Shown here: positions 1-64,000 of the stretch, piece by piece
Position numbering within the stretch: the stretch's first letter is position 1
Layout of the letters: every line of letters starts with the position of its first letter
Assembly (NCBI RefSeq): GCF_006874645.1
Contig: NZ_CP030082.1
Location: 3,224,001-3,288,000 of the forward strand
Reading direction: 5' to 3'
Source: Bdellovibrio sp. ZAP7
Lineage (GTDB): Bacteria > Bdellovibrionota > Bdellovibrionia > Bdellovibrionales > Bdellovibrionaceae
Length of the DNA stretch: 64,000 nt
The notes under the pieces: model-generated
Databases searched by the model: none
Told to the model about the DNA's origin: nothing
What the model saw: only the letters and a program-made list of their open reading frames with translations
Position numbers and translations under genes: made by a program

Positions 1-88
1 TTTCAAATACCGCCGGGAATACATCGCTAAGTTTAATGTTTGAAAATAGCTTCTTAAAAGTTTTTTCTCAAAAACTGAAGGGTATTAG

Positions 89-1135
89 ATGAAAGTATCA
101 TCGGTTATTTTTTCGAGTTTTTTGATTTTTTGTTTTAACGCAAAGGCCAGTTCATCTTCCACCGACAAGGAACTATCGAAAACCGCAAAAGCCCTTTTTG
201 GCATCATTCCTGCCAAAACGGCGGCGCCAGATAAGATTTCGGATGAGCAAATTGAGCTCGGCAGAAAAATCTTTTTTGACTATCGCCTGTCTAAAGATGG
301 CAGCACGACTTGTGTGCGCTGTCACCAGCCTCAGTACTACAGCACGGACCGACTCCCTCAATCTGCGGGCTTCAATAACAACAAAGGAGCACGCAACGCT
401 CAATCTATATTAAATCTCAAGTATCAGGAAATTGTTCATTGGCGCAATGATCGCACAAGCATTGAAGATCAAGCTTTGCGCTCTTTCACCACTCCGTTGA
501 GCTTCGGCAATTCCTCTAGTGCTGAGGCTTTAAAAAGATTTGAACTGGCTGGCTACTTACCTCTTTTTAAAAAAGCGTTTCCTAATTCAGAAAATCCCCT
601 GACCCTCGAGAATGCGGCTGCGGCGCTGGGAAGCTATCAAAGGTCACTGACCACAAGAGCCCCCTTTGATCAATTTTTGGAAGGCGACATTAAGGCCATC
701 TCTACACAAGCTCGAAAAGGTTTGAAAGAATTTATCACTGTCGGTTGCGCCTCCTGCCACAATGGAACAGCTGTGGGAGGCCGAAGTATGCAAAAGTTTG
801 GTGTTTACCAAGACTACTGGAACCTTACTAAGTCTAAGAATCCCGACAAGGGACGCCAAGATGTGAGCAAGAAAGATGAAGATCTTTATGTTTTCAAAGT
901 ACCTTCGCTTCGCAATATCACTGAATCAGCGCCCTACTTCCACGACGCTTCGGCAAAAGACTTAGAGACCGCGATTCGCTGGATGGGAAAGTTGCAACTG
1001 AACAAAGATCTTACGGATGATCAGGTACGCTCGATAAAGGCATTCTTGGAAAGTCTTAAGGGAGAACTTCCAAAAAACTTCCGCGAAGCTCCGACTTTGT
1101 CATCGGAGCCCTATGCGGGACCTGAGCCACTTTAA
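89..1135 (+). CDS. Di-haem cytochrome c peroxidase / MauG family protein
   Basis: Secreted 348-residue protein of the bacterial di-haem cytochrome c peroxidase/MauG family, expected to reduce H2O2 in the periplasm with electrons from small c-type cytochromes. The sequence shows an N-terminal signal peptide (about residues 1-20) and two c-haem attachment motifs, CVRCH at 75-79 and CASCH at 220-224, with the usual two-lobe spacing. The length fits the family. The start ATG follows a GAAGGG-type ribosome binding site. It ends only 11 bp from the convergent gene at 1147, which encodes a mono-haem lipoprotein, so two haem proteins sit tail to tail. MauG-type cofactor maturation cannot be excluded, but no partner substrate gene is present. 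Family assignment is firm; the exact substrate is not. Confidence 0.9.
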   Translation: MKVSSVIFSSFLIFCFNAKASSSSTDKELSKTAKALFGIIPAKTAAPDKISDEQIELGRKIFFDYRLSKDGSTTCVRCHQPQYYSTDRLPQSAGFNNNKGARNAQSILNLKYQEIVHWRNDRTSIEDQALRSFTTPLSFGNSSSAEALKRFELAGYLPLFKKAFPNSENPLTLENAAAALGSYQRSLTTRAPFDQFLEGDIKAISTQARKGLKEFITVGCASCHNGTAVGGRSMQKFGVYQDYWNLTKSKNPDKGRQDVSKKDEDLYVFKVPSLRNITESAPYFHDASAKDLETAIRWMGKLQLNKDLTDDQVRSIKAFLESLKGELPKNFREAPTLSSEPYAGPEPL

Positions 1136-1146
1136 GTCACTCTGGC

Positions 1147-1875
1147 CTAAGGGAAGTTTGAATCTTGGGCTTTTCCGTTGATGAAAATTGAGCGGAGCAT
1201 TTTGCATCGAAAAGGATCTTCGGAGTCTTTGCAGTAAGCAGTTTGCAATTGCATTTTTAGAGCGGTTTGGCGTCCCACAGTGCTGGGTCGAAGAATACTT
1301 GAAGCATAGGCGTCGCCTGCGAAACCTGAAACACTTCTCTCTCCGGTGTGACAATCACGGCAGCTTGTTCCGAAAGCCGCGCGGATGCCCTTGTAGGGTG
1401 CTTCCACGTCAAGTTCGGATACCACTGGGAAACTGATTTCACCTTTCACCGATTCGGTTGAGGAAATCCGCTGACTGAACTCGACGACCTGACTGCCCAG
1501 TCCTTGGGGCGTCACACTCACGATGACGTTATTAATGAAAATAAAAATTCTCGGGTTATTCGAATCAACCGAAGGTTGTGCACTCCCCGTGCTTTCCACA
1601 GAATAAATCTTAAGGGGCGCGGGAAGGTTTTCGATAAGGCATGGAATCGATACTGGCTTTGGCAGAGCATTAATCAGAGTTGTTACTTCGTCGATGGTTT
1701 TAGGCGAGCGGTATTGAGCAGGAGCCAACAGACAGCCGTCGCTTGAATTCAGACTCGAACCTGATTCGAGCTCGCCACTGATATTTTCGGCTATCTCGAA
1801 ACCATCGCAATTAACGAACAGAGTTACGAGCGGAAAAGCTATTGCAAATAATTTGATCAAAACTGATTTCCGCAA
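1147..1875 (-). CDS. Mono-haem c-type cytochrome-like lipoprotein, unknown function
   Basis: 242 residues with a lipoprotein-type signal: hydrophobic residues 8-22 end in LFVNC, predicting lipidation at Cys23. A single c-haem motif, CRDCH, lies at 172-176 in the C-terminal third; the region before it has no motif I recognise. Two further cysteines (215 and 224) could form a disulphide. The upstream protease gene on the same strand ends about 157 bp away, so a shared transcript is possible but not shown. Tail-to-tail placement with a di-haem peroxidase suggests, but does not prove, a redox partnership at the outer membrane. The haem motif could be fortuitous, although CxxCH in an exported protein usually binds haem. 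Confidence 0.7.
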   Translation of the reverse strand: MRKSVLIKLFAIAFPLVTLFVNCDGFEIAENISGELESGSSLNSSDGCLLAPAQYRSPKTIDEVTTLINALPKPVSIPCLIENLPAPLKIYSVESTGSAQPSVDSNNPRIFIFINNVIVSVTPQGLGSQVVEFSQRISSTESVKGEISFPVVSELDVEAPYKGIRAAFGTSCRDCHTGERSVSGFAGDAYASSILRPSTVGRQTALKMQLQTAYCKDSEDPFRCKMLRSIFINGKAQDSNFP

Positions 1876-2032
1876 ACTAGATCTCCCCTCGGTGATCCTT
1901 AGTGTAGCAAGAGATCATTTCGGCTGACCAGAATACGAAGAGAATGTGTGATTATTCCAGACTATTCGTTTCAGTTTGGAACAAGATCATAAGACGCTAA
2001 AAGATTTTTCGGAGTCACCCTGGGTGGAGAAC

Positions 2033-2815
2033 TTAATTAAAAAGTGGGAGACCAATGGAGTTGATCCATTGCAGATTTTCTTCGGTGATTGGGACGAAGT
2101 AGGTTGCTCCCACTCCACAGACGAAACCGGAGATCGAATTTTCAACCCCGATGAATTTTAAAATGCCATCTTCATCGCGCATATATGCACTGCCTCCGGA
2201 ATCACCGTGACAAGCCCCCGGCCCGCGATTTTTGAACTCGCCCACTTCCATTCCGTTGTAGGGATTGAAACCTCGCATCGGCAAAGAGAAGAATGACTTG
2301 GTTCCTTTAGGCCCATTGTTTTCAATCATGCCATAACCGACATGAATCAGATCTCGGCCGATCATTGATGGCTTCACCACCGCTATAGGTGCCGGAGTGA
2401 TTTGAAACTTTTGAAGATCCACGTCTTCGTTTAACACCAGCATCACAACATCACTGTAAATGGAATCGCTCGGCGGATAGAAGATGGCAGATGCCACACG
2501 GAACTGAGCTTTTAGGAATGGGATCTCTGAAGTTGCGGGAGAATCCCCCACATAGATCCAAGTTTTATAAATAAACTGCTCAGGCGCAATATTGAAACCT
2601 TTCGCGCCTAAAGAGATGCAGTGTGCGGCTGTTATCACCACACGAGGACCAATCAACGTTCCACTGCAATAGCTTTTGGAAACGGCATCACCGTCCTGGG
2701 CCTTATACGCCAAAGCGACAGTTTGACGGTAAGAACCGTCATTAATCACTGTGCCACCGATAATAGCCAAAGCCATCGCGGGAATTTGAAATATAAGCAC
2801 CAATAAAAGCTTCAT
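2033..2815 (-). CDS. Secreted trypsin-like serine protease (S1 family)
   Basis: 260-residue chymotrypsin-fold serine endopeptidase. It has a short signal peptide (about 1-17), and the mature-type N terminus IIGG follows almost immediately. The His motif TAAHC, an Asp in the SDVVMLVL strand and the Ser motif GDSGGSA give a complete catalytic triad. Disulphide-type cysteines are present around the His and near the C terminus. There is essentially no pro-peptide between the signal peptide and IIGG, so signal peptidase cleavage might itself generate the activating N terminus (inference). Trypsin-like proteases are abundant in Bdellovibrio-type predators and degrade prey protein. The Asp before GDSGG is replaced by a GACH context, so the S1 specificity pocket is unclear. 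Confidence 0.9.
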   Translation of the reverse strand: MKLLLVLIFQIPAMALAIIGGTVINDGSYRQTVALAYKAQDGDAVSKSYCSGTLIGPRVVITAAHCISLGAKGFNIAPEQFIYKTWIYVGDSPATSEIPFLKAQFRVASAIFYPPSDSIYSDVVMLVLNEDVDLQKFQITPAPIAVVKPSMIGRDLIHVGYGMIENNGPKGTKSFFSLPMRGFNPYNGMEVGEFKNRGPGACHGDSGGSAYMRDEDGILKFIGVENSISGFVCGVGATYFVPITEENLQWINSIGLPLFN

Positions 2816-3057
2816 GAAGCTCTTCTAGCACCCGCTCTTTTACGATTCAACATTCTTTATGAAGAAAAACGAGATCTTACAATTCAATCAACTTTTGTGA
2901 ACGATGGAACTACCACTTTTGTTTGCATCCCTTGTTGCGAAACATTCTAAGTCTAATCAAAGTGTCGACGATGGTGTCCTTCATAAAAGGCTTCAAAATA
3001 GTTGAGACCCAAGGTTAAAATAAACTGTGGCAATTCAAAAGCAATTCTATCCATTCG

Positions 3058-3145
3058 GAGAATTGTATCGGCTGGAGTAAAAGGAAGGAACAATCGGTCT
3101 GCCTGCTCTCGAGTCATCCCAATGCCAGTGTCTTCAATTCGGAAA
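3058..3145 (-). pseudogene. Fragment of a histidine-kinase ATPase domain
   Basis: Read on the minus strand, this stretch gives a short frame with the G1/F-box region of a histidine-kinase HATPase domain: RIEDTGIGMTREQAD followed by RLFLPFTPADT. Glycine-box residues (D-x-G-x-G) and the F-box (LFxPF) are intact. The reading then loses all family similarity instead of continuing to the G2 box, and no H-box lies upstream. It is a decayed remnant of about 28 codons, abutting an oppositely oriented receiver-domain fragment. Confidence 0.65.
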
Positions 3146-3155
3146 GTTGCACTGC

Positions 3156-3311
3156 ATGGGTCAGAACGTCATCGCATTAACCGCACACGCGATGAAAGAA
3201 GACCGCGAACGCACCAAAGCTGCAGGTTTCGCAGACCACCTCACAAAACCTATTAACTCGAAGATACCACTCGAAACTATTGAATCAAACCTAGCCTACC
3301 CGGGAAATTGA
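3156..3311 (+). pseudogene. C-terminal fragment of a response-regulator receiver domain
   Basis: A 51-codon open frame begins at an ATG without a convincing ribosome binding site. It reads as the last half of a REC domain: VIALTAHAMKEDRERTKAAG, then FADHLTKPI. The conserved Thr/Ala switch region and the Lys-Pro pair are visible. The acidic pocket and phospho-acceptor Asp are missing. It most resembles receivers at the C terminus of hybrid kinases. The kinase fragment directly upstream is on the other strand, so the two pieces are not simply one interrupted gene; an inversion or deletion is implied. Confidence 0.65.
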
Positions 3312-3517
3312 AAGTTCCGGCCGTGTGCTGCAACAACAGAAGCTGCACGGACCTTCGTTTGGAATAATTGGCGCACACCAATCCAGTTATCTCTGGGTAC
3401 CGCCGGTGCTAACCAACAGCGTGTTTGTTTGCAATCACTATTCCCGACAATAAACAGCCGAAAATTTCTGCATTAACCTTACATTCATTCAAGACATTAC
3501 TAAATACTGGGGGCCTC
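3312..3517. other. Gene-free stretch before the aspT operon
   Basis: About 200 bp that must hold the promoter of the five-gene aspT run. I see no convincing -35/-10 pair, repeat or terminator. A TTG-initiated upstream extension of aspT exists from 3425, but it has no ribosome binding site and adds residues unlike the family N terminus. Confidence 0.4.
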
Positions 3518-5215
3518 ATGAATTGGTTATTCACTCAGCTCAAAGTGCATCCTGAGTTGGCGTTCTTCCTCACTTTGGGATTGGGATATCTGTTTGGGAA
3601 ACTTAAAATCGGTTATTTTCAGTTGGGTTCTGTGACCGGAACTTTGATCGCCGGAGTCATTATCGGTCAACTTGGTATCCACATAGGCCCGGACACCAAA
3701 GCCATCTTTTTCATGTTATTCCTATTTGCTGTCGGATATAAAGTCGGTCCTCAGTTTGTTCAAGGTCTAAAAACAGATGGTCTGCCGCAAGCTATCTTTG
3801 CATCCATAGTCTGCGTGGGCGGATTATTGATAGCTTTTGGTGTCGCAAAATTTATGGGCTTCGATCTGGGATATTCTGCTGGTCTACTGGCCGGCGCTCT
3901 AACTCAATCAGCGGTCATCGGTGTCGCACAAGATACGATCAATAGTCTTCCCAATCTCGCCGCCGATGCGAAAGCTCAATATAACAACTCCATTCCTATC
4001 GCCTACGCTGTCAGCTATATCTTCGGTACAATCGGGTTTGCCTGGGTCTATTCAAGTCTCGGTCCGAAACTTTTGAAAGTGGACCTGGTAAAAGTCTGCA
4101 AAGACTATGAACAAAAGATGGGCCAGAAAGTCGACGAGCCTGGTGTATTGTCGGCCCGACTCAACAATGTCGTGCGCACTTATAAAGTCACTGGTAAAGC
4201 ATTTGCGAATAAAAAGGTCTCTGACCTTGAAGCGTCCTTTGGGGGGCAGCAAACTCCGGTTTTTGTGACCCGCATTCGTCATGAAGGGACCATCCTGGAT
4301 CCCAACGGCAATGTAATTATCGTGCCTGGAGACGTGGTCGCCGTTTCGGGAAACCGCAAACATTTGGTTGAGCATGAAAATGAAATCGGTGAAGAAATCG
4401 ATGACCAGGAACTTTTGGACTTCAAACTTGAAATGCTAGATGTTGTCGTCACGAACAAAGCCTATTTTGGTAAAACTGCCGCCGACATCATTCGCGAAAA
4501 AGGCCAGGAATTTAGAAAAAATGTTTTCGTCAGAAAAATTACTCGTATCGAACACGAACTCCCTTTGCACGAAAATCTGACACTGAATGCCGGGGACGTT
4601 GTGACTCTGGTCGGAAAACTTGAAGACGTCGAAAGAGTGGCTAAAGAGATCGGCTCCCCCCAACATCCTACCATCATGTCAGATATGGTTTTCATCGGGC
4701 TGGGGGTTTTACTCGGGGGATTAATCGGTCTGCTATCCTTTAATGTCGGAAAAATTCCAATCAGCCTTAGCACCAGTGGTGGGGCTTTGATTGCCGGTCT
4801 TCTGATGTCGTACTGGCGCGCCACGCGTCCTACGTTTGGACAAATTCCTGCTGCGGGACTCTGGGTTTTTGACTCCGTTGGTTTAGGAGCATTTGTTGCA
4901 ATCGTGGGATTGGTATCAGGGCCCGGCTTTATTGCGGGAATCAAGGCCGTGGGTATCAGCCTTTTCCTGGCGGGTATCGCCGTCACAGTTCTTACCGCCT
5001 TGTTCTCCGTTTATCTCGGCAAATATGTTTTCAAATTCGATCCGGCGATTCTTTTCGGTGCCTGCGCTGGAAGTATGACTACTACTGCCGCGATTGGTGC
5101 AATTCAAGAAGCCGGAAAAAGCAAAGTTCCAATTCTTGGATACACGGTCACTTATGCCGTCGCCAACACCCTGAAAACCATCTGGGGTGCGGTCATTGTT
5201 TTCATGTTGCTTTAA
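3518..5215 (+). CDS. aspT: Aspartate:alanine antiporter (AspT / YidE-YbjL family)
   Basis: Inner-membrane exchanger of the AspT (aspartate:alanine exchanger) family, predicted to import L-aspartate against L-alanine. From the ATG at 3518 the protein has 565 residues, close to the family's usual size, and starts MNWLFTQLKVHPELAFFLTL. The N-terminal membrane half is followed by a cytoplasmic loop with two TrkA-C/RCK-like modules (about residues 200-380) and a second membrane half with the duplicated exchanger motif ending near GACAGSMTTTAAIGAIQE. The open frame runs upstream to 3425, but that extension is not membrane-like. The aspartate decarboxylase gene follows 27 bp later, the diagnostic partner, which makes the Asp/Ala assignment stronger than for isolated YidE-type paralogues. 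Confidence 0.92.
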   Translation: MNWLFTQLKVHPELAFFLTLGLGYLFGKLKIGYFQLGSVTGTLIAGVIIGQLGIHIGPDTKAIFFMLFLFAVGYKVGPQFVQGLKTDGLPQAIFASIVCVGGLLIAFGVAKFMGFDLGYSAGLLAGALTQSAVIGVAQDTINSLPNLAADAKAQYNNSIPIAYAVSYIFGTIGFAWVYSSLGPKLLKVDLVKVCKDYEQKMGQKVDEPGVLSARLNNVVRTYKVTGKAFANKKVSDLEASFGGQQTPVFVTRIRHEGTILDPNGNVIIVPGDVVAVSGNRKHLVEHENEIGEEIDDQELLDFKLEMLDVVVTNKAYFGKTAADIIREKGQEFRKNVFVRKITRIEHELPLHENLTLNAGDVVTLVGKLEDVERVAKEIGSPQHPTIMSDMVFIGLGVLLGGLIGLLSFNVGKIPISLSTSGGALIAGLLMSYWRATRPTFGQIPAAGLWVFDSVGLGAFVAIVGLVSGPGFIAGIKAVGISLFLAGIAVTVLTALFSVYLGKYVFKFDPAILFGACAGSMTTTAAIGAIQEAGKSKVPILGYTVTYAVANTLKTIWGAVIVFMLL

Positions 5216-5242
5216 TTAAAAATAACTGAAGGAGAGTCCCAC

Positions 5243-6916
5243 ATGTCCGTAAAGTCCGTTAAAATGAAGGTATCCCGAGCAATGCAAAAAAAGCTACAAC
5301 AACTCAGTCCTTTTGAGTTGAAAGATGCTTTGATCGAACTTGCTTCAGAAAATTCGAAAACCAGCACAATTGCGATGTTAAACGCCGGACGCGGAAATCC
5401 AAATTGGATTGCGACCGATCCACGCGAGGCCTTCTTCTTGTTAGGCCAGTTTGCTCTAACAGAAAGTAAACGTGTCTGGAATGAACCGGGTCTGGGTGGC
5501 ATGCCCCACAAAGTCGGAATCGCAAAACGACTCGAAACGTTTCTCGCTCGCAACGGCAAAGCTTTGGGAGCAGAGTTCTTAAGCAATGCTGTGGATTTTG
5601 TGGTCGACAACTATAAATTCAATGCTGATGCCTTTGTCCATGAACTGGTCGATGGGATCATCGGCGATAACTACCCGGTTCCGGATCGGATTCTTAAGCA
5701 CAATGAAAGAATCGTTCAGGCCTATTTAGATCAAGAAATGTGTGGCAATCATCCTCCCCGCGGCAGCTTTGACATTTTTGCCGTCGAAGGTGGTACCGCA
5801 GCGATGTGCTATATCTTTGATTCACTGGTCACTAACGGTCTTTTAAAAAAAGGTGATCACATTGCATTAGGTACACCAACCTTCACTCCCTATATCGAAA
5901 TGCCAACATTGGATCGTTATAAATTCAAAGTCACCCGCATCGAAGCCGACGAAATGGACAAGGCTTCAGGAATGCACACTTGGCAATACAGTGAGAAACA
6001 GATAGAAAAACTGTTGGATCCTAAAATCAAAGCGTTCTTTTTGGTAAATCCAAGCAATCCACCTTCCACGGCGGTTTCTTCCAAAATCATGAAGATGATC
6101 GTAAAGATCGTAAAAACGAAACGACCTGATCTGATCATCATCACCGATGACGTTTATGGAACCTTCGTTCCTGGATTTCGCTCTATCATGGCGGACCTTC
6201 CCCAAAATACGATCGGAGTTTACTCTTATTCGAAATACTTTGGTTGCACGGGATGGCGTCTGGGCGTGATTGCGATTCATGAAAACAACATTTTCGATAC
6301 CATGATCAGCAAATTGCCAGCAGCGCAAAGAAAAGAACTGAATCACCGCTATAGCACAATCACTTTGAAACCTGACAGTTTGAAATTCATTGATCGCATG
6401 GTGGCTGATAGCCGACAAGTGGCTTTAAATCATACTGCCGGTTTGTCATTGCCCCAGCAAATCCAAATGACGCTATTTTCACTATCATCTCTGATGGATA
6501 CTGAAAATAAATATAAGACTCTGACCCAAGACATTGTCCAACGCCGAATCCATGCTCTATTTGAAGGTTTGGGAATTCCACTTCCAGAAAATCCAATGCG
6601 CTCTGGATATTACTGTGAATTGGATCTGATGGTCTGGGCCGATCTGAAATATGGAAAAGAATTTACCAAGTTCTTAGTGCAAAACTATGAGCCCGTGGAC
6701 ATTCTTTTCCGACTAGCACAACAGACTTCCATTGTTCTTATGCCTGGTGGCGGATTCGGGGGGCCAGAATGGTCGTTGCGTGTGTCACTTGCTAATCTGG
6801 ATGATTCCGCTTACGGCCGTATCGGCAAACAACTTGCGGAAGCGGCAGAGGCTTACGTGGACGAATGGCAACATACAAAACACCTTCGTCCCGCGAGAAA
6901 AAAGAAAAGTACTTAG
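5243..6916 (+). CDS. aspD: Aspartate 4-decarboxylase / aspartate aminotransferase, PLP-dependent
   Basis: Cytoplasmic fold-type I PLP enzyme of 557 residues, converting L-aspartate to L-alanine and CO2; the family can also transaminate aspartate. The Schiff-base lysine is in SYSKYFGCTGWR (Lys331), with an aminotransferase-like NPSNPPST block upstream and DDVYG for PLP binding. The length is near that of known AspD proteins. A GGAGAG ribosome binding site sits ahead of the ATG. Decarboxylation consumes a proton inside the cell and AspT exchanges Asp(-) for neutral Ala, so the pair forms the known decarboxylative proton-motive cycle. The next gene, an RND adaptor, begins 21 bp after the stop, which suggests co-transcription with an efflux pump. 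Confidence 0.93.
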   Translation: MSVKSVKMKVSRAMQKKLQQLSPFELKDALIELASENSKTSTIAMLNAGRGNPNWIATDPREAFFLLGQFALTESKRVWNEPGLGGMPHKVGIAKRLETFLARNGKALGAEFLSNAVDFVVDNYKFNADAFVHELVDGIIGDNYPVPDRILKHNERIVQAYLDQEMCGNHPPRGSFDIFAVEGGTAAMCYIFDSLVTNGLLKKGDHIALGTPTFTPYIEMPTLDRYKFKVTRIEADEMDKASGMHTWQYSEKQIEKLLDPKIKAFFLVNPSNPPSTAVSSKIMKMIVKIVKTKRPDLIIITDDVYGTFVPGFRSIMADLPQNTIGVYSYSKYFGCTGWRLGVIAIHENNIFDTMISKLPAAQRKELNHRYSTITLKPDSLKFIDRMVADSRQVALNHTAGLSLPQQIQMTLFSLSSLMDTENKYKTLTQDIVQRRIHALFEGLGIPLPENPMRSGYYCELDLMVWADLKYGKEFTKFLVQNYEPVDILFRLAQQTSIVLMPGGGFGGPEWSLRVSLANLDDSAYGRIGKQLAEAAEAYVDEWQHTKHLRPARKKKST

Positions 6917-6937
6917 AAATGTTATAAAGGGGTAGTT

Positions 6938-8074
6938 ATGCGATTAAAAGTAATGACAGGATGTTTATTGCTTTCGATAGCAGCGTGTTCCAAAAAAGAG
7001 GCACCAAAAGCTCAACAGCTAGTGCCTGAAGTAACGGCTGTTAAAACCTCAGTAAGAGATATTCCTATCACCAAAGAGTTCGTTGGACAAATTTCTGGTA
7101 TCAGAGACATTCAAGTGCGAGCCAGAGTCGGCGGAATTTTGCTGAAACGGTATTATACCGAGGGCGATAAAGTAAAAGCCGGAAGTTTGCTTTTCAAAAT
7201 TGATCCTGCCCCTTACACAGCGGCTCTAAATCAGGCTAAAGGTGAAGTTGCCATTCAGAGGGCCCGCTTGACCAACGCCCGTCAGAGCATGAATCGAATT
7301 GTTCCTTTGTATAAAGAAAATGCTGTCAGTCAAAAAGACCGTGACGACGCGGTAGCGGTTTACAATGCCGCAAAATCTGCTTTGGATGCTGCCACAGCCA
7401 AAATGGAAGAAGCCCAGATCAATCTGGGCTATACCACTGTCACGGCACCCATCGACGGATACACCAGTAAAGAAACCGTGGCCGAGGGAAGTTTGATCGT
7501 CGCCAACTCTGAAAACTCGTTGCTAACAACTATTTCCCAAACCGATCCGGCTTATGTGAATTTCAGTTACACTGATAACGAACTTTTAGAACTGCGCCGA
7601 CTTGCTGCCAAGGGCAAACTTATCAGACCGGACAGTCTGGATAAAATCGAAGTCCAAGTCCGCATGGGTGATGGCGAACTTTATCCACAAGTCGGTTTTA
7701 TGAATTTCAACGATCAAATCGTAGATACCTCAACCGGCACGGTGAAAGCCCGCGCCAGCATAGCCAACAAAGACGCCGTTCTTCGGCCTGGACAATTTGT
7801 CAGCGTTTACGTCAAAGGCTTTATGCTTCGTAAGGTGATCACCGTCCCCTTGAAATCGGTTGTCCAAACTCAAAATGGTCCGATCATCTTTTCCGTCACC
7901 GAAAACAGTGTGGCACGCCAAATTTCCGTGGAACTTGGAGAAGAAATCGTCAATGACGTAGTCGTGAACCGAGGCTTGCGTGGCGGCGAACTGATTGTTG
8001 TCGAAGGCGCTTCCAAAATTCGCAACGGTCAAACTGTTAAGGTCGTCAGTGGCACTTCTATCGCTAAAAAATAA
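6938..8074 (+). CDS. RND efflux periplasmic adaptor (membrane fusion) lipoprotein
   Basis: 378-residue AcrA/MexA-type adaptor. The lipobox SIAAC predicts lipidation at Cys17. The order is beta-barrel/lipoyl half-motifs (VRARVGGILLKRYYTEGDKV, then INLGYTTVTAPIDGYTS), a helical hairpin between them (about 95-150) and a C-terminal membrane-proximal domain. It links the inner-membrane pump encoded next with the outer-membrane channel, and needs no catalytic residues. An AAAGGGG ribosome binding site lies ahead of the ATG. It is 21 bp after aspD and 12 bp before the pump gene, so it belongs to the same unit. Confidence 0.95.
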   Translation: MRLKVMTGCLLLSIAACSKKEAPKAQQLVPEVTAVKTSVRDIPITKEFVGQISGIRDIQVRARVGGILLKRYYTEGDKVKAGSLLFKIDPAPYTAALNQAKGEVAIQRARLTNARQSMNRIVPLYKENAVSQKDRDDAVAVYNAAKSALDAATAKMEEAQINLGYTTVTAPIDGYTSKETVAEGSLIVANSENSLLTTISQTDPAYVNFSYTDNELLELRRLAAKGKLIRPDSLDKIEVQVRMGDGELYPQVGFMNFNDQIVDTSTGTVKARASIANKDAVLRPGQFVSVYVKGFMLRKVITVPLKSVVQTQNGPIIFSVTENSVARQISVELGEEIVNDVVVNRGLRGGELIVVEGASKIRNGQTVKVVSGTSIAKK

Positions 8075-8086
8075 AAGGATGAAATC

Positions 8087-11000
8087 ATGTTTTCGAAGTT
8101 TTTCATCAATAGACCGGTATTCTCCTGTGTTATTTCTTTGATCATTATGATTGCCGGGTATGCGTCCATCAAGGCGCTTCCCATATCGCAGTATCCAGAT
8201 ATCGTGCCGCCACAAGTCTCAGTGACGACCAAATATCCAGGCGCCTCCGCCGAAACGATTTCCTCGACCGTCGCGGCTCCCATTGAACAACAAGTCAATG
8301 GGGTCGAAAACATGCTTTACATGCAGTCAACAAACTCATCGAATGGCGACATGATTTTGACTGTAACGTTTGCGATTGGAACAGATCCCGATCAAAATAC
8401 CATCAACGTTAACAACAAAGTGCAAACCGCACTGCCTACACTGCCCGAAGAAGTTCGTCGTCAAGGTGTCACAGTTAAAAAGAAATCTTCGGCAATTTTA
8501 CAGATGATTGGTTTACGTGCGCCCGATCAACGCTATGATTCCGTTTATATCAGTAACTATGCACTGATCAATGTCCTGGACGAAATCAAACGTATCCCTG
8601 GTGTGGGAGACGCCAGTATTTTCGGCGCCCAAGACTATTCTATACGCCTCTGGCTGCAACCCGATCGCATGGCTCAAATGAAAGTCACGGCTACAGACGT
8701 GATCAATGCCGTAAAAGAACAGAACGCACAGTTCGCTGCAGGTAAAGTCGGAGCTGAACCTTTAAACAATCAAGTGGATTTTACTTTTACCGTCACCACT
8801 CAAGGGCGCATGGAAAATCCAAAACAGTTTGAGGACATTATTGTTCGCTCCAACGCTGATGGTTCCAAACTTCGCGTGCGCGACATAGCCCGAGTGGAAT
8901 TGGGCGCCCTGAGTTACGACGTACAAACAAAGTGGAATGGTAAAACAGCGATCGGTATAGGTGTTTATCTGGCACCGGGTGCGAATCAAGTTCAAACCGC
9001 TGACATGGTTAAAGAAACCATGCATAACCTTTCTCAAAAATTTCCACCGGGCCTGGCATACGACATCCCATTCGACACCACAAAATTTATCGAAGTTTCT
9101 ATCGAAGAGGTCATTAACACACTGATGGAAGCAATGATCCTGGTTTTTATCGTGGTGTACTTATTCTTGCAAAGCTGGCGCGCGACTCTTATCCCTTGTC
9201 TGGCAGTTCCAGTTTCCATCATTGGTACATTTGCCGGAATGTATGCCCTTGGATTTTCGATCAATACACTCACACTTTTTGGTCTGGTCTTAGCGATCGG
9301 TCTGGTGGTCGATGATGCGATCGTCGTTCTGGAAAACGTCGAAAGGATTATGCGAACCGAAAAACTCCCCGTGAAAGAAGCAACGATCAAAGCCATGGAA
9401 GAGGTTACCAGTCCCGTTATTGCCATCGTACTCGTTCTGTCAGCGGTATTTATTCCAGTCGCCTTTGTCGGCGGTCTCGCCGGTCAAATGTACAAACAGT
9501 TCGCGATTACCATTGCCGTTTCAGTCGCAATTTCCGGTTTAGTCGCCTTGACCCTGACGCCAGCCCTTTGTGCGATGCTTTTAAAAGAAGAACATCACGA
9601 ACCAAACCGTTTCTTTCGCGGTTTCAATAATACATTCGACAAAATCACTAATGGCTATGTCGCTGGTGTAAAGTTTTTTAATAAACGCCTCTTCATCAGT
9701 GCCGTCTTATTTCTCGCTTGCGTTGGCGGAATTATTGGTATGTTTAAATTAGTGCCGGGAGGTCTCGTACCTGATGAAGACCAGGGTTATGTCTTTGGCA
9801 TTCCTAATCTCCAAGACGGTGCTTCACTTTCCCGAACTGCGGCAGTTTCCGATCAAATGGACAACTACCTAACGAATAATCCCAATATAAAAGACGTGGT
9901 TTCATTATCGGGATTTGATCTGATATCAGGTTCAAATCGAACCAACACAGGCACCAGCTTTATCACTCTTAAAGACTGGAAAGAACGTAAGAATGAAGAT
10001 CAATCAGCGACCGCCATCGTAAGAAATATTATGGGACTAAATCAAGTCATCCGCGATGGCGCCATAATGGCGTTAAGCCCACCTGCCATCGTAGGTATGA
10101 GTACCACTGGTGGTCTTGAATTCTATCTTCAAAATCGAGGCGGTTCCGATAGCAAAACTCTGGCGACAAAAACCAAGCAGTTTATGGATTCACTGCGAAA
10201 CAATCCTGCCATCGGTAATGTGGGTTCCAACTTCAGTGCCAATATCCCACAAATTTACCTGAATCTGGATCGCGAAAAAGCCAAAGCCTATCAGGTACCA
10301 ATCAATACTGTCTTTGATGCTATGTCGGCTACTTTCGGTAGCTATTATATTAACGACTTCAATAAATTTGGACGTACGTTTAAGGTGCAATTGCAGTCAG
10401 AAGGTGAATATCGTTCTCGCCCCGACGATATCCGTAACATCTATGTTCGGTCAGATAATGGCAATATGATCCCCATCACAGCTTTGGTAAATGTTAAAAA
10501 GGTGACGGGGCCTGAGATTGTGGAGCGCTTAAATATCTTTCCTGCGGCTCGTATTCTTGCCAACCCGGCTCCAGGATACAGCTCGGGTCAGGTCATAAAA
10601 GTGGTTGAAGATACTCTTGCGACCTCAAGTCTTGCGGGCGATTACAGCGTTGCATGGACTGGTACGGCCTATCAGGAAAAACTCACAGGCGGTGCTTCAG
10701 CCCAGGTATTCATCTATGCTTTGATCTTCGTGTTTTTAATCTTGGCTGCTCAGTATGAAAAATGGGGTTTACCTTTTTCAGTTTTGTTATCCGTACCCTA
10801 TTCGATTCTAGGTGCCTTGGTGGCCAATTACTTGCGTGGTCTGGCGAATGACGTTTACTTCCAAATCGCTCTTGTAACGCTGATTGGTCTTTCTGCCAAG
10901 AATGCCATTTTGATTGTCGAGTTTGCAGTAGAGAAAATGCACGAAGGACTTAGCATTGCCGATGCTGCGTACGAAGCCGCCAAACTGCGCTTCCGTCCGA

Positions 11001-11251
11001 TCGTAATGACCTCCCTTGCATTTATCCTGGGCGCAGTGCCACTGGCGATCTCCAGCGGTGCGGGCTCTGCCAGCCGTCACTCGATCGGAACAGGGATTAT
11101 TGGGGGAATGCTCGTCAGTACTTTCGTTGCGACCTTCTTTATCCCGATGTTCTTCGTTGTTATCACCGGATTCAAAATTAAAAAATCGGCTAAGAAAGAA
11201 AAAACAACTCCGCAAACTCCACCACCGATGCCAGCAGGAGGACCTTTATGA
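8087..11251 (+). CDS. RND multidrug efflux transporter, HAE1 family inner-membrane pump
   Basis: 1054-residue AcrB/MexB-like proton antiporter, the usual length. The N terminus MFSKFFINRPVFSCVISLI is typical of the family. The proton-relay Asp pair is at 409-410 in GLVVDDAIVVLENVE, and the matching TM10 Lys is Lys938 in LSAKNAILIVEFA, so the proton pathway appears intact. Two large periplasmic loops carry the porter and docking domains. The gene overlaps the outer-membrane channel gene by 4 bp (ATGA), indicating translational coupling. The substrate cannot be read from sequence. The unusual point is its place behind aspT-aspD, which would generate the proton motive force such a pump spends. 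Confidence 0.96.
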   Translation: MFSKFFINRPVFSCVISLIIMIAGYASIKALPISQYPDIVPPQVSVTTKYPGASAETISSTVAAPIEQQVNGVENMLYMQSTNSSNGDMILTVTFAIGTDPDQNTINVNNKVQTALPTLPEEVRRQGVTVKKKSSAILQMIGLRAPDQRYDSVYISNYALINVLDEIKRIPGVGDASIFGAQDYSIRLWLQPDRMAQMKVTATDVINAVKEQNAQFAAGKVGAEPLNNQVDFTFTVTTQGRMENPKQFEDIIVRSNADGSKLRVRDIARVELGALSYDVQTKWNGKTAIGIGVYLAPGANQVQTADMVKETMHNLSQKFPPGLAYDIPFDTTKFIEVSIEEVINTLMEAMILVFIVVYLFLQSWRATLIPCLAVPVSIIGTFAGMYALGFSINTLTLFGLVLAIGLVVDDAIVVLENVERIMRTEKLPVKEATIKAMEEVTSPVIAIVLVLSAVFIPVAFVGGLAGQMYKQFAITIAVSVAISGLVALTLTPALCAMLLKEEHHEPNRFFRGFNNTFDKITNGYVAGVKFFNKRLFISAVLFLACVGGIIGMFKLVPGGLVPDEDQGYVFGIPNLQDGASLSRTAAVSDQMDNYLTNNPNIKDVVSLSGFDLISGSNRTNTGTSFITLKDWKERKNEDQSATAIVRNIMGLNQVIRDGAIMALSPPAIVGMSTTGGLEFYLQNRGGSDSKTLATKTKQFMDSLRNNPAIGNVGSNFSANIPQIYLNLDREKAKAYQVPINTVFDAMSATFGSYYINDFNKFGRTFKVQLQSEGEYRSRPDDIRNIYVRSDNGNMIPITALVNVKKVTGPEIVERLNIFPAARILANPAPGYSSGQVIKVVEDTLATSSLAGDYSVAWTGTAYQEKLTGGASAQVFIYALIFVFLILAAQYEKWGLPFSVLLSVPYSILGALVANYLRGLANDVYFQIALVTLIGLSAKNAILIVEFAVEKMHEGLSIADAAYEAAKLRFRPIVMTSLAFILGAVPLAISSGAGSASRHSIGTGIIGGMLVSTFVATFFIPMFFVVITGFKIKKSAKKEKTTPQTPPPMPAGGPL

Positions 11252-12675
11252 AGAAACGATGGCTCATCGCAGGTCTTAGCACATATGGATTCTTATGTGC
11301 CTGTGCCGTGGGACCGGATTATAAACGCCCCACGGAAAATCTTCCGTCTGCCCTGTTCGCTAATTCTACAGAGCAAAACATTGAACTGGGATGGTGGCGG
11401 CAGTTTGGTGACGGAACATTAGATAAAATGATTCAATTAGCTTTCGAGCACAATTTGGATCTTGAATTGGCTTTAGCCAGAGTCGATGAAGCCCGGGCGC
11501 GCCTGGGAATTTCCAAATCCCAATACTTTCCTAGCTTAGATTTACGGGGTTCTGCCATCAGGGAAAAGGTCACTGAAACGGGCATGACGCCGATTCCGCA
11601 GGGAACTGACAGCGTCGGGAACAGCTTCCTTTTAGGATTGAGTCTAAGTTATGAAATCGATTTGTGGGGCAAAATCCGTCGCAGTAACGAATCTGCCAAG
11701 GCTCAGTTACTAAGTGCAGACTACAACCGCGCCAATGTGCAGTTGACCCTTCTTAGCCAAGTAGTCAGCGGATACTTTGCTTTGCGCTCTTTGGATCTGC
11801 AGCACGCGATTGCCCAGGACACCTTAAAATCGCGCATTGCTTCTTATGAATTGATGTTTAGACGTTTCAAGGGCGGAATTGGTTCAGAACTAGATGCCCG
11901 ACAGTCGGAATCAGAAATGCGTTCGGCTGAGGCCACTGTTTCGAAACTGGATGATCAGATTTCCAGAGCAGAAAGTTTTCTATCAGTCCTAATTGGCAAA
12001 AATCCCAAGGAGATTATAGAAACCCCTTTAGCTCGTGGCCGTAAACTGGATGAGATCGTGATGCCGCCACAGTTGCCCTCTTCGCTTCCGTCTTCGCTAA
12101 TGGAGCGACGACCTGATATTTTAGCAGCAGAGCAGAATCTGGTCTCGGCCAACGCTTTGATTGGTGTTGCGAAGGCATATTACTTTCCGAGCATTTCTCT
12201 AGGGGGAATATTCGGTTATGAAAGTTCTGAACTGAAAAATCTTTTCAATAACAGCTCTCAAACCTGGGGTTACGGAGCCAGCATCTCAATGCCTATCTTC
12301 AATGGTGGCAGAACAGGGTATTTGGTTGAAGCGGCAACGGCTCAACAGAAAGCCGCCGAGGTTCAATATCGCCAGGCGATTCAAAATGCCTTTGTCGAAG
12401 TCAGAAATGCTTTAAAAACGTATCAATCTTACGGTGATGTGGTGGAAGCCCAAAGAAAACAAGTCGTCGCCCTTGAAAGAAATCTTTATCTTGCTCAATT
12501 ACGTTATAAGAACGGTCAATCACCTTATCTGGAAGTTCTAGATGCTGAAAGGAATTTGTTTGCCGTGCAATTGGATTTGGTAAAATCCCAACAATCTCGA
12601 CTGGTGTCCGTCGTAGACTTGTATAAATCTTTAGGTGGAGGCTGGAAGGCTGACATGAAGACGTCCTCTCAATAG
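11248..12675 (+). CDS. RND outer-membrane channel lipoprotein (OprM/NodT family)
   Basis: 475-residue TolC-type outer-membrane factor. The N terminus FLCACAVGPDYKRP is the classic NodT/OprM lipoprotein start, with lipidation at the Cys preceding AVGPDY. Two repeats of the outer-membrane efflux domain follow (about 60-250 and 270-465), rich in long amphipathic helices; both contain the Y-F-P-S motif (SKSQYFPSLDLRGS and AKAYYFPSISLGG). It starts inside the pump's stop codon. Its own stop codon lies within the loop of a hairpin terminator, which closes the five-gene run. Confidence 0.95.
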   Translation: MKKRWLIAGLSTYGFLCACAVGPDYKRPTENLPSALFANSTEQNIELGWWRQFGDGTLDKMIQLAFEHNLDLELALARVDEARARLGISKSQYFPSLDLRGSAIREKVTETGMTPIPQGTDSVGNSFLLGLSLSYEIDLWGKIRRSNESAKAQLLSADYNRANVQLTLLSQVVSGYFALRSLDLQHAIAQDTLKSRIASYELMFRRFKGGIGSELDARQSESEMRSAEATVSKLDDQISRAESFLSVLIGKNPKEIIETPLARGRKLDEIVMPPQLPSSLPSSLMERRPDILAAEQNLVSANALIGVAKAYYFPSISLGGIFGYESSELKNLFNNSSQTWGYGASISMPIFNGGRTGYLVEAATAQQKAAEVQYRQAIQNAFVEVRNALKTYQSYGDVVEAQRKQVVALERNLYLAQLRYKNGQSPYLEVLDAERNLFAVQLDLVKSQQSRLVSVVDLYKSLGGGWKADMKTSSQ

Positions 12676-12685
12676 GGACGTCTTC
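12657..12685 (+). terminator. Intrinsic terminator of the aspT-aspD-RND unit
   Basis: Inverted repeat GAAGACGTCC / GGGACGTCTTC (one G.T-type mismatch) followed by a short T-rich tail. The channel gene's stop codon is in the loop, so the last codons and the terminator overlap. Confidence 0.75.
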
Positions 12686-12699
12686 TTTAAGTTTCTCTT

Positions 12700-13758
12700 T
12701 TAATACTTCTCGAACATTTCTTGAACTTTCTTTGGATCGCTTGTTTTCGTCAAAGCTAACTGAGCCAACACACGAGACTTAGCCGGATTGAACTCTCCTG
12801 AAGCCACAAACCCCGCTTTGTCATCATCAACTTCGTTATTGCGAAGAACTAAGCCAGTTGGTAACCGAGTGCTTCGAACTACCAGCAAACCATTTTTCTT
12901 TTGCAGTCTTTCCAAAATCGTCAATGAAGCCTGGTTCATATTGCCATCACCAACCCCAGCCACGACGATACCTTTGGCTCCTGACTTTACTGCAGATTCA
13001 ATCAAGTCCGGAGACATATTGGAATGAGCATAGATGATGTCCACTCTTGGAAGATTCTTGAGTGAAACACCTGCGAATTCAGATCCTGAAGTGTGCTTTT
13101 TGTTGGAAGATTCAAACCAAGAAATTTTGCCGGTGTTGATGTACCCCTCGGGGCCGCGCTCAGGACTGTGGAATGTTTCCACGTTCGTCGTATTCATTTT
13201 TTCCACGGCCCGTGCCTGGTGAATTTCGTCATTCATCACAACCAGAACACCACGTTTTTTTGCTCCAGGACTCGCCGCCACCGCGACTGCATTATACAAA
13301 TTGCCGGGACCATCTGCACTGATCGCTGTTGCCGGTCTCATCGAACCGACCAACACAACTGGCTTATCGCTTTTAACCACAAGATTTAAAAAGAATGCCG
13401 TTTCTTCCATCGTGTCTGTACCATGAGTGATGACTACACCGTCAGCATCCGATTTCAAAACTTCGTTCACACGTTTCGCAAGCTTCAACCAAACTTCGTC
13501 ACTCATATCCTGGCTTCCGATATTAGCCACTTGCTCTCCTGTAAGAGTTGCAAGGTCGCCCATATTCGGAACTGCCGCGATCAGGTCTTCGACCTTGAAA
13601 GTACCTGACTTATACCCGTACTCGCCGGCTTTCATTTGCGCACCGGCAATCGTTCCACCCGTCGCCAGAATGTGGATCTTCATTTTCTTATCAGCAGCAA
13701 AGCTGCTGCTGGTGAAAATAAGGATCGACATAAAAACATATCCTATTGTTAGTTTCAT
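12700..13758 (-). CDS. ansB: Periplasmic L-asparaginase, type II
   Basis: 352-residue exported asparaginase hydrolysing L-asparagine to L-aspartate and ammonia. A signal peptide covers about 1-21. The two active-site signatures are intact: ATGGTIAG with the nucleophilic Thr36, and THGTDTMEET (111-120) with the Thr-Asp pair. A catalytic-type Lys lies in the PVVLVGSMRP-to-NDEIHQAR region. The gene lies 25 bp after a DcaP-like porin gene on the same strand, and the two are very probably an operon. Its product, aspartate, is the substrate of the AspT/AspD pair encoded by the facing operon, which suggests a shared nutritional route. Activity on glutamine is possible, as in other type II enzymes. 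Confidence 0.93.
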   Translation of the reverse strand: MKLTIGYVFMSILIFTSSSFAADKKMKIHILATGGTIAGAQMKAGEYGYKSGTFKVEDLIAAVPNMGDLATLTGEQVANIGSQDMSDEVWLKLAKRVNEVLKSDADGVVITHGTDTMEETAFFLNLVVKSDKPVVLVGSMRPATAISADGPGNLYNAVAVAASPGAKKRGVLVVMNDEIHQARAVEKMNTTNVETFHSPERGPEGYINTGKISWFESSNKKHTSGSEFAGVSLKNLPRVDIIYAHSNMSPDLIESAVKSGAKGIVVAGVGDGNMNQASLTILERLQKKNGLLVVRSTRLPTGLVLRNNEVDDDKAGFVASGEFNPAKSRVLAQLALTKTSDPKKVQEMFEKY

Positions 13759-13783
13759 ATCCTCTCCTTGGATTTATCTGTTC

Positions 13784-14962
13784 TTATTTAAAATCTAAGC
13801 TTGAAAAGCTATACTTCATGGTAATTTGAATACGTTGATCATGAGTTGTCGTATCATCCTTACTCATGCGACTTCCCCACAGAAATTCTCCACCGTACAT
13901 GAAGTTTTTAACTGGAGTTGAAACCAAATTGATCGAAGCATATTGACCACGTTTGAAGGCATCGTCGTTTTGCAAATCTGTGTTCTTAACTTCACTTTGT
14001 GAAAAACCAATCGTCGACATCAACTTTTCATTCCAATTGTGATCGTAATAAACAAGGAATGCTGTCAATGGAACGACCTTTACCGAAAGATTTCCTAATG
14101 ATCCTTCGGGCCCCATATCCGTCCCACCGTCATTCATATAACTTGCGATACCTTCACCTGTAACCACTCCGGCCATAATTTTCCCAGAGCCCGTCTTAAC
14201 ACTTCCGGTAACATCTACGCCCCAACCCGTTTTACTGTCACTTGGTTCATGATTACCAGTTTTAGTCTCAAATCCCACTTGTCTGACGATGCCAGCAATT
14301 TGAAAATGCCCCCAATCGCCAGCTGACTTCCACTGCGCGGTGAGGTCTGGCAACTTTTCATCTTTTTGAGCGTTGGTGACAACATCCGGGTCAATAGTTC
14401 TAACTTGTCCTGGATCAATATCGTCGCCTGGTCTTTCAATGGCTATCGACAAGGATTGATTCCCACGCATCGGAGTCCAACGAATTTGTGGATTACGGTA
14501 AAAGGCCATACCAATCGGCCCCCAATAATCGAGCATGTTCGGAAAGATGTCTCCGTCCATGAACAGTGAATTCGTTTGACCGGCAAGCCAACTACCCCAC
14601 TGACCATAAGCATGACGCAAACGAGGTGTCGTCTGACCTTCATCAGATCCCACTCCGAAAAAGTCGAATTCTAATCTCGTGAAAAGATCTTCACCGCTTA
14701 ATGGAAGCCAGGTTTGTATACCCAAGCGGCTTTGTTTGGCACTGAGTGAAGCTTGTCCATCACTACCATAGGCACCGTCGGTAGGCGCGATTTTGGATGG
14801 GCGTAAAGTGTCCTGCCACTTCGGATCAACGCGGTTAAAATCTTGAATATAATCAAGTTGCGTAAAACCATAGATTTCAAGTTTTGCTTCGGCCTGCGCA
14901 TAGGATGCAAATCCCATCGCAATCAGACCTATTCCCAATGCCCTTCTTATAAACGCATTCAT
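13784..14962 (-). CDS. DcaP-like outer-membrane porin
   Basis: 392-residue outer-membrane beta-barrel resembling DcaP-type trimeric porins. A signal peptide ends at YAQA (about 24), then YGFTQLDYIQDF and TLRPSKIAP, a block typical of DcaP proteins. Alternating aromatic strands run to a final MKYSFSSLDFK. The N-terminal coiled coil of some DcaP proteins is absent. An AGGAG site precedes the ATG. DcaP relatives favour anionic or dicarboxylate substrates (family knowledge), and the asparaginase gene 25 bp downstream hints that the porin feeds amino acids to the periplasm. Substrate specificity is inference. Confidence 0.8.
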   Translation of the reverse strand: MNAFIRRALGIGLIAMGFASYAQAEAKLEIYGFTQLDYIQDFNRVDPKWQDTLRPSKIAPTDGAYGSDGQASLSAKQSRLGIQTWLPLSGEDLFTRLEFDFFGVGSDEGQTTPRLRHAYGQWGSWLAGQTNSLFMDGDIFPNMLDYWGPIGMAFYRNPQIRWTPMRGNQSLSIAIERPGDDIDPGQVRTIDPDVVTNAQKDEKLPDLTAQWKSAGDWGHFQIAGIVRQVGFETKTGNHEPSDSKTGWGVDVTGSVKTGSGKIMAGVVTGEGIASYMNDGGTDMGPEGSLGNLSVKVVPLTAFLVYYDHNWNEKLMSTIGFSQSEVKNTDLQNDDAFKRGQYASINLVSTPVKNFMYGGEFLWGSRMSKDDTTTHDQRIQITMKYSFSSLDFK

Positions 14963-15074
14963 GCTCAGCTCCTAAAAGGTGAGGTTGTTATGATTCTGAA
15001 TTTTTGCCGTAAAATATTTCTAGCACTTAAACTTTCCACCAGCATGGCAATCCGTAGCGCCTGCACAAAAACAT

Positions 15075-17249
15075 CTAAAACTGTTTGCCCAACATGAAAT
15101 AACAGCTCCACGTTTTATTATCCCCATAGGCTGCCGCCAGATACATCGGCCCCAGAATACTGTCGTACGCTAGATATCCCGTTCCCGACACATGCCACTC
15201 GTCCGCAATTTTTTTGTCAAAATAGTTGAAGACCCGCCCTGTTTCCAGAGCAGCTCCCCAATAGCTTCCCGATAAAAAAGGCATGCGCCGATAGTATTGA
15301 ACGGATCCATAAGCGAACTGATCCCCTATCAACTCTTGATAACGATAACTCGAAAGATTCAAAAAACCTCCCAGCCAACTGACATCCGCGAGCACTCCAT
15401 TATCACCAGTGGAAGTTTGTCCTTTCAGTGTGAATTGAAATACCCCTTTGCCCGCGGTCATAGCGCCACGGAAGGTCAAGCCATACAATCCATAATTATC
15501 GATGTCCTCCGAGGCGCCGATTGAATAGTATCCATAAAGATCCAAATAGGCCCCGGTTGAAGGAAAGAAATAATTATCAAGCTGATCATAAAAGAAGTTG
15601 AAGCGAAGACCGTAATCATCGGTGCGCGAATTGGGAAGAATAGATGAACCAATATTCCTTGAAGCACTGTACTCATTAAAAGCTGGACCAAATCGGAACT
15701 CTCCAATTTCGGATCCGACTCCCACGTCAGCCCCAAATGACAATTTCGAATACTTGTACTTTGCGACTTCATCGCCTTCTTGCCACAAAGCCAAAGGGAT
15801 TCGGTAATATCGGAAATATGGAGCGACAAAGCCATTCCCACCCGCCGTTGTGGGTTGATAGAACTCAGTATAGAACATCGAGGAATTACCCATTTGCAGA
15901 ATGCTCTTCCATTCGGCCCCTAAGCTATTTATCCAAGTTCTGCGATACATTGCCGTTAAATTCCAAGGATAGGAACTCTCAAAATCAGTTCCCAGACTTA
16001 AACCAAAATTCAAGTAATTGGGTCCCCAGTTTTTTTGCACCGGCAAAACCAACAGATCCTGGCCCGCGCCGCTGTCATAAAGCTCGTAATCAAGCTGACT
16101 GAAATCCCCGGTCGCATAAAGCTGAGTCAGCTGATCATGAAATTTGTCAATGTTCAGATTTACACCCGTGGGAACTTTAAGCTCGTCCTTAAGAGTCGCA
16201 GCATTCACCCAACCACTATCGGCAACAGTGACTTTTTGAATAGGTTTGGGTTTCAACTTTTTGCTGATGCGATTTGTGGCCCAAGCAGCATATTCTTTCT
16301 CTGATACCGAGTATCGACGCAAAGAGGGCAATGCTTTCATTGCAGCCACTCTTCCAACCTCGATCAATTTGTCACTTTGATCAAAGTCCATGGATCCCAA
16401 AGCATCAAACTGAGGAGCGATAAAAACGTCTTTATCTTTCAATCCCGCCACTTGAGGTCTTACGTTTTGGATCATCATCAAACGCGTGTATTGATCCATC
16501 ACCGAGAAAATTCCGGTGATTTCTCCTTGAGATAAGGGGGCAGCTCCAACATCAATTGCGATGACCACGTCAGCGCACATGTTTCTTACGACATCCACAG
16601 GAAGATTTCGAACCAATCCTCCGTCGGCCAAAATATGTCCTTTAGATGGCACAGACGGAAATATTCCTGGTACCGCCATACTCGCGCGCAGGGCGGTGAC
16701 CAAATCTCCATCCTTCATGATCACCATGTCCCCCGTCGCCAGATCCGTTGCAATGGCGCGATAGGGAATAGGCAGACTATCAAAGTTCGCGACAGTTCCG
16801 CCGTAGGTAAGATTGCGAAGGAAGTACTCAATCTCTTGCGTACTGATGGCAGCGAGAGGAAGTTTTAATTGACCACCATCAGCAAGTCCGACTTCAACAC
16901 CCAACATTGAAAGTTTATCATCTTGTTTACGACGGAATGGATAAGCTTGCCTTGGCGCTTTTGCCAAAAACATATTTCCCCAATTGGCGTCACTGATTTG
17001 TTTACGCATTTCCTCGGGGGTTGCGCCCACAGCATAGGAAGCACCAACGAGGGAACCAATGCTGGTCCCGGCGATGCAATCAACGGGAATTCTGTTTTCC
17101 TCAAGAACTTTGATAATACCGACGTGTGCAATGCCTCGAGCCCCGCCACCACCGAGGACTAAGCCAATCTTAGGTCTTCGATTTTCAGCAGCCCATGAAT
17201 TGACGGTAAAGATCAAAGTCATCAGGCCTAGCACATAGAATTTTCTCAT
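15075..17249 (-). CDS. Patatin-like phospholipase with C-terminal Omp85 barrel (PlpD type)
   Basis: 724-residue type Vd autotransporter candidate: signal peptide (1-21), patatin lipase domain, POTRA-like module and a surface-antigen beta-barrel. The lipase has the oxyanion motif GGGGARG (33-39), nucleophile GTSIG with Ser63, and the dyad Asp in DGG (209-211), so it should be an active serine lipase or phospholipase A. The barrel occupies roughly 400-724 and ends in Phe, as outer-membrane proteins do. In a predator such an enzyme could attack prey membranes (inference). It is divergent from the YiiX-like hydrolase gene, with about 90 bp between them. The ribosome binding site is weak. Confidence 0.92.
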   Translation of the reverse strand: MRKFYVLGLMTLIFTVNSWAAENRRPKIGLVLGGGGARGIAHVGIIKVLEENRIPVDCIAGTSIGSLVGASYAVGATPEEMRKQISDANWGNMFLAKAPRQAYPFRRKQDDKLSMLGVEVGLADGGQLKLPLAAISTQEIEYFLRNLTYGGTVANFDSLPIPYRAIATDLATGDMVIMKDGDLVTALRASMAVPGIFPSVPSKGHILADGGLVRNLPVDVVRNMCADVVIAIDVGAAPLSQGEITGIFSVMDQYTRLMMIQNVRPQVAGLKDKDVFIAPQFDALGSMDFDQSDKLIEVGRVAAMKALPSLRRYSVSEKEYAAWATNRISKKLKPKPIQKVTVADSGWVNAATLKDELKVPTGVNLNIDKFHDQLTQLYATGDFSQLDYELYDSGAGQDLLVLPVQKNWGPNYLNFGLSLGTDFESSYPWNLTAMYRRTWINSLGAEWKSILQMGNSSMFYTEFYQPTTAGGNGFVAPYFRYYRIPLALWQEGDEVAKYKYSKLSFGADVGVGSEIGEFRFGPAFNEYSASRNIGSSILPNSRTDDYGLRFNFFYDQLDNYFFPSTGAYLDLYGYYSIGASEDIDNYGLYGLTFRGAMTAGKGVFQFTLKGQTSTGDNGVLADVSWLGGFLNLSSYRYQELIGDQFAYGSVQYYRRMPFLSGSYWGAALETGRVFNYFDKKIADEWHVSGTGYLAYDSILGPMYLAAAYGDNKTWSCYFMLGKQF

Positions 17250-17338
17250 GTTACAAAGGGTGACACCAGAAAACGGTTTTCTCTTCAGAATTCTAATTCG
17301 TCTGCGAACATACAGACGCCATTGAATTGAGAGGTCTC

Positions 17339-18805
17339 ATGTTTCTCCGTCTTAATTTTTGGTTCGGTATCGTCTTGATTTTCTGCCTGTCACAAAAAGT
17401 TTTGGCAGCTCCTACACCAGACAAAGCCAATGAGAAAACAACATTCTCAATGGTGATATCCGGCATAGATCAAGTGCTCAAAGATTTGGGTAACGACAAT
17501 GTCTTTAATTCACAGACTTGTCCCACCTATATTAACAAAATAACGGACTGGCTTTTCTATCTGCCGGCAGACCAACTAGTCCCCCACAATCCACAAGAGA
17601 TTGCATTTTTGAAAAGTAACGGTGATTCCATCATTCAAAAGATATTTCTTTTGCGCCTGAAACTGCATGAGCGCCTAAAAGATTTCGACAAAGCGAACAA
17701 CCTTACTGACGCTTGCGTTTTAAAAATTCGCGAAGGCCTGCAGTACGCCCGCTTCACAAACGAATACATTATCGAGTGGATGGTGCATAACAAAGTCATC
17801 ACCTTTGAAGAAACCCCGATCCTTGCGGGATCATTTCCCTTCGTCCTGAAAGATCCCTCACTTGATAAAATCGAACTTACTCCCGGAGATGTCCTTTTAA
17901 TTCGCGGGAAAAGCTTTGTTTCTGCGATGATCGCGCGAATCGGCGATGAAGAAGGAAACTTCTCGCATCTGGCAATTGTCGGACAAGATGACAAGGGCGA
18001 GCTACAAATCGTGGAATCCCTGATTCAAGAGGGTGTCGTCGTAACACCTCTCGATAAATGGCGAAAAGCACAAGATTCCCGCGTTGCCCTGTTTAGATTG
18101 CCGGATAAAATTTTGGCCAAGAAAGCCGCCCGTCTGGTTTATCAATGGGGTCTGACTCACGCTGAATATGATTTTGCAATGGATGACAGTCACTATGATC
18201 GAGCCTTTTGCTCTGAAGTCGTGCGCTATGCATTTGATAAAGCTTCTGACGGTAAATTGATCGTTCCAAAATACCGAAGCCACGTCAGTAAATTTAAAGA
18301 CGGACCCTATCCAAAATCCTTGGGAGTCACTCAGGCAACGTTGTTTGCTCCCTATGACATCGAAGTCGATCCCCGCTTTCAATATTTGGCCGAGGGAACT
18401 TTCTATCCGCTGTTGCGACAAGTAAGAATTCAAGACTCAATCTTGCAATGCATTTATGAATGGATGATCAAAAAGGACTACACCTTCTATGAACCCTGGT
18501 GGTTAGGCACGGAAGCGACCTTGGGAAAAGGGCTCCGCTTTCTAGGTTTTATGAAGGACCAGATGCCAACCTATATGCCCAAGGAAACCATAAAAACAAT
18601 TCTCCTCTTTGAAGGCGTTTCTGACTCTTTGGAAAAGAACCTCTTTGAAAAAGAGAAGGCTTTTTACCAGAAACGGGGCTATCCCCCGTCCTTTCAAGAC
18701 ATGATGCTCGCGAATGAACAAAAAAGAAAAGAAGACTGCGCCCTCTATGAAAAGGGCAAAAAGTCAGAATTTCATTCTTTTTTTAGAGGCAAGGGCTGTA
18801 ATTAA
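17339..18805 (+). CDS. YiiX/YebB-like permuted NlpC/P60 cysteine hydrolase, secreted
   Basis: 488 residues from the ATG at 17339, which has a GAGAGG site 4 bp upstream; a TTG at 17327 in frame is less likely. The signal peptide ends near VLAA. The central domain resembles the YiiX-type permuted papain-like fold: PGDVLLIRGKSF, then the His in NFSHLAIVG and the Cys in RAFCSEVV, the family's permuted His-then-Cys order. Members hydrolyse amide or ester bonds in lipids or peptidoglycan-like substrates; the target here is unknown. The N-terminal 170 residues and the charged C-terminal tail are additional. Divergent from the patatin gene, so both may serve envelope degradation. Confidence 0.8.
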   Translation: MFLRLNFWFGIVLIFCLSQKVLAAPTPDKANEKTTFSMVISGIDQVLKDLGNDNVFNSQTCPTYINKITDWLFYLPADQLVPHNPQEIAFLKSNGDSIIQKIFLLRLKLHERLKDFDKANNLTDACVLKIREGLQYARFTNEYIIEWMVHNKVITFEETPILAGSFPFVLKDPSLDKIELTPGDVLLIRGKSFVSAMIARIGDEEGNFSHLAIVGQDDKGELQIVESLIQEGVVVTPLDKWRKAQDSRVALFRLPDKILAKKAARLVYQWGLTHAEYDFAMDDSHYDRAFCSEVVRYAFDKASDGKLIVPKYRSHVSKFKDGPYPKSLGVTQATLFAPYDIEVDPRFQYLAEGTFYPLLRQVRIQDSILQCIYEWMIKKDYTFYEPWWLGTEATLGKGLRFLGFMKDQMPTYMPKETIKTILLFEGVSDSLEKNLFEKEKAFYQKRGYPPSFQDMMLANEQKRKEDCALYEKGKKSEFHSFFRGKGCN

Positions 18806-18908
18806 TGTCAGCAGAGTTTACGCCCCATGCTAAATGGATTCATTTTAATTCAAGACCATTTGACCCTAGGCCCCCTATTTGAAAGAACTCTGCCTATAAG
18901 GAGCACCC

Positions 18909-19334
18909 ATGAAATTCTTCGCTTTTCTAACTGCATTCTTTTCTTTAATGGCAGTATCCCATGCCGCAACCGTTACTATTGAAGGTTTCAGAAATACCAA
19001 AGGCTTTGCCGCCGTCAGCGTTTTTCATGAAAGAGAACAGCGTGCTTTTCCAGGTGATGCCGACAAGGCAATCAAAACTCTTTATGTTCCTGTTCCGAAA
19101 AATTCAAAATTGGAATTCACACTGGACAACATGCCTGTCGGGAAATACGCCATCGCAGTTCTTCATGATGAAGATGGAAATAAAAAGTTGAACACAGTAC
19201 TGGGCTACCCGCGCGAAGGTTTTGGGTTTTCGAACAATCCAACTATTTTAGTTGGCGCTCCGGCATTTTCAAAATGCGCCGTTGAGTTGACAGAAGATAC
19301 CGTTGTTAAAATCAAAATGAAGTATTTCTACTAA
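18909..19334 (+). CDS. DUF2141 family secreted protein
   Basis: 141 residues with a clear signal peptide ending at SHA (about 19). The mature part matches the DUF2141 pattern: an immunoglobulin-like beta domain with G-x-Y-A-I-A-V-L-H-D-E-D-G-N-x-K-L-N followed by G-x-P-x-E-G-F-G-F-S-N-N. The function of the family is unknown; it is periplasmic or surface-located. Preceded by an AAGGAG site. Likely its own transcript, about 100 bp after the previous gene. Confidence 0.9.
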   Translation: MKFFAFLTAFFSLMAVSHAATVTIEGFRNTKGFAAVSVFHEREQRAFPGDADKAIKTLYVPVPKNSKLEFTLDNMPVGKYAIAVLHDEDGNKKLNTVLGYPREGFGFSNNPTILVGAPAFSKCAVELTEDTVVKIKMKYFY

Positions 19335-19446
19335 TTCTTGCCGCACGTTCTCTGGGGATCAAATTTTCCATGCGATCCCCTGCGACCTAGTCCTGCTGTC
19401 GTAAATTTCCATTGTCCAATCTTAAGAATAAAGTTTCAATCTACTG

Positions 19447-20244
19447 ATGTCGTACGAAACAAAGATCATCAGTTTAAAAGGCCATCGCACACTTCTGGCA
19501 TGTTATTCCCTCGCCTCGCGTACTTCCCACAAATGGGTGGTTTTTTTGCCGGAGTCAGGATCTGAATTTCGGCACGGCGATCGCCAAGAACTTGTCGGTC
19601 TTATCGGCGCTCACATGTCCAAAAAGTATAATTTCTTAGTGATCAATAAACCCGGTGTTGAAGCTGATCATGTCGATAAGAAGGTCTTCGAAAAATCCTT
19701 TCGTCACGAAAAACGCATTCAGGACGCCCTTCAAACACTCAAGGAAGTTATTCCACCTAAAGATAAAATTCACTTAATAGGATACTCCGAAGGAGCCTAC
19801 AACACTCCCGTCGTTGCCAGTAAAGACAAACGAATCGTTTCCATCGCAATGATTGGCGGCGGAACCCGAGGCTGGCTTAAAGAGGAACTCAGCAATGCGA
19901 GTCCTAAAGAAAAGCTTTCTTATGAGCGCGCCATTAAAAATATTTATAAAAAGCCCAAATCCAAAACGAGGTGGAATGGCTTTTCCTATGCGACTTGGTA
20001 TTCATATCGCAGCGACAATACTTTAAGAGCCCTTAAAGGTTTAAATATTCCTGCCGTCGCCATTCTTGGAGCCCGCGATAAAGTCATCGATTTGAAAGCT
20101 GCCATCGTGGACTTAGTTTTAGTCAGCGAACGAAAACCCATCCAAGTGCATATCTTTGGAGATTGTGGACATCACTTCACCAAACATTGGAAACCTGTCA
20201 GTCGCGTTCTTAGTCGCTTTCTCTCTGAACAAGAAAGAAAATAA
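19447..20244 (+). CDS. Alpha/beta-hydrolase family protein
   Basis: 265 residues without a signal peptide, so probably cytoplasmic. The nucleophile elbow is GYSEGAY, an acidic residue follows in the ILGARDKVID strand, and a late His is in DCGHHFTKHW, giving a plausible Ser-Asp-His triad. The early strand KWVVFLPESGSEFRHG takes the place of the usual oxyanion HG motif. Ends at a bidirectional terminator shared with the convergent lipoprotein gene. The substrate is unknown; an esterase or peptidase of the S9-like type are both possible. The start has no strong ribosome binding site, so the N terminus is uncertain. Confidence 0.75.
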   Translation: MSYETKIISLKGHRTLLACYSLASRTSHKWVVFLPESGSEFRHGDRQELVGLIGAHMSKKYNFLVINKPGVEADHVDKKVFEKSFRHEKRIQDALQTLKEVIPPKDKIHLIGYSEGAYNTPVVASKDKRIVSIAMIGGGTRGWLKEELSNASPKEKLSYERAIKNIYKKPKSKTRWNGFSYATWYSYRSDNTLRALKGLNIPAVAILGARDKVIDLKAAIVDLVLVSERKPIQVHIFGDCGHHFTKHWKPVSRVLSRFLSEQERK

Positions 20245-20245
20245 A

Positions 20246-20274
20246 AAACCCACATCCTTTCGGATTGTGGGTTT
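20246..20274. terminator. Bidirectional intrinsic terminator
   Basis: Stem AAACCCACATCC / GGATTGTGGGTTT between two convergent genes. It has a long T-run when read on the minus strand and a shorter one on the plus strand. Confidence 0.85.
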
Positions 20275-20298
20275 CGATTTATCTATCTTAAATCAAGA

Positions 20299-21372
20299 TT
20301 ACTTCTTCGGCTCGACTCCGACATTTCTAAGATGCTGAGGATGTTCGTAATACATCATGAAATCTTCCGCATCACGTGGAGCTGTGAATGCAAGTTCCGT
20401 AACCAGATGACTTCCCGCCTCTGGAGCCGAACCATCAAACACATCCAGGAACAATCCAATACGGTTTGTCATTTCTGCATCACTCGCCGTTGGAGCTCTG
20501 CCATTTGCTGGAACCAACACGTACATTTTTGGAACCGGTTCTACGACAACGTAATCACCTTCGATATTTCCAGATTTAGGATTCGTAAAGTACTTAGCTT
20601 TTGTCGTATTCGTCTTAATGAATTTAGCTTTCTTTTGACCCTTTTGAGTCGAAAGCTCTAACACGCCATCTTTGAAACGGCCGTACTCTGACAGATAAGA
20701 ACCTTCAAGGTCATTCCAGTTACCGCGCCAGCTGGAAGCCAAATGCCCTTTTTGGTAAACCAATGTGGCCAGTTCTAACTGCGTGAAACTTAAAGCATCG
20801 TTAATACTTGAAAGAACGCCGCCTTTGCCTGTGTCCACTACATCAGGAAATACGATCTGCCCATCCGGATCTCCAGCGATATTAGCACCCGCCAACGGAT
20901 TGCTGATGCCATTTTTCAAATGAAGCATCAATGCCACTTTCGGATCCACTACAAGGTTACCATTGCGCGCTTCCACGTTGTGCATTTCATAAGTGCCGGC
21001 GTTCACACCAGGGACGAATTTATAAACTGAAATTCTTGTTGCGATCTTATCCAGATAACCCACCACTTTATTCAAGATCGGAGCTTTTTGGCTGGCCATA
21101 TAAGGAAGCCCCATATTCATCAATTGGTCGTATTCCAAAAGAACGCCATAATAAGTATCGCCTTCAGTTTGAGAGCGCTCCATATAAAGGCGCATTGCGG
21201 GACGCTTAATTCCCGTCGTACGTTTGGAAAATAGTCCCTCACCAAGATAAGTTCCAGTCAGGTCAGCCGCAGAAGGCGTGCGAGCTGCTGTCACCTCCGA
21301 TTGAGGTTCTCGTGGCGTGCTTGCACACGACGCCATAACAACTGTCAAAGCGAGTAGTAAAATCCTTTTCAA
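20299..21372 (-). CDS. Lipoprotein of unknown function
   Basis: 357 residues, starting at a TTG codon (21372) placed 7 bp after a strong GGAGAGGAG site; a longer frame from 21396 would put this site inside the gene. The N terminus then reads MKRILLLALTVVMASCAST, a textbook lipobox with Cys17. The mature protein is about 340 residues with no domain I recognise; it is rich in beta-type segments and has repeated GTYLGEGLF / LEGSYLSEYG-like stretches near the start and middle. The neighbouring gene upstream on the same strand (21418-22410) is also exported and unrecognised; 45 bp separate them, so they may form a pair. Confidence 0.75.
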   Translation of the reverse strand: MKRILLLALTVVMASCASTPREPQSEVTAARTPSAADLTGTYLGEGLFSKRTTGIKRPAMRLYMERSQTEGDTYYGVLLEYDQLMNMGLPYMASQKAPILNKVVGYLDKIATRISVYKFVPGVNAGTYEMHNVEARNGNLVVDPKVALMLHLKNGISNPLAGANIAGDPDGQIVFPDVVDTGKGGVLSSINDALSFTQLELATLVYQKGHLASSWRGNWNDLEGSYLSEYGRFKDGVLELSTQKGQKKAKFIKTNTTKAKYFTNPKSGNIEGDYVVVEPVPKMYVLVPANGRAPTASDAEMTNRIGLFLDVFDGSAPEAGSHLVTELAFTAPRDAEDFMMYYEHPQHLRNVGVEPKK

Positions 21373-21417
21373 TCGAAACTCCTCTCCGTAGAGCAAATAT
21401 AAAAATCGTTTTAAATC

Positions 21418-22410
21418 TTATCTATGTTTCAGCTGATGCCTAAAAAAGATTCCATCATCCCCAAAGGATGACGAAACAAATTCAGACGTAGTTACAACAT
21501 CCGCTACCAATTCAGAATCCTGCAGCAGTCTTTTCACATTTTCAGGGGCATAGTCTGCATAGTTAAAGTCTTTATACTTTTCTGGCACAGCACGAATCTG
21601 GTAAATCACGGTGTTTACCGGAATCGTCACAAAATCATTTCTGACGTCATGAGGGTCAGACGAAAACGTCAATTTTTCTGATGGAACAAAGAAAACCTGG
21701 CGAGGGGATCTTACATCAGTAACCAGATGTCCTTTCTGGTCCAGCTCAGCGAATCCCCGAATCGCCAACTCTTCTGGATATGGAGAAGCGTTCAGGAAGA
21801 TTTTATGAACCAGTTTTTGGCCAATGGAAGTCCCGATAGGCACAATATTAGACATCGGATATTTAAAAAAGTTATAGTCCTGGTCCTGGCCATCTAAAGA
21901 AACCAATGCAGATACATTTGTACTAAAAGTTCCATCACGTAATAACTTAAGAGCCAGACCTGGCGCCACCGGTCTTCCCGATTTCACCGCCGAAGTCAGC
22001 GACAACCTCAGAAGACCACAATCCGCTCCTTGAAAAAGACCTGAATACTTATTTTGATGAGGTACGATTTTAACTTTTGTGATGCTCGCCCGGGCGTGCA
22101 GAAATTTCGTCCAGCCTTTTGGAGCAAAATCATCAAAGCGAGATCCCTTGATCGCAACTTCTTGTCGTCCCATTCCAATGATCTGAGTCAATCCGAGGGC
22201 TTTATAATCCGGAAGTTGCTTATAGGCGCTCTCCTGAATCTGCTTCCACAAAACCTCCTGCTTTTCGCAGGCACTAAGAGCTTTATAATTCTCTGGTGTC
22301 GAGGCTGGGAATCGCGGATTAGAATCCGACTGAAAATCATCGATGAGGTAGGCGATTGAAGCGAAAACAGCAAGGGTACAGACCGCTCCATAGATAACCT
22401 TTTTCTTCAT
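21418..22410 (-). CDS. Membrane-anchored or secreted protein of unknown function
   Basis: 330 residues from the ATG at 22410, which has a GGAGG site upstream; the frame extends to 22443 without support. A hydrophobic N-terminal segment (about 5-24) follows a Lys-rich start, giving a signal anchor or signal peptide. The rest has no recognised domain. It is predicted mostly beta, with one early Cys (CEKQEVLWKQI) and another in GADCGLLRLS. Same strand and 45 bp upstream of the TTG-started lipoprotein. It is divergent from the haem peroxidase gene, with about 200 bp holding both promoters. Confidence 0.7.
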   Translation of the reverse strand: MKKKVIYGAVCTLAVFASIAYLIDDFQSDSNPRFPASTPENYKALSACEKQEVLWKQIQESAYKQLPDYKALGLTQIIGMGRQEVAIKGSRFDDFAPKGWTKFLHARASITKVKIVPHQNKYSGLFQGADCGLLRLSLTSAVKSGRPVAPGLALKLLRDGTFSTNVSALVSLDGQDQDYNFFKYPMSNIVPIGTSIGQKLVHKIFLNASPYPEELAIRGFAELDQKGHLVTDVRSPRQVFFVPSEKLTFSSDPHDVRNDFVTIPVNTVIYQIRAVPEKYKDFNYADYAPENVKRLLQDSELVADVVTTSEFVSSSFGDDGIFFRHQLKHR

Positions 22411-22613
22411 CACGCCTCCAGCTGATACTGTAGCAGACATCAATTTCTGTTTGCACAGACTATCTGAAACTCACGGACCCTTTTTTTGAGCACTCATAGT
22501 AACCGCTGATCCTACGTCTGGACCTCGCAGAATCTTGTGCAGCATGAATATTTTCGCTTATCCTTAAACGGTCTGCGTTTCAAACAAAGTTAAAAGCTAA
22601 TGAAGGAGTCTGC

Positions 22614-24686
22614 GTGAATCAAAAAGGTATTCTGTCCGTTCTGATCAGTTCAAGTATGGTTTTATCGTCTTGCACACATGGTCCCGTTAATCCAAGTGCA
22701 AAATATATTCACGACACTTCCGTTCCAACAATGACCGATGAAGAGCGTCGCGCACCCAGTTCATCCTTGGCCGACACCCCTTGGACAACGTGGTCCGAGA
22801 AAAATGAAATCTCTGGTTTGCTCGTCCTAAAGAAAGTCCGTGATAGCCTCTTGGCTGGCAACCTTCATGACCCGCATGTCGGTTACTTTGGTTACGCTCC
22901 CATAGATTGTTCTAAAACGAACACGAACTTCAGATCTGCTGATGGTTCATGTACGGATCTTAAAGATGGTCACATCGGTGCCGCCGGCGTCGCTTTCGGT
23001 CGCAACGTTTCTCCAGACTTTATCGACAAAGATGCTCCCAATAAAATCATGGTTCCAAATCCCGCCTTGGTTTCTAAAGAGTTCTTCACACGTGATGAAT
23101 TCAAACCTGTTCCTTTCTTGAACATGATCGCTGGCGTATGGATTCAATTCATGAATCATGACTGGCTGACTCACGGTCCGAACAAGGTGGAAAATCCTTA
23201 TCGCGTGAAAGGTCCAGATGGCGTTGAGCACGTTGTCGACAGAACGAAAGACAATTCAAGCACTCACGCTCAATACAAAGATGGCTTTGATAAAGTTTCT
23301 GCCAATGACGTCTCTCACTGGTGGGATGCTTCTCAGATTTATGGCAGCAACAAAGAAGACCAACTTAAATTGCGCACGGGATATTTCGGTAAAATGAGAA
23401 CGGAAACGGTTAACGGCCGCGAACTTTTACCAAGAGACAACTCTTTGAATCCTGCAAACAACCGCCAAAACAATGGTTACGAAGCAACAGGCTTCCGTGA
23501 CAACTGGTGGGTTGGTTTGAGCATGCTTCACACTCTTTTCGTTAAAGAGCACAATGCTATCGCAAACAAATTGATGGCAAAGCATGTGACTTACGATGCA
23601 AAAACAAAAATGTACACGTGGAAAAACGGTTCAGATATCCGTCAAATGAACCAACAACAAGTGGACGAGCAAGTTTTCCAAACGGCACGTTTGATCAACT
23701 CCGCAATCCTCGCAAAAATTCATACAGTAGAGTGGACTCCAGCGATCCTGCCCAATCCGGTTTTGCGCAGAGCCATGTACTCGAACTGGTACGGGCTTGC
23801 AAATCCGGAGACTTGGTCCCGCGTTGTTAAACTTATTCCGGGCATGAACAAAGCAGATATCTTTAAAGGCGTAAAAGAAAGCTATGTTATCGGCGGTATC
23901 GTTGGTGGTAAAGCGAATAACTATGGCGTTCCTTTCAGTATCACTGAAGAGTTCACATCAGTTTATCGTCTGCACTCTTTATTGCCAGAAAACTTGGAAT
24001 TCAGAACTTTAGCTCAACCTAAAAAAGTTGAAGCCGTTCCATTCCCGAACACTCGTAACCATAACAGCTATGGCATCATGGCCTCTCATGACCTAAAAGA
24101 CTTGTATTACTCATTCGGCGTACAACACCCAGGTCAATTGGTTCTGAACAACTTCCCAAAATTTATGCAAGAACTAGAAATTCCAGGCCACCAAAAAATG
24201 GACTTGGCACTGGTCGATGTGATGCGTGATCGCGAGCGCGGTGTCCCTCGTTACAATCAGTTCAGAAGAGGCATTGGTTTGAAACCAATCAAAAAGTACA
24301 CAGACTTCTTCCCTGCTGGCAAACCCTTGGACGCAAGACAACTTGCGATTCGCGACAAATTCTATAGCGTTTACGGTCGCGATGCGAACGGTAACGACAA
24401 CGTCGAGTTGATCGACCTTCTTGTCGGAACTTGCGCTGAGGAAGTTCGCCCGGCCCAATTTGGTTTCGGCGAGACGATGTTCCAAATCTTTATCTTGATG
24501 GCTTCCCGTCGTTTGATGGCAGACAGATTCTTTACGGATGATTACAATGCCGCTCACTACACGAAGACTGGTATGGAATGGATTGATGACGAAGGCACTC
24601 TTGCAAAAGTCATCGGTCGCCACATCCCAGAGCTAAAAGGCAAAATGAAAGGTCTGACATCAGCTTTCGAACCTTGGCACAACTAA
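22614..24686 (+). CDS. Animal-type haem peroxidase lipoprotein
   Basis: 690-residue protein of the peroxidase-cyclooxygenase (An_peroxidase) superfamily. A GTG start follows an AAGGAG site; an in-frame signal ends in LSSC, predicting lipidation at Cys20. The distal region reads QFMNHDWLTHG (His182). Then come SMLHTLFVKEHNAIA, the R-x-x-N-type helix typical of the family, and proximal His454 in SVYRLHSLLP. The C-terminal helices with DLLVGTCAEE also match. Family members oxidise halides, lipids or phenolics with H2O2; the substrate here is unknown. A surface-anchored oxidase could be defensive or act on prey. A strong terminator follows. Confidence 0.9.
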   Translation: MNQKGILSVLISSSMVLSSCTHGPVNPSAKYIHDTSVPTMTDEERRAPSSSLADTPWTTWSEKNEISGLLVLKKVRDSLLAGNLHDPHVGYFGYAPIDCSKTNTNFRSADGSCTDLKDGHIGAAGVAFGRNVSPDFIDKDAPNKIMVPNPALVSKEFFTRDEFKPVPFLNMIAGVWIQFMNHDWLTHGPNKVENPYRVKGPDGVEHVVDRTKDNSSTHAQYKDGFDKVSANDVSHWWDASQIYGSNKEDQLKLRTGYFGKMRTETVNGRELLPRDNSLNPANNRQNNGYEATGFRDNWWVGLSMLHTLFVKEHNAIANKLMAKHVTYDAKTKMYTWKNGSDIRQMNQQQVDEQVFQTARLINSAILAKIHTVEWTPAILPNPVLRRAMYSNWYGLANPETWSRVVKLIPGMNKADIFKGVKESYVIGGIVGGKANNYGVPFSITEEFTSVYRLHSLLPENLEFRTLAQPKKVEAVPFPNTRNHNSYGIMASHDLKDLYYSFGVQHPGQLVLNNFPKFMQELEIPGHQKMDLALVDVMRDRERGVPRYNQFRRGIGLKPIKKYTDFFPAGKPLDARQLAIRDKFYSVYGRDANGNDNVELIDLLVGTCAEEVRPAQFGFGETMFQIFILMASRRLMADRFFTDDYNAAHYTKTGMEWIDDEGTLAKVIGRHIPELKGKMKGLTSAFEPWHN

Positions 24687-24706
24687 AAGACTGACGGCTT
24701 AAAATT

Positions 24707-24738
24707 AAAAAGGAGAAGATGAAAGTCTTCTCCTTTTT
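24707..24738 (+). terminator. Intrinsic terminator after the haem peroxidase gene
   Basis: Perfect 13-bp stem AAAAAGGAGAAGA / TCTTCTCCTTTTT with a 6-nt loop and a T-run. Confidence 0.9.
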
Positions 24739-24761
24739 ATATGAAAATTTTGAATCTAATC

Positions 24762-25532
24762 TTAAAGCTGCGCGCTGCTAAAAAGAGGCATTTCCAGCAC
24801 CTCGCCTTTAAATTCAACATGCTTTAACTTTTCGCGGAAAATTTCCACCGACACATTCTGAGTTAACGGCGGATAAAAATCATCCCAGTGATGAGGAATA
24901 ACAACCTTTGGGCGAATAATTGCCGTCTGCTTGGCAGCGATTTCCTGAATGCGGCTGTGGCCTTGCAAGGGCGCCAGCAAGTAATCAATTTCCAATCCTC
25001 GGTACATTTCCAGTTCACGCTGATCCGCACCCGCAGAGCTCATGAACAAGAACTTCTTACCACCACTTTCAAAGTAATAGGTCTGCACCAAACCTTTAGG
25101 ATACCCCAAGCCCAAACCACAAATATGCATGCAATCTTTTACACTGCATTGCTTGATGGTCGATAACACCAGTGGAATATCAAATTTCACATGCGCGCTT
25201 TTAAAAGCTCTCATGTTAAAGGATTTAAACAGCGTTTCTTTGTTATCAGCACTGGTCAGACGACCACCTGGAACTCCCCGCATTTTCAAAATCTGCCCTG
25301 TCAATCCCGGGGCATAAACTTGGGCGTCGGAGTTCTGAACTATATCAGGAATATCAAAAGTGTGATCAAAGTGACCGTGACCCACAAAAATGGCCTGCGT
25401 ATTGGCGAAGGATTTAGCTGCTGTGAAGGGAGCGGGCGCCCCTTTTCCACGGGAAAGGAAGGGATCGAAAGCAATCTCACCCTGTTTGTCTTTCACAATA
25501 AAACCTGCAGTACCCAGCCAAGTAAATTCCAT
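24762..25532 (-). CDS. Metallo-beta-lactamase-fold hydrolase (UlaG-like)
   Basis: 256 residues without a signal peptide. The N-terminal strand WLGTAGFIVKDKQGEIAFDPF and the metal motif GHGHFDH (51-57) are typical of UlaG/YtnP-type MBL-fold hydrolases. Later ligands are the His in FKSAHVKF and a C-terminal PHHWDDFYPP. These suggest a two-metal site acting on a small phosphorylated or lactone-like substrate; the precise reaction is not readable. A cysteine cluster, KQCSVKDCMHICGLG (about 127-141), is unusual for the family and might bind a further metal. Convergent with the haem peroxidase gene; the ATG has a usable but weak ribosome binding site. Confidence 0.85.
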   Translation of the reverse strand: MEFTWLGTAGFIVKDKQGEIAFDPFLSRGKGAPAPFTAAKSFANTQAIFVGHGHFDHTFDIPDIVQNSDAQVYAPGLTGQILKMRGVPGGRLTSADNKETLFKSFNMRAFKSAHVKFDIPLVLSTIKQCSVKDCMHICGLGLGYPKGLVQTYYFESGGKKFLFMSSAGADQRELEMYRGLEIDYLLAPLQGHSRIQEIAAKQTAIIRPKVVIPHHWDDFYPPLTQNVSVEIFREKLKHVEFKGEVLEMPLFSSAQL

Positions 25533-25600
25533 GAAGCGACCTTAACAAACTAACCCTCGAAGCACAAGAACGACCAAGCTTGAGCCTTAACGTAAACAAA

Positions 25601-25627
25601 AAGATCCCCGCTTACGGCAGGGATCTT
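25601..25627 (-). terminator. Intrinsic terminator of the epoxide-hydrolase-like gene
   Basis: Stem AAGATCCC / GGGATCTT with an 11-nt loop; read on the minus strand it is followed by TTTTTGTTT. Confidence 0.85.
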
Positions 25628-25651
25628 CTTAAGAGTAAAAACTCAAGCAAT

Positions 25652-26572
25652 TTAGTTCGCACTTACGCGATTTGGTTCTTTCAAGAAGTTATCCAAAGCT
25701 TCGATAGTCGCTTTTGGACTTTCTTCCATCAACCAGTGACCCACATTTTTCAAAGTCACTGTTTGCGCATTCGGAGAAACGATTTTCATTGTGGCAGCTA
25801 AAGGGCCGCCCATGGCTTTCTCGCCACCGATAGAAAGAACTGGCATCGTTAGTTGATTTTTGGAAAGTTCTTTATTGTCTTTAGCATCTTGCGGAAACGC
25901 TTTGAACCACTCCATCGCAGCTCTCATGTGTCCTGGTGCTGCATATTGTTTTGTGAAATAATTCTTTTTTGCATCCGGAAACGTTTTTGGATCTGCAGAA
26001 AAAGTTGTCCAAAGATGATCCAGATAAGCTTTCTCACGGCCTTTCACCAATGCTTCAGCATCTTTGCCATAAAAACGGAAGTGCCAGATGTCAGGACTGT
26101 TATAGATATCATCGCCGGGACCTATACCGGGCAAGAACGCATCCATAACCACCAATTTAGTCGTCATTTGCGGGTACTTTGCCGCGAAGGCATAGGCGAC
26201 CATCAACCCAATATCATGACCTACGATATCTGCCTTCGCGATACCATAGTGATCCAATAGAACCTTCACATCATCTGCCATCGCAGCTTTGGTGTAACCA
26301 GATTCTGGTGCTTCACTTAAACCGCCCCCGCGAAGATCCGGAACGATGAATGTATATTTCGAAGAAAGAGATTTCATCACCGGCTCCCACATCAAAGCCG
26401 ATTCGCCCATTCCATGCAGCAAGACAACTGGAGAGCCCGTACCGCCTTTATAAACATTCATTTTAAAGCCGTTGATTTCGACTTTCTCTTGCTTGAATCC
26501 CTTCGGGATATCGATGGCATGAGCTGCCACACCAGAAATAAGAAGAGCTGTGATCAATAATAACTTTGTCAT
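25652..26572 (-). CDS. Exported alpha/beta-hydrolase, epoxide-hydrolase-like
   Basis: 306 residues with a signal peptide ending at AHA (about 19). Motifs: VVLLHGMGESALMWEPV (oxyanion HG), the nucleophile elbow VGHDIG with Asp120 instead of Ser, a cap domain rich in Trp/Tyr, and the catalytic His in GHWLMEESP near the end. Asp at the elbow is characteristic of epoxide hydrolases and haloalkane dehalogenases; the HGxG and cap features favour an epoxide hydrolase. Divergent from a LysR regulator, with a 7-bp-arm dyad 20 bp upstream of the start, so it is probably the regulator's target. Export of such an enzyme is less usual. Confidence 0.85.
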   Translation of the reverse strand: MTKLLLITALLISGVAAHAIDIPKGFKQEKVEINGFKMNVYKGGTGSPVVLLHGMGESALMWEPVMKSLSSKYTFIVPDLRGGGLSEAPESGYTKAAMADDVKVLLDHYGIAKADIVGHDIGLMVAYAFAAKYPQMTTKLVVMDAFLPGIGPGDDIYNSPDIWHFRFYGKDAEALVKGREKAYLDHLWTTFSADPKTFPDAKKNYFTKQYAAPGHMRAAMEWFKAFPQDAKDNKELSKNQLTMPVLSIGGEKAMGGPLAATMKIVSPNAQTVTLKNVGHWLMEESPKATIEALDNFLKEPNRVSAN

Positions 26573-26591
26573 TTGAGATTCCTTTTTTGTA

Positions 26592-26616
26592 TCTGAAGAC
26601 GTTTGTACGCTTCAGA
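26592..26616. promoter_or_regulatory. Dyad in the hydrolase/LysR divergent region, candidate operator
   Basis: Inverted repeat TCTGAAG - 11 nt - CTTCAGA, 20-44 bp upstream of the hydrolase start. The size and spacing suit a LysR-type dimer site; binding is inferred only. Confidence 0.5.
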
Positions 26617-26688
26617 AGTTAGTTGCTTCGTTGAATGTAAATCTACCAACTATTTTCCATTTGAGTATCCCACAAGATTGGTACAGAC

Positions 26689-26706
26689 TGTCCGCTATGA
26701 CGGACA
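26689..26706. promoter_or_regulatory. Inverted repeat across the LysR start codon
   Basis: TGTCCG - 6 nt - CGGACA, with the ATG at 26697 in the loop. It could be an autoregulatory operator or an mRNA hairpin exposing the start. If translation began at the upstream TTG (26631), it would be internal. Confidence 0.4.
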
Positions 26707-27599
26707 ATAAGGATATCATTGACCTGACAAACGAGGGGCTTGTTTTTTACCATGTGGCGCTTCTGCATGGCTTTCGAGCGGCAGCAACGCACCTGGGGCT
26801 TTCCAAATCGGTAGTCAGCAGCAAGGTGTCTTCATTGGAAAAGCGCGTGGGACGTAAACTTCTGTTCCGCTCAACCCGTGACGTCAGCCTGACTCCTGAG
26901 GGAGAAGTCTATTTTGAATCCTGCCAGGCTCTTTTTGAGGCTTCACAAAAACTTCAGCTTAAAGAAACCTCCCTTAAGGACGCCTTGACCGGATCCTTTA
27001 CTATTTCTGCGCCGTCAGACTTTATGCAAATCTGCCTGATTCCCGCACTTCAACGTCTGCAGGCCTTGCACCCCAAGCTGCGCTTAAATCTGATTTCTTC
27101 TGATCAATTGATGAACCTGGAAAAGGAACGCATTAATCTTGCGATCCGCGTGGGCGCAGATGGAGCTGGCCATTTATATCGCAGTCCCTTTTTCAATGCA
27201 GAATTCGGTTTCTATTGCAAAAGCAACTTAGCTCCCACCAGAAAATCCGAAAAAGAAATCCTAGAGTGGCTGCAACACGAGGGCGTCTTTGTCTTTAGAC
27301 CTTCCCGAGAAAAATCGTTTCAGCTGAACAAGCAAAGCTTCGAAGTCCGGGTTCAAAACAAATTTCAGGTTCATGACGTGCTCTCCCTGAAAAGCCTGGT
27401 TGCAGCCGGCGTGGGAGTGGGAATTCTTCCTCATTTTGCCGTCAAAGCCGAACTTGCCAGTGGTGAACTTGTGCAACTGCTACCTTCGGCGCAATTTAAA
27501 GCGGTCAGTTTTACATTTCTATCCGGAGCCAAGCGACAGGAAGACAATCGCCTCAACACGATTATCGAATTCCTCCAAAAGGAAGCACGGCAGTTTTAA
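26697..27599 (+). CDS. LysR-type transcriptional regulator
   Basis: 300 residues from the ATG at 26697; a TTG at 26631 would add 22 residues before the usual LysR N terminus. Winged helix-turn-helix at about 10-65 (FRAAATHLGLSKSVVSSKVS, then LEKRVGRKLLFRSTRDVSLT), followed by a periplasmic-binding-like effector domain (about 90-295). Divergent from the epoxide-hydrolase-like gene, as LysR regulators often are from their targets. The inducer is unknown. It converges with the YkgJ-like gene, the stop codons being 2 bp apart. Confidence 0.93.
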   Translation: MTDNKDIIDLTNEGLVFYHVALLHGFRAAATHLGLSKSVVSSKVSSLEKRVGRKLLFRSTRDVSLTPEGEVYFESCQALFEASQKLQLKETSLKDALTGSFTISAPSDFMQICLIPALQRLQALHPKLRLNLISSDQLMNLEKERINLAIRVGADGAGHLYRSPFFNAEFGFYCKSNLAPTRKSEKEILEWLQHEGVFVFRPSREKSFQLNKQSFEVRVQNKFQVHDVLSLKSLVAAGVGVGILPHFAVKAELASGELVQLLPSAQFKAVSFTFLSGAKRQEDNRLNTIIEFLQKEARQF

Positions 27600-27601
27600 A
27601 A

Positions 27602-28279
27602 TTATAGAATTTCTTCTGGAAGGCGCGTCGGCAGTGGCAACACGGGTTCTTCAATTTGGCGGCGATCCAGCTCACGTTGAAGCATTTTAGGCAGTGAAGC
27701 AAAGTCATTGTCCGCCTGGTTTGCTGCCGCGCTCATAATGATTTCTGCCATGGGCATTACTTTTGGAACGGGCTTCCCACCCAATTTCTGACATTCAATG
27801 ACCGGCGACACGACAGAATGTTTGCGACAGACCGAGGGACGATTTGCATAATTTCGACAGGCATTATCGGGACCCAAGAACACACAGCGATTGCTTACGA
27901 CCCATCCCTGCGCCCAAGCGGAATCCAAACGTTCGCGCAAAGAAAGTTCTCGCAGGCGAACGAAATCCAGATCCAATCCATCATTTAAAGAATTCGCTAA
28001 AATAATAGCGTCATCCCGAGTGATCTCCACTTCCAAATGGCAGCAGGCGCCACAACCTTTTTGGCAGGTCGTTTTAATGTGGGAGCTTTGCTGTTCTTGT
28101 TCGTTGATCAACGCATGTACTTTGCGACCGCGCTCCTCACCTGGCGAGAGCTGTGCGAGCATGTCCCCGTAGTACGCCAGCAAACGCTCCACTTCCTTTT
28201 CGAAACTAGCGAACTCATCGGTTGCTAAAAGGTCTTTATAATTGGCAAGAAGGGAGCGGAGTTGGGCCGTTTTGATCAT
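27602..28279 (-). CDS. YkgJ-family cysteine-cluster protein
   Basis: 225 residues, cytoplasmic. The family's Cys motif is complete: CQKGCGACCHLE (four Cys within 9 residues), then CVFLGPDNACRNYANRP and VCRKH, a pattern thought to bind a metal, probably zinc or an iron-sulphur cluster. The function of the family is not established. The first 75 residues form a helical region and the C-terminal 40 residues are acidic/Pro-rich. It begins about 30 bp from an 18-bp perfect palindrome in the upstream region. Confidence 0.88.
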   Translation of the reverse strand: MIKTAQLRSLLANYKDLLATDEFASFEKEVERLLAYYGDMLAQLSPGEERGRKVHALINEQEQQSSHIKTTCQKGCGACCHLEVEITRDDAIILANSLNDGLDLDFVRLRELSLRERLDSAWAQGWVVSNRCVFLGPDNACRNYANRPSVCRKHSVVSPVIECQKLGGKPVPKVMPMAEIIMSAAANQADNDFASLPKMLQRELDRRQIEEPVLPLPTRLPEEIL

Positions 28280-28310
28280 GATTTAGGATATCATGCCCTC
28301 CCAGAATCGA

Positions 28311-28328
28311 AATTAACAATTGTTAATT
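28311..28328. promoter_or_regulatory. Perfect 18-bp AT-rich palindrome
   Basis: AATTAACAATTGTTAATT, exactly self-complementary, lying 32 bp upstream of the YkgJ-like start. Without a G+C core or T-run it does not resemble a terminator; a repressor operator overlapping the YkgJ-like promoter is the simplest reading. Confidence 0.55.
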
Positions 28329-28332
28329 CGGA

Positions 28333-28527
28333 CTAAAGTGAGGTCTTCCACCCACCCACTGCACTCGCCAGCGCTTGGCGCTGCGCGTTATTTAAATGAA
28401 TTCCAACTGGAGACCCATTGAAAACCAATTCACATTCGGAAAGCCCATTCGTTGACTGGCCCCGAAGGCCCAGCGCAGATTTAAATTTCACGGGAGGGCG
28501 CCATGGATTTTCCAGAAAAACGCACAT
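28333..28527 (-). CDS. Possible small protein of 64 residues, low confidence
   Basis: An open frame fills an otherwise empty stretch between the YkgJ-like gene and the ABC ATPase gene. The sequence is not low-complexity and its C-terminal half (SECELVFNGSPVGIHLNN, then AQRQALASAVGG) looks like a plausible small alpha/beta domain. However, no ribosome binding site precedes the ATG, and I recognise no family. It could equally be the truncated end of a lost gene. Confidence 0.3.
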   Translation of the reverse strand: MCVFLENPWRPPVKFKSALGLRGQSTNGLSECELVFNGSPVGIHLNNAQRQALASAVGGWKTSL

Positions 28528-28607
28528 ATTTCGACCATTAATTTCGGTCCCATCCGCATACCGTTAAGTAATTACGCGGCTCACGATCTTGCTTACAGAT
28601 TGTCCGC

Positions 28608-28729
28608 TTATCTGTTATACCTGGACGGCGGCGCCGGGGACCTCCCCGTACCGAAGGACAGCGAGTCGTTGGCTCGCCCCGATATTGTTTTACCAGATAA
28701 CGTATTGATGTACCCGGGAAGAAAGAAAA
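28608..28729 (+). promoter_or_regulatory. Promoter and structured leader of the fused ABC ATPase gene
   Basis: An extended -10-like TGTTATACC lies at 28613-28621. Downstream is an unusually G+C-rich leader with two stable hairpins: CGGGG / CCCCG (28635-28648) and GCGAGTC / GGCTCGC with one G.U (28661-28677). No known riboswitch class is recognisable. Confidence 0.4.
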
Positions 28730-30445
28730 ATGAACAATAACAATGTCATTGAAGTTAAAAACCTTGCTGTCGAATTCAAAACTGACGACGGTATCGTTCA
28801 AGCTGTAAAAACCATCTCCTTCAATATTCCAAAAGGCAAAACTGTAGGCCTGGTTGGGGAATCTGGTTCTGGTAAAAGTATCACGTCTTTGGCGATCATG
28901 CGTTTGATCGGTCACCCTGGTAAAGTCACTAACGGCGAAATTTTCTATAATGGCGAAGATCTTCTGAAACTTTCTGAAGAAAAAATGCGCGAGATCCGTG
29001 GCGCGAAAATCTCCATGATCTTCCAAGAGCCGATGACTTCTTTGAATCCGGTTCTGACAGTTGCAGACCAAATCACTGAAACTTTGATGCTTCACCAAGG
29101 ATTGACGAAAGAGCAAGCTTTGGTGCGTGGTTTGGAATTGTTGAAACTAGTGGGCATCCCTTCTCCTGAAGAGCGCCTGCATTTCTACCCTCACAAATTC
29201 TCCGGCGGTCAACGTCAACGTATCATGATCGCTATGGCGATCGCTTGTAACCCAGACGTTTTGATCTGTGACGAGCCGACAACGGCGTTGGACGTAACAA
29301 TCCAAAAACAAATCTTGGATCTATTGGCAGACATTCAACAACGCACTCACATGAGCATGCTTTTCATTACGCATGACTTGGGTGTGGTTGCTGATATCGC
29401 TGACGAAGTGATCGTTATGAACAAGGGTGAAGTTGTTGAAACGAACAACTCTAAAAAGATCTTCACTCACCCTCAACATCCTTACACGAAAGGTTTGTTG
29501 GCTTGCCGTCCTTCATTGTCCAGTCACTTGGCGCGTTTGCCAGTCCTGAGCGATTTCATGGGACCAAACGGTGAAGAGCTTCCAGGACCAAATCTTGAAA
29601 CTTTGCCTCAGGCGAAAGAAACTCCCGCTGATGCAAACTCCCCAATCATCCTGCAAGTAAATGACTTGCAAACACACTTTGCCCACACAGGGGGCCTATT
29701 GGGTCGTGTGCAAGGTTATACAAAAGCCGTTGATGGTGTGAGCTTCGCCGTTAAAAAAGGTCGCACACTGGGCCTTGTGGGTGAATCAGGATGCGGCAAA
29801 ACAACTTTGGGTCGTACATTGATGCGTCTGGTGGACTCCACTGCAGGACAAATCTTGTTCGAAGGACAAGACATCACGAAATTGACTGCAAGACAGATGC
29901 TTCCGATCCGCAAAAGAATGCAGATCGTATTCCAAGATCCATTTGCTTCCTTGAATCCTCGTATGACGATTGGCTCGATCTTGATGGAACCAATGCAGAT
30001 CCATCAGTTGGGTGATAACGACAACCAACGCAAAGAGATGGCTGCTGTCATGATGAAAAAAGTAGGTTTGACTCCTGGAGTGATGAACCGCTACCCGCAT
30101 GAGTTCTCTGGTGGTCAAAGACAACGTATCAGCATTGCGCGTGCGTTGATGGTTAAACCTGAATTCATCGTATGTGACGAATCCGTTTCCGCTTTGGACG
30201 TATCTATTCAAGCTCAAATCTTGAACTTGCTTTTGGATCTTCAAGACGAAATGAATTTGACGTACATCTTTATCTCCCATGACTTGTCAGTTGTGAAATT
30301 CATCTCTGACGACGTGGCAGTTATGTACGGTGGTAAGATCGTAGAGATGAACACCGCTGAAAACATCTACTCGAATCCACAACACGCCTACACTCAAAAA
30401 CTTTTGAGTGCGATTCCCAAAGGCGTACCTAAAGAACTTATGTAA
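28730..30445 (+). CDS. Fused oligopeptide/dipeptide ABC transporter ATPase (DppD-DppF type)
   Basis: 571 residues carrying two complete ABC ATPase modules in one chain, each with the oligopeptide-transporter C-terminal extension. Walker A motifs: GESGSGKS at 43-50 and GESGCGKTT at about 351-359; signatures FSGGQRQR in both; Walker B ending CDEPTTALD and CDESVSALD. It energises import of peptides by Opp/Dpp/Yej-type permeases. No permease or binding protein lies beside it, so the partners must be elsewhere. Codon choice is visibly more biased than in neighbours (many GTT, GGT, CGT), suggesting high expression. A structured leader precedes it and a strong terminator follows. Confidence 0.93.
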   Translation: MNNNNVIEVKNLAVEFKTDDGIVQAVKTISFNIPKGKTVGLVGESGSGKSITSLAIMRLIGHPGKVTNGEIFYNGEDLLKLSEEKMREIRGAKISMIFQEPMTSLNPVLTVADQITETLMLHQGLTKEQALVRGLELLKLVGIPSPEERLHFYPHKFSGGQRQRIMIAMAIACNPDVLICDEPTTALDVTIQKQILDLLADIQQRTHMSMLFITHDLGVVADIADEVIVMNKGEVVETNNSKKIFTHPQHPYTKGLLACRPSLSSHLARLPVLSDFMGPNGEELPGPNLETLPQAKETPADANSPIILQVNDLQTHFAHTGGLLGRVQGYTKAVDGVSFAVKKGRTLGLVGESGCGKTTLGRTLMRLVDSTAGQILFEGQDITKLTARQMLPIRKRMQIVFQDPFASLNPRMTIGSILMEPMQIHQLGDNDNQRKEMAAVMMKKVGLTPGVMNRYPHEFSGGQRQRISIARALMVKPEFIVCDESVSALDVSIQAQILNLLLDLQDEMNLTYIFISHDLSVVKFISDDVAVMYGGKIVEMNTAENIYSNPQHAYTQKLLSAIPKGVPKELM

Positions 30446-30452
30446 TCAAATA

Positions 30453-30482
30453 AAAAAAGGGGACTTCAAAGTCCCCTTTTTT
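30453..30482. terminator. Intrinsic terminator, bidirectional
   Basis: Stem AAAAGGGGACTT / AAGTCCCCTTTT with a 2-nt loop, flanked by A- and T-runs; serves the ABC ATPase gene and the convergent amidohydrolase. Confidence 0.92.
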
Positions 30483-30490
30483 ATGCTTTT

Positions 30491-31558
30491 TTATCTCTGA
30501 CTCACGGGCTTCTCAGGCGTCATCTTCTGAAATTCAAATGCCTTCACCGGCTTAAAATATCCCGAGATATCACCTACTAAATCATAGTTCTTAACCAGCG
30601 TGATTTTCTGTACCGGCGAATTTTTTTTAAACTCCAGGCGATCGATTTGAACCCAAACCAGGTTCGGACTTAGGGTGTTTTCGTAAAAATAAACTCCACG
30701 GGTCATATCTGCGACCGTTCTCCAGCGAGTTGTCGAAACATATGGGCGAGCCGGATCTGCCGTTCCAAAGGGCTGCGAGACATTTCTTAAGACACTTAAT
30801 ACTCCCGCCACGGATTCCCGGTATTCAGTGGGCTGAGGCAGCTGTTGAGCGTAATAGGCGGCTCTGACAAAGCGATCCGCTGCGGCTGTAGTTCCCGGCA
30901 GGTCTTTGTGGCCTCCGAAACCTTTATACTGCTTCAGCGCCGTCAGCTGCTCCTCATATGGTGGAGAATTGGTCATGACCTTAAAGGTTTTATCATGATA
31001 AATTTTAGGCTTCCCATTAATGTATTCAATAACCGCAGAATCTCCCGTTTTATCAGAGATCGCGAGATGCACGGATCCTGATTTTTCCCCAGATGAAGTC
31101 TTTATTGAAAAGGACTGCACTTGATAGGGATCCGCCTTGAACGCGGCCATGGCGTCCGCGACTGTTTCGAAGTTATCCAAATAGTATTGCGCCCACAAAG
31201 TGAATGACAGACCCGGAAGCTTTTCATCACGCTCACCGAAATCACTTTCAGTTAAATATAATAGATTTGCGGTCAGGCCTTTTTCATTCAAACCATCGGC
31301 CGTCCCGATGTCATAGGCAGTCATAATGACGCTGCCGTATTTGGATGTCCACTTTAGTGAATTGTCGTCAGTTCCGCCGTCACGGACGATGCCACGAGGT
31401 AAAAGCCACATATTGGAGCCAATATCCTCAAACCAATCCATATTTCTACCCACAATGACATCTTGCTTTTTAGTGTCCCACAGAAAGCGCGTGCAGGGAT
31501 AAGCTGTTTGCCAAAACAAAAGGGAGCTTAACAAGCACAGCATTGAACGCCTATTCAT
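30491..31558 (-). CDS. Exported Ntn hydrolase, choloylglycine hydrolase / penicillin V acylase family
   Basis: 355 residues from the ATG at 31558 after a G-run site. A signal peptide ends at the Ala-Tyr-Pro preceding Cys22 (PCTRFLW); in this family the Cys becomes the N-terminal nucleophile after cleavage. VGRNMDW, the Asp/Asn pair in STRWRTVADM and the family's Asn/Arg positions are present. Members cleave linear amides: bile salts, penicillin V or acyl-homoserine lactones. The substrate here is undetermined; acyl amides from prey or quorum signals are possibilities. The export signal and position fit a periplasmic enzyme. Confidence 0.87.
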   Translation of the reverse strand: MNRRSMLCLLSSLLFWQTAYPCTRFLWDTKKQDVIVGRNMDWFEDIGSNMWLLPRGIVRDGGTDDNSLKWTSKYGSVIMTAYDIGTADGLNEKGLTANLLYLTESDFGERDEKLPGLSFTLWAQYYLDNFETVADAMAAFKADPYQVQSFSIKTSSGEKSGSVHLAISDKTGDSAVIEYINGKPKIYHDKTFKVMTNSPPYEEQLTALKQYKGFGGHKDLPGTTAAADRFVRAAYYAQQLPQPTEYRESVAGVLSVLRNVSQPFGTADPARPYVSTTRWRTVADMTRGVYFYENTLSPNLVWVQIDRLEFKKNSPVQKITLVKNYDLVGDISGYFKPVKAFEFQKMTPEKPVSQR

Positions 31559-31796
31559 CAATCACCCCCCATTTTTTCTTTCCTGATCAGTTTAAAAAAA
31601 CGAAATCCTATATGCAACCCGACCCGGTGAATTCACATAGGCCTTTCACAAATAGGGCGCTTTAGAAAAGCTTGGACTAGATTATAGGTCCAAAGAGAAC
31701 GAGTTTTTCCATTATTCTTTTTGATCTTTGCCAGTGTTGCGGTCGGAGCGGCATCCACTGACAAGAATGTGAAGTCGAGGGACTATGCTGAAATAA
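31559..31796. other. Gene-free stretch, possibly with a decayed exported-protein frame
   Basis: About 240 bp with no supported gene. A frame from 31688 reads like a signal peptide (FPLFFLIFASVAVGAAS) but lacks a start codon with a ribosome binding site and soon runs into the terminator, so it is at most a remnant. The promoter of the Ntn hydrolase must lie at the left of this stretch. Confidence 0.3.
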
Positions 31797-31823
31797 AAAA
31801 AGGGCTCGTTCTGAGCCCTTTCT
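31797..31823 (-). terminator. Intrinsic terminator of the 31845 gene
   Basis: Stem AAAGGGCTC / GAGCCCTTT; a T-run follows on the minus strand. Confidence 0.88.
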
Positions 31824-31844
31824 TAGTTCTGGATGTTATCTGAA

Positions 31845-32321
31845 CTACTGAACGCTCACGTTGTCACAGTTAGGAACTGTGTAAGACTTTGTGAAAAGGT
31901 GAGTCTCGCGCCCCTTGTTCAATTTGCGACCCACTTTGATTTCCACAGTCATTGGGTATGTACCTGTGTATTCAACAGGGTAGCAAAGAGTTCTGGATTC
32001 ATTTGTATCGCAGAAATCTTCTTTTTGAACAAAGTTAATTGGTGTGGAAAGAACTTCTGAACGAACAGTTTCAAAAGTCGCTTTGCGGTTACCATCCATA
32101 TGAGTAACTACGATATCAACTGGCGCTTTAGTGCGCAAAGTATCCCCATCACGGCATACGAACGTGTAAGCAATAGCACGGCCCATGTAAACTGCTGGTG
32201 CGTGAACTACATAGGGGGCTTTCGCAGCAAGGATCTCTTCCCAAGAAGAGTTTTGAGTGATAGCTGCGGAAGCTGTTTGGCCCACCAAAAGGGCCACGAT
32301 AGACAATACGATCTTTTTCAT
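31845..32321 (-). CDS. Small exported protein of unknown function
   Basis: 158 residues from the ATG at 32321, placed after a GGAG site; a further in-frame ATG at 32333 lies before that site. A clear signal peptide ends at ASA (about 19). The mature part is about 140 residues of mainly beta sequence with four cysteines (VCRDGD, FCDTNES, LCYPVE, NCDN) that could pair as disulphides. No family recognised. Ends at a strong terminator. Probably a periplasmic or secreted small domain; codon usage resembles well-expressed genes. Confidence 0.75.
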   Translation of the reverse strand: MKKIVLSIVALLVGQTASAAITQNSSWEEILAAKAPYVVHAPAVYMGRAIAYTFVCRDGDTLRTKAPVDIVVTHMDGNRKATFETVRSEVLSTPINFVQKEDFCDTNESRTLCYPVEYTGTYPMTVEIKVGRKLNKGRETHLFTKSYTVPNCDNVSVQ

Positions 32322-32466
32322 TAGAATCTCCATTTGATTAATCTGAATGCGGGCAAAATGCCCAACTTCAGGGAAATTCTCAATGCAATGTTTTATAAAT
32401 CAGATTTGTAATATCCCGAGTGAAAAAGATACCGACAAGGCCTGAATTTTCGACAGCACAAAAGTT

Positions 32467-32493
32467 AAAAAGCCTGATTTACATCAGGCTTTT
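32467..32493 (-). terminator. Intrinsic terminator of the lipoprotein gene
   Basis: Stem AAAAGCCTGAT / ATCAGGCTTTT with a T-run on the minus strand. Confidence 0.88.
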
Positions 32494-32512
32494 CAATGAT
32501 TCTATTTGTAAA

Positions 32513-33667
32513 CTACCACAGGATTGGGTTCGCAGCGGCTCCGATAAAGACCAGTCCGGTCGCCTTCACCAGGGTCGTTTTTCCTGTATTTACGTCCACT
32601 CGGACCAGGTTCCCCTGCTCACTGAATCCATAAAGAGCTTTTGAGGCAAAGCCCAAGCCAAAAATATTTTTCTTGTCCATACAAGCCACTTCTTTAGTCG
32701 CTTTGGAAACAGGGTCAATTCTTAGAATCCCTTGGTTGCCACCCGCTCCCGCATTCTTACACAACGTGGATGTGGCATTTGTGATTGTCCAATACAGGTA
32801 TCCATCTGGAAGGAGTTTTACGTCACCGCCATACATCGTATAGCCTGCGCTGGCCGGAATCACCGTTGTCTTGACACCATCGGCGGCGATAGCGATCAGA
32901 CTGTTGGTTTGGGATGAGGTGCCGGGATTGTGCTCTTCAGAGGTAATCAGTTTGCCGTCAGCTAAAAGAGTCAAACCTACGGCGCGATCGCCACGGGTCA
33001 CTAGGTTTCGTTGATACAATGTCGCGATACCAGTCGTAGCATCTACTTTATAAGCGTTGCTACCGACGGATTCTTCATTGTCTTTGGCATACAACTCACC
33101 CGAACTACTGATAACCATGTCAGTACATTCAAGCTTAGCTCCGTTGTAAGTCATCTTAACTGTCTTTAAAACTGTGCCGGTTTGTGGATCTAAACTATAC
33201 AGAAATCCATCCGTGTTACAGCCATAGAAAGGAGCTGTCGCAATGGAGCTATCAACAACCTTGATAATGATCTTAGCGCTGGCCACATTATTCTGACCGT
33301 CCACGATCGTATAAGACATGGTTGCCGTACCCGTCACACTTGAAACGTAGTCATAGCTGGTGGCCTTTGCAGTCAGCGCACCCAAGTTTGGTGAGCCTAC
33401 ACTTTGTACCTTTAAAGAGCTACCCGAATTAGCAGCCAGAATGCTCGCTGTGGAGATATTCAGTGTCACCCCCACATTGGTTGCTAGTGTGATATCGTTA
33501 GCCTTTAAGCCATCATACGTCGCACTGTCAGGGGTGTTTGAACCGTCGGTAGTCGATGAGGCAGCATTCACGGGAGCCTGAGAGAAGTTTGCCTGTGAAC
33601 AGTTCTGAAATGAGACAACTGAGACCGCAGATACAACGATGATTCCGAACAATTGATATTTAGGCAT
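32513..33667 (-). CDS. Lipoprotein with Ig-like and beta-propeller-like regions
   Basis: 384 residues from the ATG at 33667 (GTG at 33673 is also possible; a G-rich site precedes both). The signal segment ends in SFQNC, a lipobox with the FQNCS pattern frequent in Bdellovibrio lipoproteins. Residues about 40-125 resemble a cadherin/Ig-like domain, with TATMSYTIVDGQNNVASAKI near its end. Residues 130-384 look like a repeating beta-propeller, with blades of the type FYGCNTDGFLYSLDPQTG and LYAKDNEESVGSNAYKVD, similar to SMP-30/NHL or YncE-like folds. Function unknown; surface or periplasmic binding is likely. Confidence 0.75.
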   Translation of the reverse strand: MPKYQLFGIIVVSAVSVVSFQNCSQANFSQAPVNAASSTTDGSNTPDSATYDGLKANDITLATNVGVTLNISTASILAANSGSSLKVQSVGSPNLGALTAKATSYDYVSSVTGTATMSYTIVDGQNNVASAKIIIKVVDSSIATAPFYGCNTDGFLYSLDPQTGTVLKTVKMTYNGAKLECTDMVISSSGELYAKDNEESVGSNAYKVDATTGIATLYQRNLVTRGDRAVGLTLLADGKLITSEEHNPGTSSQTNSLIAIAADGVKTTVIPASAGYTMYGGDVKLLPDGYLYWTITNATSTLCKNAGAGGNQGILRIDPVSKATKEVACMDKKNIFGLGFASKALYGFSEQGNLVRVDVNTGKTTLVKATGLVFIGAAANPILW

Positions 33668-34024
33668 TTTCACCCCATCCCCCTTATCTTAACAGCAACA
33701 CATGGGCCAACTACTCCTCGGTTTATTTTGAAGTCACCGTAGAGAAAACTGACTCTGTACAAAAGTTATTTGACGTTTCCCATTCCAGAAAGTTCCCTAA
33801 GCAACTCGACTTTCCAAAGTTGAGACGCCAACTCTGTGTGCTCCCACAAAGAGGTCTGCATCCGTATCTATGAAACATTTTTCCCCACTCGTGGGGCAAT
33901 ACTCCACGGTGGCGCCTCAAAGGACGTGTCATCTTCAAAATAACCACTGCTCGCTATTGGATTCGATTTTGCTCCGCCCAAAAGCCTGAGGATTTTTCTG
34001 CTATATCAACAAAGGAGCCACAAC
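33668..34024. other. Gene-free stretch of about 350 bp
   Basis: No coding frame with a credible start was found on either strand. The right end holds an AAGGAG site for the following barrel gene. The region should contain divergent promoters for it and for the lipoprotein gene; no consensus box stands out. No repeats seen. Confidence 0.5.
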
Positions 34025-34546
34025 ATGAAAACACTCATCGCCATTTTTGCGACTCTGACTTTTTGCACACTTGCAAATGCTCAAAGCAAACAAGATCTTA
34101 AAGAAGGATCCAACACAATCCGCCTTCTAGGAGGATCTGCCCAAGCAGCTGCTTCATTTGGTTTAGATTATGAACGTCGCACTGGCACATTCGGTCTCGG
34201 CGCCAAAATTTTGCACTCGACAAAGAATGAAGATGTCGGCAAATCCGAAAGCACAACCTTCGACATCCATGCAGTCTCTCATCTTTTTGATCACAACGAC
34301 ATGGATATCTATGTGGCAGGTGGTATTGGTGTGACGAATATGGATGATGTTGCCAACCCTGCAGATCCAACAGCTAACACAAGTGATGAAACTCTGATTG
34401 GTCCGACTCTTGGAATTGGCTTGGCTTACACTTTGAACCCACAATGGTCCGTAGGTTTTGAGTACTATACTTTGTATAACTGGTTCAGTGACAAAGTAGC
34501 AGATAACTACAACTACGCGAACGTTGCAATCGGCTTTAACTTTTAA
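34025..34546 (+). CDS. Small outer-membrane beta-barrel protein
   Basis: 173 residues: signal peptide ending at ANA (about 19), then alternating amphipathic strands with aromatic girdle residues and a C-terminal YANVAIGFNF ending in Phe, the BAM recognition pattern. About eight strands are likely, as in OmpA/OmpX-type barrels. A good AAGGAG site precedes the ATG. Specific function unknown. A hairpin (34566-34597) lies just after the stop. Confidence 0.85.
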   Translation: MKTLIAIFATLTFCTLANAQSKQDLKEGSNTIRLLGGSAQAAASFGLDYERRTGTFGLGAKILHSTKNEDVGKSESTTFDIHAVSHLFDHNDMDIYVAGGIGVTNMDDVANPADPTANTSDETLIGPTLGIGLAYTLNPQWSVGFEYYTLYNWFSDKVADNYNYANVAIGFNF

Positions 34547-34565
34547 TTGAAAATCGACTACAGCG

Positions 34566-34597
34566 GGAAAAGGGTGAGATGGATTTTACCCTTTTCC
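34566..34597 (+). terminator. Hairpin after the barrel gene, weak terminator
   Basis: GGAAAAGGGT / ACCCTTTTCC, a perfect 10-bp stem, but it is followed by GATGCG rather than a T-run, so Rho-independent termination on the plus strand is doubtful. Confidence 0.45.
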
Positions 34598-34622
34598 GAT
34601 GCGCCGATGGCTTCGTCCTAAC

Positions 34623-35354
34623 TTAGGGAGACGCGTTCTGATGCCGTTCGCGATTTTCTTCCGGCGCAGAGAAAGTGTAACCTTGTTTAAATATCGATCT
34701 TAAATTCGCGCCTGGCGGTCCCAGCTTTTTACGCAAAGAAGATATATGGGTGTCTACTGTATGCCTTGATACATAAAGGCTATCACTCCAAAACAAATCT
34801 AAAAGCTTTTGCCGCGAAAAAATTTTTCCTTCATTCTTCATGAAATGACTCAATAATTTAAATTCAATAGGCGTTAGAGGCAGTGGTGTTTCAGTGCCGT
34901 CGGCGTTCATCACAAAGATTTTTTGCAAAGATAAATCCACTCTGAATCCCGCCATGATAAAAGAAGCACCTGAACTTTTGTTTCGGCGAAGCTTGCCCCT
35001 AACCCGAGCCTTAAGTTCTTCTGGCTCAAAGGGCTTCGTGACATAGTCGTCGGCACCGACCTCGAAACCTTGAACTTTACTGGTGAGCTCCGTCTTCCCC
35101 GTCAGGAAAATTACTGGCAAGTCAGCGAATCTTCTTTCCGCCCGCAAGTTCTTGCAGAATTCAAAACCATCCTCGTCGGGCAAGTGCACGTCCAAAAGCA
35201 AGAGAGAGTAAATTCCCTTTTCAAGCTCGCGACGGCCGTCCTCTGCTGATGCCACACTCTGAAGATTGCAAATTTCCGCGACGGCATGACGGACGATCGC
35301 TTGCATTTCCCGAGAGTCTTCTATTAATAAAACGCGTTTTTTTTGTGTTTCCAT
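34623..35354 (-). CDS. OmpR/PhoB-family response regulator
   Basis: 243 residues. The receiver domain (about 6-120) has the acidic pair near residue 12, phospho-acceptor Asp55 in LLLLDVHLPD, and the Lys of DDYVTKPFEP. The C-terminal winged helix (about 130-228) carries PIEFKLLSHFMKNEGKIFSRQK and HTVDTHISSLRKK, typical of OmpR-class DNA binding. A divergent hybrid histidine kinase gene starts about 110 bp away, but the kinase has its own receiver and Hpt domains, so it could pass phosphate to this protein through the Hpt. Confidence 0.95.
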   Translation of the reverse strand: METQKKRVLLIEDSREMQAIVRHAVAEICNLQSVASAEDGRRELEKGIYSLLLLDVHLPDEDGFEFCKNLRAERRFADLPVIFLTGKTELTSKVQGFEVGADDYVTKPFEPEELKARVRGKLRRNKSSGASFIMAGFRVDLSLQKIFVMNADGTETPLPLTPIEFKLLSHFMKNEGKIFSRQKLLDLFWSDSLYVSRHTVDTHISSLRKKLGPPGANLRSIFKQGYTFSAPEENRERHQNASP

Positions 35355-35466
35355 ACAATGATTTTCCGAAGTGACAAGCAGGATGGCCAGAAGAAATAGT
35401 GTGTATTTTGTTTATTCCTGGGTGCACGGACTTGGATACAGTCACCATTTACAGTTTAATTTTATT

Positions 35467-37665
35467 ATGAATACGACATCCATGCGAAATCATCATACTA
35501 AAATTCCCAGGATTCTCGCTGTCAGTGGGCTTATTACGTTAGCGGCCTTAGCGCTAATTATTTTCTATAGTACACAAAATCTTTTGGAGTCCTCAGCCTG
35601 GCGTAGGCACACATATGTTGTAATAAGTGAGATTCGCGGATTGAAAGCCTCGGTGGAGGAGGCGAAGGTCTCCTTGACGGCTGTCTATATAAATCCTTAC
35701 ATGTCCTTCGATGCCTCTACGAAAGCCGAACAAAATTTGCAAAGAAATCTTGTTACTGTGTCAGAGCTCGTTGCAGATAATAAGTATCAAAGCCGACGTA
35801 TTCAAAAAATCTCGACTTTATTAAATGCCAAACTAGGAACTTGGCGGAACTTCGCAACAAATCTGCACAACCACAGCAAGACCATATCCACAGACGAGTT
35901 CCGCTCAATGTTGTCTTCAACAAATACGGATGAGGTCAACCGTACTCTCGCAGAAATGGAATCCGATGAACAAAATCTCCTGATGCGCAGAGATGCACGC
36001 TTAGAAAAAGACTTTCAGAAAACTTCCGCTATCATAGTTTTGGGCGTGGCCTTGGCATTTCTGCTGTTCTTTCTTTCAACCAGCCTTTTACAGCGTCAGA
36101 TTCTTCTTCGCAAAAAAATAGAACTGGCTCTTGAAGAAGAGCGCATCAAAGCGCAGGAAGCTTCAACTCTGAAATCCAGCTTCCTAGCGAACATGAGTCA
36201 CGAAATTCGCACTCCTTTAAACGGCATTATTGGCATGACCAAGTTGATGGAACAAACGCCAATGAATGCCCGGCAAGCTGATTACCTGGACACGATCAAG
36301 ATTTCCTCCACTTCTCTTCTGGCACTGATTAATGAAATCCTGGATCTTTCCAAAATAGAATCTGGCAAATTTCAATTGGAAGAAACCAACTTTGAACTTT
36401 CATCTTTGATTAAAAGCGCGGTATCCATCGTCAACTACTCAGCCAAACTTAAAAATCTGGAGATTAAGACAGAAATCGATCCCACCGTGCCGGAGTTCCT
36501 GACGGGAGATCCACTGCGCTTGCGCCAAGTGCTATTAAATCTGATTAACAACGCAATCAAATTTTCCGAACACGGCTTGATCAAGGTGCGCGTAACTCAC
36601 AAGGGTCCTGATATACACGGCTCCCCTCATTTGCTTTTCGAAATTATTGATCAAGGCGTTGGATTTGACCCCGAGACCCGCTCAAAACTGTTTCAGAACT
36701 TTTCCCAAGGCGATAGTTCCATGACGCGAAAATATGGAGGGACGGGACTGGGGTTAGCCATTTCCAAGCAAATTGTAGAGATGATGAAAGGGTCGATAGA
36801 CGTTGACAGTGTTAAAGGCATTGGATCGCGCTTTTACTTCGACGTGAACTTGGGGATTCCTCAAACGGATGCCGCCATTCAAAAGATTTCAAATTTAAAA
36901 CCGGTCACTCCTCTTCAGGGTCATATTCTGATTGCCGAAGATAACTTGGTAAATCAAAAAGTTGTCTCTGAAATGCTTTCAACCATGGGCTGCACCAGCC
37001 AAGTAGTTGAAAATGGTAACGCCGCGATCGCAGCGCTACTTACCGAAAAATTCGATTTGGTTTTGATGGACGCGCAAATGCCGATCATGGATGGGTACGA
37101 AGCCACTCGCCAGATCCGCAAGGGACAGGCTGGTGAAGATAACAAAACAATACCTATTCTTGCGACGACCGCCAATGCCATCAAAGGTGACATTGAACTA
37201 TGCCTAGAAGCCGGCATGAACGATTATATTAGCAAACCCATTTCCTATAACGACCTTGCATTCAAGATTAGCAAATGGATCGGACGAGGATTTAACGTCA
37301 TCAATCCCGCCAACATGGACTCCCTTCAAAGAGACGAATCCAAAAATGGTCATTCTCTTTTAAAAGAGGTTGTCGACATTTTTAACGAGGACAGTCCCAA
37401 ATTGGTGGCAAAAATGCGCGAAGCCATTCGTGATAAGCAATATCAAAAAGTGTCCGCCCTTGCCCACAACCTGAAATCCTCGGCGGCGGTACTGGGGGCG
37501 ATTCGATTAAAAGACTTGGCAGAAAGAATAGAGACTCTGGATTTAAACTCCACCAACGAACAACAAATCACTCTGTTGGTGGACTCCTTAGAAAAGGAAC
37601 TCCAGCTGGTTCAGGAATATCTGGGCAAAAACATTCGCCACCAATATCCCCCACCAACTCTTTAA
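35467..37665 (+). CDS. Hybrid sensor histidine kinase with receiver and Hpt domains
   Basis: 732 residues from the ATG at 35467; an open frame extends to 35371 but lacks features, and an ATG at 35482 is also possible. Order: TM1 (about 15-37), periplasmic sensor of about 150 residues without a recognised fold, TM2 (about 188-212), HisKA with phospho-His245 in [11 protein letters not shown], HATPase with N-box NLINNAIKF and G-boxes DQGVGFDP and GGTGLGLAI, receiver with Asp535 in [13 protein letters not shown], and C-terminal Hpt with His667 in [11 protein letters not shown]. This is a full four-step phosphorelay on one chain. Divergent from an OmpR-type regulator, the likely output. Confidence 0.95.
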
Positions 37666-37676
37666 GATTAACGGCC

Positions 37677-38567
37677 TCACGCCATTTTTAAGGGAAAAGA
37701 CGAAAGCTTCGGATAAGATAATTCAGATACTTCACCAAAGTACTTTTCTGGTTCCGCAAAACACTTTTCAAAGATCTTTTGCAAAGCCGCCGCGTGCGTC
37801 CCATCCATAAATCGATGATCAAAGGTCACACCGATACGCGCCACTGGACGGGCTTCTACCACTCCTGTTTCCGTAACCCAAGCACGTTGCTTAATTTGAC
37901 CGACAGTCAAAAGAATTGGAACTTTGGAATAAGAAACCAGTGGTGCCCACGCCGTGTCAGCGCCCATACCGCCGATGTTTGTGATCATGATGGAACCAAA
38001 CGCGTCCCTTGGCATACCTGCCCATGTCAGATTGATACCCAAGTCATAGTTCAAGAATGATGTCAGGTTCAAAAGTGTGCGCATGAAACCCCACGGAACC
38101 CATTTCATAGCATCAAGTGATTTCGTCAACTCACTTTGCTCGCCACCTTTAATGGCTTTAGACTTACCCGCGAGTTCCTGTGCAATCTGTGAAACAGAGA
38201 GCTTTTCTGCCTCTCGCACCACCACTCCTGTCAAAGTTGCTTTTCCCACTGGGTCTTCCGGATTACCTGGAATATTCACTTGATAAAAAATGTCGACGGT
38301 TTCGCGCAGATAAATGCGATTATTGCGAATCATCCCGTTAATTTCAGGACGCTCTTTCATCGCCGTGGCCGCTGCTTTGCCTACCAAATGAGAAATAGAA
38401 AGTTTCAAGCCAGTCGCCGCTTCCTGAGCTTTCATATACTCAAGAGCTTTGGTCATATCAATCTCCAACAATCCGTAAACCGTAGGGTCCCCAGCTTTAT
38501 GCCAGGAGCCCATAGCAATTTTTCGGAACGCGGATCCACCTTTAGAGAGCGTCATTTTTGTTTTCAT
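37677..38567 (-). CDS. Stand-alone E2-type acyltransferase catalytic domain
   Basis: 296 residues matching the catalytic domain of 2-oxoacid dehydrogenase E2 components: the DHRFMDG motif (about 251-257) supplies the catalytic His and Asp. The front part contains the ISHLVGKAAATAMKERPEINGMI helix-strand block (spread over more than one segment). There is no N-terminal lipoyl domain or E1/E3-binding domain, and no E1 or E3 gene nearby. It must therefore act on a soluble CoA thioester or a separate lipoyl protein; its acceptor is unknown. Similar stand-alone domains exist in other bacteria. The ATG has a weak GAAGA site. Confidence 0.85.
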   Translation of the reverse strand: MKTKMTLSKGGSAFRKIAMGSWHKAGDPTVYGLLEIDMTKALEYMKAQEAATGLKLSISHLVGKAAATAMKERPEINGMIRNNRIYLRETVDIFYQVNIPGNPEDPVGKATLTGVVVREAEKLSVSQIAQELAGKSKAIKGGEQSELTKSLDAMKWVPWGFMRTLLNLTSFLNYDLGINLTWAGMPRDAFGSIMITNIGGMGADTAWAPLVSYSKVPILLTVGQIKQRAWVTETGVVEARPVARIGVTFDHRFMDGTHAAALQKIFEKCFAEPEKYFGEVSELSYPKLSSFPLKMA

Positions 38568-38653
38568 ATCTTCATGCTATGTTTGCGGGACGACACAAGT
38601 AAAATATGAAAGGGACTATTAATTGCTAATTGCGACCATTGAAGAGTCGAGGT

Positions 38654-39124
38654 CTAGCGTTTTCCCAGATAGCAAGTCTCTTTTACCAAGGTATTGAATC
38701 CTAGATAGCCTTCTTCTTCTACTAATAGTTGGACTGCCTTCAATTGACCTTTCTCTTTATAGAGTTTCAGAGTGGCCTTCTGATCTTTCTCCTCTTCGTT
38801 AACATGCGGATGAAGGCTTTGAAAGTTCAGTATACCTGCTGATGTGCTTTCGCCAATAAAGTCGTAGCCCTCGCCCAATTGGAAACGAGCCGTGCGAATC
38901 GGATCGGGTTGTCCTATCCCATAGTAAACCGTCACAACGGCACTAAAGCGTTTTTTGGCAGAAAAGACATCCAAGGAACAATCTTTTCTGTCGAATGTCG
39001 TTCCCCGAAAACTGACTTCATCTCGCCCCACCGGAAGCAGGTTTTTAAGGTTTACAGGAATCTCCGCCGCCACAGCCGCAGATGTTACACTGATTAAAGA
39101 CACTAATACGATCCAAGATTTCAT
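38654..39124 (-). CDS. Small exported protein of unknown function
   Basis: 156 residues from the ATG at 39124, 6 bp after a GGAG site. The signal peptide ends at AVAA (about 20). The mature domain of about 135 residues is beta-rich with two cysteines (KDCSLD, ETCYLG) near its ends that could form a disulphide. No recognised family. The gene stands alone between oppositely oriented neighbours. Confidence 0.7.
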   Translation of the reverse strand: MKSWIVLVSLISVTSAAVAAEIPVNLKNLLPVGRDEVSFRGTTFDRKDCSLDVFSAKKRFSAVVTVYYGIGQPDPIRTARFQLGEGYDFIGESTSAGILNFQSLHPHVNEEEKDQKATLKLYKEKGQLKAVQLLVEEEGYLGFNTLVKETCYLGKR

Positions 39125-39343
39125 ACTGAACTCCAATTCGTCGGCGATAATACGCCTTTGCCAGACCGTTTTCCATGCACAAATTAATCAGAGTAAAGAC
39201 TCAAGATGCATTCCAATTAACCGCTACCAAATTTGTCACCAGTGAGTGAATTCTTCAGGGAGTCTGACGGAGATGACAAATAACAACTATGCCGCCCTTA
39301 TGACGAGTGGAAATATAAGAGGGACACTCAATAAGGGAGCCGC

Positions 39344-40918
39344 ATGGACTATGTACAACAAAGAACTCAGTCATTATGGCAAAAGGAATTTTCTCTGCCC
39401 GATCTTGCTCCGCTAAAGAGCTCCATTGAAACAGATGTCTGCGTCGTCGGTGCTGGTATCGCGGGCCTTTTGTGCGCCTACGAACTTTTACGACAAGGTC
39501 TTCGTGTCGTCGTCTTGGAGCGTGGTCCTCTGGAAAAAAATCAAACCGGATACACCACGTCGCATTTGGCTGATGCTTTGGATGATGGATTTGACCACCT
39601 GCTAAGAATCCATGGCGAAGAAACCACGCGGATGTTCTACCAAAGCCACCGCGCAGCCATTAGCTTGATTGAAAAAATCGCCCGTGACGAAAATATCGAA
39701 TGCGATTTTCATCGTGTAAATGGTTATTTATTTCTTTCTCCAGAACACCAGCCTTCGTACCTGGCCAAAGAATTCGAGGCTGCCATTCTTGCGGGAGCGG
39801 AAGCCGTGAAGCTAAGCAGTGATTTCCCTGAAGCCTTTTTTAAGACGGGTCCTGCTATTCGTTTTGAGAATCAAGGACAGATCCATCCTCTAAAATTCAC
39901 ACGTGGCCTGATCGGGGCAATTGAAAAAAAAGGTGGTAAGATTTTTGAGCACACTCAAGCTGATGATTATCACGAAGGCGAGGAGACTTACGTAATGACC
40001 GAAGGCGGTCACCGCGTGAAATGCAAATCTATTGTACTGGCGACAAATGCACCAACATCAACTTTAAAAATTTATTTAAAACAGGCGGCATATCGCACTT
40101 ATTGTATCGCCGTGAAAATTCCCAAAGGCAGCATCCTCCCTGCTTTGTATTGGGACACTCAGGAAAACTACCACTATGTTCGTATGGTCCCTCTAGAAAA
40201 CAGAAGTTACGATGCTCTCCTTATTGGAGGCGAAGACCACCGCGTGGGTGAAGGTCATCCTGAAAAGGCTTTTGAACAACTTTATGAATGGACTCAGCGT
40301 CGTCTTGGCCTTACCTCCAATGAAGTTCTCGCTTCGTGGTCAGGACAAATAATGGAGCCGGTTGACAGCATCGCCTTTATTGGGCGCTCCCCGGGCAAAA
40401 AAAATACGTATCTCATCACGGGTGACTCCGGTCACGGCTTCACCCACTCAGCGATCGCTTCAAAACTCATCACGGGTCTGATTAAGGGTGAACATCAGGA
40501 GCTGGAAAAAATCTATGACCCAAACCGTCTGACTTTAAAGGCGGCGAAGGATTATGTATCCGAAAATGCGAATACCTTTCAACAGTATGCCGATTGGGTC
40601 TTACCTCACGACAGCATCGATACTTTGGCTCTCGATGAAGGATGTATCGTTAATCATGGCTCGCACAAAATGGCCGTCTATAAAGATGAAGACGGGCGCA
40701 TTTATAAGATGTCTGGAATGTGTCCCCACCTGGGAGGTTTGGTAAAATGGAATTCAGTTGAAAAAACCTGGGACTGTCCTTGTCATGGTTCGCGATTTGA
40801 CAAATTTGGTGCATGTTTACATCCCCCTGCAACTTCGGGATTGAAATCTCTCGAGGATGTACAGCTTCCAGCTCCCGAAAACCCATTGAATTTTCGGGAA
40901 CTGAAATCTAAACCTTAA
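39344..40918 (+). CDS. FAD-dependent oxidoreductase fused to a Rieske [2Fe-2S] domain
   Basis: 524 residues. The N-terminal DAO-type domain (about 25-395) has the dinucleotide motif VVGAGIAGLLCAYELL and the later GDSGHGFTHSAI near the FAD. The C-terminal 80-90 residues form a Rieske domain with CPHLGG and CPCHGSRFD, the two Cys-x-His pairs of the cluster. This domain order is a known type of putative aromatic- or amine-oxidising enzyme. The GGAG-type site before ATG is good. Ends overlapping the stop codon of the convergent 57-residue gene by 4 bp. Confidence 0.92.
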   Translation: MDYVQQRTQSLWQKEFSLPDLAPLKSSIETDVCVVGAGIAGLLCAYELLRQGLRVVVLERGPLEKNQTGYTTSHLADALDDGFDHLLRIHGEETTRMFYQSHRAAISLIEKIARDENIECDFHRVNGYLFLSPEHQPSYLAKEFEAAILAGAEAVKLSSDFPEAFFKTGPAIRFENQGQIHPLKFTRGLIGAIEKKGGKIFEHTQADDYHEGEETYVMTEGGHRVKCKSIVLATNAPTSTLKIYLKQAAYRTYCIAVKIPKGSILPALYWDTQENYHYVRMVPLENRSYDALLIGGEDHRVGEGHPEKAFEQLYEWTQRRLGLTSNEVLASWSGQIMEPVDSIAFIGRSPGKKNTYLITGDSGHGFTHSAIASKLITGLIKGEHQELEKIYDPNRLTLKAAKDYVSENANTFQQYADWVLPHDSIDTLALDEGCIVNHGSHKMAVYKDEDGRIYKMSGMCPHLGGLVKWNSVEKTWDCPCHGSRFDKFGACLHPPATSGLKSLEDVQLPAPENPLNFRELKSKP

Positions 40919-41088
40919 ACGCGGCGGTTGGAGCTTTTTTTGTCGTTCATATGTTCAATTTTATCGCCCAGATCATGAATGGCTTTCCCAGTTTTCGGAG
41001 CTTTTTCCGAAACCTTTGCACCAACATCCTCTATTTTGTCTCCCATTTTGCGGGAGAAGCTTTCTTTGGAATTATTAACTGAAGCCAT
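40915..41088 (-). CDS. Small hydrophilic helical protein of 57 residues
   Basis: Starts at ATG 41088, 5 bp after a near-perfect AAGGAGG site; a longer frame upstream to 41151 crosses this site. The protein is Lys/Asp/Glu-rich: residues 6-50 look like an amphipathic helix with KMGDKIEDVGAK and AIHDLGDKIEHM as two related segments. It resembles small CsbD/LEA-like stress proteins without a firm match. Tail-to-tail, sharing 4 bp with the FAD-Rieske gene stop. The strong ribosome binding site argues that it is translated. Confidence 0.65.
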   Translation of the reverse strand: MASVNNSKESFSRKMGDKIEDVGAKVSEKAPKTGKAIHDLGDKIEHMNDKKSSNRRV

Positions 41089-41143
41089 AATTGCCTCCTT
41101 GCTGACGACATTATAACGCGGGAAAGATGGCAACGGAGCATGT

Positions 41144-42037
41144 ATGAACACAAGAATAGGGATCTCTGGCTGGGTTTATCCTCCATGGCGCGGCGTTTTT
41201 TACCCCAAAGGCCTGCCGATTAAAAAAGAACTCGCCTATGCGAGCCGACAAGTTTCGACGATTGAAATAAATGGTTCGTTTTATGCCAATCAAAGGCCCG
41301 AGACCTACCTTCGTTGGTATAAGGAAACTCCCTCAGACTTTTGCTTTTCAGTGAAAGGTTCGCGTTTTATCACGCACATACTGCGCTTAAAGAACTGCGA
41401 AAAGGCTTTATTTAACTTCTTTGGCTCTGGAGTACTTAACCTTAATGAAAAGCTGGGCGCATTTCTGTGGCAACTTCCGCCCAATTTTGTATTTGAGCCA
41501 GAGCGTCTCGAAGCCTTCTTTAAATTACTTCCAACTAATTTTTCTGAAGGAGCAACTCTCGCCGATCGATCAGACAGATTTCCATCCCACTATTCAGACG
41601 CTATTAGAAAAAGCAAACGCCGACTGCAGCACAGTCTGGAAGTTCGCCATCACAGTTTTGAAAACCCGGAATTTATAGAGCTGCTTAGGAAGTACAACAT
41701 CGCGCTGGTCTTTGCGGACACGGCAGGAAAATGGCCTTACATGGAAGATGTGACTGCTGACTTCGTCTATGTGCGATTGCATGGTGACGAAGAATTCTAT
41801 GTCAGTGGCTATTCACCAGACTCTCTTCAGTGGTGGAGTGAACGAATCAAACAATGGCAAATTGGCCGGGAACCCGCAGATGCTTTGACGATTACCGACG
41901 ATCACATGCCCGTGAAAGACCGTGATGTTTACATCTATTTTGATAACGACTTAAAAGTAAAAGCTCCCCAAGATGCGCGAAGCCTGATTAAAATTATTCA
42001 GCCCCGCAGCAATCGTTTATTGGAAACAGAACTATGA
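41144..42037 (+). CDS. DUF72 family protein
   Basis: 297 residues with the family's N-terminal pattern RIGISGWVYPPWRGVFYP, then TIEINGSFYANQRPETYLRWYKETP and FCFSVKGSRFITH, conserved in the TIM-barrel DUF72/YecE proteins. VRLHGDEEFYVSGYS and a C-terminal YIYFDND segment also fit. The biochemical function of the family is unknown. GGAG precedes the ATG by 5 bp. A CDS runs tail to tail with the PCD gene 4 bp away. Confidence 0.93.
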   Translation: MNTRIGISGWVYPPWRGVFYPKGLPIKKELAYASRQVSTIEINGSFYANQRPETYLRWYKETPSDFCFSVKGSRFITHILRLKNCEKALFNFFGSGVLNLNEKLGAFLWQLPPNFVFEPERLEAFFKLLPTNFSEGATLADRSDRFPSHYSDAIRKSKRRLQHSLEVRHHSFENPEFIELLRKYNIALVFADTAGKWPYMEDVTADFVYVRLHGDEEFYVSGYSPDSLQWWSERIKQWQIGREPADALTITDDHMPVKDRDVYIYFDNDLKVKAPQDARSLIKIIQPRSNRLLETEL

Positions 42038-42041
42038 ATCG

Positions 42042-42392
42042 CTAGTGAGCGACCGGTGCGTAATTGTGAGATGCCATTGCATCAATCTTTGCGGCGCAGA
42101 TAAAATCGTTTTCCGAAACACCACCGACGGAATGAGTATTGAACATCACCACACAGCGATTGAATGAAACCAAAAGATCCGGATGATGGTTCTCAGCATT
42201 CACCACAAAAGCTAATGCGTTCACAAACGCTAAAGTCTCGTGATAGTTTTTGAAAGAGTAGGCTTTAACGATATGATTATCCTCATAAGACCAACCCTTC
42301 ATCGCTGCCAGGTATTCGTCAATTTCAGTTCCCGAAAGACCTTTTTTCACGTTACGAGATTTCTTTTTTAGAAGCTCCGCTGAATCAATCAT
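42042..42392 (-). CDS. phhB: Pterin-4a-carbinolamine dehydratase
   Basis: 116 residues from the ATG at 42392; GTG at 42395 is an alternative. The PCD/DCoH fold motif AENHHPDLLVSFNRC holds the catalytic His pair, and THSVGGVSENDFICAAKID matches the C terminus. The enzyme dehydrates 4a-hydroxytetrahydrobiopterin during recycling of the cofactor used by aromatic amino acid hydroxylases. No phenylalanine hydroxylase gene is in the window. A few N-terminal residues are longer than usual. A cytoplasmic enzyme. Confidence 0.92.
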   Translation of the reverse strand: MIDSAELLKKKSRNVKKGLSGTEIDEYLAAMKGWSYEDNHIVKAYSFKNYHETLAFVNALAFVVNAENHHPDLLVSFNRCVVMFNTHSVGGVSENDFICAAKIDAMASHNYAPVAH

Positions 42393-42520
42393 CACTTACC
42401 CCCTACAACTTATATTAGATTAAGAAAGAGTAATAAATAAAGAATTCCCTGGGTACTTTGTCTTGACACATACTTTTTGCGTACTAAATTTTTAATTCAA
42501 CATTTTTGAAGGAAAAAGCC

Positions 42521-42955
42521 ATGCCAACGAACGTACAAATTATCTTTCCTATGTGTGCAATGTTCCTATTGGTCCTACTTGTTCTGGGAAAAATGTTTTT
42601 GGGAAGAAGGACGGCAGTTCGCACCGGCTCCGTAAAACTCAGCTTCTATCGCACACTTCAAGGACAGGAACCTGAACAATCCATTCAAGCTGTACGCCAC
42701 TTCGCGAACCTTTTCGAAGCACCCGTTTTATTTTACGTCGCATGCATTCTGGGGTTGATTCTACCCGTGCAAAACATCGCGTTTGTGATTTTGGCGTGGT
42801 TGTATGTCTTGGCACGTACTTTACATGCATTTATTCATTTAGGAAAAAATGACGTTATCAAACGCATGCGTTCTTATGCCTTCGGATGGTTGGTACTTAT
42901 CGCTATGTGGCTCATGATCACCGCAAAGGCGATCCATATTGCCACTGTGACTTAG
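42521..42955 (+). CDS. MAPEG-family membrane protein
   Basis: 144 residues from the ATG at 42521 with a GAAGGAAAAA site; a TTG at 42506 is less likely. Four membrane helices: 5-24, 56-76, 78-98 (roughly) and 118-140. RHFANLFEAPVLFYV and the ARTLHAFIH motif mark the MAPEG (eicosanoid/glutathione metabolism) superfamily. Bacterial members have unclear roles. Its stop codon overlaps that of the convergent flagellin gene. Confidence 0.85.
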   Translation: MPTNVQIIFPMCAMFLLVLLVLGKMFLGRRTAVRTGSVKLSFYRTLQGQEPEQSIQAVRHFANLFEAPVLFYVACILGLILPVQNIAFVILAWLYVLARTLHAFIHLGKNDVIKRMRSYAFGWLVLIAMWLMITAKAIHIATVT

Positions 42956-43785
42956 CCAATCAGTTTCAAGGCCAATTGAGCTGACTGATTGGCCTGACTT
43001 AAAACAGAAGTCCCCGCTTGAAGTAAAATACTATTTCTAGTCATTTCACTGGAGGCAGCGGCAATATCTGTATCACGGATACGACTGTTCGCTGCAGAGA
43101 GATTCTCCTGCATCACGCCCAAGTTATCCGCTGTCGAGGTTAATCTATTTTGAAGGGCACCCATGTAGGCACGAGTTCCGTTCACAGCAAGCTGAGCATC
43201 ATCCAAACGGCTGAGCGCATTTTGAGCGCCTTCTTTAGTATCATAGGAAAGGCCATCCAATCCCAAGGCATCCAAAGTTGCAACACCGCGGCCCGCTTCA
43301 AATGTGATGCGATCGTTTTTAGGATCATTATTAATACCTACTTGAAAATCAAAGGCTGGCGCAGATCCATCTAAAAGTTTCGTCGAACCCCAAGTCGTCG
43401 TTTTCGCAATTCGCTGAATCTCTTCACGAAGCTGCACGACTTCCTTATTCAACATCCCCCGCTCTTTTTCACCAATGGTGTCAGAACCGGCTTGGATACC
43501 AAGTTCACGCAAACGGATAATGATATTGCTGATTTCATTCAAACCACCTTCAGCGGTCTGAATCATGGAAATACCATCATTCGCATTTCTTTGAGCCATC
43601 GCTGCGGAGCGAATTTGACCTTTCATGGTTTCAGAAATAGCCAAACCTGCTGCATCATCCGCTGCTTTGTTAATACGACTGCCCGAAGCAAGTTTTGCCA
43701 TCGAATCATTCATGATTCTTTGTGAACCAACCAGATTACGTTGTGCATTGATTGCAGCGATGTTTGTTTGAATTCTCATACCCAT
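42952..43785 (-). CDS. fliC: Flagellin
   Basis: 277-residue filament protein, short like other Bdellovibrio-type flagellins. N-terminal D0/D1: RIQTNIAAINAQRNLVGSQ, SSGSRI-type LASGSRINKAADDAAGLAI. The variable centre is short (about 140-195). C-terminal D1/D0: NRIRDTDIA-type NSRIRDTDIAAASSEMTRN and LSQANQSAQLALKLIG. A GGAGA site precedes the ATG, and a sigma-28-type promoter lies 22-48 bp upstream. No other flagellar structural gene is adjacent; a monocistronic FliA-dependent unit is expected. The 3' end of the gene itself holds an inverted repeat around the stop. Confidence 0.96.
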   Translation of the reverse strand: MGMRIQTNIAAINAQRNLVGSQRIMNDSMAKLASGSRINKAADDAAGLAISETMKGQIRSAAMAQRNANDGISMIQTAEGGLNEISNIIIRLRELGIQAGSDTIGEKERGMLNKEVVQLREEIQRIAKTTTWGSTKLLDGSAPAFDFQVGINNDPKNDRITFEAGRGVATLDALGLDGLSYDTKEGAQNALSRLDDAQLAVNGTRAYMGALQNRLTSTADNLGVMQENLSAANSRIRDTDIAAASSEMTRNSILLQAGTSVLSQANQSAQLALKLIG

Positions 43786-43806
43786 ATCATGTCTCCGCTG
43801 GCAAAT

Positions 43807-43833
43807 TTATCGGGAAACATTGATGAGACTTCA
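43807..43833 (-). promoter_or_regulatory. Sigma-28 (FliA-type) promoter of flagellin
   Basis: Minus strand: TGAAGTCT - 11 nt - CCCGATAA. Against the consensus TAAAGTTT - N11 - GCCGATAA this is 6/8 and 7/8, with exact spacing. It sits 22-48 bp upstream of the flagellin start. Confidence 0.75.
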
Positions 43834-43906
43834 CGAGACCATCGTTATAGTTTTTTTGTTCTATGAAGTTCTAATCAGAAGGCCTGTAACAGCATGAAAC
43901 GAACGC

Positions 43907-44635
43907 TTATTTTTCCTGTGTCACTCCGAGATAAGCGGCTTTAACCTGAGGATTTTTTAGTAATTCCTTCGCATTACCCTCGACACGCACCACACCTTGT
44001 TCAAGAACGTACCCGCGATCCGCAACTTGCAAAGCACGAAAAGCTAATTGCTCCACCAAAAGAATGCTGGTTGTTCCTGTCGCTTTAATTTTGTTAATCA
44101 CCGAAAACATTTCGTCGATGATTACCGGTGCAAGTCCCATCGAGGGCTCATCCAACATAAGGATTTTGGGTTTCAACATCAGCGCTCTGCCGATGGCAAG
44201 CATTTGCTGCTCTCCCCCAGAAAGGGTTCCGGCCAGCTGAGCATTACGCTCTTTCAAGCGGGGAAAAATCCCATAGACCTCATCGATGGTTTTCTCGATC
44301 TCTGCTTTCTTTTCATTCTTTGTTCTTAGAAATGCACCCAAAAGCAAATTATCATGGACACTTTGCTGCGCAAAAATGCGACGGGCTTCTGGACAATGAG
44401 CCAGACCAAAGGCCACACGCTTGTGAGCGGGGATTTTATTAGCAAGCTTACCATCGATGTAGACCTCTCCGGCAGCAGGCTGCACCAGTCCCGAGATGGT
44501 ACGAAGCAAGGACGTTTTACCCGCACCATTTGCTCCAATCATTGCAACCAACTCTCCGGGTTGAACTTGGATACTGACGCCCTTCAAAGCTTGGATGCCG
44601 CCATAGTGGACAGCAAGATTCTTTACCTCAAGCAT
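43907..44635 (-). CDS. livF: Branched-chain amino acid ABC transporter ATPase (LivF-like)
   Basis: 242 residues from the ATG at 44635, which overlaps the upstream livM-livG gene by 8 bp; an open frame upstream to 44746 is not supported. LivF features: MLEVKNLAVHYGGIQALKGV, Walker A GANGAGKTS, signature LSGGEQQML, Walker B LMLDEPSMGL. It pairs with the ATPase domain of the fused protein to power uptake of branched-chain or related hydrophobic amino acids. Last gene of a four-gene operon. Confidence 0.94.
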   Translation of the reverse strand: MLEVKNLAVHYGGIQALKGVSIQVQPGELVAMIGANGAGKTSLLRTISGLVQPAAGEVYIDGKLANKIPAHKRVAFGLAHCPEARRIFAQQSVHDNLLLGAFLRTKNEKKAEIEKTIDEVYGIFPRLKERNAQLAGTLSGGEQQMLAIGRALMLKPKILMLDEPSMGLAPVIIDEMFSVINKIKATGTTSILLVEQLAFRALQVADRGYVLEQGVVRVEGNAKELLKNPQVKAAYLGVTQEK

Positions 44636-46463
44636 GCTGTGCCCCTTCCGCGCCCAGATAGGCTTCAATAACTTGGGGATTGCTTTGCACTTCTTTAGGA
44701 GAACCCTCGGCAATTTTTTTGCCGAAATCCAAAACAGTGATTTCATCCGAAATTTGCATCATCATTTCCATATGATGTTCGATCAAAAGAATCGCAAGGC
44801 CGGCTTCTTTGACTTTGCGTATGATTTTGTTGAATTCCTGAATCTCTCCGGAAGTCAGACCGGCCGCGGGTTCATCCAGTAATAATATCTTTGGCTGCAA
44901 AGCCAGAGCCCGTGCAATTTCCAATCGCCTTGCCTGCCCGTAGGCTAAGTTCTTGGCTTTCTCCAATGCCAAATGTTCAAGTCCTACAAACTCCAACCAC
45001 TTATAAGCTTCCACCACAAACTTATCTTCTTCCCGTCTTACGTGCGGCATCCCCAGCAGCACCGCTGGCAAAGACGAGCGATAATGTTTGTGTAAACCCA
45101 CCAAAACATTTTCCAATACCGTAAGATCAGAAAAAAGTTGCAGATTTTGAAAGGTACGTGCCACCCCCAGATACGCCCGACGATGCGGCTTAACGCTGTT
45201 TGAGGGTTTGTCAAAGATGTATACTTGACCAGCGGTCGGCTGATAAAGCCCTGTGATCAAATTTACGGTCGTAGATTTCCCCGAACCGTTTGGGCCCATT
45301 AAACCGCGAATCGTACCCGGTGCAATCTTCATTTCTAATCGGTTTACCGCAATCAGACCGCCGAAACGCATTTCCAATCCTTCAAGTCGCAATGGAATCG
45401 GACCGCCAGCGGAACCAGTATGAAACTGAAGATTTTGGGCCGCAGCATTCTCTTTGATTTTCTCCAGATCATAATCGTTTCGCAAAGCCGGAAACCATTT
45501 TTCAAAGTACCCACGAATCCAACCGGCCAACCCATTTGGCAGATAAAACAAAGCCAGCAAAAGCAGAATACCAAAAACCATCAGTCGCCAGTCTTTGAAC
45601 CAAGTAAAGACATCCGGCAGAATCACCACCAAAGCCATCCCTATAAAGTTCCCCAAAACAGATCGAACACCACCAAAAATTAAAGCCATCAGCGCCAAGA
45701 TAGAAAAATCCAAAGTAAATGTATTCGGCGCCACATAATTATCCAGATGAGTAAATAAAGCGCCCGCCAACCCCGCAATGGCTGCTGACAAAACGAAAGC
45801 TGAAATTTTAAAGCGTGAACGAGAAATCCCACAACTTTCGGCGGCGATACTGGAATACTTAATCGCTTCAAAAGCCCTGCCCCAGAAACTTCTCGCCAAG
45901 TTTCTTTTCAAGAACATCACCAGAAGCAAACAGGGATAAATCAGATAAATAAAATTATTTCCAGATAGTGAAAAGCCCGCAAGTTTTAATGGCACCATCT
46001 GAATTCCTTTAGTTCCGTTAGTCAGGGCCTCTTGTTCATTTATAATAGTATAGATGATGCTTCCGTAGGCGATGGTCGTAACAGCCAAATAGGGACCCGA
46101 TGCCTTTAATGAGGGAAAGCCCAAGGCAAACCCAAAGGCCGCAGTCACCACAATAGCTGTCGCTAAGGACAACCAATAAGGCCATTCATAAAAACCTTGA
46201 ATCGTACTTCCCTGATTTGCGGCGGCCGTAGAGTTCAAAATGGCCATGGTATAAGCCCCCACGGCAAAAAGACCCGCATGCCCAATGGAGATATCTCCGA
46301 TATAACCCGTGACCAGATCCAAAGCGGCCACCAGAATAGTATAAACGATAATACGTCCTAAAATTCCATGAACGTAGTATTCGTTTTCCACCAACGAAGG
46401 TATCAACAAGGGAAGCAAACACAAAATGTATGTGGCCCATTTCCACGATTGCTTCTTCACCAC
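44628..46463 (-). CDS. Fused LivM permease - LivG ATPase
   Basis: 611 residues combining what are usually two proteins. Residues about 1-320 are a LivM-type permease: about eight membrane segments, YIGDISIGHAGLFAVGAYT. After a linker (about 325-365) comes a LivG ATPase: Walker A GPNGSGKST at 390-398, signature AYGQARRLEIARAL, Walker B LLLDEPAAGL. Starts at GTG after a GGGGGA site. Fusion of LivM and LivG forces one permease and one ATPase into one chain; the other ATPase (LivF) and permease (LivH) stay separate. No stop or frameshift is visible between the two halves. Confidence 0.93.
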   Translation of the reverse strand: MVKKQSWKWATYILCLLPLLIPSLVENEYYVHGILGRIIVYTILVAALDLVTGYIGDISIGHAGLFAVGAYTMAILNSTAAANQGSTIQGFYEWPYWLSLATAIVVTAAFGFALGFPSLKASGPYLAVTTIAYGSIIYTIINEQEALTNGTKGIQMVPLKLAGFSLSGNNFIYLIYPCLLLVMFLKRNLARSFWGRAFEAIKYSSIAAESCGISRSRFKISAFVLSAAIAGLAGALFTHLDNYVAPNTFTLDFSILALMALIFGGVRSVLGNFIGMALVVILPDVFTWFKDWRLMVFGILLLLALFYLPNGLAGWIRGYFEKWFPALRNDYDLEKIKENAAAQNLQFHTGSAGGPIPLRLEGLEMRFGGLIAVNRLEMKIAPGTIRGLMGPNGSGKSTTVNLITGLYQPTAGQVYIFDKPSNSVKPHRRAYLGVARTFQNLQLFSDLTVLENVLVGLHKHYRSSLPAVLLGMPHVRREEDKFVVEAYKWLEFVGLEHLALEKAKNLAYGQARRLEIARALALQPKILLLDEPAAGLTSGEIQEFNKIIRKVKEAGLAILLIEHHMEMMMQISDEITVLDFGKKIAEGSPKEVQSNPQVIEAYLGAEGAQHA

Positions 46464-46469
46464 TCCCCC

Positions 46470-47366
46470 TTAAACCTTCTTGATCGATTTTTTCCCAAAC
46501 AGACCGCTGGGCTTTATCAGGATGACTAAAATCAAAATTATAAAACCAGGAAGTTCCTTATATCCCGAGGAGATGTAACGAGCTGTGAAGAACTCCGAGA
46601 TTCCCAAGATCAATCCTCCCCAAATTAAACCGAAGCCTGATTCCAATCCTGCGATAATGGCCACGACATAGGCTTTTGTACCAAGCGATGATCCCATCGT
46701 GGCAGAAACAAATGTCCAGGGTGCGACCATCAGCCCCCCGATCGTGGCGATACAAGCGCTCATCATAAAGGAAACCTTCACCACTTGTTCTTGAGGTATC
46801 CCCATCAAACTGGCGGTATCTTTGTCTTCACTAACAGCTTGAATGGCTTTTCCATAAATAGTTTTTCTGCGGAAAAGTTCGATAGAAAAAACTATGACGG
46901 TGGCAACAATAACTGCCATGATCTCTTGCGGGTAAACACCCGCTCCCAAAATACGGATGGGATCATCTCCCAAGGGAGACGGAAAACGATAGTCTCCCGT
47001 AGACCAAATTTGTTCGACTGCATTTTTAAAGATGATACCCATCGCCAATGTTGCCAGCACCCAGGTATACTCAGATTTCATTTTTAAGGCTGGCGCCACC
47101 GCAAAGCGATGCACCATCCACCCGGCAATGACACCTGTGACCAAAACTCCGATAATAGGAAATAGATAGGGATACCCCAACAGTTGTCCCGTGGCTCTAT
47201 CGACATAAAGCGAAAACCCCACCACTCCACCGAGCATAATGACATTCCCAAGGGAGAAGTTGATGGTTTTCGATGTTGAGAACGTCAGATTATAACCATA
47301 GGCAATCAGCGCATAAATCACGCCTTGAATAATACCCGAAATCAGAATCTGCATGATCTCTGACAC
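46470..47366 (-). CDS. livH: Branched-chain amino acid ABC permease (LivH-like)
   Basis: 298 residues, eight or so hydrophobic helices. LivH signatures: QGVIYALIAYGYNLTF, SLGNVIMLGGVVGFSLY and the coupling-loop RRKTIYGKAIQAVSEDKDTA. The best start is GTG at 47366, 6 bp after the binding-protein stop; ATG at 47354 is an alternative. Only 6 bp separates it from the fused livM-livG gene. The inner-membrane half of the importer's channel. Confidence 0.94.
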   Translation of the reverse strand: MSEIMQILISGIIQGVIYALIAYGYNLTFSTSKTINFSLGNVIMLGGVVGFSLYVDRATGQLLGYPYLFPIIGVLVTGVIAGWMVHRFAVAPALKMKSEYTWVLATLAMGIIFKNAVEQIWSTGDYRFPSPLGDDPIRILGAGVYPQEIMAVIVATVIVFSIELFRRKTIYGKAIQAVSEDKDTASLMGIPQEQVVKVSFMMSACIATIGGLMVAPWTFVSATMGSSLGTKAYVVAIIAGLESGFGLIWGGLILGISEFFTARYISSGYKELPGFIILILVILIKPSGLFGKKSIKKV

Positions 47367-47372
47367 GGGGAC

Positions 47373-48536
47373 CTACTTTTTCTGAGTTGTTGAATCCACC
47401 ACGATGCCGTCTTTTACCATGCCGAGCATAACATTCGCTTCTTTCACAGCTTCGTGATCTGAGCTCGAAAAAGGCTTGGTATAAGATCCGGTGATTCCTT
47501 CATAAGGAACAGCCAGGTCTTCCAATGCCATGCGGATTTTTGATCCGTCAAGTGACTGCGCCTGTTCAATTGCAAGTTTCAGCAAGTACATCGAATCATA
47601 CCCTTGTGCTGCAGATACAGCAGAAGCAATTGGTGACTCTTTGAATTTGGCATTGTAATCCGCGATAAATTTCTTTTGCTTATCAGATTTTGCCGAAGCT
47701 TCGATAAATGTTTGCGGCATCTTTGTGCCGTTTCCGTTTTTACCCGCATTGGTAATATAGTTCGACATTGAAAGAGTCCAACTGCCGATCATGTCCACTT
47801 TCCATCCTAGACGAGCCATCGAGTTTGAAACGGCAGCCAGCTCCGGACCAATACCATAAACCAATAGGACGTCGGCTTTCGCTGCCCGCGCCTCTTGCAG
47901 TTGCGCACTCATATCACTGTCTTTAATTTTAAATTTCCCAATGTAAACTGGCCTCACGCCTTTCTCTTTTAGGACCGCTTCCATCTTTTCGCGGCCATTT
48001 TGGCCATAGTTGGTATCGTCACACAGAAGTGCAGGTTTTTTGAATCCAAGCTTTAAAGCCTCATTCACGATGACCCGAGATTGGATGTCATCATTTGCGG
48101 CAATTCGGAATACAAAATTTTCAGGACTGCCTTTAAAGAGTTCATTCACTTTAGCGCCAGCACTAACATTAATAATTAACGGAACTTTTTTTGTATTTGC
48201 ATACTGTGTACTAGCATCGGCAACGCCAGTATTAATTGGCCCTAATACCGCCACGACTTTTTCTTTGTCCAACAGCTCCAACATGATTTGTCCACCACGT
48301 TCGTTCTTGGCTTCGTCGTCACGATCTACCATTGATATCTTTTTCCCAAGAACGCCGCCTGCGGCATTGATTTCATCAATAGCCACCTGAACTCCGTTAC
48401 GCATGGAAACACCCATCGGAGCACTCCCACCAGTGAAAGGACCATAAACACCGACCTTGATTGTGTCCTCCGACTTTTTTGTACAGCTGGCTAATGCAAC
48501 CGCCAGAATCATCAACGCAAGCTTTGGAAATCTCAT
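47373..48536 (-). CDS. Branched-chain amino acid ABC binding lipoprotein (LivJ/LivK-like)
   Basis: 387 residues from the ATG at 48536 after a GGGAGGAT site; an open frame extends to 48683 without one. Signal ends in LASC, so Cys18 is probably lipidated, unusual in proteobacterial LivK (normally soluble) but compatible with tethering. Type I periplasmic-binding fold: IKVGVYGPFTGGSAPMG, AIDEINAAGGVLGKKI, and VLGPINTGVADAS. Ligand not determinable beyond branched-chain/amide-type amino acids. First gene of the operon; divergent from yceI. Confidence 0.92.
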   Translation of the reverse strand: MRFPKLALMILAVALASCTKKSEDTIKVGVYGPFTGGSAPMGVSMRNGVQVAIDEINAAGGVLGKKISMVDRDDEAKNERGGQIMLELLDKEKVVAVLGPINTGVADASTQYANTKKVPLIINVSAGAKVNELFKGSPENFVFRIAANDDIQSRVIVNEALKLGFKKPALLCDDTNYGQNGREKMEAVLKEKGVRPVYIGKFKIKDSDMSAQLQEARAAKADVLLVYGIGPELAAVSNSMARLGWKVDMIGSWTLSMSNYITNAGKNGNGTKMPQTFIEASAKSDKQKKFIADYNAKFKESPIASAVSAAQGYDSMYLLKLAIEQAQSLDGSKIRMALEDLAVPYEGITGSYTKPFSSSDHEAVKEANVMLGMVKDGIVVDSTTQKK

Positions 48537-48789
48537 AAGTATCCTCCCACAATTACGAAAAATTCTTTGGTCACCATACTTTAAAGTCAAGACACCCTCG
48601 AATTTGTGAAAGATTGTGTGTGTCTCTACATCTCGATGTCTCAATTCACAACTGTGATTTGGAGGCCCATGAATCCCGGTCAAAGTCGAGTCTGTCGATG
48701 AAGGTATGATGCTCGGTAATATTCATTGCGATTCAACAAAGTTTATACAAAAATTTGTAAAGTCTAAAAGCACATCAAGGAGTTCAATA
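48537..48789. other. Divergent promoter region, liv operon / yceI
   Basis: About 250 bp with no gene. Contains the start regions of the liv operon and of yceI, the latter behind an AAGGAG site. No clear operator or terminator was seen. Confidence 0.5.
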
Positions 48790-49422
48790 ATGATGAAGAC
48801 ATTTGTAACGGCAATGGTTTTGGTTTTTGCAGTATCTGGCGCTCAAGCGAAATCTAAAGGTAAGGCTGCAAAAGCAGACGCAACTAAAACGGAAGCTTAC
48901 AAAATCGATACTAAAGAGAGCACAGTTGCATGGAAAGGCACTAAAAAAGCTGGTTCTTCTCACAACGGTCATATCTCTGTAAAAGATGGTGAAGTTCAAG
49001 TTGATAGCAAAGGTCAAATCACAACTGGTCAAGTGAACATCGACATGACGACAATCACAAATGAAGATTTGAAAGATGCTGAATACAACAAGAAGCTTGT
49101 TGGTCACTTGGCAAGCAACGACTTCTTTGACACAGCAAAATTCCCGGTGACTACATTCAAAGTTCTTAGCGTAACACCTGTTTCCAAGGACGAAGTGACT
49201 GTTAAAGGTGAATTGACGATGATTGGTAAAACAAACCCGATCGAATTCCCTGCAAAAGTCACTGTTGATAAAGGAGTTGTAACTGGCGAAGCGACTGTTA
49301 AAGTTGACCGCACTAAATGGGGTCTTAAATATGGATCTGGCAACTTCTTCAAAGAATTGACTGCAGACAAAATCATCAGTGACGAGTTCGAAATGAATTT
49401 GAAACTTGTCGCTAAAAAATAG
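48790..49422 (+). CDS. YceI-family periplasmic protein
   Basis: 210 residues, ATG at 48790 (or the adjacent one at 48793) after AAGGAG. Signal peptide ends at AQA (about 19); the mature start is Lys/Ala-rich. The lipocalin-like YceI fold shows TKESTVAWKGTKKAGSSHNG, HLASNDFFDTAKFPVTTFK and GELTMIGKTNPIEFPAK. The family binds isoprenoid-type lipids such as polyprenyl chains. Codon usage is strongly biased, and a terminator follows, suggesting an abundant monocistronic product. Confidence 0.94.
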   Translation: MMKTFVTAMVLVFAVSGAQAKSKGKAAKADATKTEAYKIDTKESTVAWKGTKKAGSSHNGHISVKDGEVQVDSKGQITTGQVNIDMTTITNEDLKDAEYNKKLVGHLASNDFFDTAKFPVTTFKVLSVTPVSKDEVTVKGELTMIGKTNPIEFPAKVTVDKGVVTGEATVKVDRTKWGLKYGSGNFFKELTADKIISDEFEMNLKLVAKK

Positions 49423-49447
49423 TTTGATTCTTACAAACTGTAAATCA

Positions 49448-49470
49448 AAGGCTCGGGAAACCGGGCCTTT
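49448..49470 (+). terminator. Intrinsic terminator of yceI
   Basis: AAAGGCTCGG / CCGGGCCTTT with a GAAA loop and a T-run. Confidence 0.85.
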
Positions 49471-49534
49471 TTTATATCCAACTCTTAATACTTCTAAGAT
49501 CGCACTCTCCAAAATACTTTGCTAGGTTCGTGCG

Positions 49535-50455
49535 ATGAAAAAAATCAGTCTATTTACCCTCTTTGCCGTTGTTGCGATGAACTTACCCGCCTTTGCTGAA
49601 AAGACCGTATCGGACTCTTTGGTCAAGGATCTTTCCTGCAGCAAACTCACCGTGAATGAAATCTATCGTCGCATGTCTCAACAACAGTTCTCCAGCGATT
49701 TCCACATACCAATTACAAACTGGGGTGTTGAGGCACGTGGTGGACTTTATGAATTGGGTGTTTGTTGGTCTTTATCACGCGCTCAACGACTTTTCTTTTA
49801 TCTGAATCGCTGGAACTCTCCATCCACAGTTCAAGGCCCTCAGACTCTGCAAGTTCTCAACATGCTTCGCGGCGATTCAACATATCCTATGTTGCTAAAT
49901 CAAGAATCCTACTTGCGCACTGATCTGGGCTTACTGGGAAACCTGATGGACGGAATTAGAATCCATAAAGGTGATGCCAACACTCATCGCAACTTTAGAT
50001 CCGAAATCGAAAAGTATGAATTGGAGCGTTTTCATAAACTTGGAAAAAACCTCAAGTATCTCATTGGCAGCGGCAGCCGCAGCAAAAAGAACAACCGCGA
50101 AACCAAGAATCAACTGCTCGGCAATCTTCAGATGAATAAACTGACCATGCTGATCGTTCGTGCCAATCGTATGGCTCAACACGTGGTCTTGGTAAAACGA
50201 TTTCAGCGACTCAGCAATGGCGATATCAATTTCATCGTCTATGATTCGAATCATCCTTCTCAAGACAATATTCTGACATTCCGGGAAAGTGACTCCAAGT
50301 TCTACTCCCCTGGAATTGTGTATGGTGTTGTGCCCACCAAAGATATCAACGATCCCCTTGGTGTCTATGTTGTCGATGAAAAAGAGCGTGATCCTATCGA
50401 GACAACTTTGATTCGTTACTACAGCACTTTGTGCAGTTCTTTAAACAAGCGGTAA
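49535..50455 (+). CDS. Exported protein with a papain-like Cys-His-Asp pattern
   Basis: 306 residues; signal peptide to about 21. No family recognised, but the order of conserved-looking segments suits a papain-like fold: Cys77 in YELGVCWSLSRAQRLFFYLN at the start of a helix (like the C-W of papain), His216 in RMAQHVVLVKR, and Asp237/Asn239 in NFIVYDSNHP. A Gly-rich run GSGSRSKKN lies in the middle. If correct, it would be a secreted peptidase or transglutaminase-type enzyme. The assignment is by pattern only. Confidence 0.75.
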   Translation: MKKISLFTLFAVVAMNLPAFAEKTVSDSLVKDLSCSKLTVNEIYRRMSQQQFSSDFHIPITNWGVEARGGLYELGVCWSLSRAQRLFFYLNRWNSPSTVQGPQTLQVLNMLRGDSTYPMLLNQESYLRTDLGLLGNLMDGIRIHKGDANTHRNFRSEIEKYELERFHKLGKNLKYLIGSGSRSKKNNRETKNQLLGNLQMNKLTMLIVRANRMAQHVVLVKRFQRLSNGDINFIVYDSNHPSQDNILTFRESDSKFYSPGIVYGVVPTKDINDPLGVYVVDEKERDPIETTLIRYYSTLCSSLNKR

Positions 50456-50593
50456 TGAGACGTCCAGAGTCCTGTGTACGGGTGCAAATAAAAAATTGAT
50501 TCATCACAAAGTTCATATAATTTGCCCTGCAAGAATTTGACGATCTTCTTTGAAAGTTCATACTGGAACTGCCATAAAAAAGGAGACTTCGTC

Positions 50594-51694
50594 ATGAAAA
50601 AAATTATCATCGCAGCTATTCTGTTAGCAGGAGCCTGGGCCCAAGCTCAGGATCAATCAGCAACTTCAAGCACTCTTCAATTCGGAAAAGAAGCAACGGA
50701 AGCGCCACCACGCGGACTCTTACCATTTATCGGTCTTGGTGGTGGTTACACAGGTTATGATCAAAGTGCCCTTCAAGACGTTGAAGGTACACCAACAACT
50801 ATCAAACTGTTGGGTTCTTGGTATCTAGAAAGCCCATGGGTCATGGACCTAGGTTATGGTTACAACAATCAACAATTCACTCATTCTACAGCGTTAGATA
50901 CAGCAAGTACTGACGGCGCTGCCGAGTTCGCGTTCCGTTATCGTACTGACAACCGTTGGCAAATGGGTGTAGTCGGAAATCAATTCTTCAGTCAAGGTGC
51001 TAACTATGCTTCTTCCCAAGGAGATGCGATCTTTGCCGGTCTGCAAGTCCTAAAAGAGTTCAATATGTCGCAAGCATGGCTTGCTCGTCTGGGTGCCCGT
51101 GCGATGAGCTTAACCAGTAATCAAGGTGATCTTGTGATGATGTATCTAGTGGACTTCCAATTTGGTTGGAACCCAAATGCATACAAAACATCGGTAAGAT
51201 CTACTGCGGCTGATGAAACAATGGTTCAAGAAGAAGAATTCGTAGCTGAAACAGCAGAGCCAGCACGTCCAGTGGCCGCTGCTCAACCAGAACCCATCTT
51301 GAACGACGTCGCAATGTCGAGCCTGATCGCGGGCAATTCAACGATCAAATTCAATACTTCTCAGGTCGCGATGTCCAATGCAGATCAAAGAAAAGTCGAA
51401 CGCTTGGCAAAAGCTTTGGATGAACATTCGGACTTGTATGAACGCGTAGAAGTCCGTGGCTTCACAGACTCCACAGGTTCTGCACAAATCAACGAAAAGA
51501 TCTCTCAACGTCGCGCTGAAACTGTAGCAAATGCTCTTGAAAAATACGGCTTGGACTCCTCTAAAGTTTCTGCAGTGGGCAGAGGCTCAGAAGAATCTTT
51601 GGGTAGCCGTTCTGCAGACCGCAGAGCCGAACTGGTATTCATCGGCGTTAAAGATGAAGCAGCTCTTCGAGAAGCACTTTCGACAGTAAAATAA
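50594..51694 (+). CDS. OmpA-family outer-membrane protein
   Basis: 366 residues from the ATG at 50594 behind AAGGAG; an upstream extension to 50522 is unsupported. Signal peptide (1-19), N-terminal eight-stranded-type barrel (about 40-205), a Pro/Ala/Glu linker (about 210-240), and a C-terminal OmpA-like domain (about 245-360) with the peptidoglycan-binding Asp and Arg in VRGFTDSTGSAQINEKISQR. It links the outer membrane to the cell wall. Codon usage suggests high expression. A terminator follows, shared with the convergent hydrolase. Confidence 0.93.
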   Translation: MKKIIIAAILLAGAWAQAQDQSATSSTLQFGKEATEAPPRGLLPFIGLGGGYTGYDQSALQDVEGTPTTIKLLGSWYLESPWVMDLGYGYNNQQFTHSTALDTASTDGAAEFAFRYRTDNRWQMGVVGNQFFSQGANYASSQGDAIFAGLQVLKEFNMSQAWLARLGARAMSLTSNQGDLVMMYLVDFQFGWNPNAYKTSVRSTAADETMVQEEEFVAETAEPARPVAAAQPEPILNDVAMSSLIAGNSTIKFNTSQVAMSNADQRKVERLAKALDEHSDLYERVEVRGFTDSTGSAQINEKISQRRAETVANALEKYGLDSSKVSAVGRGSEESLGSRSADRRAELVFIGVKDEAALREALSTVK

Positions 51695-51720
51695 GTTTGA
51701 TGATATAGTAAAATTCAAAA

Positions 51721-51749
51721 ATGCAGCTTTCTCTCAAGGAAAGCTGCAT
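51721..51749. terminator. Bidirectional terminator
   Basis: Perfect stem ATGCAGCTTTC / GAAAGCTGCAT with A- and T-runs on both sides. Confidence 0.92.
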
Positions 51750-51752
51750 TTT

Positions 51753-53477
51753 TTATTCAAAAAGAGGACGCCAGCTCAAAACGAAGTTAGAGCTGCTGGT
51801 ACCATTCAAAGGTTTTCCATCGGTCAAAAACTCAACCTTGGAATTAAATTCACGAGTCAGCGCCTGGGCTTCGACTTCATTTGCCGGAACTCGGGCACCC
51901 ATGGCCTTGATCTCTGAAATAGGAATATCCATTTCACGCGTCGTCACACAGCCTGCGACTTCATCACCGAACGGATTCTTAAAATAACAATTCTTATTGG
52001 CGACGAAATTGAACATTCTAAAAGTCACTGTCGCCGTATTGGATTTTTCTTCAAACTTCCAGGACTGACCCACGTGCTGATAGACACTAGAAATTTTTTT
52101 GAAACCAAACTTCCAAGGCATTTCACTGCGTTTATAGTGATCAACAAATTCCGGGCTATGTGCCATCACAAAGCTACGCAGAACTAACGCAGCTGTCTGA
52201 TATCCATAAGCCGCCGAAAAGGCACAATGGCTGCCATAGTTGACGTTAACCACTCCGGTATTAGGAGCTGACTCATAGTAGTCGTCATGCTCAAAGACCT
52301 GAGCATTCAATTTATTGCTCACGACATTGTCATCTTTGGAAGCCCATACCATCAGAGGTGTTTGAACTTTATTCGGAAGATTCCAAAAATTATTGCTCTT
52401 AAAAAAGTCTGGGGACGTACTCGCAACGCCACGTCTTTGTAAGGACGTCGAGGCCATGTCACCCAAATATCCCGGCATTTGCTTTCTGGGTGGCAACTGA
52501 TCCGCTGCAACCATCTCTGGAATATCCGTCAAATAGCTACGGGCTTTCGCAAATTGACTACGAGTCATGATATTAAATACAGGACCAATCACATCGTCAC
52601 TATAAAGATGCTCTAAAGTGGGGCGCAGTGAAATCACCGGACAAATCGCTACCGCCGAGCTATAAACTTTCTGCCCATTCGGCATCGGATACATATCATT
52701 AAAAGCTGCTCCGAACACTGCTGCATTTCCACCCAGGCTCATACCCATCAAGTGCATGCTAGAAATACGATCACGGTATTCCCATTTTTCGCGAAGCCAT
52801 TTACCAACCATCAAAGATTCAAATCCTTCACTCCAACCGCCCAACGAAAAATGAGAGTTGGCGATCAGATAATCCAATCCTGTCTGATTAGCGAGTAAGA
52901 CCACATTATAAGGAGTCAAATCAAAGAGCTGAATCAGGAACGTCTTCATGAAAGCATTTTGATCGGCTCCACAGAAAACTCCACACTTCATCACAACCAG
53001 AGGACGTGGACGACTGTCTTGCTTCAATCCCACAATTGCCGGCACTAGTACTCCATTGGATAAAGGAATCACAATGCTCTTAACCTGGGGATGCTTAAAA
53101 AATTTGTAGTCATCAAGCGCCATCTTCGCGAGGCTTAAGATGCCTCGTGGAGAGTTGTGCGCCAGTTCAGATTGGCAGTTCGCCATAAATTGTTTGACGA
53201 CTTTAAAGTATTCTTCTGTAGTTCTTTTTTTAGATAAGAGCTGGTCTTCGAAAAATTTAGGGTCACACTCGGGTGCGACGTCCTTATTGTTTTCCGCTCT
53301 TGGAATCTGATTGAAAATTCCAAGGACCGAGGTCGCGGTGGGATCCACAGCCTTTGTCAGTTCCAACAAGAAATCAGATTCATTCTGTTCCTGGTTGATT
53401 ATCGAGACTTGCGCCAGGGCATCAGTGCCCAACACGACGAAAGATAATGCGATAATTGCGGTTCTAAAGAAAACCAT
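51753..53477 (-). CDS. Large exported alpha/beta-hydrolase-like protein
   Basis: 574 residues; signal peptide about 1-22; GAGGTG precedes the ATG. A central alpha/beta-hydrolase core: PLVVMKCGVFCGADQNAF near the oxyanion region, nucleophile elbow MGMSLGGNA with Ser247, Asp in LMVWASKDDNVV, and His in YGSHCAFS, a complete triad in order. The first 120 residues are helical and the last 120 form a separate beta-rich region. Likely a secreted or periplasmic esterase or lipase. Substrate unknown; a prey-degrading role is inference. Confidence 0.83.
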   Translation of the reverse strand: MVFFRTAIIALSFVVLGTDALAQVSIINQEQNESDFLLELTKAVDPTATSVLGIFNQIPRAENNKDVAPECDPKFFEDQLLSKKRTTEEYFKVVKQFMANCQSELAHNSPRGILSLAKMALDDYKFFKHPQVKSIVIPLSNGVLVPAIVGLKQDSRPRPLVVMKCGVFCGADQNAFMKTFLIQLFDLTPYNVVLLANQTGLDYLIANSHFSLGGWSEGFESLMVGKWLREKWEYRDRISSMHLMGMSLGGNAAVFGAAFNDMYPMPNGQKVYSSAVAICPVISLRPTLEHLYSDDVIGPVFNIMTRSQFAKARSYLTDIPEMVAADQLPPRKQMPGYLGDMASTSLQRRGVASTSPDFFKSNNFWNLPNKVQTPLMVWASKDDNVVSNKLNAQVFEHDDYYESAPNTGVVNVNYGSHCAFSAAYGYQTAALVLRSFVMAHSPEFVDHYKRSEMPWKFGFKKISSVYQHVGQSWKFEEKSNTATVTFRMFNFVANKNCYFKNPFGDEVAGCVTTREMDIPISEIKAMGARVPANEVEAQALTREFNSKVEFLTDGKPLNGTSSSNFVLSWRPLFE

Positions 53478-53618
53478 TTGTTACACCTCACGTGCTTCAA
53501 ATGGCTTATCGGACCTAAGTTTCTGGTATTAACGACAGTTCCCCGTTTGTCAAAATCGTTGACGAAAACAGGAAACCTCTGGAGTTAAAACTCAATTTGA
53601 TACCCGACGATCGTCGGG

Positions 53619-54320
53619 CTAAGCGATCTTTTTGATCTGCGCGAGTTTGTCCTTTAAGACGGTGTTTTCATGCTTGAGTGCATTCACTTCCGAAGAAAGC
53701 TGATTTACTTTTCTTCTTAGGAAGTCTGCTTCCTGACTTGCAGGAGTTGCCGGAGCCGCATCGGAGTCACCTACGATGTTGGGCTTCACATCTTTCTTCG
53801 CCACGTTCGCATCCGTTAATGGTGCGTGGTTCACGTTGAAAGCTGTCGTGTTCAGAATCTCTTCAATGTTTTCAGGAATATGTAATTCTGGATCCACCTT
53901 TTCCAGACGGATAATGCCTTGGCCCACAAAGCCACGCACTTCAGTTAGCATTTTAGAAATGCTTGTTCCTTTTTCCGCTGGAGTCGGACTAGCTTCTGCC
54001 ATAAGGTCCGTGATTTTTCTTTTAGAAATGGGCGGTAAGCAACTTAATAGATTATCAATCTGCTCTTGCGGATTACCATGAAGGGCATAAGCCAATGTCA
54101 TCGGCTGCACACGCGAAAAAATCTCGACCAAGTACTGGCCTTCCCAACTATACACTCGTGTGATCGTCAGAATTCTTTTGCGAAGCGCTTCTTCCCAAAC
54201 CGGATTCTCGCCTGCAATAAGTGTTAGAAATTGCTCTCTCTTAGTTGTTGGTGATGTTTCCAACAATTGAAGCAATTGAAAAAAGCCGCCCTTTTTTTTG
54301 TATCTATCTAGCATTCCCAT
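53619..54320 (-). CDS. FliG C-terminal-domain-like protein with a coiled-coil tail
   Basis: 233 residues from ATG 54320; TTG 54347 and ATG 54314 are alternatives, none with a strong ribosome binding site. Residues about 25-150 resemble the FliG middle/C-terminal domain: AGENPVWEEALRKRI, then QPMTLAYALHGNPQEQ and LPPISKRKITDLMAEASP, ending VRGFVGQGIIRLEK, close to FliG's G-x-I end. The torque helix charges of true FliG are not obvious. A linker rich in Asp/Pro/Ala and a C-terminal coiled coil (about 190-230) follow. It is not a normal FliG: the N-terminal domain is missing and a coiled coil is added. Possibly a switch-like accessory or gliding/motility factor. Confidence 0.75.
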   Translation of the reverse strand: MGMLDRYKKKGGFFQLLQLLETSPTTKREQFLTLIAGENPVWEEALRKRILTITRVYSWEGQYLVEIFSRVQPMTLAYALHGNPQEQIDNLLSCLPPISKRKITDLMAEASPTPAEKGTSISKMLTEVRGFVGQGIIRLEKVDPELHIPENIEEILNTTAFNVNHAPLTDANVAKKDVKPNIVGDSDAAPATPASQEADFLRRKVNQLSSEVNALKHENTVLKDKLAQIKKIA

Positions 54321-54347
54321 GTTTGTTATATCGGAAGCCAATTTCAA

Positions 54348-54593
54348 GACTAAAGGATTAAGACCAGGTAATTCCGTCTCATCCTGAGAATTCGCCCACA
54401 GAAAGCTTCCTCACCTTCCTTGACCGATCTATTGTCCAAAACATCTCCGATAATTTAAAGATTAATCATAGAAAGTCTCATCTCCATCCACCACTCGCCC
54501 CATCTCGAACCATCTCTGTCAAAATTTCTCAACAACATTTCCAACATTTATCACAACCAACACCCCTTTTCTCCTCTCGTCTTATTATCTCAC
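54348..54593. other. Gene-free stretch, left part of the polypyrimidine region
   Basis: No gene was found. The plus strand becomes strongly C/T-rich from about 54530 and continues into the hexamer tract. It must hold the promoter of the FliG-like gene on the minus strand; none is evident. Confidence 0.5.
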
Positions 54594-54677
54594 TTCCTCT
54601 TCCTCTTCCCCTTCCCCTTCCCCTTCCCCTTCCCCTTCCCCTTCCCCTTCCCCTTCCCCTTCCCCTTCCTCTTCCTC
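54594..54677. repeat. Hexamer tandem repeat (TTCCCC x10 flanked by TTCCTC x2 each side)
   Basis: Fourteen consecutive hexamers: two TTCCTC, ten TTCCCC, two TTCCTC, without interruption. On the minus strand this is (GGGGAA)10, a candidate G-quadruplex array. It lies within a longer pyrimidine-rich region (about 54530-54735), 270-360 bp upstream of the FliG-like gene and 100 bp from the VWA-like gene's terminator. Confidence 0.97.
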
Positions 54678-54784
54678 TTCTCTCTTCCCGCCGTTTTTGT
54701 TTTCTCTTTTCTTTCTCCTCTTTTGTCTTCTTTTTTTAATCTTTAGTGCATCAAAACTTGGGTTATCTCTGAATTGAAAATAAA

Positions 54785-54809
54785 AAGGCGAAGCTATCAG
54801 CTTCGCCTT
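54785..54809 (-). terminator. Intrinsic terminator of the VWA-like lipoprotein gene
   Basis: Perfect stem AAGGCGAAGCT / AGCTTCGCCTT, 3-nt loop; T-run on the minus strand. Confidence 0.9.
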
Positions 54810-54944
54810 CGTGTAATAAAATTTAATTCCTTAGCTTTTAGAAAAGATGCAATCGCTGCAAGATGTACTTAATCACTCGAACAAAAACTCCCGACTTACG
54901 AGAGTTTCGCCCGCTGTATTCAGCACCTTCAGAGAAGGCGCTCA

Positions 54945-56090
54945 TTAAAGACCACACTTATATGACAAGTTTACTGTCGTTCCTGGAGAAAGCGTCTGAG
55001 AGAATGTCAGAACATTTCCAGAAACAGAGTGAGCGATGTTTGTGCCTGATACAGAAACTTGCAAATCAGTTGGAGATGAACAGTTCAACAAGATGTCTTT
55101 GATCTTAGCTTGAATCGAAGTTTGGATCGTGCCCAATTGGCCTGTGTAATCCGAAGAACAGATATCCGCAGATACACCCCATGCAGGGCTGACGTTTGTG
55201 AAAGACAAGTAAACTGAGCCAATCGAGCCCGTAACCAAACCTTTTGTGTCTTGATTTGGATTATCTCCCAGTACCTGGCTGTTTTGTTGCGCCAGACAGC
55301 TCGTGTCGCGCACCACGATCGCATGGATAGACAAAGAAGCATATTTAGCTTCACCTAATGAAGACTTCACAGATCTAGGCAAAGAAGCCGGTTGATCCAA
55401 AGCGGCCAATGTATAGTTACCCGAAGAATACAAACCACTTCTCTCGTCTTCATCTGACAAGAAGATAATAGATAAGTGTGCATCGGCACGGATGAAACTG
55501 CCCGGATTGTTTTGAACAACCAAGTTAGCGGAATAAACACCGCGCTCATCACCAGAAGGACAATTGGAAGCATAACCACTCTGATAACCAGCAGAATTGA
55601 TCGAGCTCGCACCATTCGCTCTTAGATAGTTAGCGATAAAGTTTTCACAAGTTGTCGTTTCAGGACGTTGAATAGCTGCATTGAAAAGAGCCAGTCTATT
55701 TGCTTGAGATGGAGTGATATATTTTGAGCCATCGCCCATTGTGATCAATTGACCACCTTGAGGAAATTTACCGCCGCTGATATCCGTCGTTGTGATCGCG
55801 ATACGATAATCTACTTTGGAAGCATCAAGATTTTGAATGAAGTTAGCAAAGCGAGGCGCCAGACGTTTTTGTTCAAACGACATGGATGCTGAGTTGTCAT
55901 TCACAATAAGAATGTCGACCTTACCTGAGCCGGCAGTCACAGAGTATGAGTAGCTCTTTTTATTGTTCTGAACCACACAGTTCGTGCTGGCATTACAGTC
56001 CTTGCTGCTGACGCCAAAGTTCACCGGGGAACAACCCACGTAAAATCCGACGGCAAAAGCCAATGCTGTTAATCTAGTAAGTGTATTCAT
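54945..56090 (-). CDS. VWA-like lipoprotein
   Basis: 381 residues from the ATG at 56090 after GAGAGG; an extension to 56105 is in frame. Signal ends FYVGC, Cys20 predicted lipidated. A von Willebrand A-type domain is suggested by KVDILIVNDNSASM, a near-MIDAS D-x-S-x-S pattern, with DYRIAITTTD and later LSIIFLSDEDERSG strands. C-terminal 70 residues form a beta-sandwich-like end (TDLQVSVSGTNIAHSVSG) ending in YKCGL. Likely a surface adhesin or metal-dependent binding protein; partner unknown. Ends at a good terminator. Confidence 0.8.
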   Translation of the reverse strand: MNTLTRLTALAFAVGFYVGCSPVNFGVSSKDCNASTNCVVQNNKKSYSYSVTAGSGKVDILIVNDNSASMSFEQKRLAPRFANFIQNLDASKVDYRIAITTTDISGGKFPQGGQLITMGDGSKYITPSQANRLALFNAAIQRPETTTCENFIANYLRANGASSINSAGYQSGYASNCPSGDERGVYSANLVVQNNPGSFIRADAHLSIIFLSDEDERSGLYSSGNYTLAALDQPASLPRSVKSSLGEAKYASLSIHAIVVRDTSCLAQQNSQVLGDNPNQDTKGLVTGSIGSVYLSFTNVSPAWGVSADICSSDYTGQLGTIQTSIQAKIKDILLNCSSPTDLQVSVSGTNIAHSVSGNVLTFSQTLSPGTTVNLSYKCGL

Positions 56091-56402
56091 AGACACCTCT
56101 CTCACCCGGATATATCCAATCTCAGTGCCAGAATCCTATAGAACAGCTAAATACCTATAATTACGTACGGTTTTCAGTTTCATCAGTTTCCACCACCAGT
56201 ACCCGCACCGTCGAAATCTTGGACACTGGCCCCTAAAGGGCGTCCTTTCCTGTGCAATTTCAGTATTTTAGACACCCAAAGGGCCCTAGCCCGAAGGAGC
56301 GATTTTGGTCCCCCATTCGAAAGCCTTTGAGGTGCCCCCAAATATTCCCAATAATAAAGACGTTAGGTTGTGACAGCAGGCTTTCGACAAGAGGACACCG
56401 GA
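56091..56402. other. Gene-free stretch of about 310 bp
   Basis: Holds the divergent starts of the VWA-like lipoprotein and the TM-anchored protein. Short GGGCCC-like and CCCTAAAGGGC patches recur around 56229-56290, but no coherent repeat or operator was identified. Confidence 0.45.
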
Positions 56403-56990
56403 ATGGTTTACAAGATTATTGGTTCATTAGTTATTCTGGCAGCAGGTGTCCTGGCATTCCTCATCGTACAAGATGGCCCAACGGGTAGCTTCATCAGCAA
56501 AAAATCAGAATCCTGCGTGCAACTAACTCCAGCCCAGCAACTAGTTAAAATGATAAACGACGATATCGATGAGCTCCACCAGCAAGGCAGTCTCCCAAAG
56601 GAATGGAACGGCATCGCCACAATTGAATATAAAGTAAGATCTGAATTAGCACGCACACTTCTGGGCAGTGAAAAACTAGGTCTACAAAGAGTAAAAGAAG
56701 GAAACTTCTATTTAGAAGTAGAAGTACTTGATATGCCCGATGAGCAAGATCCCGGAATTATCCTTCAAATGAGTTTGAAAGAAATCAAAAGCAAAAACAA
56801 AATCTTCGAAATCGGGAGAACTTATCTGATGAGCACACTCAACAGGCAAACTCCACCATCTCAACCAAAACCCGCTGCTACTCCCACAGCGCAACAACCA
56901 AGTTCACCGACTCAAAAACCCGCTGCTGTACAACACGCTCAACCCACGTCTCAGCAAGCTACACCAGTTCAAAAAGCACCAACAAAGTAG
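56403..56990 (+). CDS. Membrane-anchored protein with Pro/Gln-rich tail, unknown function
   Basis: 195 residues from the ATG at 56403 after an AGAGGA site; a GTG at 56370 would add 11 residues. One N-terminal membrane helix (about 4-22), then a soluble alpha/beta domain of about 120 residues, then a low-complexity tail from 150 rich in Pro, Gln, Thr and Ala (QPKPAATPTAQQP, SQQATPVQKAPTK). The topology suggests an anchored periplasmic domain with a flexible tail. No family recognised. Last gene before the rRNA operon. Confidence 0.7.
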   Translation: MVYKIIGSLVILAAGVLAFLIVQDGPTGSFISKKSESCVQLTPAQQLVKMINDDIDELHQQGSLPKEWNGIATIEYKVRSELARTLLGSEKLGLQRVKEGNFYLEVEVLDMPDEQDPGIILQMSLKEIKSKNKIFEIGRTYLMSTLNRQTPPSQPKPAATPTAQQPSSPTQKPAAVQHAQPTSQQATPVQKAPTK

Positions 56991-57091
56991 CCGATACTTT
57001 GTTACGAATATTCTGGTTGAAGCGAAGCACTCATCCGCCAACAGCAGACGACTTATATAAACTAATTATTGTTTTTAAAAAGACATAAAAA

Positions 57092-57117
57092 AACCCGATC
57101 TGTTTCCAGACCGGGTT
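57092..57117 (-). terminator. rRNA operon terminator
   Basis: AACCCGATCTG / CAGACCGGGTT stem with TTTC loop and a long T-run on the minus strand, 14 bp after the 5S end. Confidence 0.88.
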
Positions 57118-57130
57118 CGAGTAAAAAAGA

Positions 57131-57245
57131 GCTGGCGTCGTGCTACTCTCCCACATGGTCGCCCATGCAATACCATCGCCGCAAGAGGACTTAACTTCTG
57201 AGTTCGGAATGGGATCAGGTGTGGCCCCTCTGCTATAAACACCAG
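57131..57245 (-). rRNA. rrf: 5S rRNA
   Basis: About 115 nt. Minus strand begins GCTGGTGTTTATAGCAGAGG and contains CCGAACTCAGAAGTTAAG, the conserved loop of 5S; the ends pair (GCTGGTG... / ...CGCCAGC). The last gene of the rRNA operon. Confidence 0.95.
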
Positions 57246-57344
57246 CAAAGCGTTTATTAAAACAAAGATGAAGTACGTTTATACTTCGTCGTTCTTCTTT
57301 GCAACTTACTTCCAATACAAATGGAGAAGTTACTTTCTATTTCA

Positions 57345-57396
57345 GACAACTGAATGATTGATTTAATTGATTTTTAGCGAGTCGTTGTTAGTTCCA
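57345..57396 (-). other. 23S processing stem, 3' arm
   Basis: Sequence complementary to 60443-60490 (the 5' flank of 23S) over about 45 nt with few mismatches. In the transcript the two arms pair into the stem cut to release pre-23S. Confidence 0.8.
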
Positions 57397-57504
57397 AGTT
57401 TTAACTCTCTTACTTATTCAGAGAGCTAGTCTCTCGTTCCCAATAAAGGGAAGTCACTGAGACGAAATCTTCGTAACTTAAAGTTAGAAGAATATTTTTT
57501 AAAA

Positions 57505-60437
<2,933 letters not shown>

Positions 60438-60442
60438 AAAAA

Positions 60443-60490
60443 TGGAACTAACCTCGCTAAAAATCAACTAAATCAATCTATTCAATTGTC
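60443..60490 (-). other. 23S processing stem, 5' arm
   Basis: The 5' partner of 57345-57396, just upstream of 23S. Confidence 0.8.
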
Positions 60491-60497
60491 AAAGAAC
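60485..60497 (-). promoter_or_regulatory. boxA-like antitermination element in the 16S-23S spacer
   Basis: Minus strand GTTCTTTGACAAT, matching the rRNA boxA pattern (TGCTCTTTA/GACAA). Confidence 0.65.
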
Positions 60498-60562
60498 GAA
60501 AACCTTCAAGCGCAAAAAATCTCTTATTCACCTCTAACAGACCAACTCAATTTGTTGAAAGT

Positions 60563-60639
<77 letters not shown>

Positions 60640-60665
60640 ATGTTAGATGCGTATAAGAGTTTTCA

Positions 60666-60702
60666 CTCTTTCAAAACTAAACAGCTAGAATAGATTTTTG
60701 GG
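60666..60702 (-). other. 16S processing stem, 3' arm
   Basis: Complementary to 62405-62445 (16S leader) with one mismatch, some G.U pairs and a 4-nt bulge over about 37 nt. Confidence 0.8.
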
Positions 60703-60783
60703 ACTCACCCACTCGGGAAGAGTGAGTTGACCTAAGATTGTGATTGCTTTTTTCAAGTTAAACTTGAAACGCCTATCACCATA

Positions 60784-62305
<1,522 letters not shown>

Positions 62306-62393
62306 AAATTCTGTATCAATCAAACTACTAGCTTTTACGCTGTTGTTTGTTCGAATATATTTAATTTTGAAATTGTGAATACTAGTTACCCAG

Positions 62394-62406
62394 TATTCAA
62401 AGAGCC
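62394..62406 (-). promoter_or_regulatory. boxA-like element in the 16S leader (second)
   Basis: Minus strand GGCTCTTTGAATA, a second antitermination-like motif in the leader. Confidence 0.55.
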
Positions 62407-62445
62407 CAAAAATCTATTTCTTCTAGCTATTCAGTTTTCAAAGAG
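62405..62445 (-). other. 16S processing stem, 5' arm
   Basis: The leader arm pairing with 60666-60702; it overlaps the boxA-like elements. Confidence 0.8.
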
Positions 62446-62446
62446 C
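62434..62446 (-). promoter_or_regulatory. boxA-like element in the 16S leader (first)
   Basis: Minus strand GCTCTTTGAAAAC, close to the boxA consensus. Confidence 0.65.
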
Positions 62447-62486
62447 GAAACAAAAATTCGCTGCCTTTCAGCAGCGCGAGGAACAG

Positions 62487-62514
62487 ATATTACTCTGTAT
62501 TTTGTCCTCGTCAA
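62487..62514 (-). promoter_or_regulatory. rRNA operon sigma-70-type promoter
   Basis: Minus strand TTGACG - 16 nt - TAATAT, preceded by an A/T-rich UP-element-like stretch (62515-62540). It lies between tRNA-Ala and 16S, so tRNA-Ala is not behind this promoter. Confidence 0.75.
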
Positions 62515-62565
62515 TCACTTTTTTAATTTTTCATCATTTCGACGAAAGTCCTAAAAAAGGAAATT

Positions 62566-62641
62566 TGGTGGAGGTAACAGGGATCGAACCTGCGACCTTC
62601 TGAATGCAAATCAGACGCTCTCCCAGCTGAGCTATACCCCC
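62566..62641 (-). tRNA. alaT: tRNA-Ala (anticodon TGC)
   Basis: 76 nt with encoded CCA. Anticodon loop TTTGCAT, D-arm TAGCTCAGCTGGGAGAGC, T-loop GTTCGATCC, acceptor GGGGGTA / TACCTCC. It lies upstream of the rRNA promoter. A weak TTGACC at 62679-62684 could be its -35, but the -10 is unclear. Confidence 0.96.
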
Positions 62642-62728
62642 GCAAAGTGGGACTGGTTTTCGCTCAGACCCCGAAAAAGGTCAATAGCTTTTTTTCGAAA
62701 ACTTAATGCAGGTTGAATTCTGCCTAAT

Positions 62729-62758
62729 AAATAAACGAGGTTTGCACCTCGTTTATTT
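62729..62758 (-). terminator. Intrinsic terminator of the 62795 gene
   Basis: Perfect 13-bp stem AAATAAACGAGGT / ACCTCGTTTATTT with a 4-nt loop; the T-rich tail is part of the stem on the minus strand. Confidence 0.8.
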
Positions 62759-62794
62759 CGAAAAAACTATTTAAATATATGTAATTACTTAAAT

Positions 62795-63310
62795 TTAGGC
62801 AGAAGCCTTGAATTTAGACGCAAGAAGTCGGTTTAACCACTTACGTTCTGCAGCTAGATCGAAACCAACCTTTTCGCCGCCACTAATAATTGCAAGGTAG
62901 ACCTTTTTTAGAATCTCAACCTCAGTATCGTTCCCGTTATCGGCCCCCAAGGACTCTTCAATCGCATCATAAACACTCACTAGATCTGGAGTGGTTACTA
63001 CTTTTGGAATGCGGGTCATATCCAAACCAAGAGTTTCAATAGGTTTAAAACCAATCAAAGTCTCAGTTAAAAGAATTTTTGCGCCATTCTTAAAGTTCAC
63101 TTGAAGAAACGCCTTCCCCTCAGAGTCTGCTCTGTGAAGAACTTCGTTTACGTCTTGAGAACTGAATGTAAAAAGTTTTCCATCAAGATCCTGGCGTAAT
63201 TGCACTCGGCCAGTCTCGTTCATTTTCGCACGAAGCCCTTTTGAGGAATCGACAAAATTCAGGATGTGATCAAGTTCAGCGTGTGTCGACTTTGATTTAG
63301 AATTGCTCAA
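62795..63310 (-). CDS. Hypothetical protein, conserved-looking, cytoplasmic
   Basis: 171 residues; TTG start at 63310, with a GGGGAGGG site about 5 bp upstream and no alternative ATG nearby. No signal peptide. N-terminal residues 1-30 look helical; a compact beta region (about 30-95) with LDGKLFTFSSQDVNEVLHR and FLQVNFKNGAKILLTETLIGFKP follows; C-terminal helices to residue 171. The pattern around 45-95 is faintly PilZ/beta-barrel-like, but I do not assign it. Ends at a strong terminator just before the tRNA-Ala. Confidence 0.7.
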   Translation of the reverse strand: MSNSKSKSTHAELDHILNFVDSSKGLRAKMNETGRVQLRQDLDGKLFTFSSQDVNEVLHRADSEGKAFLQVNFKNGAKILLTETLIGFKPIETLGLDMTRIPKVVTTPDLVSVYDAIEESLGADNGNDTEVEILKKVYLAIISGGEKVGFDLAAERKWLNRLLASKFKASA

Positions 63311-63621
63311 AATACCCTCCCCGTAACCGGGCCTTTCTTAACAATAAAGGTATCGACATCTGAGTGGGGGACTTAACGCCATTTTTTACTTTATGAAAGA
63401 TCAGGTCTCTTATCCTGTAGCAATTTGATTTTTAGCTCGGGAAGGTGTTTCAAGGCGAGTCAATCGCGCCGTGACTTGTAACTCATGTTCCGATTTGAGA
63501 TAAAGAAAGAACCGGAGATCAAGCAACCTTGATAACTTTCTGACCGGCACGGGAAGTGGAATTCACTCCCCTAAGCCCCAAGGTTGAATTGATGTCTGGC
63601 CTGACGAAAGAGGTTTATTTT
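63311..63621. other. Gene-free stretch before the cupin gene
   Basis: About 310 bp. Contains an imperfect hairpin GGGAAGTGGAATTCACTCCC (63551-63570), possibly an operator or leader structure, but no gene. A longer frame from 63556 exists but has no ribosome binding site. Confidence 0.45.
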
Positions 63622-63927
63622 ATGATTATCACTCGCTGGCAAGCACCATTGGTGCCTAGCAAACAACAAGTTCACATGATTCTCGAGGCTGAGGGCTTGG
63701 AACCCTATGATGAGACTTATGCTCCTCAAACGAAGATCCCGGATCATCGCCATCCATTTGCTGAGGTTCGCATCGTTGTTGCTGGTGAGATGCTGTTCAA
63801 TATATCAGGAAACCAGTTTGTTTTGCGCCCTGGCGATCGCGTTGAAATTCCGGCCAACACCAAGCACACTCACACGTCCCAAGGATCTGCCGAGTGTATT
63901 TGTGTTTGCGCACAAAGGGCCATTTAA
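63622..63927 (+). CDS. Small cupin-domain protein
   Basis: 101 residues from the ATG at 63622, 7 bp after an AAGAGGT site. Single-domain cupin: the first motif shows the metal-binding His pair in DHRHPFAEVR, followed by GEMLFNISGNQFVLRPGD; the second motif is VEIPANTKHTHT. Likely binds a divalent metal and a small ligand; enzymatic or sensory roles are both seen in the family. A strong terminator follows. Confidence 0.87.
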   Translation: MIITRWQAPLVPSKQQVHMILEAEGLEPYDETYAPQTKIPDHRHPFAEVRIVVAGEMLFNISGNQFVLRPGDRVEIPANTKHTHTSQGSAECICVCAQRAI

Positions 63928-63954
63928 GAGAATTTTCAATGCGAATTATGAAAT

Positions 63955-63984
63955 AAAAAAAGGACCTCCATGGGTCCTTTTTTT
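63955..63984 (+). terminator. Intrinsic terminator of the cupin gene
   Basis: Stem AAAAAAAGGACC / GGGTCCTTTTTTT with an extended T-run. Confidence 0.9.
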
Positions 63985-64000
63985 ATTCTAACTGTCTTTA

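Follow-up and report, generated by a model that had tools for sequence, protein, structure and literature searches.

Aspartate exchange and decarboxylation genes lie in one run with a CmeB-type efflux pump at a putative asparagine/aspartate-use locus of Bdellovibrio

In the 64,000-nucleotide stretch of the Bdellovibrio sp. ZAP7 genome that we analysed (the window), aspT, aspD and the genes of an RND adaptor, pump and channel follow one another on the + strand, and two genes on the opposite strand converge on them:

3424–3455, + strand: candidate promoter or regulatory block upstream of aspT, TTTGTTTGCA ... CAATAA
3518–5215, + strand: aspT, predicted aspartate:alanine antiporter, 565 aa (TIGR03802, 639 bits)
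5243–6916, + strand: aspD, aspartate 4-decarboxylase, 557 aa (TIGR03801, 813 bits)
6917–6937, + strand: aspD–adaptor junction, 21 bp, with the ribosome-binding-like AAAGGGGT
6938–8074, + strand: RND periplasmic adaptor, lipoprotein-like, 378 aa (TIGR01730, 247 bits)
8087–11251, + strand: HAE1 RND pump of CmeB/AcrB type, 1054 aa (NF000282, 1410 bits)
11248–12675, + strand: outer-membrane channel of NodT/OprM type, 475 aa (TIGR01845, 386 bits)
12657–12685, + strand: terminator-like hairpin overlapping the channel stop, 11-bp stem, weak T tail
12700–13758, − strand: type II asparaginase, periplasmic, ansB-like, convergent to the run (TIGR00520, 441 bits)
13784–14962, − strand: DcaP-family outer-membrane porin, upstream of the asparaginase (PF19577, 95 bits)

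The initial annotation had described a five-gene run on one strand, and we find all five genes on the + strand with products above the cut-offs of their families; the spacing it gave (27, 21 and 12 bp between genes, then a 4-bp overlap) matches the ORF coordinates. AspT passes the TIGR03802 equivalog cut-off of 547 bits, the model covering residues 2–563. Its frame could also be opened by a TTG at 3425, and we took the ATG at 3518 as the start despite this upstream codon because, counted from the ATG, the TIGR03802 match starts with residue 2. AspD clears its equivalog cut-off (435 bits), and its residues 16–542 align with a solved L-aspartate beta-decarboxylase (2zy2), with the SxSKYFG lysine motif in register. 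Based on family membership, we predict that AspT carries out electrogenic Asp/Ala exchange. The pump exceeds the NF000282 cut-off of 1250 bits and also matches the HAE1 model TIGR00915 at 1267 bits against a cut-off of 940; its closest relative among solved structures is CmeB (1106 bits). Its membrane part carries VVDD at 407–410 and SAKNA at 936–940, whose Asp pair and Lys we take to be proton-relay residues by homology to AcrB. With the adaptor (cut-off 95 bits), in which we spotted an IAAC lipobox by eye, and the channel (cut-off 210 bits) both inside the pump's run, the tripartite set is whole, and the three families predict tripartite assembly and export.

Gene identities and run had thus been read correctly, while the convergent asparaginase and DcaP porin had been overlooked. 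The asparaginase passes the TIGR00520 cut-off of 314 bits and reaches 451.5 bits with the L-asparaginase 2 equivalog NF008304, below its cut-off of 506, so we file it in the type II family and not in that equivalog. The closest solved structure is 1wsa, and a signal peptide is recognisable by eye. The porin scores well above the gathering score of the DcaP family (27 bits). Both genes are on the − strand and hence lie outside the predicted five-gene transcript. Acinetobacter needs DcaP porins to grow on di- and tricarboxylic acids, according to a paper that mentions neither aspartate nor asparagine (PMC12338516); aspartate and asparagine may pass through the window's porin.

Among the 24 genomes of the genus, aspD is present in five (G000, G013, G015, G016 and G023), and a search of the 369 genomes of the phylum found it in none beyond these. 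All five also hold an ortholog of the pump, which occurs in one further genome, G020, and is set apart by scores that exceed 1120 bits, where none of the others listed passes 958. The initial annotation had made its claim depend on the two blocks being adjacent in relatives, and they are adjacent in three of the five aspD-bearing genomes, with the linked run present in G000, G015 and G013. In G023 aspTD and the pump lie on different contigs. G016, which we left out of the linked/unlinked tally because of its contig ends, has contigs ending inside aspD and inside the adaptor, compatible with adjacency across a gap of ~440 bp; if the blocks were unlinked there, we estimate the chance of a suitably placed contig break at the adaptor at ~6%. 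G020 has the pump without aspTD, near a patatin gene that in the window lies beyond the porin. The raw Fisher value for co-occurrence of aspD and pump is ~1e-4, for which we claim no significance since the tree offers just two or three independent pairs. As the blocks are on separate contigs in G023 and the pump stands alone in G020, linkage of aspTD to the pump is optional and dispensable. The asparaginase is confined within the genus to the three linked genomes.

The 21-bp junction between aspD and the adaptor, the length of which is kept in G015 and G013, is too short to hold a promoter or terminator. A signal of either kind at this point had been named as evidence that the blocks are separate; scanning revealed no terminator-like or sigma70-like site on the + strand of the gap, such scans being weak evidence, with fewer sites than in shuffled sequence. 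At the far end, the proposed closure by one terminator agrees with the hairpin at the channel's stop, whose stem, though not its T tail, is kept in G013. We rejected a hidden promoter in the 3' end of aspD, where synonymous conservation shows no clear rise (0.55 in the last segment scored, 0.47 overall). The spacing and the conservation of junctions are compatible with a single transcript, and all five genes are probably co-transcribed. In G020, where the pump stands alone, ~130 bp of separate space precedes it. Upstream of aspT, 3424–3455 is the single clearly alignable block across G000, G015 and G013. Its 10-mer is absent from the aspT loci of G023 and G016; since that 10-mer recurs at window position 2918, the block is a weak regulatory candidate.

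Gene order and every junction are kept in the three linked genomes. In each of the five genes, G000 and G013 agree at 32–36% of 4-fold sites, near saturation, and the flanks vary, with the G013 block flanked differently from those of G000 and G015 both upstream of aspT and beyond the porin. That the junctions are intact though 4-fold sites are nearly saturated argues that the linkage is old, neither recent nor random, and rules out a recent accidental fusion. Two marker-gene trees agree in placing G013 as sister to G023 and G016 with G000, G015, G020 and G011. The trees of aspTD and of the pump agree on a different topology, pairing G013 with G000/G015 and G023 with G016, and AU tests reject the marker groupings for aspTD (p = 8e-63 for G013+G023, and 3e-128) as well as for the pump (p = 7e-61 for G013+G023, and 6e-49). 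Because the aspTD and pump trees agree with each other and contradict both marker genes, the two blocks appear to have travelled together and to share a non-species history, even in G023 with its separated blocks. Transfer as a joint unit would be the simplest account of the shared topology; old duplication followed by loss is a possible one.

Beyond the genus the scan covered 80 aspD loci taken from species genomes and 18 Pseudomonadota aspD genomes, together with further loci from Eremiobacterota, Verrucomicrobiota and plasmids. The Eremiobacterota locus L108 resembles the window's run in packing the same five functions tightly into one run, in the order aspD-adaptor-pump-channel-aspT, with the adaptor overlapping aspD by 4 bp. 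It differs from the window in having aspT last instead of first and no asparaginase match in its stretch. A second Eremiobacterota genome, G417, has the aspD-adaptor-pump part and the same upstream genes as L108, its contigs breaking elsewhere, and a more distant one, G372, has aspD without a pump. Given the ~46% identity of the L108 pump to the window's and the different gene order, the Eremiobacterota run was assembled separately. A Verrucomicrobia contig (L075) holds aspT-aspD-C69 peptidase-DcaP-adaptor-pump on one strand with looser spacing. The initial annotation's remark that this is not a standard arrangement holds, as outside the genus it is tight just in Eremiobacterota (two genomes, G417 in part) and loose on that one contig. 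None of the 18 sampled Pseudomonadota aspD genomes has a pump adjacent to aspD, which rules out a general association of the two. Tight adjacency outside the genus was found at one of the 80 loci of the collection scan (L108), or one of ~98 with Pseudomonadota included, where we estimate that RND density would yield about 0.1 by chance (P about 0.1). One tight case among ~98 loci is not above chance, so recurrence of the joining across phyla is suggestive only. The splitting of aspD from aspT by the Eremiobacterota pump is striking, but we judged it post hoc. The initial annotation had allowed for incidental joining; a recent accident does not fit a linkage kept over near-saturated divergence, co-inherited and assembled again in another phylum.

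Two Caballeronia cases were set aside as chance: in M1242 the pump near aspTD is on the opposite strand with intervening ORFs, and in strain NK8 it lies ~68 kb from aspD. When compared with ten further pumps from the window's genome, the asp-linked pumps of three phyla form one cluster. A special asp-tied subfamily was rejected, since the group corresponds to the broad CmeB/AcrB type and a 59% relative lacks nearby asp genes. Separately, a protein that looks secreted and belongs to no Pfam family (L108 2281–3159) precedes aspD in three Eremiobacterota genomes, also in the pump-less G372.

The catabolic neighbours of aspD recur more widely. Of 88 scanned loci (G015 and G013 excluded), 21 have an asparaginase no more than ~8 kb from aspD, usually as its direct neighbour, and Acidobacteria aspD loci (L076 and L077) have DcaP-like porins nearby. 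Two Verrucomicrobia genomes (G662 and G885) share with the window the adjacency of all four catabolic functions; there aspT, aspD, asparaginase and DcaP follow in this order on a single strand and the stretch lacks a pump, whereas the window has the pump in between and a convergent asparaginase-porin pair. With the asparaginase and porin next door, and the same gene set found beside aspTD elsewhere, the window appears to hold a recurrent asparagine/aspartate-use set with a pump inserted, and the locus to be primarily one of asparagine/aspartate use. In three myxococcal aspD loci (L101, L103 and L117), the asparaginase is 70–73% identical to the window's and AspD only 57–58%, a contrast hinting at exchange of the asparaginase gene.

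Compared with known systems, the window proteins resemble the asp operon of Tetragenococcus halophilus (aspD, aspT) in passing both equivalog models and depart from it in the three efflux genes that follow aspT-aspD; we know of no pump, asparaginase or porin in the Tetragenococcus operon. As in CmeABC and AcrAB-TolC, adaptor, pump and channel share one run. HAE1 tripartite pumps are as a rule preceded by a dedicated regulator and promoter, and a Pseudoalteromonas pump that we found has a TetR regulator beside its adaptor, whereas the window adaptor has neither an adjoining regulator nor promoter room before it. A literature search for operons joining asp genes to RND pumps, or asparaginase to aspartate decarboxylase, returned nothing relevant. 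The combination is apparently new, with every part drawn from known families.

We regard it as moderately probable that the locus is an asparagine/aspartate-use unit with a built-in CmeB-type multidrug pump, in which catabolism and efflux are switched on together. Asparagine and aspartate would enter through the DcaP porin and the periplasmic asparaginase would convert asparagine to aspartate. AspT would then exchange aspartate(−) inward for alanine(0) outward and AspD would decarboxylate aspartate to alanine, consuming one proton. The cycle would contribute to the proton motive force, a possible energetic benefit, much as Asp/Ala exchange and decarboxylation by AspT/AspD generate this force in Tetragenococcus (PMC9508256). 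The three efflux proteins, translated from one transcript with AspT and AspD, would spend the membrane-wide force on expelling putative amphiphilic or toxic compounds. These would most likely be compounds met in the same situation, for example during prey digestion, when amino acids and noxious compounds would arrive together; a presumed predatory lifestyle suggests that the unit could be induced at that time, when aspartate and asparagine would be abundant. A single operon would give cycle and pump a shared timing and dose.

A closer tie is conceivable, in which the chief task of AspT/AspD is to feed the pump with proton motive force while respiration runs low or is blocked, so that source and consumer are coupled. 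AspT/AspD are a known generator of this force (PMC9508256). Every aspD genome of the genus holds the pump, the two blocks share a common history, and the arrangement was assembled again in Eremiobacterota. RND pumps spend proton motive force, as established for AcrB, and the pump has the proton-relay motifs. However, this force is delocalised over the entire membrane; powering the pump needs no joint operon, and the order of the genes is no proof that AspTD does so. For this reason we favour co-regulation over dedicated powering. Moreover, no other of the 14 RND-type matches in the window's genome was seen joined to aspTD, and asparaginase and porin indicate nutrition as the chief role. The initial annotation's proposal that AspTD is the pump's energy source finds no support in a genus where the pump occurs without aspTD (G020) and the blocks can lie apart (G023), and we consider such self-powering quite unlikely. 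A stronger version, with a decarboxylative cycle dedicated to the pump, assembled at least twice (in Bdellovibrio-like bacteria and in Eremiobacterota) and sustaining efflux on aspartate when respiration fails, we hold to be decidedly unlikely.

Two further accounts keep the genes together for other reasons. The aspTD cassette may have landed before the pump and the joint unit persisted by transfer with no functional tie, as might be expected from the rarity and patchiness of aspD (five of 369 phylum genomes), the unlike flanks of the G013 block, trees that point to transfer, a G020 pump lacking aspTD beside the same patatin gene as in the window, and adjacency near the chance level elsewhere. 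Yet the junctions have stayed intact over near-saturated divergence while flanks scrambled, the blocks co-occur even when unlinked (G023) and Eremiobacterota assembled them separately, which leaves this account unlikely. Alternatively, the pump might export not xenobiotics but something that the pathway makes, as main product or by-product (alanine, peptides containing it or an amino-acid conjugate), in keeping with its place in the same run and, in Eremiobacterota, between aspD and aspT. But alanine is already exported by AspT, G020 retains the pump without aspTD, and CmeB, the nearest solved relative, is of the CmeB/AcrB type of HAE1 pumps that carry amphiphiles; export of pathway products is very unlikely. 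Co-expressed catabolism and efflux is the reading we retain.

Efflux pumps are commonly regarded as drawing on any membrane energy available to the cell. Were there a transferable unit with its own substrate-level source of membrane energy, it would make bacterial energy budgeting for efflux directly testable, and so would a unit that, at the least, linked efflux to the breakdown of amino acids through a shared promoter. Either also suggests how asparagine and aspartate from its prey could keep the membrane of a predator energised.

The genes bordering the two blocks differ among genomes. Upstream of aspT, the window holds scrambled remnants of a hybrid histidine kinase at 3067–3300 (receiver end on the + strand, ATPase piece on the − strand), of which G015 has an intact homolog just upstream of aspT (L032 3716–5383). 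A TetR-type regulator replaces the kinase directly upstream of aspT in G013 (L033 13748–14233), and a HutD-family gene occupies this place in G016 (L035 330–896). G020 carries a permease-like gene between pump and patatin (L066 2529–5835), where the window has asparaginase and porin, and a gene that resembles it, as judged by eye, lies upstream of aspT in G013.
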